The notes beneath the pieces were generated by a model. The model ran no database searches and had not been told where the DNA came from. It saw only the letters and a list, made by a program, of their open reading frames with translations. From the NCBI RefSeq assembly GCF_024300645.1, contig NZ_CP101291.1, forward strand, positions 1,984,001 through 2,048,000: DNA of 64,000 nucleotides. The letters run 5' to 3'. This document shows, piece after piece, positions 1 to 64,000 of the stretch (position 1 is its first letter; each line of letters begins with the position of its first letter). The translations under genes were made by a program, and so were the position numbers. The stretch is from Alteromonas sp. LMIT006. Its GTDB lineage: Bacteria > Pseudomonadota > Gammaproteobacteria > Enterobacterales > Alteromonadaceae.

Positions 1-737
1 AATTAAGAGCGGATAAACGAGGTAATGAATATGTCCTAAACGGCAATAAAATGTGGATCACCAATGGCCCTGATGCACATGTTTTTGTGATTTACGCCAA
101 AACCGATGTACACGGAGGTTCAAAAGGCATCACTGCGTTTATTGTTGAAAAGGATACACCGGGATTCACTCAGGCGCAAAAGCTCGACAAGCTAGGAATG
201 CGCTCTTCCAATACATGTGAACTGGTATTTACCGATTGTGTTGTGCATAAAGACCAAATATTAGGCAATGAAGGTGGCGGGGTTGCAATATTAATGTCCG
301 GATTAGATTTTGAAAGATTAGTCTTATCTGGCGGACCATTGGGGATCATGCGAGCATGTATGGATGTCGTGTTGCCATACATTCACGAACGCCAGCAGTT
401 TGGCAAGTGCATCGGCGAATTTCAGCTTATCCAGGGTAAAGTTGCTGACATGTATACGCAAATGAATGCTGCACGAGCTTATGTCTATGCCGTTGCAAAA
501 GCCTGTGATCGCGGTGAAACCACGCGCAAAGATGCCGCTGGAGCGATTTTGTATTCCGCCGAGTTAGCTACTAAAATGGCGCTTGATGCCATTCAAATAT
601 TAGGCGGTAATGGCTACATTAATGAATATGCAACAGGTCGCCTACTCCGTGATGCCAAACTATATGAAATTGGAGCCGGCACATCTGAAATACGGCGCAT
701 GCTCATTGGGCGTGAATTATTCAATGAGACTCATTAA
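1..737 (+). CDS. liuA: isovaleryl-CoA dehydrogenase, 5'-truncated by window edge
   Basis: Oxidises isovaleryl-CoA to 3-methylcrotonyl-CoA in leucine breakdown, passing electrons to ETF through FAD. The reading frame is open from base 3, so the first visible ATG (51) is internal and roughly the C-terminal 60% of the enzyme is present. The acyl-CoA dehydrogenase C-terminal helical domain is complete. The stretch [13 protein letters not shown] carries the Glu that serves as catalytic base in isovaleryl-CoA dehydrogenases, and [13 protein letters not shown] and [11 protein letters not shown] are family signatures. It ends 2 bp before liuB, so it leads a liu operon. The missing N-terminus, and any liuR regulator upstream, lie outside the window. 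Confidence 0.95.
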
Positions 738-739
738 TC

Positions 740-2347
740 ATGGCGATACTTTCACAACCACTCAATTCACTGGCGCAAGATGTTCAAGCCAATACCTTAC
801 ATATGGAAGCACAAGTCAATGATCTAAAAAAAGTTGTTGCTCGCATTATACAAGGTGGCTCAGAATCAGCTCGGGAAAAACACAAAGCACGAGGTAAATT
901 ACTCGCACGCGAGCGCATTGACGCCCTACTCGATTCCGGTTCGTTTTTTTTAGAAATCGGGCAGCTCGCTGCGTACAATGTATATGAAGAAGACGTGCCT
1001 TGTGCCGGCGTCGTGGCAGGCATTGGTCTGATTCATGGACATTTGTGCATGATTGTGGCAAATGATGCGACCGTGAAAGGCGGCACTTATTATCCACTTA
1101 CGGTTAAAAAACACCTACGAGCACAAGAAATCGCATTACAAAATCAACTTCCTTGTTTATACCTTGTTGACTCAGGTGGTGCTAATTTGCCTCGTCAGGA
1201 TGAGGTGTTTCCTGACAAGGAGCACTTTGGGCGGATTTTTTATAACCAAGCGAATTTATCTGCACAAAATATTCCACAGATTGCAATTGTTATGGGTTCT
1301 TGTACCGCTGGGGGCGCCTATGTCCCTGCAATGTGTGATGAATCGATCATTGTCAAAGAACAAGGCACTATTTTTCTAGCCGGCCCCCCTTTAGTCAAAG
1401 CAGCCACGGGTGAGAGTGTAACGGCTGAAGCACTTGGCGGAGGCGCATTGCACGCTCAGACCTCTGGTGTGGTAGATCATTTAGCCCATGATGATCATCA
1501 CGCATTGGCCATCGCTCGCGGTATAGTGGCTAAACTCAACCGTCCCAAAACGAGCCATATAGACCGTTGTCCAACTGTGTTGCCACGTTACCCTACAAAA
1601 GACATATATGGCTTGATCCCGAGAGACTCAAAACAGCCCTTTGACGTGCGGGATATCATCGCACGCATCATTGATGATTCGGATTTCCAAGAATTCAAAG
1701 CCCTGTTCGGTACCACATTAGTTACTGGCTTTGCGCGTCTCGATGGTATTACAGTAGGCATCATAGCTAATAACGGTATATTGTTTTCAGAGTCTGCACA
1801 AAAAGGGGCACACTTTATTGAGTTATGCGCACAACGAAAGATCCCGCTTATATTTTTACAAAATATTACTGGCTTTATGGTTGGCCAGCAATATGAAGCA
1901 GGTGGAATTGCCAAGCACGGAGCCAAAATGGTCACCGCAGTAGCAACGGCCAAAGTCCCCAAACTCACAGTATTGATCGGTGGCAGTTTTGGCGCCGGCA
2001 ATTATGGTATGTGTGGTCGAGCTTACGATCCTAGATTTTTATTTATGTGGCCTAATGCGCGCATTTCTGTCATGGGCGGTGAGCAAGCCGCCGGGGTATT
2101 GGCGCAAGTCAAAGCTGCGCAGTTTGCCAAATCGGATAAGCCAATCTCAGCAGAGGAATTAGATAAAATTACACGCCCGATCATTGACACCTATGAGCGT
2201 CAAGGCCATCCATATTATGCCTCTGCTCGGTTGTGGGACGATGCCGTAATCGATCCTGCTGACACACGAGATGTGTTGATCATAGCACTGCATACGGCAT
2301 TAAATGCCCCTATTGCGGATACCCAATTTGGCATATTTAGAATGTAA
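740..2347 (+). CDS. liuB: methylcrotonyl-CoA carboxylase beta (carboxyltransferase) subunit
   Basis: Carboxyltransferase subunit of 3-methylcrotonyl-CoA carboxylase. It moves the carboxyl group from the biotin of LiuD onto 3-methylcrotonyl-CoA, giving 3-methylglutaconyl-CoA. The 535 residues match the usual family length. Two crotonase-like halves are visible: the N-terminal one with GSCTAGGAY at about 186-194, and the C-terminal one with [10 protein letters not shown] at about 415-424, both glycine-rich oxyanion and acyl-binding loops. Propionyl-CoA carboxylase beta is the main alternative, but the flanking isovaleryl-CoA dehydrogenase, glutaconyl hydratase and HMG-CoA lyase settle the substrate. 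The start follows the liuA stop by 2 bp. Confidence 0.95.
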
Positions 2348-2382
2348 TGATGCCCGTAAAATCGTATTTATAGGATAAATGA

Positions 2383-3168
2383 ATGAAACACGTTACCTAC
2401 CACACTTCTGACCATACTGCGTATATCTCGCTTAATCGTCCTGATTCACACAATGCTTTTGACTTTGCCATGATCAAACGAATTACCAAGTTATGCTTGC
2501 GAGCAGCTAACGATGACGATGTACGGTCTGTAGTGTTACAAGCGGAGGGCAACATTTTTTGTGCCGGGGCGGATTTGCATTGGATGAAACGCATGGCTGA
2601 GTATGATTATGAAACCAATATACAAGATGCTCAGGCGCTGGCAACTATGCTGCACACACTCAATACACTTGCCAAGCCTACCATTGCAAAAATTAATGGC
2701 TCAGCTTTTGGGGGGGCGGTTGGTTTGATTGCTTGTTGTGATATTGCCATAGCAACCAAATTATCTAAGTTTTGCTTATCGGAAGTTCGTTTGGGTTTGG
2801 CCCCTGCTACTATTATGCCCTATATCATCGACGCCATCGGACAGCGCCATGCTCGACGCTATGCATTGAGCGCAGAAGTTATTTCGGCACGGCGAGCGCG
2901 GCGACTTGGTTTGATTCACGAAGCCGTTAGCGAAAGCGAATTAGACAGCACTGTGGCATCTTTGTGTGCACAATTTCATCAGGGTGGTCCTGAGGCAATT
3001 AGCGCAACCAAAGGATTGTTGCTGGAATGTCATCACCACAAAATAGACGAAGCTTTGCAACATAAAACAGCAGCCACTATTGCGGCTTTGCGCATCGGTA
3101 CTGAAGGTCAAGCTGGGCTTGCTGCATTTTTTCAAAAAGCCAAACCCTATTGGCAAGAGGACAAATAA
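2383..3168 (+). CDS. liuC: methylglutaconyl-CoA hydratase (enoyl-CoA hydratase family)
   Basis: Hydrates 3-methylglutaconyl-CoA to HMG-CoA, the fourth enzymatic step of the leucine pathway encoded here. It is a 261-residue crotonase-fold protein with the CoA/oxyanion loop FCAGADLHWM (about residues 57-66) and the second glycine-rich segment NGSAFGGAVGL (about 105-115). The GADLHWMKRM wording is typical of methylglutaconyl hydratases rather than general FadB-type hydratases. It lies 35 bp after liuB, and its TAA shares one base with the ATG of liuD (TAATG), implying translational coupling. Confidence 0.92.
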   Translation: MKHVTYHTSDHTAYISLNRPDSHNAFDFAMIKRITKLCLRAANDDDVRSVVLQAEGNIFCAGADLHWMKRMAEYDYETNIQDAQALATMLHTLNTLAKPTIAKINGSAFGGAVGLIACCDIAIATKLSKFCLSEVRLGLAPATIMPYIIDAIGQRHARRYALSAEVISARRARRLGLIHEAVSESELDSTVASLCAQFHQGGPEAISATKGLLLECHHHKIDEALQHKTAATIAALRIGTEGQAGLAAFFQKAKPYWQEDK

Positions 3169-5168
3169 TGCGTTCAATCACTCGTTTGCTTGTCGCCAAT
3201 CGCGGAGAAATTGCCTGTCGAATTATTCGCACCGCCAAACAAATGGGTATTCATACTGTCTCGATATATTCTGACATTGATGCCCAGGCACAACATGTAA
3301 TACGTGCGGATGAAGCCCATTGTGTAGGACTTGCACCAGCCTCTCAATCTTACCTAGATCAAGATAAAATTTTGGCAATTGCCCGTAAAGCCAAAGTAGA
3401 TGCTATTCACCCAGGGTATGGTTTTTTATCCGAAAATGCAGAGTTCGCACAAAAGTGTGCACAACATGGAATACTATTTGTTGGTCCTCCGGCCACAGCC
3501 ATCATTGCAATGGGTTCAAAATCTCAAGCTAAGCGCATTATGGAACAAGCAGGTGTCCCTTTGACCAAGGGATATCATGGCGATGTTCAAGATGAAAATT
3601 TTTTGGCCCAACGAGCGGCAGAAATCGGTTACCCGGTAATATTAAAAGCCAGTGCTGGGGGTGGCGGTAAAGGCATGCGAATTGTACGCCGTGCCGATGA
3701 CTTTAGAGAACAACTCGCTGCAGCCAAGCGCGAAGCTCGAAAAAGCTTCAGTAATGAGCATATGCTTATTGAAACGTACATTAGCGAGCCACGGCATATC
3801 GAAGTTCAAGTGTTTTGTGATTCCCATGGCAATGGTGTCTATTTGTTTGACCGAGATTGTTCCATTCAAAGACGTCACCAAAAAATCATTGAAGAAGCCC
3901 CCGCTCCGGGTTTGTCAGATGCAACCCGTCAAGCTATGGGTGAAGCCGCCGTGCAAGCAGCGCAGGCCATTGATTATGTAGGTGCTGGTACCGTGGAGTT
4001 TTTGCTTGATAGCCAACACCATTTTTATTTCATGGAGATGAATACCCGCTTACAAGTAGAACATCCAGTTACCGAAATGATCACAAGTCAAGATTTAGTA
4101 CAATGGCAACTGCATATCGCCTGTGGTGGCACACTCCCCTTATTACAAGACCAGCTGAGTTGTTCTGGACATGCTGTCGAAGCACGCATCTATGCAGAAG
4201 ATCCAAACCATGATTTTTTACCACAAACGGGGATTTTGCATCGCTACAAGGAACCACAAGATTCGCACATACGCATCGACAGCGGTGTGACACAAGGCGA
4301 TGAGATCAGTATTTATTACGACCCTATGATCAGCAAAGTCATCTCACATGCAGCAACTCGCCAACAAGCAATTCACAGATTACATAAGGCTATTGAAGGC
4401 TATGTAATATTAGGATGTCGAACCAATACCGACTATATTCAGTCGATTTTAAAACACCAAGCGTTTAATGACGCTCATCTCACCACCCATTTTGTGGAAG
4501 ATTACGCATCGGACTTAAAACCGAATACTCGCGAGATGACTCACATTATGGAATGCCTCTTAGCTATGTGTCTGTTTGCAGTGAGTTCAAAAACATACCA
4601 CTCCAATCCAGAGATAAGCACGCATATTGACACGATCGGTGTGCGTACACAGTTTAGAATCAATCACACTGGAACATCGCCAATTGTGTTAACGAACCAG
4701 CGTATTGCCTACATCAGTATGCATGATGAAAATGCGCTTATAACCCTAAATGAAACAACGATACCTATCTCACAATGGCATATGCAAGATGATTCTTTTC
4801 GAGCCGTCATTAATGGACTTACCTATAATGGTTGCTATTATCAAAGCGCATCTCATCGTTATATTTTCTGTAACGGACTAACGATGAATGTCTCGATTCC
4901 TCGAACTGAATACATAAATAATGATAGTGATAATAACTATATTGCACCAATGAATGGCACCGTGGTGAAGGTCAATGTCAGTCCAGGGCAAACTGTAAGC
5001 AAAGATGAGACATTAGTCATTTTGGAAGCAATGAAAATGGAACATACCATAAAAGCCAACTCGAATGGCACGGTTACTCAAGTCGTTTGTACTGAAGGTC
5101 AAATGGTTACTGGCGGACAGAACCTTCTCGATATAGAAGCGCTCCCACTAGATGAAGCTAAACCATGA
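3168..5168 (+). CDS. liuD: methylcrotonyl-CoA carboxylase alpha subunit (biotin carboxylase + biotin carrier)
   Basis: Carries out the ATP-dependent carboxylation of biotin for methylcrotonyl-CoA carboxylase. In order it has a biotin-carboxylase N-domain beginning LLVANRGEIACRI, an ATP-grasp domain with the glycine-rich loop ASAGGGGKGM and EMNTRLQVEHPVTE, a poorly conserved linker (about 450-590), and a biotinyl domain whose EAMKMEH motif puts the biotinylated Lys near residue 623. I chose the ATG overlapping the liuC stop; an in-frame ATG 18 bp upstream lies inside liuC and would add residues before the conserved N-terminus. The stop overlaps the liuE start as ATGA. About 666 residues, normal for the family. 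Confidence 0.95.
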   Translation: MRSITRLLVANRGEIACRIIRTAKQMGIHTVSIYSDIDAQAQHVIRADEAHCVGLAPASQSYLDQDKILAIARKAKVDAIHPGYGFLSENAEFAQKCAQHGILFVGPPATAIIAMGSKSQAKRIMEQAGVPLTKGYHGDVQDENFLAQRAAEIGYPVILKASAGGGGKGMRIVRRADDFREQLAAAKREARKSFSNEHMLIETYISEPRHIEVQVFCDSHGNGVYLFDRDCSIQRRHQKIIEEAPAPGLSDATRQAMGEAAVQAAQAIDYVGAGTVEFLLDSQHHFYFMEMNTRLQVEHPVTEMITSQDLVQWQLHIACGGTLPLLQDQLSCSGHAVEARIYAEDPNHDFLPQTGILHRYKEPQDSHIRIDSGVTQGDEISIYYDPMISKVISHAATRQQAIHRLHKAIEGYVILGCRTNTDYIQSILKHQAFNDAHLTTHFVEDYASDLKPNTREMTHIMECLLAMCLFAVSSKTYHSNPEISTHIDTIGVRTQFRINHTGTSPIVLTNQRIAYISMHDENALITLNETTIPISQWHMQDDSFRAVINGLTYNGCYYQSASHRYIFCNGLTMNVSIPRTEYINNDSDNNYIAPMNGTVVKVNVSPGQTVSKDETLVILEAMKMEHTIKANSNGTVTQVVCTEGQMVTGGQNLLDIEALPLDEAKP

Positions 5169-6061
5169 CGACTTATCCTAGTCGAGTCAGCTTAATTGAA
5201 GTTGGTCCAAGAGATGGTTTGCAAAATGAAGCAACACCACTTAGTGTTGCTGACAAAATACAACTCATTGATGCGCTCAGTAAGACAGGCCTTTCTCATA
5301 TCGAATGTGGTAGTTTCGTCTCGCCCAAATGGGTCCCTCAGATGGCACACTCTGATGCTGTTTTAGACGGTATTGTTCGTCAGGCTGAGATTACGTACAG
5401 CGCATTAGTCCCCAATCAAAAAGGCTTTGAAAATTGCGTTACGCATAACCCCGATGAAATCGCTATCTTTACCGCTGCAAGCAATGAATTTACTCAGAAA
5501 AACATAAATTGCAGCATTACCGAAAGCCTCTCTCGATTTGAGCCAATAATGCGCTCTGCGCAAACCCAAAAACTTCCCGTCAGAGGCTACATTTCAACCG
5601 TGGTTAGCTGTCCTTATCAAGGCAAGGTCGATCCCAAAGCGGTACTAGCTGTAGCCAAAGAATTATTAGCTCTTGGCTGTTACGAAATCTCTTTAGGAGA
5701 TACGATTGGCGTTGGCACCCCACGGCAAGTGGCCGAACTACTCGAAGTGTTATTAACCGATATTCCCGTACACCAAATAGCCGTGCATTTTCACAACACT
5801 TATGGTCAAGCTATTGCAAATATCAGTAAGGCTTTAGAATACGGCGTCACTCGAATCGACTCAGCTATTGCCGGCTTAGGTGGCTGTCCTTACGCCAAAG
5901 GTGCCAGTGGTAATATTGCCACTGAAGATGTGGTCTATCTGCTCGATGGTCTTGGCATACAACACGGTGTAGATTTAGAAAGATGCATAAAAGTAGGACG
6001 CGATATTTGTAGGAAACTCAATAAGCCGCCACCGTCATTGGTAAATCAAGCATATCTATAA
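5165..6061 (+). CDS. liuE: hydroxymethylglutaryl-CoA lyase
   Basis: Cleaves HMG-CoA to acetoacetate and acetyl-CoA, the last step of the liu pathway. It is a 298-residue TIM-barrel protein with the N-terminal GPRDGLQNE motif (substrate and metal binding) and the signature GLGGCPYAKGASGN containing the catalytic Cys; HFHNTYG supplies metal-binding histidines. The start overlaps liuD by 4 bp (ATGA). It is the last gene of the operon. No convincing intrinsic terminator is visible in the 111 bp before glgC. Confidence 0.95.
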   Translation: MTTYPSRVSLIEVGPRDGLQNEATPLSVADKIQLIDALSKTGLSHIECGSFVSPKWVPQMAHSDAVLDGIVRQAEITYSALVPNQKGFENCVTHNPDEIAIFTAASNEFTQKNINCSITESLSRFEPIMRSAQTQKLPVRGYISTVVSCPYQGKVDPKAVLAVAKELLALGCYEISLGDTIGVGTPRQVAELLEVLLTDIPVHQIAVHFHNTYGQAIANISKALEYGVTRIDSAIAGLGGCPYAKGASGNIATEDVVYLLDGLGIQHGVDLERCIKVGRDICRKLNKPPPSLVNQAYL

Positions 6062-6133
6062 CGGATATAAGTATCTATACAATATGTAAAAAACGCTGAC
6101 ATTTTTGCCTAGAATTTAATCTCGCTTTATGGC

Positions 6134-6167
6134 TATAATACTTAAGTAGGATAATCAATTTAAGGAA
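6134..6167 (+). promoter_or_regulatory. candidate -10 box and ribosome binding site of glgC
   Basis: A perfect TATAAT at 6134-6139 lies 33 bp before the glgC ATG, and an AAGGAA ribosome binding site sits at 6162-6167, 5 bp before the start. No good -35 hexamer is visible at 16-18 bp upstream, so an activator or an extended element may be needed. It suggests glgC is transcribed separately from the liu genes. Confidence 0.45.
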
Positions 6168-6172
6168 AAACA

Positions 6173-7435
6173 ATGCCTCAGCAAAGCCCACGTTATGTGA
6201 GTAATTTGACCAAGGATACTTACGCACTCATTCTCGCCGGAGGACGAGGGTCTCGTTTACACGAACTTACCAAGTGGCGTGCTAAACCCGCAGTGTATTT
6301 CGGCGGTAAATTTCGCATCATAGACTTCCCATTATCAAACTGTATTAACTCTGGTATTCGCCGTGTTGGTATTTTGACTCAATACAAGTCCCATTCCTTG
6401 ATCCGTCACATCAGCCGAGGTTGGGGGCATTTTAAAAAGGAACTTGGTGAATCAGTTGAGATCTTGCCAGCCTCTCAGCGTTTTTCTGAAGATTGGTATC
6501 AAGGAACAGCAGATGCGGTATACCAAAATATCGATATCATTCGCGATGAGTTACCTAAATATGTCATGATTTTATCAGGTGACCATATATATCGGATGGA
6601 TTATGGCACAATGCTCGCGGAACACGTGCAATCTGGTGCCAAGATGACCGTGAGTTGTATGAAGGTTCCCATTCCTGAGGCTGCCGGTGCTTTTGGTGTG
6701 ATGTCAGTAGATGAAAATAAACGCGTACTGGCATTTACCGAGAAACCGGAACATCCAGCTCCCCTTCCTGGCGAGCCTGACAATTGCTTAGCATCAATGG
6801 GTAACTACATTTTTGATACTGAGTTTCTATTCAAAGTACTCGAAGATGACAAAGCGGACAGTGAATCTGAACACGATTTTGGCAAGAACATCATTCCAAG
6901 AATTATCAAAGATCATCAAGTTCAAGCGTTTGTTTTTGGTGAAAGCGACGGCACTGAAAATTATTGGCGCGATGTGGGGACTATTGATTCTTTCTGGCAA
7001 GCTAACATGGAACTTGTTGAGCCTGTACCAGCTTTGAATTTATACGATGCCGACTGGCCAATTTGGACGTATCAAGAACAACTGCCACCGGCCAAATTTG
7101 TTAAAGAAGCGGATGATCGCCCCGGTGAGGCAATCAATTCAGTGGTATCGGGAGGATGTATCGTCTCTGGTGCTCGTTTACACAAGAGCTTGTGTTTTTC
7201 AAACGTAAGAGTCAACAGTGGCGCTTCGGTAGATGAAACCGTGATTCTGCCAGCGGTTGAAGTTGGGGCACATTGTACCATTCGTCGCGCAGTATTGGAC
7301 CGAGGTTGTCAGATTCCAGAAGGTATGCACATTGGTGTGGACCACAATGAAGATAGACGTCGAGGATTTCGCGTATCAAGTAATGGGATCGTGCTAGTTA
7401 CCCCAGACATGCTTGAAAAGCTAAAATATTTATAA
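6173..7435 (+). CDS. glgC: glucose-1-phosphate adenylyltransferase (ADP-glucose pyrophosphorylase)
   Basis: Makes ADP-glucose from glucose-1-phosphate and ATP, the committed step of bacterial glycogen synthesis. The 420-residue protein has the nucleotidyltransferase signature LAGGRGSRL at about 21-29, the [10 protein letters not shown] segment, the substrate-binding AFTEKPEHP region, and a C-terminal left-handed beta-helix-like part (SGGCIVSGA to the end). Unusually, no glgA, glgB or glgX sits beside it; glgP and pgm are about 37 kb away. The 3' end overlaps the converging hydrolase gene by 6 bp. Confidence 0.95.
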
Positions 7436-8209
7436 ACTAGCTATATATTCATTAATTACTTGGGCGGTTGTATTGGGAACTTCAAGAGGAAACATGTGAC
7501 CGCCCTGCACTTCACAGTGTGAAAAATTTGGCTGTTTCGCCAAAAACTTCTTCCTCAAAAATGGCACGGTGACATCCGTGCTTTTACCTGTAATCAGCAG
7601 ACTCGGCAAGTTTACTTGTCCGAAATATTGCGCCAAATCGGTCGGAATGGTTCTAAACACCTCTGCTTCAATTTCTGGTTTATAGGAAAGCTCTATAACA
7701 TCACCGGTTTGGGTAGTAACACTGCTGACATAATCATTAATACATTGTGGAACAAACTCAGCAAAAAAGCGTTTTTTAGCAAAGTATTGAACCACATCTT
7801 CATTTACTTGCCATTGTCGTTTACGCTGCATTGTAACGTGTGCGGGCGTTATTTTGTTGATCAACGGCGTTCGCTTACAGATTTCAAACAACCGGCCAGA
7901 CCAATGTGTCAGTAACGGTGGGTCACACATGACTAATCCACAAAATCGCTCTGGCGCTCTTGCCACGGCCATATAAGAGATAACCGCACCAAAGCTATGC
8001 CCCATTGCCAAAACGGGGGCGTTAAGATGTTGCGCATCGAGATAAGCTAATAACTCATCCACTTGATGAACCCAGCCATTGACTAATGGGTAAACTTCAT
8101 CGTGCGCATATTGATGCTTAGCAAGGACCTTATGGGGTAATTGGTCAAAGAGAGTTTGATAAGTCGGCGCTGGGATGCCGTTTGCATGCACAAAAGATAT
8201 ATTCATCAA
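7430..8209 (-). CDS. alpha/beta hydrolase of unknown substrate
   Basis: A 259-residue single-domain alpha/beta hydrolase. The nucleophile elbow GHSFGA places the catalytic Ser at residue 72; a GKSTDVTVP loop supplies a likely acid Asp and GGHMFPLE the C-terminal His. The N-terminal FVHANGIPA gives the HxNG-like oxyanion loop. An insert of about 60 residues between about 105 and 165 would form a cap. No signal peptide is visible, so it is probably cytosolic. It converges on glgC and diverges from the thioesterase gene. Esterase, lipase or haloalkane-type activity is possible; the sequence does not decide the substrate. Confidence 0.8.
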
Positions 8210-8223
8210 TCACTAAAAGTCAT

Positions 8224-8251
8224 TTGCAGTTACTTATGCAGTCTATATAAT
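8224..8251 (+). promoter_or_regulatory. candidate sigma-70 promoter for the thioesterase gene
   Basis: TTGCAG at 8224-8229 and TATAAT at 8246-8251 are separated by 16 bp, lying 36 bp before the thioesterase ATG in the divergent gap. Confidence 0.5.
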
Positions 8252-8286
8252 CATATTATCACTCATCAGACCAGAACACCAAGCAA

Positions 8287-9087
8287 ATGAATATTAATGA
8301 CATTTTAGCTCTAGGACAAGCTCATATCAGTGAAGGAGCCAAACTTGTTATAGACGATAGTTGGTCACAGGGGCGCACAGTATATGGCGGTCTATCTACT
8401 GCATTGTTGTTTCAAGCAATTAAAAATGGCGTTTCAGATGAATATCAGGTTAAAAACATCAATGTAAATTTTGTAGGCCCTCTTTTTACCAAAGAGCCCT
8501 GTAAGATCGAAGTGCAAGTCCTGCGCGTGGGCAAAAATGTTGCGCAATACATCGCTTATTTGCTGCAAAACGACAAAATGTGTGTGGTGTGTCAAGCGTG
8601 TTTTACCAGAGATAGATCATCAAAAGTCAGTATTGATAAGCGGCCTGAACTAAACTTTGTACGAAAAAAGAAAGCGAACTTTTTCCCACCGATCCCCAAG
8701 GTCGTACCCAAGTTTTTGAAGCATTTTGATTTGGCCATTCAAGAAGGTGGCATTCCATTTACTGGACGCAAAACGGATCATTATCTTGGCTGGATGAGAT
8801 ACAAGGATCTGAATACCTATCTTAGTGAAGCCGCATTTATTGGCTTATTAGACAGCTATCCGCCCACCTTAATACAATTATTAAAATGGCCAGCGCCAGC
8901 CAGTACGATCAACTGGAATGTGGAGTTTTTCCATCCTTTACCACAAGGGAGCGCAGAGGAATGGTTTGCTTATCACGATAAAACCATACACGCTGAAGCC
9001 GGATACGGTGCAACTGAAGCCACTATTTGGGCTGAAGATGGACGCTGTTTGGCTATTTCTAGACAAACCGTAGGTGTGTTCGATTAA
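8287..9087 (+). CDS. TesB-like acyl-CoA thioesterase family protein
   Basis: A 266-residue double hot-dog protein of the acyl-CoA thioesterase II/TesB-like superfamily. The first hot-dog includes GRTVYGGLSTALL (about 29-41) and the second ends TEATIWAEDGRCLAISRQT, which matches the usual DG-x-L-A-x-S-x-Q closing motif. Such enzymes hydrolyse acyl-CoAs to free acid and CoA in the cytosol. It stands alone behind its own likely promoter and has no operon partner, so the chain-length preference cannot be inferred. Confidence 0.8.
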   Translation: MNINDILALGQAHISEGAKLVIDDSWSQGRTVYGGLSTALLFQAIKNGVSDEYQVKNINVNFVGPLFTKEPCKIEVQVLRVGKNVAQYIAYLLQNDKMCVVCQACFTRDRSSKVSIDKRPELNFVRKKKANFFPPIPKVVPKFLKHFDLAIQEGGIPFTGRKTDHYLGWMRYKDLNTYLSEAAFIGLLDSYPPTLIQLLKWPAPASTINWNVEFFHPLPQGSAEEWFAYHDKTIHAEAGYGATEATIWAEDGRCLAISRQTVGVFD

Positions 9088-9102
9088 ACCGTTAGTTAGA
9101 TG

Positions 9103-9312
9103 TTAATTTATTCCATAACCATTGGTGGTAAATAAACTCACAACAGTGAGTAAGCAGTGTCGAATATTGTCAACGGATTTGTCTAAACTTGACTGATTCA
9201 GCCCTAAACTGATGGCCAAATCATAGATTGCTTTGGTGCCCAATATCTTGACGGCTCGCGTAATTGAGTCCACTGGGTCACGAAAGTTATAAATTGATGA
9301 TTTCTTGGGCAC
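9103..9312 (-). pseudogene. remnant of an HDOD-domain protein
   Basis: A 69-codon frame begins at a GTG immediately after an in-frame TAA and overlaps the 3' end of the PanE-like gene by 26 bp. Residues about 5-36 (IYNFRDPVDSITRAVKILG and then TKAIYDLAISLGL) closely resemble the central helix pair of HDOD domains, where a segment of the form YGF-x-x-x-VDSITRAV-x-x-(I/L)G is standard. The preceding conserved DPAL and NS helices and everything after the helix pair are missing; the last 30 residues look unrelated. I read it as a decayed fragment left by a deletion. A translated small protein is possible but no ribosome binding site supports it. Confidence 0.5.
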
Positions 9313-10315
9313 TTATGCTTCGTCGCGACTGGCCATTAGCCCGTTCAACTTGAAGTTGTTTAATTATACTGATGACCGCAGCATTTGCGGGTGTGGGAAC
9401 ATTAACACGATTGCCAAAGCGCACTGTAGCGCCGTTGATAAAATCGATTTCGGTTTCACGCCCCGCGTCTAAATCCCACCACATCGATAATTTTGCCGCA
9501 GGGTCAATGGCCACCATTTGTTTGGCAACGCGAGGAAATAACCAATCAGGGAGTTGCATTATATGGGGAATAAGCCAAGCTGGTGCTTGGGTAATCTTTG
9601 GCAATGAGATGTTCATCGCTTTACAGACTTTGAGATGTTCAAGCATCAAGGCCGCAATCAACTTGCGATAGTGTCGATTGAGTAAAGTTTCTTGTAAAGA
9701 ACAGTTTGCTAACGCATTGACTGAATTCGTCAGATTAATTTGGCATTTAGCCCATAATAATGCGTCCATCTCTAAGGTTGTGGTCAACGGCATAGTTGGA
9801 CAATTCATGGCTTGAACAAATTCATCAAGCTCGGGTAATTTCTGCGACGCTTCAATCGCTACGGTGCCAGAAGAACTGCGATGCCAATGCGCGGTTTGAT
9901 GCTGTACAACGTTGAACGGAAACATGACCCTAAGCACGGGATTATCTCGAAAATGTGTTCTTATAATGTCATCTGAACCAATACCGTTTTGACAACACAA
10001 TATCACAGTATGTTTTGGCAGGATGCCCTGGAGTACATCACATGCTGCCTTTACGGCAGTGCATTTAACGGTGAGCCAAAGATAATCACAATCTGCTTTG
10101 ACTGCATCGAGCGTCTCAACCCATTGCGGGGGATATGGAGAATCCAGTCGGTGCTCATCCATATCTGTAATGGTCGCTGCTGTGGTAAAGTGAGCTTTTG
10201 CAGAATCTCTAGCCACAACCTTAATGCTGGCATTTGGACACTGTGCGACAAGATGTCCAGCTAAGTATCCACCAATTAGCCCTGCTCCAAATACGACATG
10301 AGTTGCATTCAACAT
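9287..10315 (-). CDS. ketopantoate reductase family (ApbA/PanE-like) oxidoreductase
   Basis: An NADPH-dependent reductase of the PanE/ApbA family, classically reducing 2-dehydropantoate to pantoate for CoA synthesis. The Rossmann motif GAGLIGG is at residues 10-16, followed by the family KCTAVKAA lysine segment and the C-terminal helical domain with the conserved catalytic Lys near LLWAKCQIN. I use the ATG at 10315 because it starts 8 residues before the conserved beta strand; an alternative in-frame start lies 24 bp upstream. It is about 342 residues, somewhat longer than PanE, so it may be a paralog with another 2-oxo acid substrate. Confidence 0.75.
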   Translation of the reverse strand: MLNATHVVFGAGLIGGYLAGHLVAQCPNASIKVVARDSAKAHFTTAATITDMDEHRLDSPYPPQWVETLDAVKADCDYLWLTVKCTAVKAACDVLQGILPKHTVILCCQNGIGSDDIIRTHFRDNPVLRVMFPFNVVQHQTAHWHRSSSGTVAIEASQKLPELDEFVQAMNCPTMPLTTTLEMDALLWAKCQINLTNSVNALANCSLQETLLNRHYRKLIAALMLEHLKVCKAMNISLPKITQAPAWLIPHIMQLPDWLFPRVAKQMVAIDPAAKLSMWWDLDAGRETEIDFINGATVRFGNRVNVPTPANAAVISIIKQLQVERANGQSRRSISAQEIINL

Positions 10316-10436
10316 GATATACTTCTTCACTATTAACAAGATGCGTTATAGATACTATGAACTCAAACTGTATCATCGTAAAGCTTATCAGTATAATGAA
10401 CATCTTCTTGTTCTAAAAGCTTGAGTTATTTTATCC

Positions 10437-11738
10437 ATGTCTCGTACGATCTTAGCCTTATGTACTGTGTTCCCAGAACCCAATAGTTCTGCCGCGGGAC
10501 AACATTTCTTGAGTCTGCTACGCGTATTTGCCGAGACCGGAGACAAGATTCATATTGCTAGCGCCGCACAACAAGATGATTCGGCTCCCGATTTGAGTCG
10601 CTTGGGCTATGAAGTTCATTCAGTCGCTCTAAACTGTTCGAGTTTTAATGTCTGGGTTCGTGAGTTACAACCTGACATTGTGTTTTATGACCGCTTTATG
10701 TTGGAAGAGCAATTTAGTTGGCGCGTACGTGAAAACGTGCCAAAGGCTATGCATGTGTTGGATACAGAGGACTTACACAGCCTTAGGCAATTACGTCAGG
10801 ACATCATCAAACGCCAAGCATTTTGCGATGTATCCTGGCCTGCGCTAAAACATTTGCATCAACACCACCACGTTATGCATCATCCTTTGGCATTAAGAGA
10901 AATTGGCAGTATTTTACGGGCCGATTTAAGTCTCATTATATCGCCTGTGGAAATGCAAATTTTAACCCACTGTTATCCAGTTGCCGCTGCACAACTTCAT
11001 CATTGTCCTTTTTTACTCCCAGACAGAGACGGTATCCCTACTCCTTTCACTGAACGCAAGGACTTTGTCTTTATTGGTAATTATCGACACGCACCAAATT
11101 GGGATGCGGTGAGAGTGCTAGCTCAACATATCTGGCCTGCGATACGTCAGCAGCTACCCAATGCTCAGTGTCATATCTATGGTGCGTATACTCCCCCAAA
11201 AGCACAGCAGTTGCATCAACCTCATAAAGGCTTTCACATTCAGGGCTATGCCAAAGATGCGCTTGCTACTATGCGCCAAGCAAAAGTGCAGCTTGCGCCG
11301 TTGCGTTTTGGTGCAGGATTAAAAGGAAAAGTCTGCGAAGCCATTCGTTGTCACACGCCAATTGTTACCACCGACATTGGCTGGGAAGGGATTTCTAACG
11401 CTGTGCCACACGTGTCATTGCACCGCGAGGAAGATATCCAGAAATTTGCTGCTGTAGCGGTTGAATTATATACCTGTGAAAACACATGGCGCGACTTTAA
11501 TCGAATTGCGCAACAAGAACTTGATAAACATTTTAATAAAGTACAACATAGCCAAGCGCTTATGCACGTGGTAAATGATTTGTTTAACACCTTACCAGCG
11601 CACAGAAGTCAGTTGTTTTTACAACAAATACTGACCCAACAACAACATGCATCGCATAAATATATGTCACAGTGGATAGAAGCTAAGCAGACAATCGCGC
11701 AATTATCTGCCCCAGACCAGACACCCGAGATTGACTGA
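10437..11738 (+). CDS. GT4-type glycosyltransferase
   Basis: A 433-residue GT-B fold glycosyltransferase. The N-terminal domain opens with a strand and glycine loop (VFPEPNSSAAGQHFLS); the C-terminal domain has the donor-binding pattern FIGNYRHAPNWDAV at about 205-218 and APLRFGAGLKGKVCEAI, a GT4-like signature with the E-x7-E region that contacts the nucleotide sugar. No signal peptide or membrane segment is visible. It is isolated from any polysaccharide cluster, so the acceptor is unknown. Its 3' end overlaps the converging csd fusion gene by 56 bp, an unusually long tail-to-tail coding overlap. Confidence 0.8.
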   Translation: MSRTILALCTVFPEPNSSAAGQHFLSLLRVFAETGDKIHIASAAQQDDSAPDLSRLGYEVHSVALNCSSFNVWVRELQPDIVFYDRFMLEEQFSWRVRENVPKAMHVLDTEDLHSLRQLRQDIIKRQAFCDVSWPALKHLHQHHHVMHHPLALREIGSILRADLSLIISPVEMQILTHCYPVAAAQLHHCPFLLPDRDGIPTPFTERKDFVFIGNYRHAPNWDAVRVLAQHIWPAIRQQLPNAQCHIYGAYTPPKAQQLHQPHKGFHIQGYAKDALATMRQAKVQLAPLRFGAGLKGKVCEAIRCHTPIVTTDIGWEGISNAVPHVSLHREEDIQKFAAVAVELYTCENTWRDFNRIAQQELDKHFNKVQHSQALMHVVNDLFNTLPAHRSQLFLQQILTQQQHASHKYMSQWIEAKQTIAQLSAPDQTPEID

Positions 11739-13335
11739 GTACTTGTGTAACACCTAGCCCATCAAGGTATGCGTTGAAATCATAGTCTTGCGTGGTATCC
11801 AATAGCTCATTTGCCCGAAGCAAAAGAACGGCTAACAATCCTCGAATGATTTTACTTTGACTGTAACCACGCCATATTTGACCATCGTGTTTGAGATAAA
11901 CCGAGACTTCACAGCCGGATACCAAATATTGATCGCTATGCTCCGATGCATCGAGCATCGGGCAATGTTTAGACGCTAACATCAAGGCGCGATTTATTGC
12001 CGTAAAGCCACGCGCATCGTTAAGCAGTTTTTCTACCGGATTACTCGCGGCATTTTGCTTGACTTTACTTTGTGCTGTACGCGTACCAGTCAGCGCTTGA
12101 TTGAGCGACCTATCAAGCGGCACAGTGATTTGCTTAGACGCTGTCAGATCGTCCATCAACGCAAAAAATCGCTCTATTTCTGCTATCGTATTGTAACCAG
12201 CTAAAGAGACACGAATACTGCTATCAATGCCTAAAGCATGCTGCAATGGCATGGCGCAATGTTGCCCCACCCGCAGCGACACTTGTTCAGGCTGTAATTG
12301 TTGCAGTAGATCATATCCATTGATACTCTCGTGATTAAACGAGACCAGAGGGATCGCATGACCAAGCAACATCGCCTGCCTACCGTAAACAGTTAATTCA
12401 GGTCTGGCGTCACAAGCGTTCAGAAGTGCTTGTTGAAGCGTTTTTTCGTGCTGGAACCAAGCAAACCTGTGCTGCTGTAGATAATTTACCGCACAGGCCA
12501 AGCCCAATACGCCATGAAGTGCCGGTGTGCCAGCTTCAAACTTGAGCGGTGCAGATTGATAAGTGACTTCATCAAGACTGACATGTTGCACCATCTCTCC
12601 CCCTAAATGATAGACACCAAGCGCTGTCAATAACGAAGTAGTCCCATACAGCACACCAACGCCTGTTGGGCCAAACATTTTGTGACTGCTAAAGACATAA
12701 GCATCACAACCAATCGCTTGCACATCAACGTCTAAATGCGCAACTGCTTGAGTGCCGTCAATAATGCACAAGGCTCCATGAGCTTTAGCCTTTGCCGCAA
12801 TGGCCGTTACTGGGTGAATGGTACCAAGTACATTAGATACATGCGCACAAGCAATCAATGCCGTGTTATCTGATATCAATCCTAATAAGGCATCGTAATC
12901 CACATCACCCTGCTCACTGATGCCATGATAGACAATATTTAGCCCACACTGCTCTGCTAATCGTCGCCACGGAAGCAAATTAGCATGATGCTCACTGACT
13001 AATAGAATTACTTCATCTCCATCAAGCAGGTTTGCAGATGCTAGTCCATAGGCCAGTAAATTGACACTTTCTGTGGCGCCTTTTGTCCAAACTATCTGAT
13101 TCGGATGAGGGGAGTTGATGAAATTGGCTAGCGTATTTCGAGCACCTTCAAAGGCCTCAGTTACTTGCTGAGCCAAACCGTATGATGAGCGATGGACGTT
13201 CGCATTAAGATGCACATAGCTGTGTTGCATACTCTCCAAGACACATTGTGGCTTCTGCGTCGTCGCCGCATTATCAAAATACAGCGCGTTGGGGTAATGG
13301 GTAAAAAAAGGAAAATCAGATCGAAACACCGACAC
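11683..13335 (-). CDS. CsdA-CsdE fusion: cysteine desulfurase with C-terminal SufE-like sulfur acceptor
   Basis: Residues 1-400 are a class V aminotransferase-fold cysteine desulfurase of the SufS/CsdA type: FDNAATTQ near the N-terminus, SSHK with the PLP Lys at 219, and RVGQHCA with the persulfide Cys at 360. After a polar linker (about 400-430), residues 430-550 form a SufE/CsdE domain whose LVSGCEVSVY places the sulfur-accepting Cys at 475. The two are separate proteins in E. coli (csdA, csdE). Fusing donor and acceptor would let sulfur pass from Cys360 to Cys475 within one chain, for Fe-S assembly or tRNA thiolation. There is no suf or isc gene beside it. No stop or frameshift interrupts the junction. 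Confidence 0.9.
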   Translation of the reverse strand: MSVFRSDFPFFTHYPNALYFDNAATTQKPQCVLESMQHSYVHLNANVHRSSYGLAQQVTEAFEGARNTLANFINSPHPNQIVWTKGATESVNLLAYGLASANLLDGDEVILLVSEHHANLLPWRRLAEQCGLNIVYHGISEQGDVDYDALLGLISDNTALIACAHVSNVLGTIHPVTAIAAKAKAHGALCIIDGTQAVAHLDVDVQAIGCDAYVFSSHKMFGPTGVGVLYGTTSLLTALGVYHLGGEMVQHVSLDEVTYQSAPLKFEAGTPALHGVLGLACAVNYLQQHRFAWFQHEKTLQQALLNACDARPELTVYGRQAMLLGHAIPLVSFNHESINGYDLLQQLQPEQVSLRVGQHCAMPLQHALGIDSSIRVSLAGYNTIAEIERFFALMDDLTASKQITVPLDRSLNQALTGTRTAQSKVKQNAASNPVEKLLNDARGFTAINRALMLASKHCPMLDASEHSDQYLVSGCEVSVYLKHDGQIWRGYSQSKIIRGLLAVLLLRANELLDTTQDYDFNAYLDGLGVTQVLSQSRVSGLGQIIARLSA

Positions 13336-13427
13336 GTATCAATTCACTCTTCATCGAAATTGCGTTGCAGTGTATCATGTTACAAAACCACATAAAAACA
13401 CACGCATAACCAGAGTTTAGAACAACA

Positions 13428-14234
13428 ATGAAAATCATCTCATTTAATATCAACGGAGTCCGCGCTCGCCTTGCACAATTACAGTCGGTTATTGATTTGC
13501 ACCAGCCAGATATCATTGGCCTGCAGGAAATCAAAGTCGATAATGCTCAGTTCCCAGTTGATGATATTAAAGCCATGGGTTACGACGTGGTATATCACGG
13601 TCAAAAAGCACACTATGGTGTGGCGACCTTATCCAAACGCAGTATCAAACAAGTCCAGTACGGTTTGCCAACAGATCACGATGACAAACAGAAACGTTTG
13701 ATTGGCGTAACGATCGAAAATGATCAAGGCGAAGACGTTACGATTTACAACGGGTATTTTCCTCAAGGTGAAAATATCAACCATGCAACCAAATTCCCAT
13801 ATAAAGTTGAGTTTTACAAAGATTTAACGGAGCATCTGTACCAAGCACACACAGCAGATGAACACATCATTGTCATGGGGGATATTAATATTTCGCCCCT
13901 TGATTTAGACATCGGCATTGGTGAACCGAATCAAAAACGCTGGCTAAAAACCGGCAAATGCTCTTTCCAACCTGTCGAACGCGAAATGCTCGCAACGCTG
14001 CAAGATTTTGGTTTGGTCGATACATTCCGCGCACTATATCCAACTAAGACCGAGCGCTATTCTTGGTTTGATTATCGATCAAAAGGCTTTGACGACAATC
14101 GAGGACTGCGTATTGACGTGATATTGGCCACGCCATCTATGGCGCAAAAATGCATCGAATCTGAAATATGTTACGTCTCTAGGGGGTTAGATAAGCCATC
14201 TGACCATGCACCTATTTTTGCAGAGTTCAAATAA
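13428..14234 (+). CDS. xthA: exodeoxyribonuclease III
   Basis: AP endonuclease and 3'-5' exonuclease of base-excision repair. The 268 residues match the family length. The endonuclease/exonuclease/phosphatase fold is clear: FNINGVRARL, LQEIKVD with the metal-binding Glu at 34, IVMGDINISP with the catalytic Asp/Asn pair, RIDVIL, and the C-terminal SDHAPI His. It is divergent from the csd fusion with 92 bp between them and is followed 3 bp later by a membrane protein, so the two are probably cotranscribed. Confidence 0.95.
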   Translation: MKIISFNINGVRARLAQLQSVIDLHQPDIIGLQEIKVDNAQFPVDDIKAMGYDVVYHGQKAHYGVATLSKRSIKQVQYGLPTDHDDKQKRLIGVTIENDQGEDVTIYNGYFPQGENINHATKFPYKVEFYKDLTEHLYQAHTADEHIIVMGDINISPLDLDIGIGEPNQKRWLKTGKCSFQPVEREMLATLQDFGLVDTFRALYPTKTERYSWFDYRSKGFDDNRGLRIDVILATPSMAQKCIESEICYVSRGLDKPSDHAPIFAEFK

Positions 14235-14237
14235 ATC

Positions 14238-14876
14238 ATGACATGGATTGCCTTAGCTGGATTTATTACGCTCTATGTCTGGAATAACCGCCACATTGAT
14301 TGGCTAGAATTTCGCCAAACGCCTTTTTTACAACATCTGGTATTTGGGGCAGGTGCTTCTATATTTATTTTGTGGCTGTTTCGTGCCGGGATCTATGAAG
14401 GCTTAGACGTGCATTTTTTGTGGTTGTCCGCACTGACGTTGACATTGGGCTTTCGCTACGCATTATTCATTGGGGGGATCGCATTGTTTGCGACCACTCT
14501 TGTAGGAAAAGAGAGCTGGGAAATGCTTGGTGCAAATGGTTTGCTCGGAGTTGCCCTGCCGATTGCCCTGACCTACGCCATATACTCTTTTAGCTTTCAC
14601 CGGGTACCACGTCATTTATTTGTGTATGTTTTTATCAATGCGTTTTTCCCCGGTGCACTGATGATTGCTTTAAAGATGTTTTTCTTAGGCGGTTTTTATG
14701 TGTTGGATGGCGTGCATACTTGGCAAATCGTCAATGACAACTTCTTGGTATTGATCCCATTATTGCTGTTTCCAGAAGCCATGCTCAATGGTATGACGAT
14801 GACATTACTCATCATTTACAGGCCTCATTGGGTCAAAACGTTCAAAGACGACCATTATTTTGACCCAGAAAAATAA
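14238..14876 (+). CDS. COG3235-type integral membrane protein (CbiM-like ECF permease family)
   Basis: A 212-residue protein with about six hydrophobic segments covering most of its length and a short cytoplasmic tail. The pattern (LGFRYALFIGGIALFATTL, the conserved NAFFPGALMI and the PEAMLNGM near the C-terminus) matches the COG3235 predicted membrane proteins, distantly related to the CbiM substrate-binding component of cobalt/nickel ECF transporters. No CbiQ or CbiO partner lies nearby, so metal transport is only a guess. It lies 3 bp after xthA. Confidence 0.65.
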   Translation: MTWIALAGFITLYVWNNRHIDWLEFRQTPFLQHLVFGAGASIFILWLFRAGIYEGLDVHFLWLSALTLTLGFRYALFIGGIALFATTLVGKESWEMLGANGLLGVALPIALTYAIYSFSFHRVPRHLFVYVFINAFFPGALMIALKMFFLGGFYVLDGVHTWQIVNDNFLVLIPLLLFPEAMLNGMTMTLLIIYRPHWVKTFKDDHYFDPEK

Positions 14877-14889
14877 GCTATTTATGCCT

Positions 14890-15447
14890 TTAAAGAATAT
14901 CCTCTAAGCCTGCTAAATCTGATTTACCAGCGAGAAGTTCGGATTTGTCGATGCCAGTTAACTCATGCGGAAATACGACCCAATCCGACGTTTCAGTAAT
15001 GTAATAATCAGGCAATAGCTGGGTTTTGTTATTTGCAGGTTTGTACCATGGACAGGCAACTTTGATTTGCTCAGGCGTGTTTTTGCGCATCTGCGTTTGA
15101 ATTTGATTAATGAGCGCCTCGACGCTGCGACCAGAATCAAAGATATCGTCGACAATCAGTAGAGAATGCTCAGCATTTGCGTTTTCGATGAGATAGTGCA
15201 GACCGTGTACTTTGATTTCACGCGCCTGTTGCCCAATGCCATAGTAAGATGATGTGCGAACCGCAATGTGATCGGTCATGATATTTTTGTATTCAAAATA
15301 TTCTTGCACTGCAATGCCAATCGGTGCACCACCACGCCAAATACCCACTATAAAATCAGGTACAAACCCACTTTGATAAACTTGGTGAGCTAAACGAAAA
15401 GAATCTTGTAGCAGCGCTTGTGCCGAAATGTACACTTTATCTGTCAT
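14890..15447 (-). CDS. purine-type phosphoribosyltransferase
   Basis: A 185-residue type I phosphoribosyltransferase. The PRPP-binding loop LLIVDDIFDSGRS (about 96-108) is intact, with the two acidic residues followed by the D/S-G-R/S-S phosphate loop, and IWRGGAPIG (about 36-44) is the second PRPP-contacting motif. Hypoxanthine/guanine or xanthine-type substrates fit the family best, but the hood region that sets base preference is not diagnostic. It lies downstream of lolC on the same strand, 61 bp away, where lolD would be expected in relatives. Confidence 0.75.
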   Translation of the reverse strand: MTDKVYISAQALLQDSFRLAHQVYQSGFVPDFIVGIWRGGAPIGIAVQEYFEYKNIMTDHIAVRTSSYYGIGQQAREIKVHGLHYLIENANAEHSLLIVDDIFDSGRSVEALINQIQTQMRKNTPEQIKVACPWYKPANNKTQLLPDYYITETSDWVVFPHELTGIDKSELLAGKSDLAGLEDIL

Positions 15448-15508
15448 GATGGTTTCACGTTATTTTTGAATTACCCAAATTATACTGTGGGTTAATCAAA
15501 GGCTCAAA

Positions 15509-16723
15509 TTATTCACTAGCCAAAGCTTCAGAAGGTTGTACTTTAAGGGCGCGAATACTGGGCAAAATGGTTGCAATTAAGCACAGCCCAACCGCGCCAA
15601 AAATGACTTTAGCCACATCAGATAAGTGCAAAATATAAGGGACCGGATCGCCATCGACCGCTAAGCTTATTGGTGCATCCATAGCCAGTAATAATGGATT
15701 CATGCTGTAAACCACCACGATACCAAGAAAGCAACCTAATAATGTGCCTTTAAGTGCGTTAGTGAGTCCCGTGAATATAAAAATGAGCATAATCGCTCGA
15801 TTGGGCATGCCTTGGGTACGCAATATGGCGATATCACCGTGTTTTTCATTAACCAGCATAACCAATGCGGCAATGATGTTAAATGCTGCAATGGCAATGA
15901 TGAGACTTAGCATCATACTCATGAGATTTTTCTCCATCCGCACCGCATCAAAAAACGCCCCTTCTCGTTCGCGCCAAGTGCTGTATTGCATTCCTGCCAA
16001 AAAACGATTCACTTCACCCAAAGCAAACGCATCAGTCAAAAACAAACGCTGGGTAGTGGGAGCGTTGCGGGAAAATTTTTGCACACTCGACAATGGCATA
16101 AAGACCATATAGTCATCGGCATTAGTGAGCATTTGGTAAACGGCTTGAACCGTGATCAAACGTTGCAATGGGAACCGCCCAAACGGGGTGTAACGGCTTT
16201 GACTGGGCACGATGATACGCAGTTGATCGCCCGCGGTCACATTGAGTTGTCTAGCCAATGCCGCCCCCAAGACAATGTGGTAATCACTAGCGAAGTCAGA
16301 GAAATCACCAGCAACAATGTATCTATCTAGTTCAATCTCATCTTTTAGCACTTGTGTCGCCATCCCTTGCACCACAATCGGAGCAATATCTTGTTGCGTT
16401 TGTACTAAGGCTTGAGCTTCATGGTATAAACTTTGTGAGCGCAGAATCGATGAGGGCAATTGCAGTGGTTCTTCTGATTCAATTAAGATATGAGGAACCA
16501 AATTGAGCATACGATCCTTGAGCTGCCCTTCCAGGCCACTCATCACCGCCATGACCACGACCAAAGACATCACACCAAGGGTCAGACCCAATACTGAAAA
16601 GAAATTAACAAAAGCCAAAAATTTAGGTGTGGCACGGGCGTGCTTATGCTGACGAGCTACTTTGGCATAGCGCATTCCAATGAAAAAACTCGCGAATAAT
16701 CCAGCTTGTGACTCATTAAACAT
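15509..16723 (-). CDS. lolC: lipoprotein-releasing ABC transporter permease, LolC/LolE type
   Basis: Inner-membrane permease that, with LolD ATPase and a partner permease, extracts lipoproteins for LolA delivery. The 404 residues show one N-terminal membrane helix (about 37-60, including the conserved GLTLGVMSLVVVMAVMSG), a large periplasmic domain (about 65-265) and three C-terminal helices typical of FtsX-like permeases. It closes with LKVQPSEALASE, near the usual Q-P-x-(D/E)-x-L ending. Neither lolD nor lolE adjoins it: a phosphoribosyltransferase follows. LolC and LolE cannot be told apart confidently from a lone copy. Confidence 0.85.
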   Translation of the reverse strand: MFNESQAGLFASFFIGMRYAKVARQHKHARATPKFLAFVNFFSVLGLTLGVMSLVVVMAVMSGLEGQLKDRMLNLVPHILIESEEPLQLPSSILRSQSLYHEAQALVQTQQDIAPIVVQGMATQVLKDEIELDRYIVAGDFSDFASDYHIVLGAALARQLNVTAGDQLRIIVPSQSRYTPFGRFPLQRLITVQAVYQMLTNADDYMVFMPLSSVQKFSRNAPTTQRLFLTDAFALGEVNRFLAGMQYSTWREREGAFFDAVRMEKNLMSMMLSLIIAIAAFNIIAALVMLVNEKHGDIAILRTQGMPNRAIMLIFIFTGLTNALKGTLLGCFLGIVVVYSMNPLLLAMDAPISLAVDGDPVPYILHLSDVAKVIFGAVGLCLIATILPSIRALKVQPSEALASE

Positions 16724-16809
16724 AGATGTATAGAATTCTGCGTTGAACGTAGTAGCAATATGTTTTTTCAGGCATAATAAGCCATTATCGGATGTTTAGC
16801 GAGAAAACT

Positions 16810-16944
16810 ATGTCTGAGTTATCACAAAAACAAGAAGACGGTACCGCATTCTTATCTACTTTGTATAGTCGGACCCGCTAATATGACCAAGAAGCACTCG
16901 TGCGTGCAACCATGCATCAGCAATCTGAACAACTGAGACATTGA
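16810..16944 (+). pseudogene. interrupted small gene between lolC and mfd
   Basis: An ATG at 16810 opens 23 codons (beginning MSELSQKQEDGTAF) that end at a TAA at 16879-16881. The same frame then continues for 20 further codons (beginning YDQEALVRATMHQQ) to a TGA at 16942-16944. The composition on both sides of the TAA is protein-like and hydrophilic, so this looks like the start of a longer gene that suffered a nonsense change and lost its 3' part. No domain is recognisable. A functional 23-residue peptide remains possible. Confidence 0.35.
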
Positions 16945-16965
16945 CAACAAGCAAATTAATCATAC

Positions 16966-19900
16966 ATGAGTTCATTTTTATCAATTACCTTACCCGATGA
17001 GGTAGGTGTCGGCAAACTTCCCCCTCACTTAGGATGGGGCGAATTACACGGAGCAAGCAAGGCACTTGCCATCGCTCAAGCCCTTGAAGTTGAACAGCGG
17101 CCAATCGTTATTTTAACGCCAACGATGAACAGTGCGGTGCGTTTAGCAACTGAGATTCCGATCTTTGCTAAATCAAAAATACACATTCAGATTTTTCCAG
17201 ACTGGGAAACTTTGCCGTATGACCATTTTTCTCCACATCAAGATATCGTTTCACAACGGCTAGAAACATTATACGAACTGACGCAAAGCAATATTCAATG
17301 CATTATTGTGCCAATGAAAACGGCACTGCAACGTCTTGCGCCAACCGACTACCTTGCGCACTATGCGTTATACCTCAAGCGCGGACAAACCTTAGATGTG
17401 AACGCATTTCGCCTGCAACTCGAACAAGCCGGTTACTTGCATGTATCACAAGTGATGAGTCACAGTGAATTCAGCGTCCGAGGCTCAATCATTGACTTAT
17501 TCCCAATGGGCTCAGATAAACCATTTCGGGTGGATTTGTTTGACGATGAAATTGACTCTATTCGCTTTTTTAACACTTCTGACCAGCGTTCTGGCGAAGC
17601 AGTTGATGAAATTAAACTCTTACCAGCCAGAGAGTTTCCTACTGATAGCAATGCGTTAACCTTATTTCGTCAACAGTATCTAGAATTATTTCCTGATTAC
17701 ACGAGCAAAGATTCGGCGTTTACGCAAATTACCAAAGGTATGATGCCAGGAGGCGTGGAATACTACTTGCCCCTATTTTTTGGGACAACGTCCACGTTGT
17801 TTGACTATCTTCCCAAGCACACTCTGTTGATGTTAGATGAAGATCTAGAAAGTGCGGCACAGCGCTTTTGGCAAGATTTATCTCACCGCTATGAGCAGTA
17901 TCGCTACAATGTCGAGCGCCCCTTGCTCGCACCAGAGAAACTGTATTTGGATAAAAACACTTGCTTTGGGCTGTTCAAGGCTTTTGCTCGGATCAGCCTC
18001 AGTGAGAGCAAAACTGCCAGTAAAGGGAGTCGAGAGAATTTTGGGTGTTTACCTGTGCCTGAAATCGCCGTTGATGGCAGCAAAAAAATCCCGTTTATGG
18101 CCTTGGATAACTTCATTAAAAGCTGTCCGGCCAGCACGCGGGTTGTGTTCTGTGCAGAAACCCAAGGCCGTAAAGAAAACCTACTGCAACTGCTCAAAAA
18201 AACCTCGTTAAAACCGGTCAGCATAGCGCATTTTAGTGACGCATTTTCATGTTCCAGCCTTGTCAGTATTATGGTGGGCAGAGTTGAGCATTCATTTATC
18301 TATAAAGATACGCGCGAAACGTTAGTCTTTATCACCGAAACGCAACTACTCGGCCATCAAATCACTATGAAGCGGCGACGCGACCAGCGTCAAGCGACGG
18401 ATGAAGGCGCGATCATTCGCAACCTCGCAGAACTCAGTGCGGGGCAACCCATTGTGCATATTGATCACGGAGTGGGACGATTTATCGGACTCGAAATCAT
18501 TGCTGCAGGTGACGTAGAAACCGAGTTTATGGCCATTGAGTATGCCAAAGGGGCCAAACTCTACGTACCGGTAGCTTCATTGCACGCCATATCACGATAC
18601 AGCGGTGGTGATCCAGAACATGCTCCATTACATGCTCTTGGCTCAGATGCATGGTCAAAAGCCAAAGAAAAAGCCGCTAAAAAAGTGCGCGATGTCGCCG
18701 CAGAATTGCTCAATGTGTATGCGCAGCGCGCCGCCAAACCAGGCTATGCACATGGCATTGATTGGGATGCTTATCAGCAATTTGCCAATAGCTTTCCATA
18801 TGATGAAACCCCAGATCAAGCGCAAGCCATTGCAGCGGTATTAAATGATATGGGAAGTGCTTCAACCATGGATCGCTTAGTCTGTGGGGATGTGGGCTTT
18901 GGCAAAACCGAAGTGGCTATGCGTGCAGCGTTTATCGCCGCGCATCAAGGCAAGCAAGTCGCAATACTCGTACCGACTACCCTACTTGCCCAACAGCACT
19001 TTGAGAATTTTGTAAATCGCTTTAATGATTGGCCATTTAATATCCAAGTGTTATCACGATTTAGCTCAGCCAAAGAACAAAAAGCCACTCTCGCACAAAT
19101 TACCAGTGGTCAAGCGGATATCGTAGTCGGAACTCACAAGTTACTCTCTGCGGATGTCAAATTTGCGGATCTAGGTCTGGTCATCATTGATGAAGAACAT
19201 CGCTTTGGGGTCAGACAAAAAGACAAATTTAAGGCGCTGCGCGCGGATGTAGATATTCTCACGCTGACAGCTACGCCGATACCTCGTACCTTGAACATGG
19301 CCATGAGTGGGATGAGAGACTTATCTATCATCGCAACCCCACCAGCAAAACGTTTGCCAATCAAAACCTTTGTGATGCAGCGACGAGAAGACATCATTCG
19401 CGAAGCCATTATGCGCGAATTATTGCGTGGTGGACAAGTGTATTTTTTGCACAACGATATCGCCACTATCGAAAAAACCCGTCAAGAGTTACTCGAAATC
19501 ACACCCGAAGCTAGAATTGCGGTTGGTCATGGGCAAATGAAAGAGCGCGAACTCGAGACCGTTATGGATGATTTCTATCATCAGCGCTATAACGTATTAC
19601 TATGTACTACGATCATAGAAACCGGTATCGACGTCCCCACTGCCAATACCATTATTATGGATAGAGCCGACCATCTAGGTCTAGCACAATTACACCAACT
19701 CAGAGGCCGTGTTGGACGCTCACACCATCAAGCTTATGCATATTTGCTAACTCCTCACCCGCGGCGCATGACCAAAGATGCGGCGAAGCGTCTCGAAGCC
19801 ATTAGCTCACTAGAAGATCTCGGTGCAGGTTTTGCGTTGGCTACACACGACTTAGAAATCCGCGGTGCAGGAGAACTATTAGGTGATGGGCAGTCTGGAC

Positions 19901-20454
19901 AAATCGCGTCAATTGGTTTCAGCCTTTATATGGATATGTTAGATAAAGCGGTAAAAGCGATTCAAGAAGGAAAAGAACCAGTTCTGACCGAAAGTATTAG
20001 CGATGATAGTGAAATTGAACTGCGCATCCCTGCTTTGATACCCCAAGATTATATGGGCGATGTCAACATGCGTTTATCCATCTATAAGCGACTTGCTTCA
20101 TGCCAAGACCAAGCAAGCATTGATGAGCTACAAGTAGAGCTGATTGACCGCTTTGGTTTATTGCCCGAGGCGGCAAAACACTTATTTATGTTAGCCAGCT
20201 TTAAACTTATCGCCAAGCACATTGGCATTAAAAAGATTGAAGCGAACGCCAAAGGTGGTATGGTGGAATTTGCGCAAGATGCCAAAATTAACCCTGGCTG
20301 GTTGATCAAGCTGGTGCAATCGCAACCGAATATTTATCAATTTGCTGGCCCAACCAAGTTAATTGTAAATCAATCTGCCCCCTTTGCAGCGGCTCGAATT
20401 GAATGGGTGGAACAATTATTATTAGGATTCTATGAAGAAGGATTGGCGGCTTAA
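16966..20454 (+). CDS. mfd: transcription-repair coupling factor
   Basis: Removes RNA polymerase stalled at DNA damage and recruits UvrA. The 1162 residues match Mfd. In order: a UvrB-like N-terminal region containing FPDWETLPYD and the LPTDYLAHY-type hairpin; the RNA-polymerase-interaction domain around HIDHGVGRF (about 500-570); a RecG-like helicase core with Walker A GDVGFGKTE and the DEEH box of motif II (VIIDEEHRFG); the translocase motif with LRGRVGRS; and the C-terminal TRCF domain. The stop abuts the csiV ATG directly, indicating coupled translation. Confidence 0.96.
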   Translation: MSSFLSITLPDEVGVGKLPPHLGWGELHGASKALAIAQALEVEQRPIVILTPTMNSAVRLATEIPIFAKSKIHIQIFPDWETLPYDHFSPHQDIVSQRLETLYELTQSNIQCIIVPMKTALQRLAPTDYLAHYALYLKRGQTLDVNAFRLQLEQAGYLHVSQVMSHSEFSVRGSIIDLFPMGSDKPFRVDLFDDEIDSIRFFNTSDQRSGEAVDEIKLLPAREFPTDSNALTLFRQQYLELFPDYTSKDSAFTQITKGMMPGGVEYYLPLFFGTTSTLFDYLPKHTLLMLDEDLESAAQRFWQDLSHRYEQYRYNVERPLLAPEKLYLDKNTCFGLFKAFARISLSESKTASKGSRENFGCLPVPEIAVDGSKKIPFMALDNFIKSCPASTRVVFCAETQGRKENLLQLLKKTSLKPVSIAHFSDAFSCSSLVSIMVGRVEHSFIYKDTRETLVFITETQLLGHQITMKRRRDQRQATDEGAIIRNLAELSAGQPIVHIDHGVGRFIGLEIIAAGDVETEFMAIEYAKGAKLYVPVASLHAISRYSGGDPEHAPLHALGSDAWSKAKEKAAKKVRDVAAELLNVYAQRAAKPGYAHGIDWDAYQQFANSFPYDETPDQAQAIAAVLNDMGSASTMDRLVCGDVGFGKTEVAMRAAFIAAHQGKQVAILVPTTLLAQQHFENFVNRFNDWPFNIQVLSRFSSAKEQKATLAQITSGQADIVVGTHKLLSADVKFADLGLVIIDEEHRFGVRQKDKFKALRADVDILTLTATPIPRTLNMAMSGMRDLSIIATPPAKRLPIKTFVMQRREDIIREAIMRELLRGGQVYFLHNDIATIEKTRQELLEITPEARIAVGHGQMKERELETVMDDFYHQRYNVLLCTTIIETGIDVPTANTIIMDRADHLGLAQLHQLRGRVGRSHHQAYAYLLTPHPRRMTKDAAKRLEAISSLEDLGAGFALATHDLEIRGAGELLGDGQSGQIASIGFSLYMDMLDKAVKAIQEGKEPVLTESISDDSEIELRIPALIPQDYMGDVNMRLSIYKRLASCQDQASIDELQVELIDRFGLLPEAAKHLFMLASFKLIAKHIGIKKIEANAKGGMVEFAQDAKINPGWLIKLVQSQPNIYQFAGPTKLIVNQSAPFAAARIEWVEQLLLGFYEEGLAA

Positions 20455-21498
20455 ATGAGCTTTGATACGCACCAAAAAAAGTTACACATAACCATAAAAG
20501 CATTGCTCGTAGCCCTTGTTTTTATTGGTCTAAACTTCAATTTTGCGAATGCACAACAAAACGACACTATAGACTGGTGGTTTGACGTTGAAGTATTGAT
20601 ATTCAAGTACAATTCCGCTCCTGAAGAAGTGCAAGAACAGTTTGCTTCCAATCTCAAAATAGATGTGGCTCAATCCAATTCCAGCTTATTTTTCGACCAA
20701 CTCTTGCCGAATTTACGTTGGTTATATCTGGCGCTGCCAGTGTGTGATACCGAAACAATTCAGGCTTTGATTCATTGCCGACCTGAGGCGCTACCCTTTA
20801 AGCCAATTTCCATTCCAGCTATATCATTAGAAGACATTAATCGCGTTCCGGTCATCATAGATGGAGTCATCATTCCTTATCCTGACACCATACATTTTTT
20901 GCCCGCAGCAGAAAGGGAGCTAATCGAGCTGTATAAAAATATACGCTGGGACAAAACCACAACCCCTCTGCTCCATTCTGTGTGGCGACAACCGGTAATG
21001 GTCGGTGAAGAAAACGCGACTCCAATCAGGATAGTTGCTGGAACAAACTTAACCTACGTAACACCCGAGATCATACCCATCAGTGAGGATAATACCGAGA
21101 TCGAGGAAACGGCAATTAACACTGTGCAAAATATTGAGTATGACTTACCTGCTCAAATCCGCGCGAATCTCACCGCACCAGATACCGTCATCTATTCCGA
21201 TCAAATCGACCCCATCACCGAAGTAGAATATACCCAAGCTCAATTTGAACTAGACGGAATATTTAACGTATTTATTCGGTATGTGAATGGTGTTCCATAC
21301 CTGCACATTGATGCGCATTTGGGATTTTATACCCTAGAAAATGGGCTACTGCTCCCACATGAATTTAAACAACGACGTCGAATCATTTCACAGCAGGTGC
21401 ATTATTTTGACCATCCTTATTTTGGCATGATTGTTAAGTTACGTCGCTATAAACGCCCGGTAAAAGAGGTTTCCATAGAGCATGAAGATCTATACTAA
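20455..21498 (+). CDS. csiV: CsiV family periplasmic peptidoglycan-binding protein
   Basis: A 347-residue exported protein with a signal peptide (hydrophobic core about 14-30, likely cleavage after ANA at 33) followed by the CsiV hallmark WWFDVEVLIFKY. A C-terminal beta-rich block has the DGIFNVFIRYVNGVPYLHID and FDHPYFGMIVKL segments conserved in the family. In Vibrio, CsiV is required for growth with the noncanonical D-amino acid programme and binds peptidoglycan; that role is knowledge of the family. Its place directly after mfd is the arrangement I expect for gammaproteobacteria. It overlaps the next gene by 17 bp. Confidence 0.85.
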   Translation: MSFDTHQKKLHITIKALLVALVFIGLNFNFANAQQNDTIDWWFDVEVLIFKYNSAPEEVQEQFASNLKIDVAQSNSSLFFDQLLPNLRWLYLALPVCDTETIQALIHCRPEALPFKPISIPAISLEDINRVPVIIDGVIIPYPDTIHFLPAAERELIELYKNIRWDKTTTPLLHSVWRQPVMVGEENATPIRIVAGTNLTYVTPEIIPISEDNTEIEETAINTVQNIEYDLPAQIRANLTAPDTVIYSDQIDPITEVEYTQAQFELDGIFNVFIRYVNGVPYLHIDAHLGFYTLENGLLLPHEFKQRRRIISQQVHYFDHPYFGMIVKLRRYKRPVKEVSIEHEDLY

Positions 21499-21994
21499 AA
21501 CAGGGGATCAAGGACAAACCCAAGTGTATTTACAAGATATGGAGCGTCGCAACAAAGACGATGTGCTGTTGGACGTGTATGGTACGCTTGATGAGCTTAA
21601 TGCACATATTGGTCTGGCACACAGTCTCTATCGTGATGTTGCGTTGGACTTGCCCAGTATTCAACAGGCGCTCTTCACCTTGGGATTTGTATTATCTGCC
21701 GATGCAGAACTCACCGAGCAACAAGTTAGCACGCTTGAATCGCAAATAGACGAAATGACCGCACAATTGCCCGTACAAACTACGTTTATTTTACCCGGGG
21801 GGCATACTGCAGCCGCGCAACTGCATGTTGCAAGAACCGTGGCTCGACGGGCAGAACGACATTTGGTGCATCTAGCACATGATAACGACGTGCCTCCTGC
21901 TGTGTTACAATACATCAATCGCTTGTCCGATTACTTGTTTGTGGCGGCGCGCTGGGTTAACTTTCAGACTCAGACAAAGGAAGTAACAGTTTAG
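21482..21994 (+). CDS. cob(I)yrinic acid a,c-diamide adenosyltransferase, PduO type
   Basis: Transfers the adenosyl group of ATP to reduced corrinoid, forming adenosylcobalamin. It is a 170-residue four-helix-bundle protein. The N-terminal ATP-binding stretch is KIYTKTGDQGQTQV, followed by the conserved YGTLDELNAHIG, LPGG and VARRAERHLV motifs and the closing NRLSDYLFVAARW. It is coupled to csiV by a 17-bp overlap, probably a matter of packing rather than shared function. Its 3' end overlaps the converging nagZ by 38 bp. Confidence 0.92.
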   Translation: MKIYTKTGDQGQTQVYLQDMERRNKDDVLLDVYGTLDELNAHIGLAHSLYRDVALDLPSIQQALFTLGFVLSADAELTEQQVSTLESQIDEMTAQLPVQTTFILPGGHTAAAQLHVARTVARRAERHLVHLAHDNDVPPAVLQYINRLSDYLFVAARWVNFQTQTKEVTV

Positions 21995-22979
21995 TTAAGT
22001 TGTGCTTAGCGTTCTCATATTGATATTGATGACGTTCAAGTTGTGTGTGTACACTGTGGATCAAATCCTGAGGCTGGCTCGAATACTGTTGGAGACTATC
22101 TGTATCATAAGGCACATTGTCGAGCGCTTGAATGACGCCTTGTCGGTCATTGCATACCAGCGCCATATCGCAACCTGCATGCAGTGCTGTCATTACTCTT
22201 TGCGCCATGTCGCCCGCCACCTGCGCGGCATGCATGCCCAAGTCATCGGAAAAAATCACCCCATTAAAGCCTAATTTGTTGCGCAAGATATCTTGTAACC
22301 ATATGCGAGAAAAGCCAGCAGGTTGCTCATCTACTGCAGGATAAATCACATGTGCGGGCATCACTGAATCGAGCCCTATACTGTTGATGATGTTGGCAAA
22401 TATCTGCATATCCTGCTGTTCAATCAGTGCATAAGCACGACTGTCAATGGCCTGATCAATATGTGAATCTGCCACAACACTGCCATGACCGGGAAAATGT
22501 TTCCCCGTTGCAGCCATGCCGATGTCTTTCAACCCTGCAATAAAAGCTTTGGCTTGCTCGATAATGTCGTCAACCGACGATCCAAACGCCCTATCGCCAA
22601 TGACTTGGCTGATACCATTAATATCTAATACCGGCGCAAGTGCCAAATCAACACCGTGAGCAAAACATTCATAGGCAATAATCTGACCCGCGCAGCGAGC
22701 AGCCTCTTGTGGTTGTGCGGTAAAGGCGAGCTTGTTCATCGCAGGTAATCCAAAAAATCCCTCACGAAAGCGTTGCACACGGCCCCCTTCATGATCAGTC
22801 GCAATCAGCAATGGCTTACCTGCAGCCTTACGCATTGCCTGTGTTAATGCACTCAATTGCTTGGGTTCATGATAATTCCGTGCAAATAGAATTACCCCAC
22901 CCGTTAATGGATGAGCAAGAATTTCTTTATCTTCAGCGGACAGCTCATAGCCCGCCACATCAAGCATAATTGGGTGCAT
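21957..22979 (-). CDS. nagZ: beta-N-acetylhexosaminidase
   Basis: Cytosolic GH3 enzyme that removes GlcNAc from anhydro-muropeptides during peptidoglycan recycling. The 340 residues form a single TIM-barrel GH3 domain with ATDHEGGRVQR, the NagZ loop KHFPGHGSVVADSHI containing the catalytic Asp-His dyad, and VIFSDDLGMHAA containing the nucleophile Asp. There is no signal peptide. It converges with the adenosyltransferase gene and is divergent from the penicillin acylase homologue. Confidence 0.93.
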   Translation of the reverse strand: MHPIMLDVAGYELSAEDKEILAHPLTGGVILFARNYHEPKQLSALTQAMRKAAGKPLLIATDHEGGRVQRFREGFFGLPAMNKLAFTAQPQEAARCAGQIIAYECFAHGVDLALAPVLDINGISQVIGDRAFGSSVDDIIEQAKAFIAGLKDIGMAATGKHFPGHGSVVADSHIDQAIDSRAYALIEQQDMQIFANIINSIGLDSVMPAHVIYPAVDEQPAGFSRIWLQDILRNKLGFNGVIFSDDLGMHAAQVAGDMAQRVMTALHAGCDMALVCNDRQGVIQALDNVPYDTDSLQQYSSQPQDLIHSVHTQLERHQYQYENAKHNLTKLLLPLSESES

Positions 22980-23064
22980 ATCGTTGCAAAAAAAGATGTG
23001 TTAATACTTGCATTTTAAGCTATGGTATTACAAAAAAATACAATAAATTCTCATAGGAGTTGTT

Positions 23065-25371
23065 TTGCGCCTGGTTAAAATCATCTGTTTAGTTGTTATC
23101 GGTATACTCCTCATTGCCATCGGTATGGTTTGGGTAGTGGTTGAAAAGTCCTTACCCGTAATCGATGGCGAGAAAGAACATTCATATATCCAACATTCTG
23201 TCATTATTCATCGCGACGAATATGGCGTACCAAATATTCAAGCCCAATCAAAAGTGGATGCGATGTATGCCTTAGGCTATGTACATGCTCAAGACCGCTG
23301 GTTTCAAATGGATTTACTGCGACGCAATGCCGCGGGTGAGTTGTCTGAGCTGTTTGGCAAAGGGGCGTTGTCCCGAGACAAAAAAGCGCGTTTTCATCAA
23401 TTTAGGCAGCGTGCCGAGGTCATTTTCGCCTCGCTACCTGAATCACAACAACTGACCTTGCAACGCTATGCTCAAGGCGTCAATCAAGCGCTTGCAGAGA
23501 TGTCCACGAAACCATTTGAATATTGGTTAGTCGGCGCTGAGATAAAGCCGTGGGTACCTGAAGATTCGTTGCTAGTTATCTATTCGATGTATCTAGATTT
23601 ACAAGGTGGACAAGTCAAACGCGATTTGGCTCTGACTATAGTGGAAGAAGAATTTGGTTCAGCGATGGTCGATTTTGTGTTGCAACCCTCTTTTGCCCAA
23701 GCGTCCTTGGATCAAATCGACATCCCTCTTAGCCAAGCGCCGATCCCTAAACTGCCAACGAGCGCTTCATCAGCCCGTACCGATCGGCAAACTCAAAAAC
23801 AAGCGAATATTCAGCATGATTTTGCTGACCGCGATATGGATATTGGCAGTAATAACTGGGCAGTATCAGGCCAGCATACACCAGATGGTTTGTCATTATT
23901 ATCCAATGACATGCACCTGGGTTTGAACGTCCCGGCGATTTGGTACAAAGCCAAATTAGACTATATCCAAACCGAGGTGGCAGGAGTTTCGTTACCCGGC
24001 GCACCAGGTATTGTGGTAGGTGCCACGCCTAATGTGGCATGGGGATTTACTAACGCCAATTTGGATAACGTTGACTGGATACGATTACCCGAAAATGTCC
24101 AGCTTACCGAGGTGGTTGAAACGATATTCACACCAGAAGGTAACGAAGCATACACAATTGAAATGTCCGAATTTGGGCCAGTCAAGAGCATAGGCGAACA
24201 GCGTTATGCATTAAGCTGGGTGGCACACAAACCCTATGCTAATAATTTTGCATTACTGGATTTTGCTGAAGCAAAAAAACTTGATGAATTGCATGCTATT
24301 GCGGCGAATGTGCGTATCCCAGTCCAAAATATGATGGCCGCAGACCGTACTGGCAACATCAGCTATCGTCCAACCGGTGCCATCACGCAGAGGACACCCA
24401 AACAAGCAACAGCCATATCACCGCTGAGCTATGACGATGCTTGGCAGTTACCTGAAATGACTCCTCCTATTTATCGCTCTCCACAATATCCTAAGCTCTG
24501 GACGGCAAATGCTCGAGTATTATCGAGCGATGAAATTACTCGCTTCGGCGATGGTGGTTATGCCTTGGGGATCAGAGGTGAACAAATTGCCCAACGCTTG
24601 CTCAATAAAGATAGTTTTACTGAAACTGACTTTATGGCATTGCAGCTAGACAATAGAGCCTTGTTTATTCGTTACTGGCGTGACTTATTACTTGATACTT
24701 TGCGCAAAACACCCGCGCAATACGCAACAGATATTGACATATTAGAGCGCTGGCAGGCCTGTGCGTGTTCTTCTGACGTAGGTTATACATTGGCTCGGAA
24801 ATTTCGCTCTGAAGTGGTTAATACCGTATTTGCGCCATTGTATTTTGCGTTAAAAAAACGCGACGTAGAGTTTTGGCCCATCAATCGTCATTTAGAGCCG
24901 GCACTAAGACAGATCCTGCAGCAACAACCTATATCCTGGTTACCTGACGATGCATCCGATTATGCGGCAATGCTCAGGAGCAGTTATGATAGAGCCATTG
25001 TCAAATTATTAAACAAACACGGCTCAGATATTCAACAATATACATGGGGGACAGTCAATGCTCTGAATATTCGCCATCCCATCAGTCAGCAAGTACCGAT
25101 TTTATCCGGTTGGCTCGATATGCCAGTGATTGCGGGCTTTGGTGATAGCTATATGCCAGCAGTACAAAATGGCAACCACGGGGCATCACAGCGTTTTATC
25201 ATTGCCCCAGGTCGTTGGGAAGATGCCATCATGACGGTTCCTGGTGGACAATCAGGGCATCCATTATCACCTTTTTATCGCAAGGGCTTTGATGATTATG
25301 CTGCTCACAGCAAACGTCCGTTATTACCGGGCGCACCTGCTCATACTTTACGACTCAAACCGATTAACTGA
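23065..25371 (+). CDS. penicillin acylase family Ntn-hydrolase
   Basis: A 768-residue precursor of the penicillin amidase (S45) family. It has an N-terminal membrane or signal segment (about 4-26), the alpha-chain motif DEYGVPNIQAQS and GYVHAQDRWFQMDLLRR, then the autoprocessing junction GSNNWAVSG with the nucleophile Ser at 262 that becomes the N-terminus of the beta chain. SNDMHLGLNVPAIWY follows as expected. The start is a TTG with AGGAG five bases upstream; no ATG fits. In related bacteria such enzymes act on acyl-homoserine lactones, lipopeptides or beta-lactams, and the substrate cannot be told here. Confidence 0.88.
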   Translation: MRLVKIICLVVIGILLIAIGMVWVVVEKSLPVIDGEKEHSYIQHSVIIHRDEYGVPNIQAQSKVDAMYALGYVHAQDRWFQMDLLRRNAAGELSELFGKGALSRDKKARFHQFRQRAEVIFASLPESQQLTLQRYAQGVNQALAEMSTKPFEYWLVGAEIKPWVPEDSLLVIYSMYLDLQGGQVKRDLALTIVEEEFGSAMVDFVLQPSFAQASLDQIDIPLSQAPIPKLPTSASSARTDRQTQKQANIQHDFADRDMDIGSNNWAVSGQHTPDGLSLLSNDMHLGLNVPAIWYKAKLDYIQTEVAGVSLPGAPGIVVGATPNVAWGFTNANLDNVDWIRLPENVQLTEVVETIFTPEGNEAYTIEMSEFGPVKSIGEQRYALSWVAHKPYANNFALLDFAEAKKLDELHAIAANVRIPVQNMMAADRTGNISYRPTGAITQRTPKQATAISPLSYDDAWQLPEMTPPIYRSPQYPKLWTANARVLSSDEITRFGDGGYALGIRGEQIAQRLLNKDSFTETDFMALQLDNRALFIRYWRDLLLDTLRKTPAQYATDIDILERWQACACSSDVGYTLARKFRSEVVNTVFAPLYFALKKRDVEFWPINRHLEPALRQILQQQPISWLPDDASDYAAMLRSSYDRAIVKLLNKHGSDIQQYTWGTVNALNIRHPISQQVPILSGWLDMPVIAGFGDSYMPAVQNGNHGASQRFIIAPGRWEDAIMTVPGGQSGHPLSPFYRKGFDDYAAHSKRPLLPGAPAHTLRLKPIN

Positions 25372-25456
25372 CGTGGAACTGACTCACCATATCATTGAAG
25401 CGTTGTGACGATAAAGAAAGTTCTTGCGACTAACGTCGTTTCGGCATATTTAAAAA

Positions 25457-25476
25457 GGCTAAAGAATTATTTAGCT
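25457..25476 (-). terminator. weak candidate terminator of the thrS-ihfA gene cluster
   Basis: On the minus strand a 6-bp stem GCTAAA/TTTAGC with a 6-nt loop overlaps the end of the last gene and is followed by CCTTTTT. The stem is short and AT-rich, so support is modest. Confidence 0.35.
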
Positions 25477-26049
25477 CGAATGAACCATTTTTTGTCGCCA
25501 TAAAGTCGCGGCTTCCTGAAAATGGGCCTTGGTGGGAACCGAGAGGCCGTCTTGATTGGCAAGAGATAGCGCGATTTGTTCGATTAATTGATTACGCCGA
25601 ATAATGAGTTGCTCAGCGTCTTTAAACAAATCTCTCGCTTCTGGGTATTGTGCTTTAATATCATCAATATTCTCAAGGTTAATATAAGCACGGTGTACAG
25701 CAGTATTAAACATTTCGCGTTTAGCATGATACCTCAAATAATCCAAAAGCGGTTCAGACGCTAAGAAAGACAACTGAGAGTCGCTAAAACCGAGTTTTTC
25801 GGCGGTTGCAACAAGTTCAGTCTGTACTTCGAGCAATATCTTGGGGTTGTCCTCAACCACAGAAAACAACGCCTTTTCAGTGACTTCAGGGACACTTAAA
25901 AGCTGTGTCATAGACACACCTGAAGGCGATACGGAAGACTCTAATTGGCGAGGCTGGGTAAACCAGTCAATGACAACATAAAGGATTGCGGTAAGGACTA
26001 CCGCAATCAGAATGTAAAAATATGGGGGGTTATTTTGGAGGCGGTGCAT
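25471..26049 (-). CDS. unknown membrane-anchored protein coupled to ihfA
   Basis: I do not recognise the family. The 192-residue protein has one N-terminal membrane helix (about 11-28, [17 protein letters not shown]) with a short cytoplasmic side, then a soluble, mostly helical acidic region. From about residue 100 it is rich in charged residues with possible coiled-coil character ([25 protein letters not shown]). By orientation the soluble part is probably periplasmic. The ATG at 26049 overlaps ihfA by 20 bp; an in-frame GTG nine bases further upstream is an alternative. It is the last gene of the thrS-ihfA run, where many relatives have no such gene. Confidence 0.6.
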
Positions 26050-26326
26050 TTTCCACACGGGATTTGAGTTTTTGCCCTGGTTTAAAGGTCACCACACGAC
26101 GAGCTTTGATCGGAATATCTTCGCCTGTTTTGGGGTTTCGACCTGGTCGCTCACTCTTAGTGCGCAAATCAAAATTGCCAAAACCAGATAACTTAACTTG
26201 AGTCCCATCTTCAAGAGCTTGCTTGATCTCTTCAAAAAAAGCCTCTACCAAATCCTTTGCCTCTTTCTTGTTTAAGCCAAGTTTTTCGACTAAATGTTCA
26301 GCCATTTCTGCTTTGGTTAATGCCAT
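26030..26326 (-). CDS. ihfA: integration host factor subunit alpha
   Basis: The 98-residue HU/IHF-family subunit bends DNA sharply as a heterodimer with IhfB. The sequence begins [12 protein letters not shown] and contains the DNA-intercalating arm [12 protein letters not shown] with the conserved Pro of the beta-ribbon tip, and the [13 protein letters not shown] signature. Placement 5 bp after pheT is the standard gammaproteobacterial order. The stop lies inside the start region of the next gene. Confidence 0.96.
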
Positions 26327-26331
26327 GTGCT

Positions 26332-28716
26332 TTACTCTCTTAACGTTGCCCCAAGGTCACTTTGTAAACCAGCGATGATTGCTTCAAAGCCAGCTTGAAT
26401 TTCAGCATCTTCCATAGTCTTAGACGCGTCACTAAACGTTAACGTCATTGCCATGCTTTTATACCCTTCAGCAATGCCCTCGCCTTGGTATATATCGAAC
26501 AATGTTAGGTCAACTAGTTGATTTACGCCAACTTTTTCTACGGACTTTTGTATAGTAGCAAAGCTAATGTCATTTTGCACCACGATTGCTACATCGCGTT
26601 TATTCGTTGGAAATTTAGATACTGGCTGAGCTTTAGGTAAAGCGCGTTGAGAAATCGCTGACAAAGTGATCTCAAAAACAAACGCTCGTGATTTTAGACC
26701 AAAAATTTTCTCAAATTGGGGATGCAAGGCACCAACAAAACCAACAACCTCATCACAGTAGACGATATCAGCACCTTGGCCTGGATGCAGGTGTGCTTGT
26801 TGAGTTGGCACAAAATTGAACTCAGCAGCTCGACCTGTCAATGACAACAGTCTTTCTACATCGCCTTTGACACTGAAAAAATCAATGTTTTCTGAACCTT
26901 GCCAGTTCTCATCAGTGACTTTACCAATGACTGCACCAGCAAGCATAGGCGTTTGCGCTACGCCGTTTTCTGAATTCGCATCTAGCGTAAATTTAAGCCC
27001 AGTTTCAAATAGACGCACACGCGCTTGTTGACGCTTTTGGTTATATGCTAAAGCATCTAACAAACCGGTGATTAAACTCACACGCATCACTGACATATCA
27101 GCAGAAATGGGATGAGGAAGTGTTAATGACGCCTGATCTGCGAACAAAACAGATTGTTTTTTGGGATCGACAAAGGAATAAGTAATCGCCTCATCATAGC
27201 CTTGTTGGAGTAATACAGATTTGAACGAATTCACACCCAGTTGTGATTCTTGGCGAGGTAACATTGCCAGTTGTCCAGTTGGCGCAACATTAGGAATATT
27301 ATTGTACCCATACACTCGCGCTACTTCTTCAATCAGATCTTCTTCGATCTCGATATCAAAGCGATACGCGGGTACCGTTGCCTGCCAAACATTATTCTCG
27401 AAGGATACAGCCATGCCTAGACGTTCTAAAATCTCGGTCACTTGTGCATTTTCAAACTCAATACCAACCACGCGTGTCAAGCGCTCAGCGCGTAAGCTAA
27501 CACGTTTTGCTTGTGGCACAAATTCAGCCGCTTCAGCCACAAAAACGGGACCGGCCTCACCTCCAACGATATCCAGTAAAAGCTGCGTCGCTCTAGCCAT
27601 TGCTTGGTCTTGCAAAGCAGGATCGACACCGCGTTCATAACGATGTGAAGCATCAGTATGCAAACCATATTGACGCGCTTTACCCAAAATGGCATCGGGT
27701 GCAAAGAACGCACACTCCAAAACAATGTCGGTACTTTGTGCAGTCACACCAGAATGCAAACCACCAAAGATACCTGCTAATGCAAGCGCTTTTTGTTCAT
27801 CCGCGATCACGAGTGTATCCGAGTTCACCTTGACTTCACTTTCATCAAGCAAAACCAAGGATTCATTTTCTTTGGCAAATCGAACATGGATATCACCCTG
27901 AATACTCGACGCATCAAAAGCGTGCATCGGATGACCCAGTTCAATCAGAACATAATTGGTCACATCTACCACAGGATCAATAGAGCGAATACCACTACGA
28001 CGTAATTTCTCTTGTAACCATAGCGGCGAGGCTTTTGATAAATCCACACCTGAAATGACTCGACTTAAATACTTGGGACATGCTTCTGGTGCATCCAAGT
28101 GTACCGGTTTTTGAATATCGGTAGAGGCAATAATTTCTGGTACTGTAGGTTCAGAAACGCTGAGTTGATTTAATACGCCGACTTCACGAGCCACGCCACG
28201 AATGCCCAAACAATCGGCACGATTAGGAGTTAAGTCGATTTCAATGATGTTGTCATCAAGTTGTAAATATTCACGAATATCTTTGCCAATCGGCGCATCC
28301 ACTGGTAATTCAATGATACCATCGTGATCGTCGCTGATACCGAGTTCGGAGAAACTGCACAACATCCCGTGTGATGGTTGTCCGCGCAATTTGGCTTTTT
28401 TGATTTTGAAATCACCCGGTAAAACCGCACCAACACATGCAACGGCAACTTTAAGGCCCAGGCGACAGTTCGGAGCGCCACAAACAATATCCAGTAATTC
28501 ATCTGCGCCGACGTTGATTTTGGTCACGCGCAATTTGTCAGCATCAGGATGCTGACCGCACTCAACGACTTCCCCTATTAACACACCGCTAAAGTCAGCT
28601 GCTGCTGGCTCAACGCCATCAACTTCAAGACCAGCCATAGAAATTTGTTCACATAATTCTTCTGTGTTTAATGCGGGATTCACCCATTCACGTAACCACT
28701 TTTCTGAAAATTTCAT
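26332..28716 (-). CDS. pheT: phenylalanyl-tRNA synthetase beta subunit
   Basis: Beta chain of the alpha2-beta2 phenylalanyl-tRNA synthetase, carrying tRNA recognition and editing. The 794 residues contain, in order, the tRNA-binding EMAP-like domain ([19 protein letters not shown], about 48-66), the B3/B4 editing domain ([28 protein letters not shown]), the B5 domain ([20 protein letters not shown]) and the C-terminal anticodon-binding ferredoxin-like domain ([14 protein letters not shown]). It follows pheS by 12 bp. Confidence 0.96.
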
Positions 28717-28728
28717 CGCATTATCTCC

Positions 28729-29802
<1,074 letters not shown>

Positions 29803-29849
29803 CTAGCACACTGTAAAATCAAGGAAAATTAGAATAACAAAGCAAAAAA

Positions 29850-29876
29850 AAACGCCGAAGATCCGCTTCGACGTTT
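29850..29876 (-). terminator. intrinsic terminator after rplT
   Basis: An 11-bp stem with one mismatch (arms 29850-29860 and 29866-29876, 5-nt loop) lies 30 bp after the rplT stop. Read on the minus strand it is followed by an unbroken run of T residues. It separates rplT from pheS and could act as a full terminator or as an attenuator for pheST. Confidence 0.8.
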
Positions 29877-29905
29877 TTCCAAAAACTTAAGCTTAGTTGT
29901 TTATC

Positions 29906-30262
29906 TTATGCTAACGCACCTTTAGCCGCATTGACTAAGGCAGTGAAAGCGTTCTTATCGTGTACTGCGATGTCAGCAAGGATCTTACGATCGATTTCGA
30001 CAGACGCTTTTTTCAGACCGTTGATGAAACGGCTGTACGATAAACCATTTTGACGCGACGCAGCGTTGATACGTGCAATCCATAATTGACGGAATTGACG
30101 CTTGCGCTGACGACGGTCACGATAAGCATATTGACCAGCTTTTGTGACAGCTTGGACCGCTACGCGGTAAACACGTGAACGTGCACCGTAATAACCTTTG
30201 GCCTGCTTTAATACTTTTTTATGACGAGCGCGTGCAATAGTACCGCGTTTTACTCTAGCCAT
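29906..30262 (-). CDS. rplT: 50S ribosomal protein L20
   Basis: The 118-residue assembly protein L20 of the large subunit. It has the very basic N-terminal extension [15 protein letters not shown] that threads into 23S rRNA and the globular C-terminal part with [11 protein letters not shown]. In E. coli L20 also represses rpmI-rplT translation by binding the mRNA leader. It lies 14 bp after rpmI and is followed by a clear intrinsic terminator. Confidence 0.97.
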
Positions 30263-30276
30263 GATTCAGTCTCCTC

Positions 30277-30474
30277 TTAAACGTACGGTAACATACGTTG
30301 GATAAGTGCTGTATCCGCAGTATGAACTAATTTTTTGCCACGTAAGTGGCGTTTACGCTTAGAGCTCTTTTTGGTCAAAATGTGACGCAAGTGAGACTGT
30401 TTACTTTTGAAACGACCAGACGCTGTCTTGCGAAAACGCTTGGCTGCTCCACTGTTGGATTTCATTTTAGGCAT
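30277..30474 (-). CDS. rpmI: 50S ribosomal protein L35
   Basis: The 65-residue ribosomal protein L35 with the usual [14 protein letters not shown] opening and [12 protein letters not shown] basic core. The 106 bp separating it from infC carry a GGAG ribosome binding site and short complementary AACTG/CAGTT arms. In E. coli this leader holds the L20-binding translational operator, but I cannot fold the pseudoknot with confidence here. Confidence 0.97.
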
Positions 30475-30580
30475 TGCTAAAACTCCGCATTGTTAAATAC
30501 CAGTCCGTTGCAGATGAACTGAGGTTAATGTTTGCAGTTCGGTGTTAATACTGTGCAGGTACTAAACTTGTAAACCGAGA

Positions 30581-31120
30581 CTACTTCTTAAGTGGGGCGA
30601 GCACCATGATCATTTGGCGACCTTCCACTCTGTTTGGGAATGCCTCACAGGTTGAAATGTCCGCTAAATCTTCTTTTACGCGATTTAGCTGATCCAAACC
30701 GATCTCTTGGTGCGCCATTTCACGACCGCGGAAGCGGATTGTGACCTTAGCTTTATCACCACCTTCTAGAAAGCGACGCAGGTTGCGCAGTTTGACCTGG
30801 TAATCGCCTTCATCAGTGCCAGGGCGAAATTTAATCTCCTTGACCTGAATTTGCTTTTGCTTTTTCTTTTGCTCTTTTAGAGCCTTACTCTTTTCGAAGA
30901 GAAACTTGCCATAATCCATGATCTTACAAACAGGAGGCTGTGCGTTGGGACTGATCTCAACTAAATCCAACCTATTCTCGTCAGCAATTGCTTGTGCTTC
31001 ACTGAGCGTCACAATACCAACCTGCTCACCATCCTTGCCGACTAAACGTACTTCTTTAGCCGAAATTTCATCATTGATCCGAGCTTTATCGCTCTGGCCT
31101 TGTTTGTTAGCGCCTTTAAT
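30581..31120 (-). CDS. infC: translation initiation factor IF-3, AUU start codon
   Basis: IF-3 prevents premature subunit joining and checks the initiator tRNA-AUG pairing. The 179 residues comprise an N-domain ([18 protein letters not shown]), a linker around [13 protein letters not shown] and a C-domain ending [11 protein letters not shown]. The start is an ATT at 31120-31118: it is preceded after 7 nt by GGAGGA (31133-31128) and begins with the conserved IKGANKQG region, whereas the first ATG in frame would remove 36 conserved residues. AUU starts on infC are the known basis of IF-3 autorepression in E. coli. It follows thrS by 19 bp. Confidence 0.95.
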
Positions 31121-31139
31121 CTGCTAATCCTCCGAAAAA

Positions 31140-33056
31140 TTAATCTATTTTTTTATCTGCAATATCTTGCAATATTTGACTGATAAAATCACTTGTTGCC
31201 ATCTTACCATGGTCGACACCGCGACGAGTTCGAACAGCAACTGCTTGGTCGGCCATTTCTTGGTCACCAACGACAAGCATATAAGGTACACGCTTTAATG
31301 TGTGCTCGCGGATTTTAAAGCCTATCTTCTCATTTCTCAAGTCTGAAGTGGCTCTAATTCCATTATTTTGTAATGTTTTTACGACTTTCTGTACATATTC
31401 GGACTGTTTATCCGTAATATTCATCACCACAACCTGTTGTGGCGCCAACCATGTTGGGAAAAAACCAGCATATTCTTCAGTAAGAATTCCGATAAAACGT
31501 TCTAATGAGCCCAGAATGGCTCGGTGAATCATCACCGGTACTTTACGCTCACCATCTTCGGCAACGTAAGTTGAACCCAATCGTCCAGGCATAGAAAAAT
31601 CAAGTTGTACCGTGCCGCATTGCCACGCACGATCGAGACAATCATAGAGAGTAAATTCGATTTTAGGACCGTAGAAAGCCCCCTCACCTGGTTGGTAAGC
31701 AAACTCAATGTCGTTAGCATGCAGTGCATCAGCGAGTGCTTTTTCGGATTTATCCCAAATATCATCGCTGCCCACGCGTTTTTCTGGACGAGTCGATAAC
31801 TTGACAACAATCTTCTCAAAGCCAAACGTCGCATACGTATCATAAACCATACGGATACATTGAGAGACTTCCTCTAAGATCTGCTCTTCGGTACAAAAGA
31901 TATGTGCATCATCTTGAGTAAAACCACGCACACGCATCAATCCATGTAATGCACCAGATGGTTCATTGCGGTGACAACAACCAAATTCAGCCATACGCAA
32001 TGGCAAATCCCGATAAGATTTAAGGCCTTGATTAAAAATTTGCACATGTCCTGGACAATTCATTGGTTTTACTGCGTATTCACGTTTTTCAGATTCCGTG
32101 GTAAACATGTTTTCAGCGTACTTATCCCAATGTCCAGACTTTTCCCACAAAACGCGGTCCATCATTAATGGGCCTTTTACTTCTTGATAATCAAATTCGC
32201 GTAGTTTTTTGCGGACAAATGCTTCGAGTTCAGTATAAATAGACCAACCGTCATTATGCCAAAATACCATTCCTGGCGCTTCTTCCTGCCAGTGGAATAA
32301 ATCTAGAGATTTACCAATTTTGCGATGGTCGCGTTTTTCAGCTTCCTCGAGTCGATTGAGGTAAGCTTTTAATTGTTTTTTATCAGCCCAAGCTGTGCCA
32401 TAAATGCGCTGTAACATCTTATTATCAGAATTACCACGCCAATAGGCCCCTGCAACTTTCATGATTTTGAAATGTTGGCAAAAGCGCATATTTGGTACGT
32501 GCGGGCCACGACACATATCCGTATATTCTTGATGATGGTATAACGCTGGTGTTTCGTCTTGGCCGATATTTTCGTCAAGGATTTCTATTTTGTAACTCTC
32601 ACCACGAGAGGCAAATGTGTTGCGCGCTTCTTCCCACGATACGACTTTTTTAATCACATCATAAGACGTTTTGGCTAGCTCGAGCATACGTTTTTCAAGC
32701 TTGTTTAAGTCATCCTGTGAAAGGGAATGATCTAGATCTATATCGTAATAAAAGCCATTGTCAATGACCGGACCAATCGCCATTTTTACGTTGGGAAATA
32801 ATTGCTTAATCGCGTGCCCCAATAAGTGAGCGCATGAATGACGAATAATTTCAAGCCCGGCATCATCACGTGCGGTTATGATCTGAAGCTGGGCATCGTG
32901 GGTAATAAGATCGCAGGCATCCACTTGTTTGCCGTCCACAACTCCGGCAATGGTTGCTTTGGCTAAACCGGGGCCGATGTCGTTTGCTACGTCTAAAACT
33001 GAGACGGCATTGTCAAAAGCACGTTGAGAACCGTCGGGTAAGGTAATTATTGGCAT
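31140..33056 (-). CDS. thrS: threonyl-tRNA synthetase
   Basis: Charges tRNA-Thr and edits mischarged serine. The 638 residues contain an N-terminal TGS domain beginning [11 protein letters not shown], the editing domain with [10 protein letters not shown] and its metal-type histidines, a class II catalytic core with the zinc ligands (MNCPGH and later HIF/HR motifs) and the C-terminal anticodon-binding domain. I place the start at the ATG at 33056, with AAGGA 6 bp upstream; longer frames run through the leader. The mRNA leader contains a tRNA-Thr-anticodon-like hairpin. It heads the infC-rpmI-rplT-pheST-ihfA cluster. Confidence 0.96.
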
Positions 33057-33074
33057 GAAAGATCCTTTACAGTG

Positions 33075-33095
33075 GTGACACCTACGTAGTGCCAC
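33075..33095 (-). promoter_or_regulatory. thrS leader hairpin resembling the tRNA-Thr anticodon arm
   Basis: On the minus strand, 7-nt arms GTGGCAC (33095-33089) and GTGTCAC (33081-33075) can pair with one G-U wobble and close a 7-nt loop TACGTAG. The loop has CGT at its third to fifth positions, exactly where the 34-36 anticodon of a 7-nt tRNA loop lies; CGU is a threonine anticodon. The triplet is about 30 nt upstream of the ATG, just before the ribosome binding site. In E. coli the thrS operator uses a similar anticodon-like hairpin to bind ThrRS and block initiation, so autorepression is the likely role. Confidence 0.65.
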
Positions 33096-33117
33096 ATGTA
33101 TCATTATAAAAACAACT

Positions 33118-33147
33118 ATTATAAAGCGGATAAGAGCGAGCATGCAA
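33118..33147 (-). promoter_or_regulatory. candidate sigma-70 promoter for thrS
   Basis: On the minus strand TTGCAT (33142-33147) and TATAAT (33118-33123) are 18 bp apart, about 62 bp before the thrS ATG. The -35 box overlaps the start codon of the divergent START gene. A second TATAAT-like box lies a few bases downstream. Confidence 0.55.
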
Positions 33148-33768
33148 TCAATCTTTGGCACACGTGATACGAAACAGATATTTTGGACAGTTATCATTCT
33201 CTTTTGTGTTGTTGCTCATGCAAACGCTGACGAATGGCAAACGACGGTTGATACACAAGAAATTCTGGTAACGGTTAAAAGGTCTGATAACCTGATCAAA
33301 ATTAATGCAAAGGTCTATGTTCAAGCATCGCCTGATGCATTTTTGGCGCTTCTCGACTCAGCTAACCTCGATTGTTCTTGGCTTGCAACTTGCGAAGCCG
33401 TCACTATTTATCCAAGCCAATCTCCTTCTGTACGCATTGTCCATACGCTATTAAATAGCCCCTGGCCATTACTAGACCGTGAGATGTTTACTCGCTCTAC
33501 ACATCAATTCAGTGCAAATCGCGATCATTTATCAATTTTGGTTGAAGATATATCAGAGAACTTTCCTATCCATCCAAATCGAGTGATGTTGCGCAACGTG
33601 AGCGCGCAATGGTCAATGGCACATTCACACGATGATTGGTATGAATTGAATTATCTTGCCAGCGCCCACCCAGGTGGCGTTATTCCAGATTGGCTGGCTG
33701 AAAAAGCGATGCAAGGCGCAACAGAGCAAACTTTATTAGCCATAAAGGAACGGTTACATGCACAATAA
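33142..33768 (+). CDS. exported START-domain protein
   Basis: A 208-residue protein with a signal peptide (hydrophobic core about 12-25, probable cleavage after AHANA at residue 29) followed by a START/StAR-like lipid-binding fold. Typical elements are [17 protein letters not shown], the conserved central [12 protein letters not shown] and the C-terminal helix beginning [12 protein letters not shown]. Such bacterial proteins are thought to bind a lipid or hydrophobic ligand in the periplasm; the ligand is unknown. It is divergent from thrS and overlaps the following lipoprotein gene by 11 bp, so the two are probably made together. Confidence 0.8.
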
Positions 33769-34774
33769 CCTTAAACTTTTCCTATTTTGTCTTAGCTTAG
33801 TCGGTTGTTCTGGGCAAACAACACTGGAAAAAAAAATGGAGAGTTACGCTGAGCGCATCGCCAGAGTGACAGAATCAGAGACTCACTTACCCTCGCCTAA
33901 TTTGGCATTGGGTTTTCCAAACGCATCGAAACGAAAAATTAACATCCCTTCCACTTCGTTAAATTTGCGAGAATTCTATGCTATCAAAGGCTGCCCACTC
34001 GCCACGTTAGTTGCTCAGCGAAATACAACTTTAGGCAAGGTGGAAGCGCCAGAGCTACGCTACGCTTACGAGAGACAGCTTTTGCAAACGCTAGCGCAAT
34101 GTAGTGAATTGATAAAAGCTGACAATATTGATTTAAACAATGAATTAAAACGCTTACAGACAATTAAAACAACCAATTTACCGCTCACTTTTGCCGATAT
34201 GCTGCAAAATAGTCGCGCTATAATTGCTGGGTTAAGCTTTGCTTCAGACTTTATTGGCACTGAGCAAACCACGACCGAAATCACACAAAGCATTGCTGCA
34301 ATTCACTACCTAGCGAATATTTCGAATATGGATAACGCTAAAGTGGTCGATATTTCTGAGATGAATACGCATTTGCAAATACTTGAGCAAGGTCAAGTTT
34401 GGGCTCGAATATGGCGTTCACAACAGTATCTTATCCAAGTTCTTCCCAGTATTACCAAGGTATTAGACAGTTATAGTAAGAACGTCAATTGTCGAGTTGC
34501 ACAAATCAATTTGGATATATTACGCAATGTGATGCTGATGTTTTTTATCGATTATATACAGCCGCTGGCAAGTACCATTTTTCGAGCTCATGAGCAATCA
34601 AGCTCAGCATGGCAAAAACTGTTAGATGAGCCCGCTCTGCATCCCGATATGAAAGCGTTTATCTTAGCTCACACGCAAACGCACCACGCTGAGTTTAAAA
34701 AAACCATCACAGCACATGTCACAACGTGGCAAGAATTGTTTTCTCTATGCTCAATGTCGCCGACTGGAAGATGA
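33758..34774 (+). CDS. DUF3080 family lipoprotein
   Basis: A 338-residue predicted lipoprotein: LFLFCLSLVGCSGQ is a good lipobox, with the modified Cys at 17. The mature part is almost entirely helical, beginning with MESYAERIARVTE, which matches the DUF3080 opening, and has the conserved GCPLATLVAQRNTTLGK segment. Function is unknown. The 11-bp overlap with the START gene suggests a shared envelope role, which is inference only. Confidence 0.75.
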   Translation: MHNNLKLFLFCLSLVGCSGQTTLEKKMESYAERIARVTESETHLPSPNLALGFPNASKRKINIPSTSLNLREFYAIKGCPLATLVAQRNTTLGKVEAPELRYAYERQLLQTLAQCSELIKADNIDLNNELKRLQTIKTTNLPLTFADMLQNSRAIIAGLSFASDFIGTEQTTTEITQSIAAIHYLANISNMDNAKVVDISEMNTHLQILEQGQVWARIWRSQQYLIQVLPSITKVLDSYSKNVNCRVAQINLDILRNVMLMFFIDYIQPLASTIFRAHEQSSSAWQKLLDEPALHPDMKAFILAHTQTHHAEFKKTITAHVTTWQELFSLCSMSPTGR

Positions 34775-34924
34775 TGAGAGCCTCTTGCACATTGACCAGA
34801 AGAAAGTTTGTGTTGAGATCTTGAACAACCGAAAACAACCTTTTGGGTGGATAAAACTCCTCTTATAGGTCCCACCAACGACATAGAAATTTTAATTTTT
34901 TGTGCTTTAGTATCTGTTACAATT

Positions 34925-34941
34925 GTGTGAAATACTCACAC
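34925..34941 (+). promoter_or_regulatory. inverted repeat upstream of the histidine kinase gene (TGTGA-N5-TCACA)
   Basis: GTGTGA (34925-34930) and TCACAC (34936-34941) form perfect 6-bp arms around 5 bp, 15 bp before the kinase ATG and just after a TACAAT box (34918-34923). The half-sites look like CRP (TGTGA/TCACA), but the spacer is 5 rather than 6. It may be an operator for the partner regulator. Confidence 0.4.
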
Positions 34942-34956
34942 TAAACGAACAATGCA

Positions 34957-35988
34957 ATGAAGACCACTGCTCGATTACATTTATTTATTATATTAATCTT
35001 CAGTTTAGTATTTATTGTATCAACCGTCAGTTTTTGGCAGTTATCTAACCACGATGTAACGTTAGAAACTCAAAATGCACTTAATAATGCCCAGTTACTC
35101 ATAGAGCGAGAAACGCCGCCAGAGGCCTTATATGAGTTTTTGACTCGAAGTCGACACGTACAAATTTCAAATCAATTTCAGGATGAAGCGCCCCACTTTA
35201 TATATCAGGGAAAGCATTATTATATTTTGCCAGATGGCTCCTCTGAGCTCGATGAAATCGCATTCACCATTGGTCTATTTTTCGCTTTATTTGCCTTGGC
35301 GTTATTTTTAACTCTTTACAGCGTCAAACGCGTTCTCAACGAAAAAGAACAAACCATTCATCGCATCCAACAGCAATTAGTTCACATCCAAGAGCAAGAA
35401 CGCCGTCACTTTGCCATGGAATTACACGATAATGTTAGTCAAATCATCAGTGGGATCCATGTCAATGCTTATATGCTGCAAGCGACGCTAGGAACGAATC
35501 AAGATGTGTTAAACATAGCAACCAAAATCTCGACTATGTGTGAGGCACTAAAAGAAGATACAAGGAATTTAATCAACTCCCTACATCCAGTTATGCTAAG
35601 TCGTCTTGGATTTGAAAAGGGATTGGCGCAATTTATAGCAGCAGCCAACGAAAATTCCGATGTAGCTATTCTACTGAAAAACCAACTCGACACTTGGTTT
35701 GACGATGAAGACCGTGATATTCAAATATTTAGAATTTGCCAAGAAGCCATTCAGAATGCTTTGCGTCATGCCCAAGCATCTGAGATAGTGTGTAGCCTAT
35801 CAGCCAACAATGATGTGGTGCTGATTGAGATAAAAGATAATGGGCTTGGCTTTATCCCTAATAAGGTAAAATCAGGGGTCGGTTTTCACTCAATACAAGA
35901 ACGAGCCAGAATTGCCGGATGTGAGCTGAATATAATCAGTCAGCCTAACCTAGGTACGCGTATCAGGATAAGTTTCAAAAAGGATTGA
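34957..35988 (+). CDS. UhpB/NarX-type sensor histidine kinase
   Basis: A 343-residue inner-membrane kinase. Two membrane helices (about 8-28 and 102-123) flank a short periplasmic domain of about 73 residues with no recognised sensor fold. A coiled linker leads to a HisKA_3 dimerisation domain, QERRHFAMELHDNVSQ, with the phosphoacceptor His at 157. The HATPase domain has QEAIQNALRHA (N box) and DNGLGF (G box). It is followed after 6 bp by its response regulator. The signal is unknown; the small periplasmic loop may sense a ligand or a partner protein. Confidence 0.88.
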   Translation: MKTTARLHLFIILIFSLVFIVSTVSFWQLSNHDVTLETQNALNNAQLLIERETPPEALYEFLTRSRHVQISNQFQDEAPHFIYQGKHYYILPDGSSELDEIAFTIGLFFALFALALFLTLYSVKRVLNEKEQTIHRIQQQLVHIQEQERRHFAMELHDNVSQIISGIHVNAYMLQATLGTNQDVLNIATKISTMCEALKEDTRNLINSLHPVMLSRLGFEKGLAQFIAAANENSDVAILLKNQLDTWFDDEDRDIQIFRICQEAIQNALRHAQASEIVCSLSANNDVVLIEIKDNGLGFIPNKVKSGVGFHSIQERARIAGCELNIISQPNLGTRIRISFKKD

Positions 35989-35994
35989 TCAAAT

Positions 35995-36645
35995 ATGAGC
36001 AATACAGACTCCCTCTTACATATTTTACTTGTTGATGATCACGCTGTGGTTCGTCAAGGCTATAGTGCATTGGTACAAATGCTCTATCCTGATGCGGTGG
36101 TGCAAGAATCAGCATCCGGTGAGGACGCTTTAGCAATAGCCTCATCTCGGGCATTTTCTCTAGCTGTTTTAGATATTAATTTAGGTGGAATGTCGGGGAT
36201 CTCACTTGCAACAAAGTTATTACAGTCACAACCTGATATCAAAATTTTGTTTTTTAGTATGTACGATGAACCGAGTTTGATTCAACAGGCTATGCAAACG
36301 GGTGCGTTAGGCTATATCAGCAAGCGCAGTGAACCAAAGATGATGCAAGCCGCTATCACGACGGTTCTAAATGGCAAAACTTATCTAACGCCAGAAATTG
36401 CCAGCAAATTAGCCTGCGCAGAACTCTCTGAACAACCCAACCTAGGTAAACTGCTAACCGAAAGAGAATTTGATATATTTTTGGCAATTGCCCATGGCCA
36501 AAACAAACAGAACGTGGCTCAAGCATTGGGGATCAATGAAAAAACCGTCGCCAATAGTCTTACGCAAATCAAACAAAAGCTGGCCATCAAAGATCTCGCT
36601 GAATTGGTCCACATAGCCCTATCACAAGGATATTTACAACGCTAA
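35995..36645 (+). CDS. NarL/LuxR-family response regulator
   Basis: The 216-residue partner of the upstream kinase. The receiver domain begins ILLVDDHAVVRQG and places the phosphorylated Asp at 60 (AVLDINLGGMSG), with the conserved switch Ser/Thr in FFSMYDE and the Lys in YISKRSEP. The C-terminal LuxR helix-turn-helix (about 150-210) contains LTEREFDIFLAIAHGQ and GINEKTVANSLTQIKQKL. The targets are not visible; the upstream inverted repeat is a candidate for autoregulation and the converging beta-propeller gene another possible target. Confidence 0.9.
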   Translation: MSNTDSLLHILLVDDHAVVRQGYSALVQMLYPDAVVQESASGEDALAIASSRAFSLAVLDINLGGMSGISLATKLLQSQPDIKILFFSMYDEPSLIQQAMQTGALGYISKRSEPKMMQAAITTVLNGKTYLTPEIASKLACAELSEQPNLGKLLTEREFDIFLAIAHGQNKQNVAQALGINEKTVANSLTQIKQKLAIKDLAELVHIALSQGYLQR

Positions 36646-36671
36646 AAATCCGTATTCGATAACGTTAATTT

Positions 36672-38660
36672 TTAGTATCTTCCAACTAAAACCGAAGGTG
36701 CGGACCACATAGCATGATAAACCTCCCCATGATGAATGTAATAAATATCCTCATCTACAAACACGGCTCGATCTCGCCAAACGCTCCATTGAGTATCTTC
36801 TGGTGACTGAATCTGTCCATGACTATCTATGACACCTCCATTTTCAAGTGAGATCTGTAACAACTCCAAACGACTCTCACTGCGCCAAATATCATTATCG
36901 TTTGACCAACTTTGAACGGGTAAGCCAATCCGAATATCAGCAGTCGATAACGGTAAATAAGTAATGGCTTTATAATCAAACTCTGCCGGTGTGGCCCCCT
37001 GTTCATAGACCACTTCATTGACTAGCCGAGGTATGTCCGTAGACACATCAAAAAGAGCAACTTTTGCTCCTTCTGCTATCGGTGCAGGCATGGAAGTCGC
37101 CAAATCTCCCTGCATGATAAAACGATTGGGATCGATATTTTGTCCAATGCCGAGTAAATATTCAGAACTCAATGGTAAAAGGTAAGATGAATAGCCTGGG
37201 ATCTCTAGTTCTCCTGCAATAAAGGGTTGCCCTGGTACACTCAGATCCAAGATATATAAAGGATCTATTCGTTCAAACGTCACCACGTAGGCTCTGTCTC
37301 CAAAAAAGCGTACTGCGGTGATGTCTTCATTTGGCTTGCCAATTGCTTGTGGAAACGTCGAATTTGGTAACCTTCCTAACACCGGTAATGTTCTATCTTG
37401 GGCGGATAAGCTGAGCGAAAAAAATTGATGATCAAAGCGATCTGTGACATCTTGAGTCGATTCGGTGGTCACCACTCTTAGCTGTTGATCAAAAATAGAT
37501 AAACGCAACTGTGGTTGGTTCCAATCTAATCGACCAGCCAAATTAGCACTACCATTGTATGCAATGGCTCCATTGGCAACAGCAAAGTGATGCAACACAG
37601 TTTGCTCTGAATAGTCACCTTGGGCATCGACAACATAATTTTGCCCAAATATCACCAAGTCGTTTTGTGCTGCATAAATACCGTCGTACATACCGTTGAC
37701 ACAGATTGAGTTAATTCGAGTAGGCTCGGCAATATCTATGATCGTTAACGTCACCATACCACTATAACCATTCAACTCAGTGGCATCTTCAGGGATAAAA
37801 CAGGAGTCTTCATCAACTAATGCCTCCCGTACATTATTCATCTCATAAGTAGGTAAAAACTGAGCCACTGGCATCACAGAAAGTGTTTCAAGATTTGCTT
37901 GGCGCTGTGTGTCAGTCGTTGCAACAGGAAGCGTAACATTGCTCGGCCAATAAGTACTCAACAAGATAAGTTGATTGCCTACGCGACGACTGGTAATCAA
38001 ATTCCCATCAAACTGTATTGTTTGTATTTCATCATTCGAGGGGAGTCTTTGTGAACCATGTGCCGAGTTCAAGTCGACAATAGATAAAGTAAATTTCTCT
38101 GCATCCGGAGACCAAAAGTGCGCAAGTCCTTGCTCTGAAAAAGACGTTTTTCGGCTCAATACAGATAAATGATCCGCAGATAGATATAGCCCATTAATAT
38201 AAGTCCCCTCTTCTAAACCTAATGCCACATATTGAGACGAGCTTAATGAACCATCAGCTTCTCTTCTTAACGCTCTCACTGTATTGTGTTCTGGGGTGGT
38301 AATAAATAACCATTCACCATCGTATTTTATGATATCGGCTTCGTCGACGCCGGATTCTTGCGTGATGGTTTGTGAAAATGAAGGCGCTGCTGTGGCTTCT
38401 GAATCCGACATATTAGGTGCTACTACCGGTAACGCTGTCGTTCGCGATGATGTACTCCCGTAATACAGTCCATTGGTTAATTGCGTATGTAATTCTGTCG
38501 CACTCGCTGGTTTGAGTTTCGCAACGGATAACGTCGGTGGTTGAATGTCAGGTAACACAACCGGAGACGGTGGTGAAACAACAGAATTCGATGAGGAACT
38601 TCCACCACAAGAGAATAAAAATAGAGTTCCAAAAACGAACGTAAGCTTTGCATTCAACAT
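36672..38660 (-). CDS. secreted beta-propeller lipoprotein (COG4880-like)
   Basis: The ATG at 38660 gives a 662-residue protein with a lipobox, LFLFSCGG (Cys at 18), and a low-complexity Ser-rich spacer. ESGVDEADIIKYDGEWLFI is the hallmark opening of bacterial secreted proteins with a C-terminal beta-propeller distantly related to WD40 repeats. Repeated strand groups follow to the C-terminus. Function is unknown; surface binding or protein-protein contacts are plausible. A longer frame would run into tRNA-Val, so this start is preferred. It converges with the response regulator, 26 bp apart. Confidence 0.8.
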   Translation of the reverse strand: MLNAKLTFVFGTLFLFSCGGSSSSNSVVSPPSPVVLPDIQPPTLSVAKLKPASATELHTQLTNGLYYGSTSSRTTALPVVAPNMSDSEATAAPSFSQTITQESGVDEADIIKYDGEWLFITTPEHNTVRALRREADGSLSSSQYVALGLEEGTYINGLYLSADHLSVLSRKTSFSEQGLAHFWSPDAEKFTLSIVDLNSAHGSQRLPSNDEIQTIQFDGNLITSRRVGNQLILLSTYWPSNVTLPVATTDTQRQANLETLSVMPVAQFLPTYEMNNVREALVDEDSCFIPEDATELNGYSGMVTLTIIDIAEPTRINSICVNGMYDGIYAAQNDLVIFGQNYVVDAQGDYSEQTVLHHFAVANGAIAYNGSANLAGRLDWNQPQLRLSIFDQQLRVVTTESTQDVTDRFDHQFFSLSLSAQDRTLPVLGRLPNSTFPQAIGKPNEDITAVRFFGDRAYVVTFERIDPLYILDLSVPGQPFIAGELEIPGYSSYLLPLSSEYLLGIGQNIDPNRFIMQGDLATSMPAPIAEGAKVALFDVSTDIPRLVNEVVYEQGATPAEFDYKAITYLPLSTADIRIGLPVQSWSNDNDIWRSESRLELLQISLENGGVIDSHGQIQSPEDTQWSVWRDRAVFVDEDIYYIHHGEVYHAMWSAPSVLVGRY

Positions 38661-38744
38661 AAAATAATCCGTATTAGCTATTTGAATACAAGTTAGCAGT
38701 TGGAATGCTTTAAAACAAGTAAGAAAGAGAAACGAGGAGAGATT

Positions 38745-38821
38745 TGGTAGGACTGGGCGAATTCGAATCGCCGACCTCATCGATGTCAACGATGCGCTCT
38801 AACCAACTGAGCTACAGTCCT
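38745..38821 (-). tRNA. tRNA-Val(GAC)
   Basis: Reading the minus strand, a 7-bp acceptor stem AGGACTG/CAGTCCT is followed by a discriminator A and an encoded CCA (3' end at 38745). The D arm has GCTC/GAGC, the anticodon stem CATCG/CGATG closes the loop TTGACAT with anticodon GAC, and the T arm has the TTCGAAT loop. The 77 nt fold into a complete cloverleaf. Confidence 0.95.
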
Positions 38822-38837
38822 CCCGAAGTCGACGTGC

Positions 38838-38865
38838 ATTATACATTTTAAATATTGCTGTGCAA
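38838..38865 (-). promoter_or_regulatory. promoter of tRNA-Val
   Basis: On the minus strand TTGCAC (38860-38865) and TATAAT (38838-38843) are 16 bp apart, followed by a G/C-rich discriminator (GCACG) of the kind seen in growth-rate-controlled stable RNA promoters, 16 bp before the tRNA. Confidence 0.65.
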
Positions 38866-38886
38866 GCATTAACTGTAAATTGCTCA

Positions 38887-39957
38887 TTATTTGACAGCAA
38901 ATTCAAAATCTTTGATTTCATCAACGATTCGCCCCGTTTTAATCGCATCAAAAAAATACTCAGCTAGACGATCTGATTCACTTAAAATAGTTTGCCAATA
39001 TGGGATCCTCTGTTCAGGAGTCATCTTTGCAAAATCATTGCGATCTGAGATTTTGCCATACGGCAAGGACGCAACAAACTCTCGACTCGGCACTAGCATA
39101 ACCACATTATCGTATGAAGCAGCATGGGGAATTCTATGCGTAAGGCGCTTATCAAACCAACCGGTGATAGGACGTGGATAAAAGTGCGGATATAACGTTA
39201 AACCAGCGTTTTTTGGATGCTCAGAGAATTGCAAATCAAAGTGGTAATCTGTGATACCACCATCGCGATACATCCCTTGTCCTGCCCCAGGAATATCTGA
39301 GATACCACTCATCACCATAGGTATAGAGCCACTTGCCAGCAACGCAGGCTCAAGGTTGTCTTCAGTTAATGGTACAAATTGATTACCTAAACGGTAAGGA
39401 TCAATGATGTTCAATCGCTGAGTGCCAAATGTAACACGATCAAAATATCGAGTTAACCGAGTTCTTGAGCGCATATTAGCAAACGCGCTTTGGATTAAAC
39501 CAAACATTTGAAGCTTGCTGTTTTCACTCGCAACCAAGCCTTTACAGCGCGCAACGATAAAGTGAGCTTTGAATCTTGAATTGGTTAAAATTTCTTGAGT
39601 CCCCGTCTCACCCAGCATTTTTGCCAAAATATCTGCAGCACTTTGCGATATTTCGGCCGGAGAAGGCTTGTCAGAGTAAACGGTATTTGAGTAAAAATGC
39701 GCTAAACGATCAATGGCTGCTCGCGAGTCTCGTTGACACATACAGGCGGCACGAAAAGCCCCTGCTGAAGTTCCGATTACGTCGATGGATTGATTGCAAG
39801 TGGCGAAAAATTCACTGACTAAAATCCGATCCAAACCTGCTAAGACAAACCATTTTGGTCCACCTGATGCGCCTAAGATAGTGTCAAACAATTCTGCATT
39901 GAAGCCATTTTCTCTAATTTTTTGTTTGGCATAGGGACCTGAGTATATATCAAGCAA
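38887..39957 (-). CDS. patatin-like phospholipase family protein
   Basis: A 356-residue patatin-fold serine hydrolase, likely acting on phospholipids or lysophospholipids. The oxyanion-hole motif GASGGPKWF is at about 29-37, the nucleophile elbow GTSAG has Ser64, and the catalytic Asp lies in YRDGGITDYHF. There is no signal peptide. The start is a TTG with AGGAAG 5 nt upstream, chosen because the conserved N-terminus begins right after it and no ATG fits. It is transcribed towards tRNA-Val, with 65 bp between. Confidence 0.82.
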   Translation of the reverse strand: MLDIYSGPYAKQKIRENGFNAELFDTILGASGGPKWFVLAGLDRILVSEFFATCNQSIDVIGTSAGAFRAACMCQRDSRAAIDRLAHFYSNTVYSDKPSPAEISQSAADILAKMLGETGTQEILTNSRFKAHFIVARCKGLVASENSKLQMFGLIQSAFANMRSRTRLTRYFDRVTFGTQRLNIIDPYRLGNQFVPLTEDNLEPALLASGSIPMVMSGISDIPGAGQGMYRDGGITDYHFDLQFSEHPKNAGLTLYPHFYPRPITGWFDKRLTHRIPHAASYDNVVMLVPSREFVASLPYGKISDRNDFAKMTPEQRIPYWQTILSESDRLAEYFFDAIKTGRIVDEIKDFEFAVK

Positions 39958-39960
39958 GAC

Positions 39961-40433
39961 TTCTTCCTTTTTTGGTTTGATTGCATGGTTTAAAGGTGTA
40001 GGCGTATGCTTACAATTTGTGCATATCTAAAAATTTAATCCACACCTTACATACCTCACAAATACATTCTAAGCTGGCTTATCTAATATATGTTTGAAAT
40101 TGATTTAGTTCACTTTGAAAAAAAATACCCATCCTATTGATTCTTTGTACCCCTTAATTTAATTGGCCTTTGAGGTATTTTAAAAAAAAACGAAATAAAA
40201 TCAGTTTGTTTTTTATACAATCTAATGACAAACACGAGATAATGTACAACGAAAGTATAAATCCAAACAATATTCACAAAGTTATCCACAGATCTAGTGG
40301 ATAATTATCAACAACGAGAGTAAGACATATCTTACAAAAACAAACGACCTGATTACCCAAGAATTATTAATGAATTTCATATGATAATTGATTACACTTG
40401 CATGACATAATAATCAATACAAATTTTCCTATT
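39961..40433 (+). other. 476-bp AT-rich non-coding region with DnaA-box-like sites
   Basis: This is the largest gap in the window. I find no convincing gene or RNA in it. It is strongly AT-rich, with runs of A/T near 40140-40200. It contains three DnaA-box-like 9-mers in 32 bp at 40282-40313 and inverted 7-mers TTGATTA/TAATCAA at 40388-40394 and 40411-40417, which overlap a possible TTGATT-17-TAATCA promoter for the next gene. Confidence 0.6.
40282..40313. promoter_or_regulatory. cluster of three DnaA-box-like 9-mers
   Basis: TTATCCACA (40282-40290, plus strand) is a perfect DnaA box. An inverted TTATCCACT (40296-40304, minus strand) and a TTATCAACA (40305-40313, plus strand) each differ at one position. 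A Dam site GATC lies between the first two (40291-40294). Known chromosomal origins of this group sit by mnmG/rsmG, so this is more likely a DnaA-titration or DnaA-regulated site. Confidence 0.45.
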
Positions 40434-40793
40434 ATGATAACAGTCTTCGGTATAAAGAACTGCGATACAGTAAAAAAATCTTTAAAATGGTTAGAGGCCA
40501 ACAACATCAGTTATGAGTTTTATGATTATAAAAAACTTCCTCCGAAGCGCGAATGGCTGATTGAACAAATTGAACAACACGGCCTTGATACGATAGTAAA
40601 TAAACGCGGCACGACTTATCGCAAACTTGATGACTCAGTCAAAGCATCACTCGATGTCGATACGGCTCCTAACCTGTTAGTTGAAAATCCATCGATGATA
40701 AAACGCCCGATCCTCTGTCATCAAAACAAACCGAAAGCAAAAAGTTTAGTCGGTTTTAAATCTGAACAATATGAGCAATTTTTTAATGAGTAA
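40434..40793 (+). CDS. ArsC/Spx family reductase (YffB-like)
   Basis: A small thioredoxin-fold protein of 119 residues beginning [16 protein letters not shown]. The Cys in GIKNCDT occupies the ArsC/Spx active-site position, and a C-terminal SMIKRPI supplies the conserved R-P motif. The subgroup next to dapE (YffB type) is of unclear function, perhaps a glutathione-dependent thiol reductase rather than an arsenate reductase. The ATG at 40434 is favoured over one 36 bp upstream because the fold begins with it. It overlaps dapE by 8 bp. Confidence 0.85.
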
Positions 40794-41922
40794 ATCTCCT
40801 GTCATCACACTGTGTCAAGCCCTTATCCAACAACCTTCAGTCACGCCAGATGATGCCAATTGCCAACCGATGATGGCTGAGCGGCTTAAGCCGATTGGCT
40901 TTAATATCGAAACCATGCAATTTCATGACACAACGAATATGTGGGCAAGAAGGGGCACAACTGGCCCTGTCTTTTGTTTTGCTGGACATACCGATGTAGT
41001 CCCAACGGGACCAGAATCACAATGGAGTCATCCTCCATTTGACGCACACATCGAAGATGGCATGATTTGGGGAAGAGGTGCAGCTGATATGAAAGGTTCT
41101 CTGGCGGCAATGGTCGTTGCCACTGAAAGATTCATAGCCGATTACCCGAATCACAAAGGCTCTATTGCCTACTTAATTACCTCAGATGAAGAAGGGCCTT
41201 TTATCAACGGGACAACTAAGGTAATTGATACATTAGAGGCACGTAATGAGAAAATTGACTATTGCATTGTCGGTGAACCCTCAAGCACATCTCATGTTGG
41301 TGATGTGGTTAAGTATGGTCGCCGTGGCTCCTTAACGGGTGACTTAACCATCATTGGTAAGCAAGGTCATGTAGCTTACCCTCATCTCGCAGAAAATCCT
41401 ATTCATGCGGTTGCACCTGCATTAGCAGAATTGGCGAATACCGTTTGGGATGAAGGTAATGCGGCATTTCCACCTACGAGCTTTCAAGTTTCAAACATGA
41501 ATGCCGGTACAGGTGCTGGAAACGTGGTTCCTGGGCGTGCAACCTTGTGTTTTAATTTTCGATTCTGCACAGAACAAACCTTTGCTTCATTAATTGAACG
41601 AACGTTGGCTATATTAGATAAGCATAATCTTAAATATGAGATTGACTGGACCTATAATGGACAGCCTTTTTTAACTGAAACGGGTACTTTGGTTGATGCA
41701 ACGGTATCAGCTATTGAGTTAGTTACCGGAAAAGCACCTGAACTTTCTACGGCAGGTGGAACTTCTGACGGACGTTTTATTGCTCCCACAGGCGCTCAAG
41801 TTGTTGAATTAGGACCAATTAATGCCACAATTCATCAAATAGATGAGCGTGTTAGTTGTGCTGATTTAGAGCTGCTGACGGATATGTATTATCAAATACT
41901 GAAACATTGTTTGGGTCAATAA
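40786..41922 (+). CDS. dapE: succinyl-diaminopimelate desuccinylase
   Basis: Zinc metallopeptidase-fold enzyme (M20) that releases L,L-diaminopimelate for lysine and peptidoglycan synthesis. It has [11 protein letters not shown] (metal His), [15 protein letters not shown] (bridging Asp), [12 protein letters not shown] with the catalytic Glu, and the C-terminal GTSDGRFIA. The ATG at 40786 gives 378 residues and the common MSKSPVI opening; an ATG 15 bp upstream is possible. The reductase-dapE pair is a classic gene order. Confidence 0.95.
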
Positions 41923-41924
41923 TA

Positions 41925-42635
41925 ATGTTACTTGACGAACAAATCCTGGGTTTAGAAGACAGTCATTTAACGGATTTGTCCACACTCAATGCATTGGGTG
42001 TTTCCGGAGGTTTTGCCCTGATTAAAGAGGCTGGAGAAGCTTTTGTAAGCATGCAAAAGGCCGCAAATAAGGATGGTATAGACTGCCAAATTTATTCTGG
42101 TTTTCGAAGCTTTAAAGCGCAATCTTCGATTTGGCAGCGCAAGTGGTATGGTGAAAGACCTACGCTGAACGACAAGGAAGAAGCAATCGATATAAATATC
42201 TTAAGTGACGTTGATAAAATGTATGCGATATTGCGTTTTTCAGCTTTGCCTGGTGCCTCGAGACATCATTGGGGGACGGATATTGACGTGTATGACGCAA
42301 AGCAGGTAAATAACAAAAACCAGCGTCTTGCACTAGTACCAAGTGAATATCAGCCCGATGGGATTTGTGGTGAGTTAAACGCGTGGATGGAAGCAAATGC
42401 TGAAAAATTTGATTTCATTCGTCCCTATGCTCATGACTATGGTGGTATTGGTGTAGAGCCATGGCACTACAGTTTTGCCCCTATGGCACAAAAAATAATT
42501 AGAAATTTCCCTCTAGCTTCACTTAATCAGCAATTAATGCAAAGTAATTTACCAGGCACACAAGTCATTTTGAATAACCTGGATATTGTGTATAACCGAT
42601 ATATACTTAACAACTCTCTTGGTGATTCAATATGA
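41925..42635 (+). CDS. M15 family D,D-carboxypeptidase (VanY-like)
   Basis: A 236-residue zinc peptidase that trims peptidoglycan peptides or D-Ala-D-Ala. The domain includes SGFRSFKAQSSIW, the metal-binding SRHHWGTDIDV (His and Asp ligands) and EPWHYSF with the last His. No signal peptide is evident at the chosen ATG, so export, if any, is unclear. It starts 2 bp after dapE and overlaps the next small gene as ATGA, so dapE, this peptidase and DUF2897 appear to be one operon with a cell-wall theme. Confidence 0.82.
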   Translation: MLLDEQILGLEDSHLTDLSTLNALGVSGGFALIKEAGEAFVSMQKAANKDGIDCQIYSGFRSFKAQSSIWQRKWYGERPTLNDKEEAIDINILSDVDKMYAILRFSALPGASRHHWGTDIDVYDAKQVNNKNQRLALVPSEYQPDGICGELNAWMEANAEKFDFIRPYAHDYGGIGVEPWHYSFAPMAQKIIRNFPLASLNQQLMQSNLPGTQVILNNLDIVYNRYILNNSLGDSI

Positions 42636-42802
42636 GCACAACAGTTATTGTGATTATTGTCTTAGTCGTGTTTGGCTTAATCATTTCAAATTTATTATTG
42701 TTAAAAGATTCAAAACGAATGGATCTACCGCAATCATACAAAGACCGAAAAGAAGCGGAAGCCAGACATCTCAAAGAACAAGAAGACAATAAGCAAGAAT
42801 AA
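42632..42802 (+). CDS. DUF2897 family small membrane protein
   Basis: A 56-residue protein whose ATG overlaps the M15 peptidase stop by 4 bp. It has one N-terminal membrane helix (about 4-24, VIVIIVLVVFGLIISNLLLL), then a short charged tail rich in Lys, Glu and Gln (KDRKEAEARHLKEQEDNK). This layout and the LKDSKRMDLPQSYKDR segment match DUF2897, a family of unknown function in marine gammaproteobacteria. Confidence 0.7.
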   Translation: MSTTVIVIIVLVVFGLIISNLLLLKDSKRMDLPQSYKDRKEAEARHLKEQEDNKQE

Positions 42803-42807
42803 TCTAT

Positions 42808-43227
42808 TTAAGCCAACCTAGCAAACGCCTCTTGGAGTGTGTTTATGAGTTTCAACTTAACCTTACTGTCGTATTGAATGACAGGCTGTTTGCCCCATAT
42901 TGGACCAGGCCAAGCAGGATCATCTGAATATCTTGCCACATGATGAATGTGAAGTTGTCGAACAATATTACCTAGTGCTGCGATATTTAATGTTTCAGGG
43001 TTGAAAACTTCTGTTAATACTACTGAAGTCAGATTTGAATCCTGATTCAATAAGCTTTGTTGTGTTTCTGTTAGGTGGTGTAATTCACTAACATCTGCAA
43101 CTTGAGGCACCAAAATTAGCCAAGGGTATTGTGCATCATTCATCAAACGCACAGTACAAAGTTGCAAGTCAATGACAAAGTCAGTATCGTTTTGTAAGCG
43201 AGTGTCGAGCGCAAATCTATTTTTCAT
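42808..43227 (-). CDS. HIT family protein
   Basis: A 139-residue histidine-triad domain protein. QLHIHHVARY carries the H-x-H-x-H-like triad and PWLILVPQV the preceding strand. HIT proteins hydrolyse or transfer nucleoside phosphates; this subgroup has no settled substrate. Its ATG overlaps the astE stop by 4 bp, and it ends 5 bp from the converging DUF2897 gene. Confidence 0.8.
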   Translation of the reverse strand: MKNRFALDTRLQNDTDFVIDLQLCTVRLMNDAQYPWLILVPQVADVSELHHLTETQQSLLNQDSNLTSVVLTEVFNPETLNIAALGNIVRQLHIHHVARYSDDPAWPGPIWGKQPVIQYDSKVKLKLINTLQEAFARLA

Positions 43228-44249
43228 ATCAGTTCCAAATCATGTAAATCAACCTCGACAACCGTCAATAAAGCGCGTTGCCCGATAGCCACATCCGCAT
43301 TAGGAAAAACAATGGCTTCTTTTTTTGCTAAAACAGGATATTCTTTTTTGCCTGATTGAGAATAGGCTGTTGCTAAATTATATCCTTGGTCAAATGCAGT
43401 AAAATTTGGGGTATCATCAGCAAAATGCAACTCAAAATCCTCGGTTTCTCTGCGCACCGTTTGGGCAATATCAAACACAATCGGTGAATCATCACACTCG
43501 GGATTGAATTGATTATCGATTAATAAGTGCTTGAGGAACTCGAAACTCGATGCAAAATCAGCACGATTATTGTGCCCAAATGTCCTCACCTTGCCTAGTT
43601 CCACAGTGAACGCATGTGCATCACAATGTTTACTCGTATAGTAAGAATAAGTGGTCGTTGGGTTGTGTGATAGCAGTATTGCTTGAATACCTGCACTCGC
43701 CAACCAATTGATTTGTTGTCGACTATAGGGCTTGCCATGTATATAAGGGTATACCGCAAATCTAGGGTATTTGGCGTCTCTTATAGCAGTATGTAAGTCG
43801 TAATGAAATTTTAGATCTCGATGGCCACACTCGGCAAAAAAAGTTCGAGTACAGCACTCTAGCTGAGCAGCTCGACGGGTTTCTGGACCGGGTTCATAAT
43901 GGTGATGAGCGCCATCGAACAAGCGATTCATATTGAGATCAACAAAGCGTTCACCGATATTCATCGCCGGAAGATTAGCAAACTGAAATTGCACTTTTAC
44001 TTGTGGAATAATCGATTGGTTTAATATTCCTTCGACTAAGTCCGAACACATTTCAATCGGGGCCGTTTCATTGCCGTGCACCCCGCAGCTTAACACTACA
44101 TGACGCACTTCACTTGGTTGATAATTAGCTGGTGCAAATTCAATTATCCCTGCATCAATCACAGATACACGAGTGCCATTGGAGAGTATAGTTTGATGAG
44201 GCTGTATTTGCTCCGGCGAAAAACGAGAGCGGTCTAAAAATGATTGCAT
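43224..44249 (-). CDS. astE: succinylglutamate desuccinylase / aspartoacylase family protein
   Basis: A 341-residue zinc carboxypeptidase-like enzyme. CGVHGNETAPIEM has the metal-binding His and Glu, FHYDLHTAIRDAKYPRF the third ligand region, and FTVELGKVR the catalytic Glu. In the AST arginine pathway AstE releases succinate from succinylglutamate. No astA, astB, astC or astD lies nearby, so the pathway assignment rests on sequence only. It begins 97 bp from glgP on the same strand, behind the glgP terminator. Confidence 0.85.
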   Translation of the reverse strand: MQSFLDRSRFSPEQIQPHQTILSNGTRVSVIDAGIIEFAPANYQPSEVRHVVLSCGVHGNETAPIEMCSDLVEGILNQSIIPQVKVQFQFANLPAMNIGERFVDLNMNRLFDGAHHHYEPGPETRRAAQLECCTRTFFAECGHRDLKFHYDLHTAIRDAKYPRFAVYPYIHGKPYSRQQINWLASAGIQAILLSHNPTTTYSYYTSKHCDAHAFTVELGKVRTFGHNNRADFASSFEFLKHLLIDNQFNPECDDSPIVFDIAQTVRRETEDFELHFADDTPNFTAFDQGYNLATAYSQSGKKEYPVLAKKEAIVFPNADVAIGQRALLTVVEVDLHDLELI

Positions 44250-44303
44250 ATCGGGTCTTATCTTTTTTGCGTTAATTTTACCGTTTGCTCAGGTTTTCAC
44301 AAC

Positions 44304-44329
44304 AAAAAGGAGCCAGCTGGCTCCTTTTT
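44304..44329 (-). terminator. intrinsic terminator after glgP
   Basis: A perfect 26-bp palindrome, with core GGAGCCAGCTGGCTCC flanked by five A and five T residues, lies 17 bp beyond the glgP stop. A GC-rich stem with a T-run on either strand makes it bidirectional in principle; it most likely ends glgP transcripts. Confidence 0.85.
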
Positions 44330-44345
44330 CAATTATTAAAGCGAT

Positions 44346-46799
44346 TTAATCTTTAACCTCGCATGGGGTTAAACGCCAGATGTTATTGACATAATCGCGA
44401 ATGGAGCGGTCTGAGGTAAACTTACCCATGTGTGCCGTATTCAAAATCGCCATACGAGCCCAATTTGTTTGATCTCGGTAAGCTTTATCCAAATCTTCGT
44501 GCGCGTTAGCATAACTTTCATAATCGGCTAAACACAGATAGGGGTCGCCACCGTCTAACAAGCTGTGCTTAATATTGCTCAACGCACCGGGTTTACCTGG
44601 CGTAAAGTAATCCGTATCCAACCAGTCAATGACCGCTTTCAGCTCGGCGTTGGCATAATAATAATCGTAAGGATTATAGCCTTTCGCTTTGATAGCTTGC
44701 ACTTCCTCAACGGTTAAACCAAAGATAAAGATATTATCATCACCAACTTCTTCAGCGATTTCAATATTAGCGCCATCCAAAGTACCAATCGTCAGTGCGC
44801 CATTAAGTGATAACTTCATATTACCAGTACCAGAAGCCTCTTTACCTGCCGTTGAAATTTGCTCAGACACATCCGCCGCTGGGATCATTTTTTCGGCTTG
44901 AGAAACACGATAGTTTGGTAAAAACACCACTTTTAGCTTGTGATTGACACGAGGATCGTTGTTAATCTTTTCAGCAACGGCATTGATTGCGTATATGATG
45001 TCTTTGGCAAGCTTATAACCTGGGGCTGCTTTAGCACCAAAGATAAAGACTCGAGGATGCATATCGTAGCTCGGGTTTTCGAGCAGGCGTCGATATAAAG
45101 CTAAAATGTGTAGCAAGTTCAAATGTTGACGCTTGTATTCGTGCAAGCGCTTGATCTGAATATCAAAAATAGCCTTTGTATCGACTTTTATCCCGGTTAA
45201 CTTCAAAATTTCTTTGGCTAAATCCGCTTTATTTTCTTGCTTCACTTTCATGAAGGCTTTTTGAAATTTGGGATCGTCTGCAAACTCGGCAAGACCGGTT
45301 AATTTATCCAGATCCAACGGCCAATTTTTACCAATCTTTTTGTCAATCAGTTTGGATAGGCGTGGATTACAAGCTTTTAACCAACGACGCGGAGTAATCC
45401 CATTGGTCACATTGGTTAACTTTCCAGGAGACATCTGTTCAAACTCAGGGAATAAGTTCGCTTTGACTAATTTAGAGTGAATTTGCGCCACACCATTGAC
45501 TTTGAATGAACCAATAACTGAAAGATTACCCATGCGAACCATTTTTTCATCTGCTTCTTCGATGATGGACAGCTTAGCCTTCATGGCATTGTCACCTGGC
45601 CATACTTTTTCCACCTCAGCTAAGAAGCGATGATTGATTTCATAGATAATCTCAATATGCCGTGGTAAGATTTTTTCAATCATACGCACAGGCCATTTTT
45701 CTAGCGCTTCGGGCAATAACGTGTGATTCGTGTAAGCAAAGACTTGGCTAGAAATACCCCAAGCCGTGTCCCAATCAAGCTCAGCGCGATCAACTAAAAT
45801 GCGCATCAGCTCTGGGATAGCAATTGCTGGATGGGTGTCATTGAGTTGGATCACAACTTGCTCAACAAAACGCGACCAATCATCACCATGTGCGCGCTTG
45901 TAACGACGTATAATGTCTTTTAATGAACAAGCACAGAAAAAATACTGTTGGATGAGGCGCAGTTCTTTACCCGCTTCGGTTTCATCATTGGGATAGAGGA
46001 CTTTTGAGATCGTTTCAGCTTGAACATTTTCGCGTTGCGCATCGACATAACCGCCGGCATTAAACACGTCCCAGTTAAAATAATCAGACGCCTCTGACTG
46101 CCATAAACGCAAAACGTTGACCGTTTTACCACCGTAACCCACCACTGGTACATCCCATGGTACCCCTTTTACAATCATACCTGGATGCCATTCTTTTTGA
46201 ATACCACCATCGCTGTTGTATTTGGTCTCAACATAACCATAAAGCGGAATTTCTTGGATGGATTCTGGTCGGCAAATCTCCCATGGATTGCCGTAGTCAC
46301 GCCAACTATCTGGACGCTCAATTTGCTGATTATCACGAATTTCTTGACGAAATAAGCCATGTTCGTAGTGAATACCATAACCAATTGCCGGTAAGTCCTG
46401 CGTGGCTAAAGAATCCAAAAAGCAGGCGGCAAGTCGGCCTAAGCCACCGTTACCAAGAGCCATATCTGGCTCTTCTTCCAAAATATCAGTCAGTGAAACG
46501 CCTAGCTCATGCAAAGCCTCATCAGCTGCATCGAACACTTCAAAATTGTGCATATTGTTTGACAGCAGACGTCCCATCAAGAACTCAGCCGAAAGATAAT
46601 GTACCGCGCGAGTGTCATTGAGATAATGGGTTTTTTGGGTTTTACGCAACCCTTCCAATACGAGTTCCTGCATTGCAGCAGAAGTCGCTTTCCACCAAGC
46701 GTGATTATCGGCTTTATTTTCATCCGTCCCCAAGGTCGAATGAAGATGACGCACCACTGCGTCTTTAAATGTTTGTTTGGTGATTGATGTACCGCTCAT
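44346..46799 (-). CDS. glgP: glycogen/maltodextrin phosphorylase
   Basis: PLP-dependent GT35 enzyme that releases glucose-1-phosphate from alpha-1,4-glucans. The 817 residues match bacterial phosphorylases: [16 protein letters not shown] in the N-half, and [16 protein letters not shown] with the PLP-binding Lys at 662. It is followed by a strong terminator. pgm lies upstream on the same strand, 166 bp away, and would convert the product to glucose-6-phosphate. The phosphorylase does not sit with glgA, glgB or glgC. Confidence 0.95.
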
Positions 46800-46857
46800 G
46801 TTCCATTTACCCTAAAAGAATAATTAAGATAATTGTAACAGTGGATCACTTTGTTTT

Positions 46858-46878
46858 TTGTTAAAATAGTGTTAACAA
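46858..46878. promoter_or_regulatory. inverted repeat upstream of glgP
   Basis: TTGTTAA (46858-46864) and TTAACAA (46872-46878) are perfect 7-bp arms around a 7-bp spacer, about 60 bp before the glgP start. This is consistent with a dimeric repressor or activator site. No known factor is assigned. Confidence 0.35.
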
Positions 46879-46964
46879 ATCGAATTATTACAATACATTC
46901 GTTTGCAAAACCAAACTTGTTAACGACTTATTAACTTTTTATTTAAAAAAATTAAACATAGCGG

Positions 46965-48602
46965 TTATTTAATGACGCTTGCGACTAAGTTTTGAGCATC
47001 TTTTAACAAGCGTTCTAGGTGCTCATCAGACACAAAACTCTCAGCATAGATTTTATAAACGTTTTCCGTGCCTGAAGGACGAGCGGCAAACCAGCCATTT
47101 TCAGTACTCACTTTAACCCCGCCAATCGCAGCACTATTGCCTGACGCATGCGTTTCAATGCGCAAGATAGACTCGCCAGCAATTTGCGTAGAGGTCACGC
47201 TATCTGCATCCATAGAACTTAACGCCTGCTTCTGTGCAAGACTCGCAGCCACATCCATTCTTTTGTAATACGGTGTGCCGTGTTTTTCAGTAAGCTGTGC
47301 ATAATACTGGCCAGGATTCATACCGGTCTTTGCCGTAATTTCAGCTGCTAACAAACACAAAATAAAACCGTCTTTATCAGTTGCCCACGGGGTGCCGTCA
47401 TGGCGCAAGAAGATCCCGCCGGCACTTTCTTCACCAGCAAAGGCAATCGACTGTTCTAATAAACCAGATACAAACCACTTAAAGCCTACTGGCATCTCTG
47501 CCAATTTGGCACCTTGTGCCTTAATAACTCGATCAATCATAGAACTTGAGACTAATGTTTTACCAATCGCTGCATCTTTAGGCCACTGCGGTCGATGCTG
47601 TAGCACATAATCAATCGCAACCGCCAAATAATGATTCGGATTTAATAAACCATGAGTGGGAGTCACAATTCCGTGGCGATCAAAATCGGCATCATTGCCG
47701 AATGCCAAATCATAATCTTGCGCATAAGTAAGCAATCCAGCCATTGCATAAGGAGATGAACAATCCATACGGATTTGACCATCTTTATCGAGCGGCATAA
47801 AGCGAAACGTTGGATCTATGTTGTTATTTACAACTTCAATATCCAGCTGATAAGTCTCTGCAATACGTTGCCAATAACGCATTCCTGAGCCACCTAATGG
47901 ATCAACTGCGATCCGCAATTTGGCGGTTTGGATGGATTCGATATCCACTACATTGACCAAATCTTGGATATAGTCATCCATGAAATCGATTTCAGTCACA
48001 TATTCTGACGCCATTGCCTCTGCGATATGGATGCGTTTTACCTCGACATTTGAATTAGCCAGTAACTCATTTGCACGTTGTTGGATTTGACTCGTTGCAT
48101 CACTATCAGCCGGACCGCCATGAGCGGCATTGTACTTAAAGCCACCATCTTGTGGGGGATTGTGCGATGGTGTGATAACCACACCATCGGCCACGTCATC
48201 ATACTTGGCATTGTGCTGCAAAATCGCTCGTGAGATCACTGGTGTCGGCGTATAATTTCGGTCCTGCTGTAGCACCATAGCGACTTTATTGGCCGCTAAT
48301 ACTTCAATCGTCGTGGTTAACGCAGCTTCAGATAAAGCATGTGTATCCATACCAATAAAACATGGACCTGTATTACCCTGTTCTTGTCGGTATTCGGCTA
48401 ATGCCTGAGTAATGGCAGCAATATGAGCATCGTTAAATGACAGATTAAACGCACTGCCGCGATGACCTGATGTACCAAAACTCACCGCTTGGGTTGGCTC
48501 GTTTACATTGGGTTGTAAGCTGTAATAATCACTGATAAGTTTTGGAACGTTGATCAAATGTTCACTTTTTGCTGGCTGACCAGCGAGAGGATGTAATGCC
48601 AT
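46965..48602 (-). CDS. pgm: phosphoglucomutase (alpha-D-glucose)
   Basis: Interconverts glucose-1-phosphate and glucose-6-phosphate. The 545 residues contain the four phosphohexomutase regions: SFGTSGHRG at about 41-49, the phosphoserine loop TPSHNPPQDGG with Ser146, the magnesium loop NDADFDRHG, and the C-terminal phosphate-binding ARPSGTENVYK. An AGGGAAG ribosome binding site precedes the ATG. It joins glgC, glgP and central glucose metabolism. Confidence 0.95.
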   Translation of the reverse strand: MALHPLAGQPAKSEHLINVPKLISDYYSLQPNVNEPTQAVSFGTSGHRGSAFNLSFNDAHIAAITQALAEYRQEQGNTGPCFIGMDTHALSEAALTTTIEVLAANKVAMVLQQDRNYTPTPVISRAILQHNAKYDDVADGVVITPSHNPPQDGGFKYNAAHGGPADSDATSQIQQRANELLANSNVEVKRIHIAEAMASEYVTEIDFMDDYIQDLVNVVDIESIQTAKLRIAVDPLGGSGMRYWQRIAETYQLDIEVVNNNIDPTFRFMPLDKDGQIRMDCSSPYAMAGLLTYAQDYDLAFGNDADFDRHGIVTPTHGLLNPNHYLAVAIDYVLQHRPQWPKDAAIGKTLVSSSMIDRVIKAQGAKLAEMPVGFKWFVSGLLEQSIAFAGEESAGGIFLRHDGTPWATDKDGFILCLLAAEITAKTGMNPGQYYAQLTEKHGTPYYKRMDVAASLAQKQALSSMDADSVTSTQIAGESILRIETHASGNSAAIGGVKVSTENGWFAARPSGTENVYKIYAESFVSDEHLERLLKDAQNLVASVIK

Positions 48603-48806
48603 GCGCTTCCCTGTCGATAAAAGATAGTTAATTCAATTCTTTACAGTATATAAACATTTATAAGCGATCTCATCTGTTTTTGAATATGTTTTATAGAGAA
48701 TATTGACATATTACCTATGCATACAACGTTTATAACGTGATTCGTCATATCATCCGAGTGCTCATTGGCAAGTAAATAAGTACCGATAGTAAAAAATGGA
48801 CATTAA

Positions 48807-48839
48807 AAAACCCCGAGGAGCGAAACTCATCGGGGTTTT
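48807..48839 (-). terminator. intrinsic terminator after EF-G2
   Basis: A 14-bp stem with one mismatch (arms 48807-48820 and 48826-48839, loop CGAAA) with a CCCC/GGGG core and a flanking A/T run lies 17 bp past the stop. Read on the minus strand it ends in TTTT. Confidence 0.85.
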
Positions 48840-48855
48840 GCTATATTCGAACAGC

Positions 48856-50943
48856 TTACTTAGCTTCTTTACGCGCTTTCGCTTCTTCGATAACTGCTTC
48901 AGCTACGTTCTGTGGACAAGGGCTGTAGTGTGAGAACTCCATTGAGAACTGACCACGACCAGATGTCATTGTACGTAAGTGACCGATGTAACCGAACATT
49001 TCTGAAAGAGGTACATCAGCCTTGATGCGAACGCCTGTTACGCCCGCTTCTTGGTCTTTGATCATACCACGACGACGGTTCAAGTCACCGATAACGTCAC
49101 CAACGTGATCGTCTGGCGTAAATACGTCAACTTTCATCACAGGTTCTAGTAGTTGTGCACCCGCTTTTGGAATTGACTGACGGAACGCACCGCGCGCTGC
49201 GATTTCGAACGCAACCGCTGATGAGTCAACGGCGTGGAAACCACCGTCGAATAATTCAACTTCAACATCTAATACTGGGTAACCCGCTAGCACACCTTCT
49301 TGCATCATTGAGGCAAAGCCTTTTTCGATGGCTGGGAAGAATTCTTTTGGTACGTTACCACCAACAACCGTTGATTTGAATGTGAAACCAGAATTTTGCT
49401 CGCCTGGCTTGATACGGTAATCAATTTTACCGAACTGACCAGAACCACCGGATTGTTTCTTGTGCGTGTATGAATCTTCAACTTCTTGTGTGATAGTCTC
49501 ACGGTATGCTACCTGAGGTTTACCTACTTCAAGTTCTACGCCATAAGTACGCTTCAAGATATCTACTTTGATGTCTAAGTGAAGTTCACCCATACCTTTA
49601 AGGATGGTTTCACCTGAATCTTCGTCCGTCTCAACTTGGAATGAAGGATCTTCTGCAACCATCTTACCGATTGCAATACCCATCTTCTCAGTAGAGCCTT
49701 TGTCTTTTGGTGCAACCGCAATTGAAATAACTGGCTCAGGGAAGATCATAGGTTCAAGCGTACAAGGATGATTTGGATCACATAAAGTATGACCTGTTTG
49801 TACATTCTTCATACCCACAACAGCAATGATGTCACCTGCTTGTGCAGATTCTAATTCAGTGCGCTCATCAGCATGCATTTCTACCATACGGCCGATACGC
49901 TCAGTTTTACCTGTTGCAGAGTTTAGTACCGTCATACCTTTGGTCATGCGACCAGAGTAAATACGGATAAAGTATAATGCACCGAAACGGTCGTCCATGA
50001 TTTTGAACGCCAATGCGCGTAGTGGCTCGTCAGGAGAAACGATGGCTTTTTCGCCAGTCGGCTCACCAGTTTCTTCATCAGTCAAATCTTGAGGATCAAC
50101 TTCGGTAGGTGACGGTAAGTAGTCAACAACCGCGTCAAGTACTAACTGAATACCTTTGTTTTTAAATGCAGAACCACAGTAAGTCGGGAAGAACTCAAGG
50201 TCACGAGTACCTTTGCGAATACACGCTTTGATTTGCTCAACTGAAGGCATCTCACCTTCCATGTACTCCATTAATAGTTCATCATCAACTTCTAATGCAG
50301 TTTCGATCAGTTCTTCATAATATTGGTCAACTTTATCAACCATGTCGGCTGGTACATCTTGCACTTCGTAGTTTTCTGGAAGACCAGAATCGTCCCAGAC
50401 ATACGCTTTCTTAGAAAGAATATCAACCACACCAACGAAATCATCTTCGATACCAATTGGTAAAGTCATTACTAGAGGCTTAGCACCAAGTACTCTCTTT
50501 ACTTGGTCAACAACGCGATAGAAATCTGCGCCCATGCGGTCTAATTTGTTCACGAAAATCAAACGTGAAACTTCAGATTCGGTAGCATAACGCCAGTTTG
50601 TTTCTGATTGTGGCTCAACACCACCAGAACCACAGAATACACCGATACCACCATCAAGTACTTTCAATGAACGATATACTTCAACGGTGAAGTCAACGTG
50701 TCCTGGAGTATCGATGATGTTCATGCGATGGTCTTTCCAGAAACAAGTTGTTGCCGCTGATTGGATAGTAATACCACGCTCAGCTTCTTGTTCCATGAAG
50801 TCAGTCGTAGACTCACCGTCATGTACTTCACCCGTGCGGTGGATCTTACCAGTTAACTTTAGAATACGTTCTGTAGTGGTGGTTTTACCCGCGTCAACGT
50901 GAGCAAAAATACCGATGTTACGATAGAGTGATAAATCAGTCAT
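48856..50943 (-). CDS. fusA2: elongation factor G, stand-alone second copy (FusA2 type)
   Basis: A 695-residue EF-G with all five domains: the GTPase domain with [10 protein letters not shown] (P loop), DTPGHVDFT (G3) and NKLD (G4), and the domain IV tip region around [12 protein letters not shown]. It is not in an rpsL-rpsG-fusA-tuf string operon. Features such as [16 protein letters not shown] and [17 protein letters not shown] match the FusA2 paralog group of Vibrio, Shewanella and Pseudomonas. Whether it mainly elongates, recycles ribosomes or helps under stress is not known from sequence. The ATG at 50943 follows family length; an in-frame start 24 bp upstream is less likely. Confidence 0.9.
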
Positions 50944-50979
50944 GGTTACACTTTTAAATTGGTTCAAAAAATCGGGCGG

Positions 50980-51008
50980 ATTATATAGGATTTTAGCGCT
51001 GAAGTCAT
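50980..51008 (-). promoter_or_regulatory. candidate promoter of the EF-G2 gene
   Basis: On the minus strand ATGACT (51003-51008) and TATAAT (50980-50985) are 17 bp apart, 36 bp before the ATG. Confidence 0.5.
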
Positions 51009-51047
51009 AGAGTTTTTAGTTTTTAAATAAAATTTTCATAAAAACCT

Positions 51048-52169
51048 CTACAAATCGCCATCGCGTAAAATACAGACGGTGACTTCATCGCGGTTGTGAT
51101 AAAGATGCTTTGCTTGCAATGAAAATGATATGCCTGCACCTTTGAGACCTTCCCTAAGCAGGTTCAGGCATTCGGTCATAGTGGCATAGCGATTTTGCAT
51201 CGGTAGCTTTAAATTGAATATCGCGTGTCGAGCATCGCCGTCAAGCAACCAATCCAACATCAAATTAGTTACTCGTTGCGGCTGTTCGATCATATCGCAT
51301 ACCAGCCATTGAACCGGGCCGTGCAGAGGTCGATATTTGAATCCATCTACAGCGTAATACTCAACTAATCCCGTCGCCATCAGTTGAGCTTGCATTTTGC
51401 CATTATCGATTGCTGCCACCTGAACTCCTCGTTTCACTAGCTGATAGGTCCAACCTCCAGGACACGCCCCCAAATCGACAGCTCGATAGCCTTCGCGAAA
51501 TAGGTCGGCTTGGTCGGTTTTGGGGATGAAGGTATAAATGGCCTCTTCCAACTTGAGCGTTGAGCGACTAGGGGCATCTTGTGGCATTTTGAGCCGATAA
51601 ATACCTTGTTCATGGTCACTGCGATTATGCGGGAGACTGACACCTAACAACGCCTTATCATTTTGTGACAAAAAAATATGCCAACACAGACCCGCAATAG
51701 GCTTGTTGAATTTGCGCCGATACAGCACCCCTTTATCTCGCATGGCTTGTCTGAGCGGTACTGCAAATTTGCGACTGAACTTGCTTAAGTGTTTGCCTTC
51801 TTCAGTATCCGGCACTTCAACCACGCAAGTTTGTAGTGCTTGCTCTGATTCAGGTAATACAGACACGACTTCGCTTACCCTATCGTCTCCAGAGAGATGT
51901 ACCGGATGAGCAACCAAAAACACCAGCTGACGAGCGAACATTAGTTCAGAAAACTGAACCTGCTTTGAAATCGTTTTCAACGACTGGCTTTGATGAAGAT
52001 AAAAGCAAGCAAAGCCTGCGCTTTTAGTAAACTTTGGATAACCAGAAATCGCTGATTGGGCAAAATACCTCGACAATTCATCAGACATCTGACTAGCATA
52101 GCCCTGCCGGCAATAGCACAAGACGCCAATGATTTCGAAGTCTGGAAAAAATGCTTTTGCGTGAGTCAT
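51048..52169 (-). CDS. rlmM: 23S rRNA (cytidine-2498-2'-O)-methyltransferase
   Basis: Methylates C2498 of 23S rRNA. The protein is about 373 residues, with an N-terminal THUMP-like region beginning EIIGVLCYCRQGY and a Rossmann methyltransferase domain with AVDLGACPGGWTYQL (SAM motif I) and VCDMIEQPQRV. I use the ATG at 52169, since a longer frame would run through ygdD. It lies 8 bp after ygdD, keeping the E. coli gcvA-ygdD-rlmM order. Confidence 0.93.
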   Translation of the reverse strand: MTHAKAFFPDFEIIGVLCYCRQGYASQMSDELSRYFAQSAISGYPKFTKSAGFACFYLHQSQSLKTISKQVQFSELMFARQLVFLVAHPVHLSGDDRVSEVVSVLPESEQALQTCVVEVPDTEEGKHLSKFSRKFAVPLRQAMRDKGVLYRRKFNKPIAGLCWHIFLSQNDKALLGVSLPHNRSDHEQGIYRLKMPQDAPSRSTLKLEEAIYTFIPKTDQADLFREGYRAVDLGACPGGWTYQLVKRGVQVAAIDNGKMQAQLMATGLVEYYAVDGFKYRPLHGPVQWLVCDMIEQPQRVTNLMLDWLLDGDARHAIFNLKLPMQNRYATMTECLNLLREGLKGAGISFSLQAKHLYHNRDEVTVCILRDGDL

Positions 52170-52177
52170 ACTTTTGC

Positions 52178-52576
52178 TTATGTTCCTGGACCTTGCTTTG
52201 GCACTGAGCGTATGACATATATTATCAAAAGCAACCATGAAATAAGTAAGGAAATTCCACCAAACATAGTTAACTTGCCCCAAATGGCAATATCAAACAC
52301 GTATTTAGCATATATAGTGAACGAAAAAAGCACCACACCAAGAGTTGCAAACATCTGCACTAAAAAAACTAGTGCATCATTGCGCTGAAATTGACCAATG
52401 AGCAAAATTAACAGCACATGGACAATATGCATCATTAAAGCATTATCGATACTTTGTTGTGCCATTTTATGTAGTTGAGATTGATGAGAAACATAAGCAC
52501 TCAATGCAACAAAGACAAACCCAGCGAAAGCCGCTACAGCATTCAAACATCGAGACAATTGGTCAAACCTATTCAC
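52178..52576 (-). CDS. ygdD: DUF423 membrane protein (YgdD)
   Basis: A 132-residue protein with about four membrane helices and the DUF423 pattern: an N-terminal FVALSAYVSH, a central HIVHVLLILLIGQ, and a C-terminal WGKLTMFGGISLLISWLLL. The function is unknown. The neighbours, rlmM downstream and gcvA upstream after a hydrolase gene, support the name. It overlaps the hydrolase by 8 bp. Confidence 0.85.
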   Translation of the reverse strand: MNRFDQLSRCLNAVAAFAGFVFVALSAYVSHQSQLHKMAQQSIDNALMMHIVHVLLILLIGQFQRNDALVFLVQMFATLGVVLFSFTIYAKYVFDIAIWGKLTMFGGISLLISWLLLIIYVIRSVPKQGPGT

Positions 52577-53204
52577 TTACCCGCCCTTTCATGAACTGAG
52601 TAATTTTTGAGGCCGCAGTATGCATGTGTTCAATATGAGATAGGCCACTTACTTTGCGCGGTTTTAAACTGTGATCACCATCTGGTACACAATGAACGGC
52701 GATGTTTGTTGGGAGTGAATAATCTGCTATTTCCTGTGCGTTGCCAAACGTATCTCGCTCACCTTGAATGATAATGACTGGTTGCTCTATCTGGTGTAAT
52801 ACATCAAGACGAGTGTTATTTGGTTTACCGACTGGGTGGAATGGATATCCTAGTACTGCAACGCCTTTTATATCATCACTTTGGCACGCCACATGGCAAG
52901 CCACTCGACCACCCATTGATTTACCTCCGATCCAAAGCTGAGCATTAGGCTCGCGTTGTCGAATTTCAGTAATGACTTGAGAATATTCTTCAATTAATGT
53001 GGGTAATCGAGACGGTGGGATTTTTTTTTCTTCAGCATACGCCTTTTGCATATAGCCAAAATTAAACGTCCAAACATTTACGCCTTTCTCACAGAGAAAT
53101 TCTTGCATCCCTTGCATAAAGTCATGACGCAACCCTGCACCTGCGCCATGCGCTAAGACCACATGCAAATTAGATTCTGCGTGTTTCACATTCAGATCAA
53201 ACAT
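52569..53204 (-). CDS. KANL3/Tex30-type alpha/beta hydrolase
   Basis: A 211-residue alpha/beta hydrolase. LAHGAGAGLRHDFM is the opening loop, GGKSMGGRVA is the nucleophile elbow with Ser96, and DGDHSLKPRK carries the C-terminal His; IIQGERDTFG supplies the acid. The GxxxGAGAG and KSMGGR features fit the KANL3/Tex30 family, whose bacterial role is unknown. The 8-bp overlaps with gcvA and ygdD show it sits inside a tight operon, between genes that adjoin in E. coli. Confidence 0.78.
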   Translation of the reverse strand: MFDLNVKHAESNLHVVLAHGAGAGLRHDFMQGMQEFLCEKGVNVWTFNFGYMQKAYAEEKKIPPSRLPTLIEEYSQVITEIRQREPNAQLWIGGKSMGGRVACHVACQSDDIKGVAVLGYPFHPVGKPNNTRLDVLHQIEQPVIIIQGERDTFGNAQEIADYSLPTNIAVHCVPDGDHSLKPRKVSGLSHIEHMHTAASKITQFMKGRVSE

Positions 53205-54144
53205 TATCTATCTCCGAGTCGAAACGGTTATTCGATGTTGTACCGTTATGCGGAAAAGCACTTTCATGTTTGACTAGTTCAAGCATCCACTCGCGAAACG
53301 CTGTGACTTTTTCTGATTCGTAGTGCAATTTATCCGCGACCAGATAAAAGGCGTCTTTCGCCGCAATCTTTTGTGGAAAGGGACAAACCAAACGACCTGA
53401 TTCTAATTCCGGTTTAGCTAAAACAGTATTAGCCAAGGCCACCCCTTGACCAAGTGCGGCAGCTTGTAACACATACATTGAATGACTAAATACAGGACCT
53501 TGATTGACATTTATGTGCGTTAAGCCGTAGTGACGCAGCCAATTACGCCAACCATTTCTGGATTCATCGTGTAGGAGTGTGTGCTTATCGAGATCCGTAA
53601 CGGAATTCAATAGCGGTTGATGCTCTAACAACATTGGAGAACATACTGGCGTGATGAACTCATCGTGAAGTTTGTCAGCCAATAATCCCGACCAGCGTCC
53701 CCGCCCATAGTAAATTGCCACATCCATATCGTCGGTCAAATAGCCATCATCAAAATCAACCGCCTTTAAACGCACATCAATATCCGGATATACTTGACTG
53801 AACAAACTTAATCTTGGCACTAGCCATGTACTGGCAAAACTGGGTGGAGAGGCAATGGTTATGGCGCCTTTCGCACCGCGCGCAAGCAGTTTTTCGGTCG
53901 CGTCTTGAATATGTGCGAAGATATCTTTCATATCATGAAAATACGCTTGCCCTTCTTCAGTCAAGAACAAATTCCGGTTGCGACGTGTAAACAACTTTAC
54001 GCCCAAATGCTCTTCTAATAATTTTATTTGATGACTTACAGCAGCCTGTGTCACAAAAAGCTCATGTGACGCCTGGGTAAAACTCAAGTGTTTTGCAGCG
54101 ACGCAAAATGCTCTCAACGCATTTAATGGCGGTAATCTTTTCAT
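53197..54144 (-). CDS. gcvA: LysR-family regulator GcvA
   Basis: A 315-residue LysR regulator. The N-terminal winged helix-turn-helix has LPPLNALRAFCVAAKHLSF and SHELFVTQAAVSHQI (recognition helix), followed by the substrate-binding domain. The LPPLNALRAF opening and the ygdD-rlmM neighbours point to GcvA, the activator and repressor of the glycine cleavage operon. The glycine cleavage genes are not in the window. The 160 bp before kdsA show no clear promoter to my eye. Confidence 0.85.
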   Translation of the reverse strand: MKRLPPLNALRAFCVAAKHLSFTQASHELFVTQAAVSHQIKLLEEHLGVKLFTRRNRNLFLTEEGQAYFHDMKDIFAHIQDATEKLLARGAKGAITIASPPSFASTWLVPRLSLFSQVYPDIDVRLKAVDFDDGYLTDDMDVAIYYGRGRWSGLLADKLHDEFITPVCSPMLLEHQPLLNSVTDLDKHTLLHDESRNGWRNWLRHYGLTHINVNQGPVFSHSMYVLQAAALGQGVALANTVLAKPELESGRLVCPFPQKIAAKDAFYLVADKLHYESEKVTAFREWMLELVKHESAFPHNGTTSNNRFDSEIDNV

Positions 54145-54305
54145 AAAACTCTTGTCACAGGATGTTGTCGTTAAATATATCGCAGAAAGCCGACACTGGA
54201 CGAATAACTTGTAAGAACTCTAATCACACAACTAAGCGTTGTACGACTGGAGCGAATGTTACATGTGCAAAGCGATACGGTAAACGTCCTTGTAAAAACC
54301 CCATG

Positions 54306-55534
<1,229 letters not shown>

Positions 55535-55577
55535 AATAATCTTCCTAGTCTCATTATAATTGTGTTGATATCTTGGA

Positions 55578-56459
55578 CTATGGCATACGTCCAAGAGTAA
55601 TTCGCGGTTGTTGTGCATAATCGCATAAGGTCTGGATATCTGTAAACCCAGCATGACTAAATAGAGCCTGTATCGCACTGCCCTGCTCAAAACCATGCTC
55701 AAGCATTAACCAGCCTCCATAATGCAAATACTGCGGTGCAGATTGAATGATCAGTTTGATATCAGCCAGGCCGTTTAATGCCGATGTCAACGCAGACTGT
55801 GGTTCAAAGCGAATATCCCCTTTTTGTAAATAGGGGCTCCCTGGTTCAATATAGGGTGGATTGCTGCATATCACATGAAATTTTTGATGAATTTCGTTAA
55901 ACCAATCACTGGTAAAAATCTCGGCATTGGCAATTTTTAATGCCTGTTGATTGTGCTTTGCTAAGTGAACGGCATCTGGTACAAAGTCGACACAAACCAC
56001 TTCTGCATGTGGCGCTGCTTTGGCGATGGATAAGCCAATTGCACCGGTACCCGTGCCTAGGTCAAGAATTTGCGGAGAGGATATGTCTGTGATTTTTTGC
56101 AAGGCTAAATCAACTAGCATCTCCGTTTCTGGTCGCGGTATTAAAGTACAGGGTGCAACCGCAAAAATACTATCATAAAACCCCTGCTCACCCAGTATAT
56201 AGGCAACTGGTTCACCGTGCATTCGCCTCAATAACATATGATGGAGTTGCATCACTTGTGCATCGCTAAGGTGTTTTTCAGGGAACGCTCTTTGCTGAGT
56301 TGCAGATATACCACTGATATGCTGAATCAAGCGCATTGTTTCAGTTCGTGCATCGGACTTGCTGTATACCACACCAGGTCCTTGCACACTAGCTAAAGCA
56401 TCAAGTAAGGCACTTTCCGCTTCAACTAAGAGGTCTTGAATTTGGGTAGAACTTAACAC
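55578..56459 (-). CDS. prmC: peptide chain release factor N(5)-glutamine methyltransferase
   Basis: Methylates the Gln of the GGQ motif in release factors. The 293-residue protein has an N-terminal helical domain and a Rossmann domain with LDLGTGTGAIGL (SAM binding) and the catalytic NPPY loop (CSNPPYIEPGS). It begins with a GTG that shares a base with the prfA stop (TAGTG), so it is translationally coupled to its substrate gene. Confidence 0.95.
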   Translation of the reverse strand: MLSSTQIQDLLVEAESALLDALASVQGPGVVYSKSDARTETMRLIQHISGISATQQRAFPEKHLSDAQVMQLHHMLLRRMHGEPVAYILGEQGFYDSIFAVAPCTLIPRPETEMLVDLALQKITDISSPQILDLGTGTGAIGLSIAKAAPHAEVVCVDFVPDAVHLAKHNQQALKIANAEIFTSDWFNEIHQKFHVICSNPPYIEPGSPYLQKGDIRFEPQSALTSALNGLADIKLIIQSAPQYLHYGGWLMLEHGFEQGSAIQALFSHAGFTDIQTLCDYAQQPRITLGRMP

Positions 56460-57544
56460 TAGTCGTCGGCAAGCGCGGCAAGTTGGTCAGCTTGATGTTC
56501 TTGACGAATCGGCTCTAACAAAGCGTCTACATCACCGGCAATCACTTCATCTAGCTTGTATAAAGTTAAATTGATACGGTGATCAGTCACTCGACCTTGC
56601 GGGTAGTTATACGTTCGGATCCGCTCGGAACGATCGCCCGAACCCACCAGACTTTTACGCGTTGAAGCTTCTTCTGCTGCACGCTTTTCTTGTTCAATAT
56701 TGTTTAAACGAGATTGCAAGACTGACATCGCTTTGGCGCGATTTTTGTGTTGCGAACGCTCATCTTGACATTCCACCACCAAGCCAGTTGGAATATGTGT
56801 TAAACGAATGGCTGAATCAGTTTTGTTAACGTGCTGACCACCAGCGCCTGATGCACGAAACGTATCCACACGCAAATCTGCAGGGTTAATTTCGATAGCC
56901 TCAGATTCAGGTAATTCAGCTAACACTGCAACAGTACAGGCCGATGTGTGAATGCGACCTTGGCTTTCTGTTTCTGGCACACGTTGCACCCGATGACCGC
57001 CAGATTCGAATTTGAGCACACCGTAAGCACCATCACCAATCACATTCACAATGACTTCTTTGTAACCGCCATGCTCACCTTCGTTAGCTGAAATCAATTC
57101 TACTCGCCAGCCCTTAGTTTCAGCATAACGCGAGTACATGCGGAACAAATCACCAGCAAAAATCGCTGCTTCATCACCACCAGCACCAGCTCGAATTTCC
57201 AAAAAGCAGTTACAATCGTCTTGAGGATCACGAGGTAGTAATAAGACTTGTAAAGATTGTTCTAATTCAGCGATTGTGGCTTTGGCTGTTTTGAGTTCCT
57301 CTTGTGCCATCTCGCGCATTTCAGGATCGTCTTCATTTAACATTTCATTGGCCATCTCGAGATCATCACACGCCTTCTGATAATCGTTAAAGTGCTTGAC
57401 TACGTCTTCAAGTTGAGAAAATTCTCTTGAAAGAGCTCTAAACTTTTCTTGATTGCCGATCACTTCAGGATCACTTAACAGGGCTTGAACTTCCGCAAAA
57501 CGCTCAACCAAGTTTTCGAGCTTATGCACGACCGATGCTTTCAT
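56459..57544 (-). CDS. prfA: peptide chain release factor 1
   Basis: Recognises UAA and UAG stops. The 361 residues contain the anticodon-like P-x-T motif (PET at about 190-192 within [10 protein letters not shown]) and the catalytic GGQ at 235-237 ([13 protein letters not shown]). The ATG overlaps the hemA stop by 4 bp (ATGA), the usual hemA-prfA-prmC chain. Confidence 0.96.
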
Positions 57545-58824
57545 TTGTATTCATTACCTTCTGTTTTAACTTCGACATCCAGCCCCATGGCTTGACTCAC
57601 CTGTGCCAACAAATCGTTATTGCCGTCCGCACTGAGCTGACCAAGTACCTTAGTTGGTCCGTGCGCAAGTTGATTGGTGAGCTTATATGCAAATTCGTCG
57701 AGAACAGACTCTGGATCTGTTCCGTCTGCTATTTGTTGTTTGGCTTTGCTGAGAAGTTTATCACGGATTTCGATATTTTTTTCACGAAATGTTTTGACGA
57801 CATCCACCCCAGCCTGTGCGGCTTGCCACTTGGCAAACTCTGTGATTTGCGAGCTGATTAAAGATTGTGCAGCCTTAGCTGCTTGTTCACGATTGGCTAA
57901 ATTTTCTTGCACAATCTGCTGTAAATCATCGACCGTATACAAGTATGCCTCATCAATGTCAGCAACTTCTGCTTCGATATCGCGAGGCACAGCAATATCG
58001 ACAAACAACATCGGACGGTGTCGGCGTTGTGCTAAGGCGTGTTCAACTGTCCCTTTACCTATTATTGGCAGTTGCGAAGCCGTAGAACTGATAATAATGT
58101 CAGCTTGCGCTAAATGAGACGGTAATTGACTTAACGTCAATGCTTCACCGGCAAAAGCTGAGGCAATCCCTTGCGCCTTGGACAAGGTTCGATTGGCCAC
58201 ACTGATATTCGTTGCGCCTTGGTCATGAAGATGCTTAGCGACCAGTTCAATCGTTTCACCGGCACCGACTAACAAAACTTTGGAACGGTCGAGTTTTGAA
58301 AAAATTTGTTTGGCTAGTTGTACTGCAGCAAAAGCAACTGAAACGGCGTTGGCGCCTATTTCTGTCTCAGTACGGACTTTTTTTGCCACTTGAAAGGTGT
58401 AATCAAACACTTTGCGAAATTGATTCGTTAGAGCGTCATGGTTTTTGGCGTCCATCACGGCTTGTTTCACTTGTCCCAATATCTGTGGCTCCCCTAATAT
58501 GAGAGAATCTAAACCACTCGCCACGCGCATAATGTGATTAAGCGCCGCTTCATTTACGTGGGTGTAAGAGTGATCCGCGAGCGTATCAATGTCTACATTG
58601 TGGAATTGCCCCAACCATTGCAGCAAAATTTCTGGATCTTCTTTTGTACATTGAGCATAGATTTCGGTACGATTGCATGTAGATAAGACAACCGAGCTAG
58701 TCACACCATCGATTTTTTGTAAACTCGAAAACGCACGGGTCACCGCATCTGGCGTGAAGGCCACTTGCTCCCTGAGTGCCACAGGTGCCGTTTCGTGATT
58801 GATGCCAAAGGCAATGATGGTCAT
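57541..58824 (-). CDS. hemA: glutamyl-tRNA reductase
   Basis: First committed step of haem synthesis: reduces glutamyl-tRNA to glutamate-1-semialdehyde. It is 427 residues from the ATG at 58824. [10 protein letters not shown] carries the catalytic Cys50, the Rossmann domain has [17 protein letters not shown], and a C-terminal dimerisation helix region follows. The family-standard opening [15 protein letters not shown] supports this start over one 30 bp upstream. It is divergent from lolB, with only 47 bp between start codons. Confidence 0.96.
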
Positions 58825-58871
58825 GGTGTTCCTACTCTTTGTTACGGCGTGCATTGTACGAAAAAGCCCTT

Positions 58872-59474
58872 ATGAATAAAAGCAGTTTACGACTATGGAT
58901 CGTGTTTTATTGCCTGTGGTTTAGTGGTTGTTCCACTTTGCCCAAATCATTACCTTTGACGGATACGCAAAGACCATCCGAACTTACACAGTGGCAAATG
59001 CGCGGGAAACTTGCCGTAATTACCCCTGATGAGCGTCGAGCTGTTAATTTTTTTTGGCAACGCAACGACGCAATTTATCAGACGGTAATAACCACTTCTC
59101 TGGGCATAAATGTATTATCGGCCAAACGCAATCAATCGGGTCTAGAATTAACTGCTGATGGGCAGACCTATGCATCAAACGTTCCGGAACAACTCATCCT
59201 TGAACTCACTGGTTGGCAATTGCCCATAGATCAATTAAATCATTGGTTGATTGCTGACGTCAGGGAGGAAGATGGCGTGGTCAGCAAAAATGATCAGGGG
59301 GTAATTACTGAATTTATGCCAACATGTTTTGTTATTGACAAACAAACTTGTCCAACACCCATGCGTGTTACCTACTCTGACTATCGCAAAGTAAATAAAG
59401 TCTCGTTGCCACATCGTATTACCCTGATCATGGGGGCACAAACATTCAGACTCAAAGTCTCCGGCTGGAATTAA
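58872..59474 (+). CDS. lolB: outer-membrane lipoprotein receptor LolB
   Basis: Accepts lipoproteins from LolA and inserts them in the outer membrane. From the ATG at 58872 the protein has 200 residues with a lipobox (LWFSGCS, Cys20) and a LolB-type beta-barrel: WQMRGKLAVITPDERRAVNFFWQR, LELTGWQLPI, and the closing RLKVSGW. It is followed 5 bp later by ispE, as in most gammaproteobacteria. Its partner permease LolC is 43 kb away in this window. Confidence 0.92.
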   Translation: MNKSSLRLWIVFYCLWFSGCSTLPKSLPLTDTQRPSELTQWQMRGKLAVITPDERRAVNFFWQRNDAIYQTVITTSLGINVLSAKRNQSGLELTADGQTYASNVPEQLILELTGWQLPIDQLNHWLIADVREEDGVVSKNDQGVITEFMPTCFVIDKQTCPTPMRVTYSDYRKVNKVSLPHRITLIMGAQTFRLKVSGWN

Positions 59475-59479
59475 GTAAA

Positions 59480-60391
59480 ATGTATAATCAAATCGATTTT
59501 TTAGATGCTTTTTCACACGTCAAATGGTCTTCTCCAGCAAAACTGAATCTTTTTTTGCACATCACCAAACAACGAGATGATGGTTATCACGAACTACAAA
59601 CCCTATTCCAGCTACTCGATTACGGCGATTCTCTGCGTTTTTCACCCGCATCTGTTGGCGAGATTAATATGCTAACCCCCATCGAAGGTGTTGCTGATGA
59701 AGATAATTTAATTGTCAAAGCAGTACAGCTGTTGCATCAAACGACGGGCAACCGCTTTGGAGTAAACATAACATTAGAAAAAAAGCTCCCCATGGGCGGC
59801 GGGATTGGTGGGGGTTCGTCCAATGCAGCGACCACTCTAGTGGTACTCAACAAATTGCTCGCGCTGGGCTTAAACCCAATTGAATTAGCCGATCTGGGTT
59901 TGCAATTAGGTGCAGATGTGCCGGTATTTGTAAACGGGTTAACTTGTTTTGCCAGTGGCGTTGGCGAAGAATTTGCGCCGGCACCGCTCAAATCCTATAC
60001 ATTTTTAGTGATCCATCCAGATGAGCACATTTCAACTGCAGCCATTTTTAAACATCCTGACCTCCCCAGAAATACACCAATAATGAACTGGCACGATTAT
60101 CAATTTCCCAAGACCCATAATGATTGTCAGGAATTAGTCGTAAACCTTTATCCGAAGGTTGCAAATTTATTACAGCACTTGTTACACTACGCACCGTCGA
60201 GATTGACAGGTACGGGCGCATGCGTATTTGCAATGTTTGACACGGAAGATGAAGCTTTACATGCACTGCAAGAATTGCGTAAACAGCAAATAGTCGATAA
60301 TAATACACATGCATTTATTGCCAAAGGAGTTACTGAATCTCCTTTGCATAGTCAACTAAAAACGTTATTTGCAACACATGACACGGATTAA
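59480..60391 (+). CDS. ispE: 4-diphosphocytidyl-2-C-methyl-D-erythritol kinase
   Basis: GHMP kinase of the MEP isoprenoid pathway. The 303 residues have SSPAKLNLFLHITKQRDDGYHEL near the start, the ATP-binding LPMGGGIGGGSSNAATTL, and a C-terminal TGTGACVFAMF. The first ATG is used; an N-terminal extension of about 15 residues precedes the usual start of homologues. tRNA-Gln begins 4 bp after the stop. Confidence 0.95.
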   Translation: MYNQIDFLDAFSHVKWSSPAKLNLFLHITKQRDDGYHELQTLFQLLDYGDSLRFSPASVGEINMLTPIEGVADEDNLIVKAVQLLHQTTGNRFGVNITLEKKLPMGGGIGGGSSNAATTLVVLNKLLALGLNPIELADLGLQLGADVPVFVNGLTCFASGVGEEFAPAPLKSYTFLVIHPDEHISTAAIFKHPDLPRNTPIMNWHDYQFPKTHNDCQELVVNLYPKVANLLQHLLHYAPSRLTGTGACVFAMFDTEDEALHALQELRKQQIVDNNTHAFIAKGVTESPLHSQLKTLFATHDTD

Positions 60392-60395
60392 CCAC

Positions 60396-60471
60396 TGGGG
60401 TATAGCCAAGTTGGTAAGGCAGCGGGTTTTGATCCCGCCATTCGTAGGTTCGAGTCCTGCTACCCCAGCCA
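60396..60471 (+). tRNA. tRNA-Gln(TTG)
   Basis: A 76-nt cloverleaf with acceptor arms TGGGGTA and TACCCCA, anticodon stem GCGGG/CCCGC around loop TTTTGAT (anticodon TTG), T arm GTAGG/CCTGC with TTCGAGT, discriminator G and encoded CCA. It sits between ispE and prs with no obvious promoter of its own, so it is probably cut out of the lolB-ispE transcript. Confidence 0.95.
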
Positions 60472-60515
60472 TCTTTTTGACAATTTGACTAATTGACCGC
60501 ACTGAGGAAACACCT

Positions 60516-61463
60516 GTGCCAGACATGAAAATATTTGCCGGTAATGCCGTTCCTGAACTCGCCTGTAAAGTTGCTGAAAGACTTTATACCAAACTAGGAA
60601 ACGCCACCGTCAGTCGTTTCAGTGATGGTGAAATTTCGGTCGAAATCCATGACAACGTTCGTGGTGCCGACGTCTTCATTATCCAATCTACTTGCGCCCC
60701 TACTAATGACAACCTTATGGAATTGATCGTGATGATCGATGCACTGCGTCGTGCATCAGCTGGCCGTATTACTGCAGTAATCCCTTACTTTGGTTATGCA
60801 CGTCAAGACCGCCGCGTTCGTTCTGCACGTGTTCCCATTACCGCAAAAGTGGTTGCAGATTTCTTATCGAATGTGGGGGTTGATCGCGTATTAACTATCG
60901 ATTTGCACGCTGAACAAATTCAAGGCTTTTTTGATGTACCGGTAGACAATGCTTTTGGTACACCTATTTTATTGGCTGACATGCGTGAACGTGATTTTCA
61001 TGATCCAGTCGTGGTATCTCCTGATATTGGTGGTGTGGTCCGTGCTCGTGCTACAGCAAAATTACTCGATGATATTGATTTGGCTATCATCGATAAACGT
61101 CGCCCAAAAGCAAACGTCGCCAAAGTCATGAACATCATCGGCGATGTCAAAGGCCGTGACTGTATTATTGTGGATGACATGATTGATACCGGTGGCACTT
61201 TGGCCAAAGCTGCTGAAGCGTTAAAAGACCACGGAGCGCGAAACGTTTATGCTTACGCAACGCATGCTGTATTTTCTGGTCGTGCACCAGAAAATCTTGA
61301 GGCATCCGTTATTGACGAGATCATCGTGACCGATTCGATTCCTTTGTGTGACAAAATGCAAAAAGTTTCAAAAGTGAAGCAGTTGACCTTATCGGACATG
61401 CTCGCTGAAACCATTCGTCGCATCTCAAATGAAGAATCAATCAGTGCGATGTTTGAGTACTAA
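60516..61463 (+). CDS. prs: ribose-phosphate pyrophosphokinase
   Basis: Makes PRPP from ribose-5-phosphate and ATP for nucleotides, His and Trp. The 315 residues match bacterial Prs: [19 protein letters not shown], the catalytic flexible loop region [18 protein letters not shown], and the PRPP motif [14 protein letters not shown]. The start is a GTG at 60516, chosen because GAGGAA lies 6 nt upstream and the product starts PDMKIFAGN like E. coli Prs; the ATG nine bases on has a poor distance to it. Confidence 0.96.
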
Positions 61464-61484
61464 AATCTGATTGATTGATAGCAT

Positions 61485-61508
61485 AGGCAGCGAAAGCTGC
61501 CTTTTTTG
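61485..61508 (+). terminator. intrinsic terminator after prs
   Basis: A 7-bp stem AGGCAGC/GCTGCCT with a GAAA tetraloop is followed by a T-run, 21 bp after the prs stop. Confidence 0.85.
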
Positions 61509-61592
61509 TTTGTACCTTGGTAATTTACTTGTCGCAAGCGCTCACAAATGGTAGACTTCGTCGCCCTCAATTTGAGGCGAACATGACATAAC

Positions 61593-61621
61593 TTTGATTG
61601 CGTCACTCACAAGGGTTAATC
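61593..61621 (+). promoter_or_regulatory. candidate promoter of rplY
   Basis: TTGATT (61593-61598) and TAATCT (61616-61621) are 17 bp apart, about 47 bp before the rplY ATG, downstream of the prs terminator. Confidence 0.4.
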
Positions 61622-61667
61622 TTGGTCGCAAAGATTAACAACATTTATTATTTATTTGGAGACTATC

Positions 61668-62291
61668 ATGTCTGAAGCTATTTTTAACTTAGATGCTGAA
61701 GTCCGTAACGATCTAGGGAAAGGTGCGAGCCGCCGCCTACGTCGTGAAGACAAAGTTCCAGCAATCTTATATGGCGCTGATAAAGAGCCTGTATCTTTAA
61801 CTCTTGCTCATAACAAACTGATCCAAGCATCAGAGTTCGAAGCATTCTACTCTCACGTATTAACCCTAAACATCGGTGGTGAAAGCGTAGAAGCACTAGT
61901 TAAAGATATGCAACGTCACCCGTACAAGCCAAAAATCTTGCACGTTGATTTTTTACGCGTTGATGCATCTAAGAAAGTTCATACTCAAGTGCCTGTTCAC
62001 TTTATCAATGAAGCCACAGCACCTGCAATCAAAACTCAAGGCGGTCACGCTGAGCACCACGTAGCAGAAATCGAAGTATTGTGTTTACCTGCTGATTTAC
62101 CGGAGTTCATCGAAGTTGACTTAACAGAAGTTGCACTAGGTCAAACATTGCACTTATCCGACATCAAACTTCCTAAAGGTGTAGAGTCAGTTGAGTTAGC
62201 AAAAGGTGAATCACACGACCTTGCAGTGGTTACTGTGAAAGCTGCTAAAGGCGCTGCTGCTGAAGCGGAAGGTGAAGCTGACGGCGAGTAA
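61668..62291 (+). CDS. rplY: 50S ribosomal protein L25, long (CTC/TL5) form
   Basis: Binds 5S rRNA. The 207-residue protein has an N-terminal L25 domain ([22 protein letters not shown] to about 95) and an additional C-terminal TL5/CTC domain, ending in an Ala/Glu-rich tail; E. coli L25 is only the short N-domain. The ATG at 61668 has a TGGAGA ribosome binding site upstream; another ATG lies 12 bp upstream. It is 5 bp from pth. Confidence 0.93.
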
Positions 62292-62296
62292 GACCG

Positions 62297-62881
62297 TTGA
62301 CTAAGATCCAACTTATCGTGGGCCTGGGCAATCCAGGCCCCGAATATCAAAACACTCGGCACAATGCGGGTGAAATGTTTGTCTCATCTTTAGCCAAAAC
62401 TTTTGGCTGTACCCTATCCCCTGAAGCAAAGTTTTTTGGACTCACCGGTCGCACTCGTATCGCTGGTCAAGATGTGCGTTTACTGTACCCTACGACATTT
62501 ATGAATCGCAGTGGTAAAGCAGTATCTGCCATCGCTAACTTTTACAAGATAGATGTGGCAAACATTTTAGTCGCGTTTGATGAATTAGACCTTCCTCCAG
62601 GAGTGGCGCGATTCAAAGTAGGTGGTAGCTCTACGCAAAACGGAATTCGAGATATTGTCAGTGCGCTTGGCAATCAAAAAGATTTTTACCGTTTGCGTAT
62701 AGGTATTGGTCATCCCGGCCACAAAAGCAAAGTGACAGGGCATGTTCTAGGCAAAGCACCACACACCGAACAGACCAAAATTGACTCCAGTATTGATGAA
62801 GCAATTCGCTGTACTGAAATATTATTAAAAGACGATTTAGTCACAGCACAGCAACGTCTGCACAGCTTTAGTGCTGAATAG
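62297..62881 (+). CDS. pth: peptidyl-tRNA hydrolase
   Basis: Frees tRNA from dropped-off peptidyl-tRNA. The 194 residues have [20 protein letters not shown] with the catalytic His22, [10 protein letters not shown], and DELDLPPG with the conserved Asp. The start is a TTG: no ATG or GTG lies between the rplY stop and the conserved N-terminus, and TTG allows [14 protein letters not shown]. It follows rplY by 5 bp and leads to ychF. Confidence 0.95.
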
Positions 62882-62919
62882 ACGTTTTTTGTTGTGTGAC
62901 GTAATTTGAGGAATGACTT

Positions 62920-64000
62920 ATGGGTTTTAAATGTGGCATTGTTGGTTTACCCAATGTGGGTAAATCCACCCTATTTAATGCACTGACTAAAGCAGGTATC
63001 GAAGCAGCAAACTTTCCGTTTTGTACCATTGAACCAAATACCGGTGTTGTGCCTGTACCTGACCCTCGCTTAGACGCATTAGCAGACATCGTCAATCCAC
63101 AAAAGGTCATTCCAACCACGATGGAGTTTGTCGACATTGCGGGATTAGTCGAAGGCGCTTCAAAAGGCGAAGGTTTAGGCAATAAGTTTTTAGCAAACAT
63201 CCGTGAAACGGATGCTATTGGTCATGTAGTGCGTTGTTTTGATGATGAAAACATCGTTCACGTTGCGGGTAAAGTCGATCCTGCTGAAGACATTGATGTC
63301 ATCAACACCGAACTTGCTCTGGCTGACCTTGATAGTGTAGACCGTGCCATTATCCGTGTGGGTAAACGCGCAAAAGGCGGTGATAATGATGCAAAGTTCG
63401 AATTAAAGGTCTTAGAAAAGATCAAGCCTCATCTTGATGAAGGCCAACTTTTACGCAGCGTTCCATTAGAGAAAGAAGAACACGCCGCCATTGCTTACAT
63501 GAACCTACTTACGTTGAAACCAACCATGTATATCGCTAATGTCAACGAAGACGGTTTTGACAACAATCCATATTTAGATAAGGTATGTGAGATCGCTGCA
63601 GGTGAAAACGCTGTCGTCGTAGTGGTCTGTGCTGTAATCGAAGCAGAAATTTCTGAGTTAGAAGATGAAGATAAAGCCGAATTTTTATCAGAAATGGGAT
63701 TGGATGAGCCGGGTTTAAATCGAGTGATCCGCGGTGGCTATAATTTACTGACATTAGAAACTTATTTTACTGCAGGGGTCAAAGAAGTTCGTGCATGGAC
63801 CTATCCCATCGGTTCGACTGCGCCACAAGCTGCAGGTAAAATTCACACAGACTTTGAAAAAGGCTTTATTCGCGCTGAAGTGATCGGCTTCGATGACTAC
63901 ATTGAGTGCAAAGGTGAAGCCGGTGCCAAAGACGCTGGCAAATGGCGACTGGAAGGCAAAGATTACATCGTAAAAGACGGTGATGTGATTCATTTCCGCT
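62920..64000 (+). CDS. ychF: redox-regulated ATPase YchF, 3' end cut by the window
   Basis: An OBG-family P-loop protein that prefers ATP, linked to translation and oxidative stress. It starts at the ATG at 62920 with GAGGAA 5 bp upstream. GLPNVGKST (P loop, about 9-17) and [17 protein letters not shown] (G3/switch II) are intact. A TGS domain closes the C-terminus ([24 protein letters not shown] to KDGDVIHFR). The frame is open through the last base: 360 codons are present of a usual 363, so about three residues and the stop lie beyond the window. Confidence 0.95.

Follow-up and report, generated by a model that had tools for sequence, protein, structure and literature searches.

The 476-bp gap between a patatin-like phospholipase gene and a yffB-type gene of Alteromonas sp. 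LMIT006 holds a tight group of DnaA-box-like 9-mers, and the question raised by this locus is what kind of site these boxes form. The gap lies in a stretch of 64,000 nucleotides (the window; positions are those of the window unless a genome is named), which covers 1,984,001–2,048,000 of a genome present as one contig of 2,533,120 bp (G000). The first-pass annotation of this DNA had offered three possibilities, namely titration of DnaA as at datA, regulation of the downstream gene, or a replication-related element. A further kind of DnaA-binding site is the DARS, which converts ADP-DnaA back to ATP-DnaA and is known in detail from E. coli. The locus is composed as follows.

38887–39957, minus strand: patatin-like phospholipase gene, left neighbour, divergent (PF01734, E 2.2e-7)
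39958–40433, no strand: A+T-rich 476-bp gap between divergent genes, containing the core (from the sequence and the reading of open reading frames)
40270–40278, plus strand: DnaA box III, ATATTCACA, differing from the R-box TTWTNCACA in one letter, in the place and orientation of box III of E. coli DARS1, TAATACACA
40275–40304, plus strand: the core pattern used in searches, CACA-N3-TTATCCACA-N6-GTGGATAA, without mismatches and in a single copy in the window
40282–40290, plus strand: DnaA box II, a perfect TTATCCACA, 3 bp past box III
40296–40304, minus strand: DnaA box I, inverted, TTATCCACT, 5 bp past box II and equal to box I of E. coli DARS1
40305–40313, plus strand: TTATCAACA, the third box of the first-pass annotation, probably outside the element; shared with L004, a relative of 95% identity
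40434–40793, plus strand: yffB-type gene of the ArsC family, right neighbour (PF03960, E 1.3e-19; ATG start read at 40434)
40771–41922, plus strand: dapE, succinyl-diaminopimelate desuccinylase (PF01546/PF07687; 60% identity to E. coli DapE)

Three 9-mers had been described, TTATCCACA at 40282–40290 (+), TTATCCACT at 40296–40304 (−) and TTATCAACA at 40305–40313 (+), in an A+T-rich gap of 476 bp (39958–40433) around a GATC. All of these were found, the GATC at 40291 being the sole one in 39958–40436, where G+C is 0.286. The judgement that such a cluster is unusual was also borne out, its occurrence being far beyond chance: the window has a single match to the composite core when up to 3 mismatches are allowed, and 100 dinucleotide-preserving shuffles have none. 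The membership of the cluster, however, was only partly right. The boxes at 40282–40290 and 40296–40304 belong to it, box ATATTCACA at 40270–40278 had been missed, and the copy at 40305–40313 is absent in L005, L006, L008, L009, L010, L014 and L016; as part of the unit the latter was rejected, being unconserved beyond the 95%-identical relative. With the gap as query, 8 of the 9 relatives searched in the same genus retained the stretch from CACA to the inverted box, and the ninth (G003) gave no match. The conserved unit is the 35 bp from 40270 to 40304, that is, box III, 3 bp, box II, 5 bp and inverted box I. The gap had been taken for the largest of the window; one longer stretch between open reading frames of at least 130 aa (29752–30580) contains frames of 118 and 65 aa. 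As a separate observation, near-DnaA boxes with at most 1 mismatch number 41 across the window (1–64000) against 18.6 expected, a count reached in 0 of 100 shuffles. Rfam and tRNA scans of the window returned two tRNAs alone, neither of them at the core.

In the K-12 sequence, DARS1 of E. coli (between bioD and uvrB) reads TAATACACA-TGG-TTATCCACA-GGAAT-AGTGGATAA and DARS2 (near mutH) reads TTCTTCACA-ACT-CTATCCACA-GAAAA-GGTGAATAA. The consulted part of PMC5742627 describes DARS cores as boxes I–III with equal spacing at DARS1 and DARS2 and with box I opposed to boxes II and III, and gives as their prominent feature the head-to-head contact of DnaA molecules on boxes I and II. The window core has three boxes with box I opposed to II and III, spacers of 3 bp (III–II) and 5 bp (II–I), and a kept position that is intergenic, the last property being read in the window alone. 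Boxes I and II are the same as those of DARS1 in 18 of 18 letters and box III in 6 of 9, the spacers are likewise 3 and 5 bp, and both sites are intergenic; with DARS2 the box order and spacers are common, boxes I and II of the window core being closer to consensus. The loci differ. The window core does not adjoin uvrB but lies between the patatin gene and yffB–dapE, at 47.2% of the chromosome from the origin against 32.9% for DARS1, and the same genome has a separate uvrB-linked core at G000:1517085. It is also away from mutH, on the terminus side, whereas E. coli DARS2 is found at mutH–rppH, 20.6% from the origin; the best match in the mutH–rppH gap of the own genome (91 bp) has 8 mismatches. 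DARS2 carries IHF and Fis sites at set distances; IHF- and Fis-like consensus matches in the window gap occur at shuffle frequency. From box layout and gene context, the window cluster is with good confidence a DARS-type site, linked to dapE on the terminus side of the chromosome and separate from the two E. coli loci, and among the earlier proposals a predicted replication-related DnaA-binding element is the one that the DARS-type layout supports.

A genome-wide count and a comparison with relatives, both suggested in the first-pass annotation, went against two of the refuting conditions named there, since the core is conserved and clusters like it are few. The own genome has exactly two cores at up to 3 mismatches, with none for a reversed control pattern, among the matches listed. 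The second core (L058) lies at 1,517,085 on the minus strand, 1.7 kb from uvrB (0.4 kb in the case of E. coli DARS1) and 32.8% of the chromosome from oriC compared with 32.9% in E. coli, and is the counterpart of DARS1. The own mutH is located at 1,016,396, and the 91-bp gap between it and rppH has no core. At up to 2 mismatches, at least one core was found in 191 of 196 genomes of the family, in 182 of the 183 good-quality ones and in 52 of 52 sampled genera, and in 233 of 295 genomes of the order sample, with no hit of the reversed control in the family and order scans, all among the matches listed. Raising the threshold to 3 mismatches gave a core in 59 of 59 family genomes and two reversed-control hits, again among the matches listed.

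Cores were assigned to loci by tblastn with E. coli UvrB, MutH and RppH and with the patatin, YffB and DapE proteins of the window. The tally covers 58 genomes of the 59-genome family sample (G076 left out); 52 have at least one placed core, and six have no placeable core locus (G021, G023, G045, G053, G058 and G065). Cores at both uvrB and dapE were found in 35 of the 52 genomes, at uvrB, dapE and mutH in 3, at dapE alone in 3, at uvrB alone in 8, at uvrB and mutH in 1, and at uvrB and the patatin gene only in 2, so that 41 of the 52 have a dapE-linked core and 49 a uvrB-linked one. Among the genomes with a dapE-linked core alone, G015 has a single core genome-wide (up to 3 mismatches, among the matches listed), G017 has a second core in a stretch too short to place, and G050 has a second core without uvrB within 5 kb. 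Among the 41 dapE-linked cores, nine have 3 mismatches (G012, G016, G018, G020, G057, G059, G068, G070 and G080). Neither a dapE-linked nor a patatin-linked core was seen in 9 of the 52 genomes; three of these, G019, G042 and G049, lack the dapE-linked core, since no unplaced core remains in them at up to 3 mismatches among the matches listed, and the DapE-anchored stretches of G019 and G042 contain no core. In a separate collection scan, the gene order patatin, core, yffB–dapE was seen in records of Glaciecola sp. and Opacimonas viscosa (8 of 25 stretches), and uvrB-linked cores in named records including Aliidiomarina, Colwellia, Aestuariibacter and Aliiglaciecola. By these names the family, one of marine bacteria, is probably Alteromonadaceae taken broadly.

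Around DapE in other families, no core at up to 5 mismatches was found in 25 of 25 genomes, in loci that span 1.5 kb past dapE and about 1.1 kb past yffB (yffB being unfound in 3 of 25), so that the 5 of 41 family cores lying more than 1.1 kb from yffB would escape such a scan. The 10-kb dapE region of E. coli K-12 likewise has no core at up to 5 mismatches, and a single 6-mismatch match in the dapE stretch of G243 is at chance level. Of the 30 mutH–rppH gaps scanned in the family, 2 hold a core, those of G041 and G044; the sample is non-random and consists of the 30 best MutH scorers plus the own genome, from which 30 of 31 loci were scanned (L244 is without rppH). Further mutH-linked cores were found in G066, G042 and G046 from fetched loci and coordinates. 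Of the 21 other families from which core-bearing loci were taken, 14 have a mutH- or rppH-linked core, in genomes chosen for having a core. A tree of UvrB alone (63 rows, by a quick method) leaves 26 of 60 inner branches open, and in it the family does not form a single group, with three rows from other families placed inside it. The five genomes with mutH-linked cores fall in two groups of this tree; across the family rows this label has to change 4 times, and both of the large family groups include genomes with dapE-linked cores. The core distribution, together with this poorly resolved tree, suggests that the family gained the dapE-linked site at its base or close to it and that most lineages later lost the mutH-linked one.

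Several cores were noted at other places. In three genomes, from three other families of the order, a core with 1–2 mismatches adjoins pta (L173 8052–8081, L184 8016–8045 and L190 8063–8092). The core at L171 8009–8038 has an altered box II (TAATCCACA), a form that recurs in several genomes of family f9; it lies away from uvrB, mutH and dapE and close to a gene whose match to UmpB (an antiporter subunit) is below the cut-off. Exact cores occur at L099 5192–5221, L107 78–107 (near a holB-like gene), L114 2631–2660 and L106 6486–6515; the titles of these records are Candidatus Odyssella, Candidatus Paracaedibacteraceae, Holosporaceae and Alphaproteobacteria bacterium. DARS-type cores may, to judge from such matches, be present outside the gammaproteobacteria. 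Among betaproteobacterial records, one of Alcaligenaceae (L116 4685–5168) has three zero-mismatch cores within about 480 bp, adjoining malate synthase G, and one of Undibacterium has a core adjoining xseA (L110 2854–2883).

The placement of the window core between divergent genes, with yffB about 130 bp away, and the location of the core on the yffB strand in 41 of 41 dapE-linked loci would suit a DnaA-dependent operator for cell-cycle control of yffB–dapE or of the patatin gene, as the first-pass annotation had considered for the downstream gene. Distances among the relatives disfavour it: the core is 74–2955 bp from yffB (median 689, 41 loci) and 144–4360 bp from the patatin gene where this was seen; 19 of the 41 loci, a number of them short stretches, showed no patatin gene. 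Promoter-like sites in the 476-bp gap show no excess over shuffles, and the same core adjoins uvrB, mutH and pta elsewhere. An operator is thus an unlikely explanation; a free-standing element inherited in place is indicated by the one orientation, the varying distance to yffB and the patatin gene that is near or unseen, and is a better fit than an operator bound to a single promoter. As an observation apart, the palindrome GTAAGACATATCTTAC at 40320–40335, 15 bp past the core, is possibly an operator for an adjoining gene; L004, L006, L008, L014 and L016 have imperfect palindromes like it at almost this distance, and L005, L009 and L010 have none.

Within the core, box II of 33 aligned dapE-linked loci is TTATCCACA in 27, ATATCCACA in 5 and ATACCCACA in 1, in a set most of which was found by a pattern containing box II. 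Box III is weak and variable, ending in CACA or AACA, and conserved blocks beyond the core are weak in this class. A scan of spacers from 0–7 by 0–10 bp over 60 loci anchored on MutH or DapE gave 13 hits, 11 with the 5-bp II–I spacer, the pair (3,5) being the commonest with 5 of 13; one site may count at several spacers here, and the DapE set includes a genome with a known core.

The same layout bears on the view of the cluster as a datA-like site that titrates DnaA or serves the hydrolysis of DnaA-ATP. DnaA is bound by closely set boxes, and every site of this kind takes up a share of the protein; in E. coli much of the titration is due to DARS1, DARS2 and datA, according to a section heading of PMC12371093. 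Both datA and the window core are DnaA-box clusters outside oriC. However, minimal datA consists of boxes 2, 3 and 7 and one IHF site, is IHF-dependent and has the opposite effect on DnaA (PMC5742627, in part), whereas the window core has the DARS-type layout with the inverted I/II pair and fixed spacers, and its neighbours are the patatin gene and yffB–dapE rather than queG and glyVXY. A terminus-side, low-copy position would also fit titration poorly. The datA-like reading of the first-pass annotation is consequently not the best fit, and we consider it unlikely.

The near-perfect palindrome of the I/II pair is the usual form of a dimer operator and could point to another palindrome-reading regulator, or the boxes might be a chance cluster. 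Against both stand the absence of the pattern from the window shuffles, the CACA-bearing fixed-spacer core in all 52 family genera (good-quality genomes; no control hit, among the matches listed) and the dapE locus kept in 41 of 52 placed genomes, which makes these explanations very improbable. A second replication start or the remnant of a plasmid-type origin, to which DnaA boxes and A+T-rich flanks might point, is hardly credible, as the likely oriC is the box cluster at 686.0–686.15 kb between mnmG and mioC and the GC skew computed in the window has no minimum at the core, which lies about 30 kb past the cumulative maximum.

The likely oriC, with which the window core has the TTATCCACA boxes in common, is near the own dnaA at 692,988. 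At 47.2% of the chromosome from the origin, the core lies towards the terminus; as a search for dif gave 0 matches genome-wide at up to 3 mismatches and 0 in the window, the exact terminus is not fixed and is placed only by GC skew from few stretches. The dapE-linked core is 39.6–47.2% of the chromosome from dnaA or oriC in 11 of 11 family genomes measured, and the uvrB-linked core 30.9–45.1% in the 10 of these with a placement; the sample consists of single-contig genomes with a core, dnaA and length (G091 and other single-contig genomes are left out), and in G119 it is yffB, not dapE, that matched near the core. A DnaA-family match of 253 aa at G000:1949750–1950463 is presumably hda, and an ATP/ADP-DnaA switch is plausible in this genome because of it. 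This probable hda is 74 kb from the dapE-linked core, compared with about 10–47 kb in G082, G119, G054 and G131 and about 135–712 kb in G011, G014, G015, G020, G169 and G183.

As a DARS-type site, the window core would be expected to act as follows. ADP-DnaA would bind all three boxes, two AAA+ domains would be brought head to head on the inverted pair I/II so that ADP is released, and apo-DnaA would leave the core and rebind ATP, giving more ATP-DnaA for the next initiation at oriC; we infer the binding, the ADP release and the effect on initiation alike. Transcription through DARS sites harms their function according to the part of PMC5010248 consulted, and the divergent gap would shelter the window core from read-through. 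The family mostly keeps the uvrB-linked DARS1 and would have added a terminus-side dapE-linked site, and most of the lineages sampled seem to lack the mutH-linked DARS2.

Whether the added site also took over the work of the missing one is a more speculative matter. The DARS2 role may have moved from mid-arm mutH to terminus-side dapE, a site that would have the lowest copy number and be duplicated just before termination, so that late replication sets the recharging of DnaA and ties the next initiation to completion of the previous round; we regard this as a tentative and rather doubtful proposal. In the accessible part of PMC5010248, the relative position of DARS sites is kept among E. coli strains and matters for the cell cycle and fitness, DARS1 shows little position preference, many DARS2 positions restored wild-type origin numbers, and long competition favoured insertions at the native DARS2 place; this work calls for caution towards a moved DARS2 role.

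No report of a dapE-linked DARS was found in the literature searched, most subscription papers lying outside it. A third, Fis-dependent DARS, as yet unidentified, has been supposed in E. coli (PMC4245941, in part), and sequences homologous to DARS2 have been compared in species related to E. coli, including Vibrio cholerae and Shewanella denitrificans (PMC8682772, in part). DARS are a known kind of site, of which the terminus-side core at dapE is very probably a new member. The rule of a 3-bp and a 5-bp spacer is a simple sequence rule by which DARS cores can be found in genomes. The family, with 52 genera sampled and with uvrB-linked, dapE-linked and a few mutH-linked cores, is a ready-made comparison for the siting of DARS; and if the DARS2 role has indeed moved, the DnaA cycle would have been re-wired in nature in a way that puts the importance of DARS position to the test.
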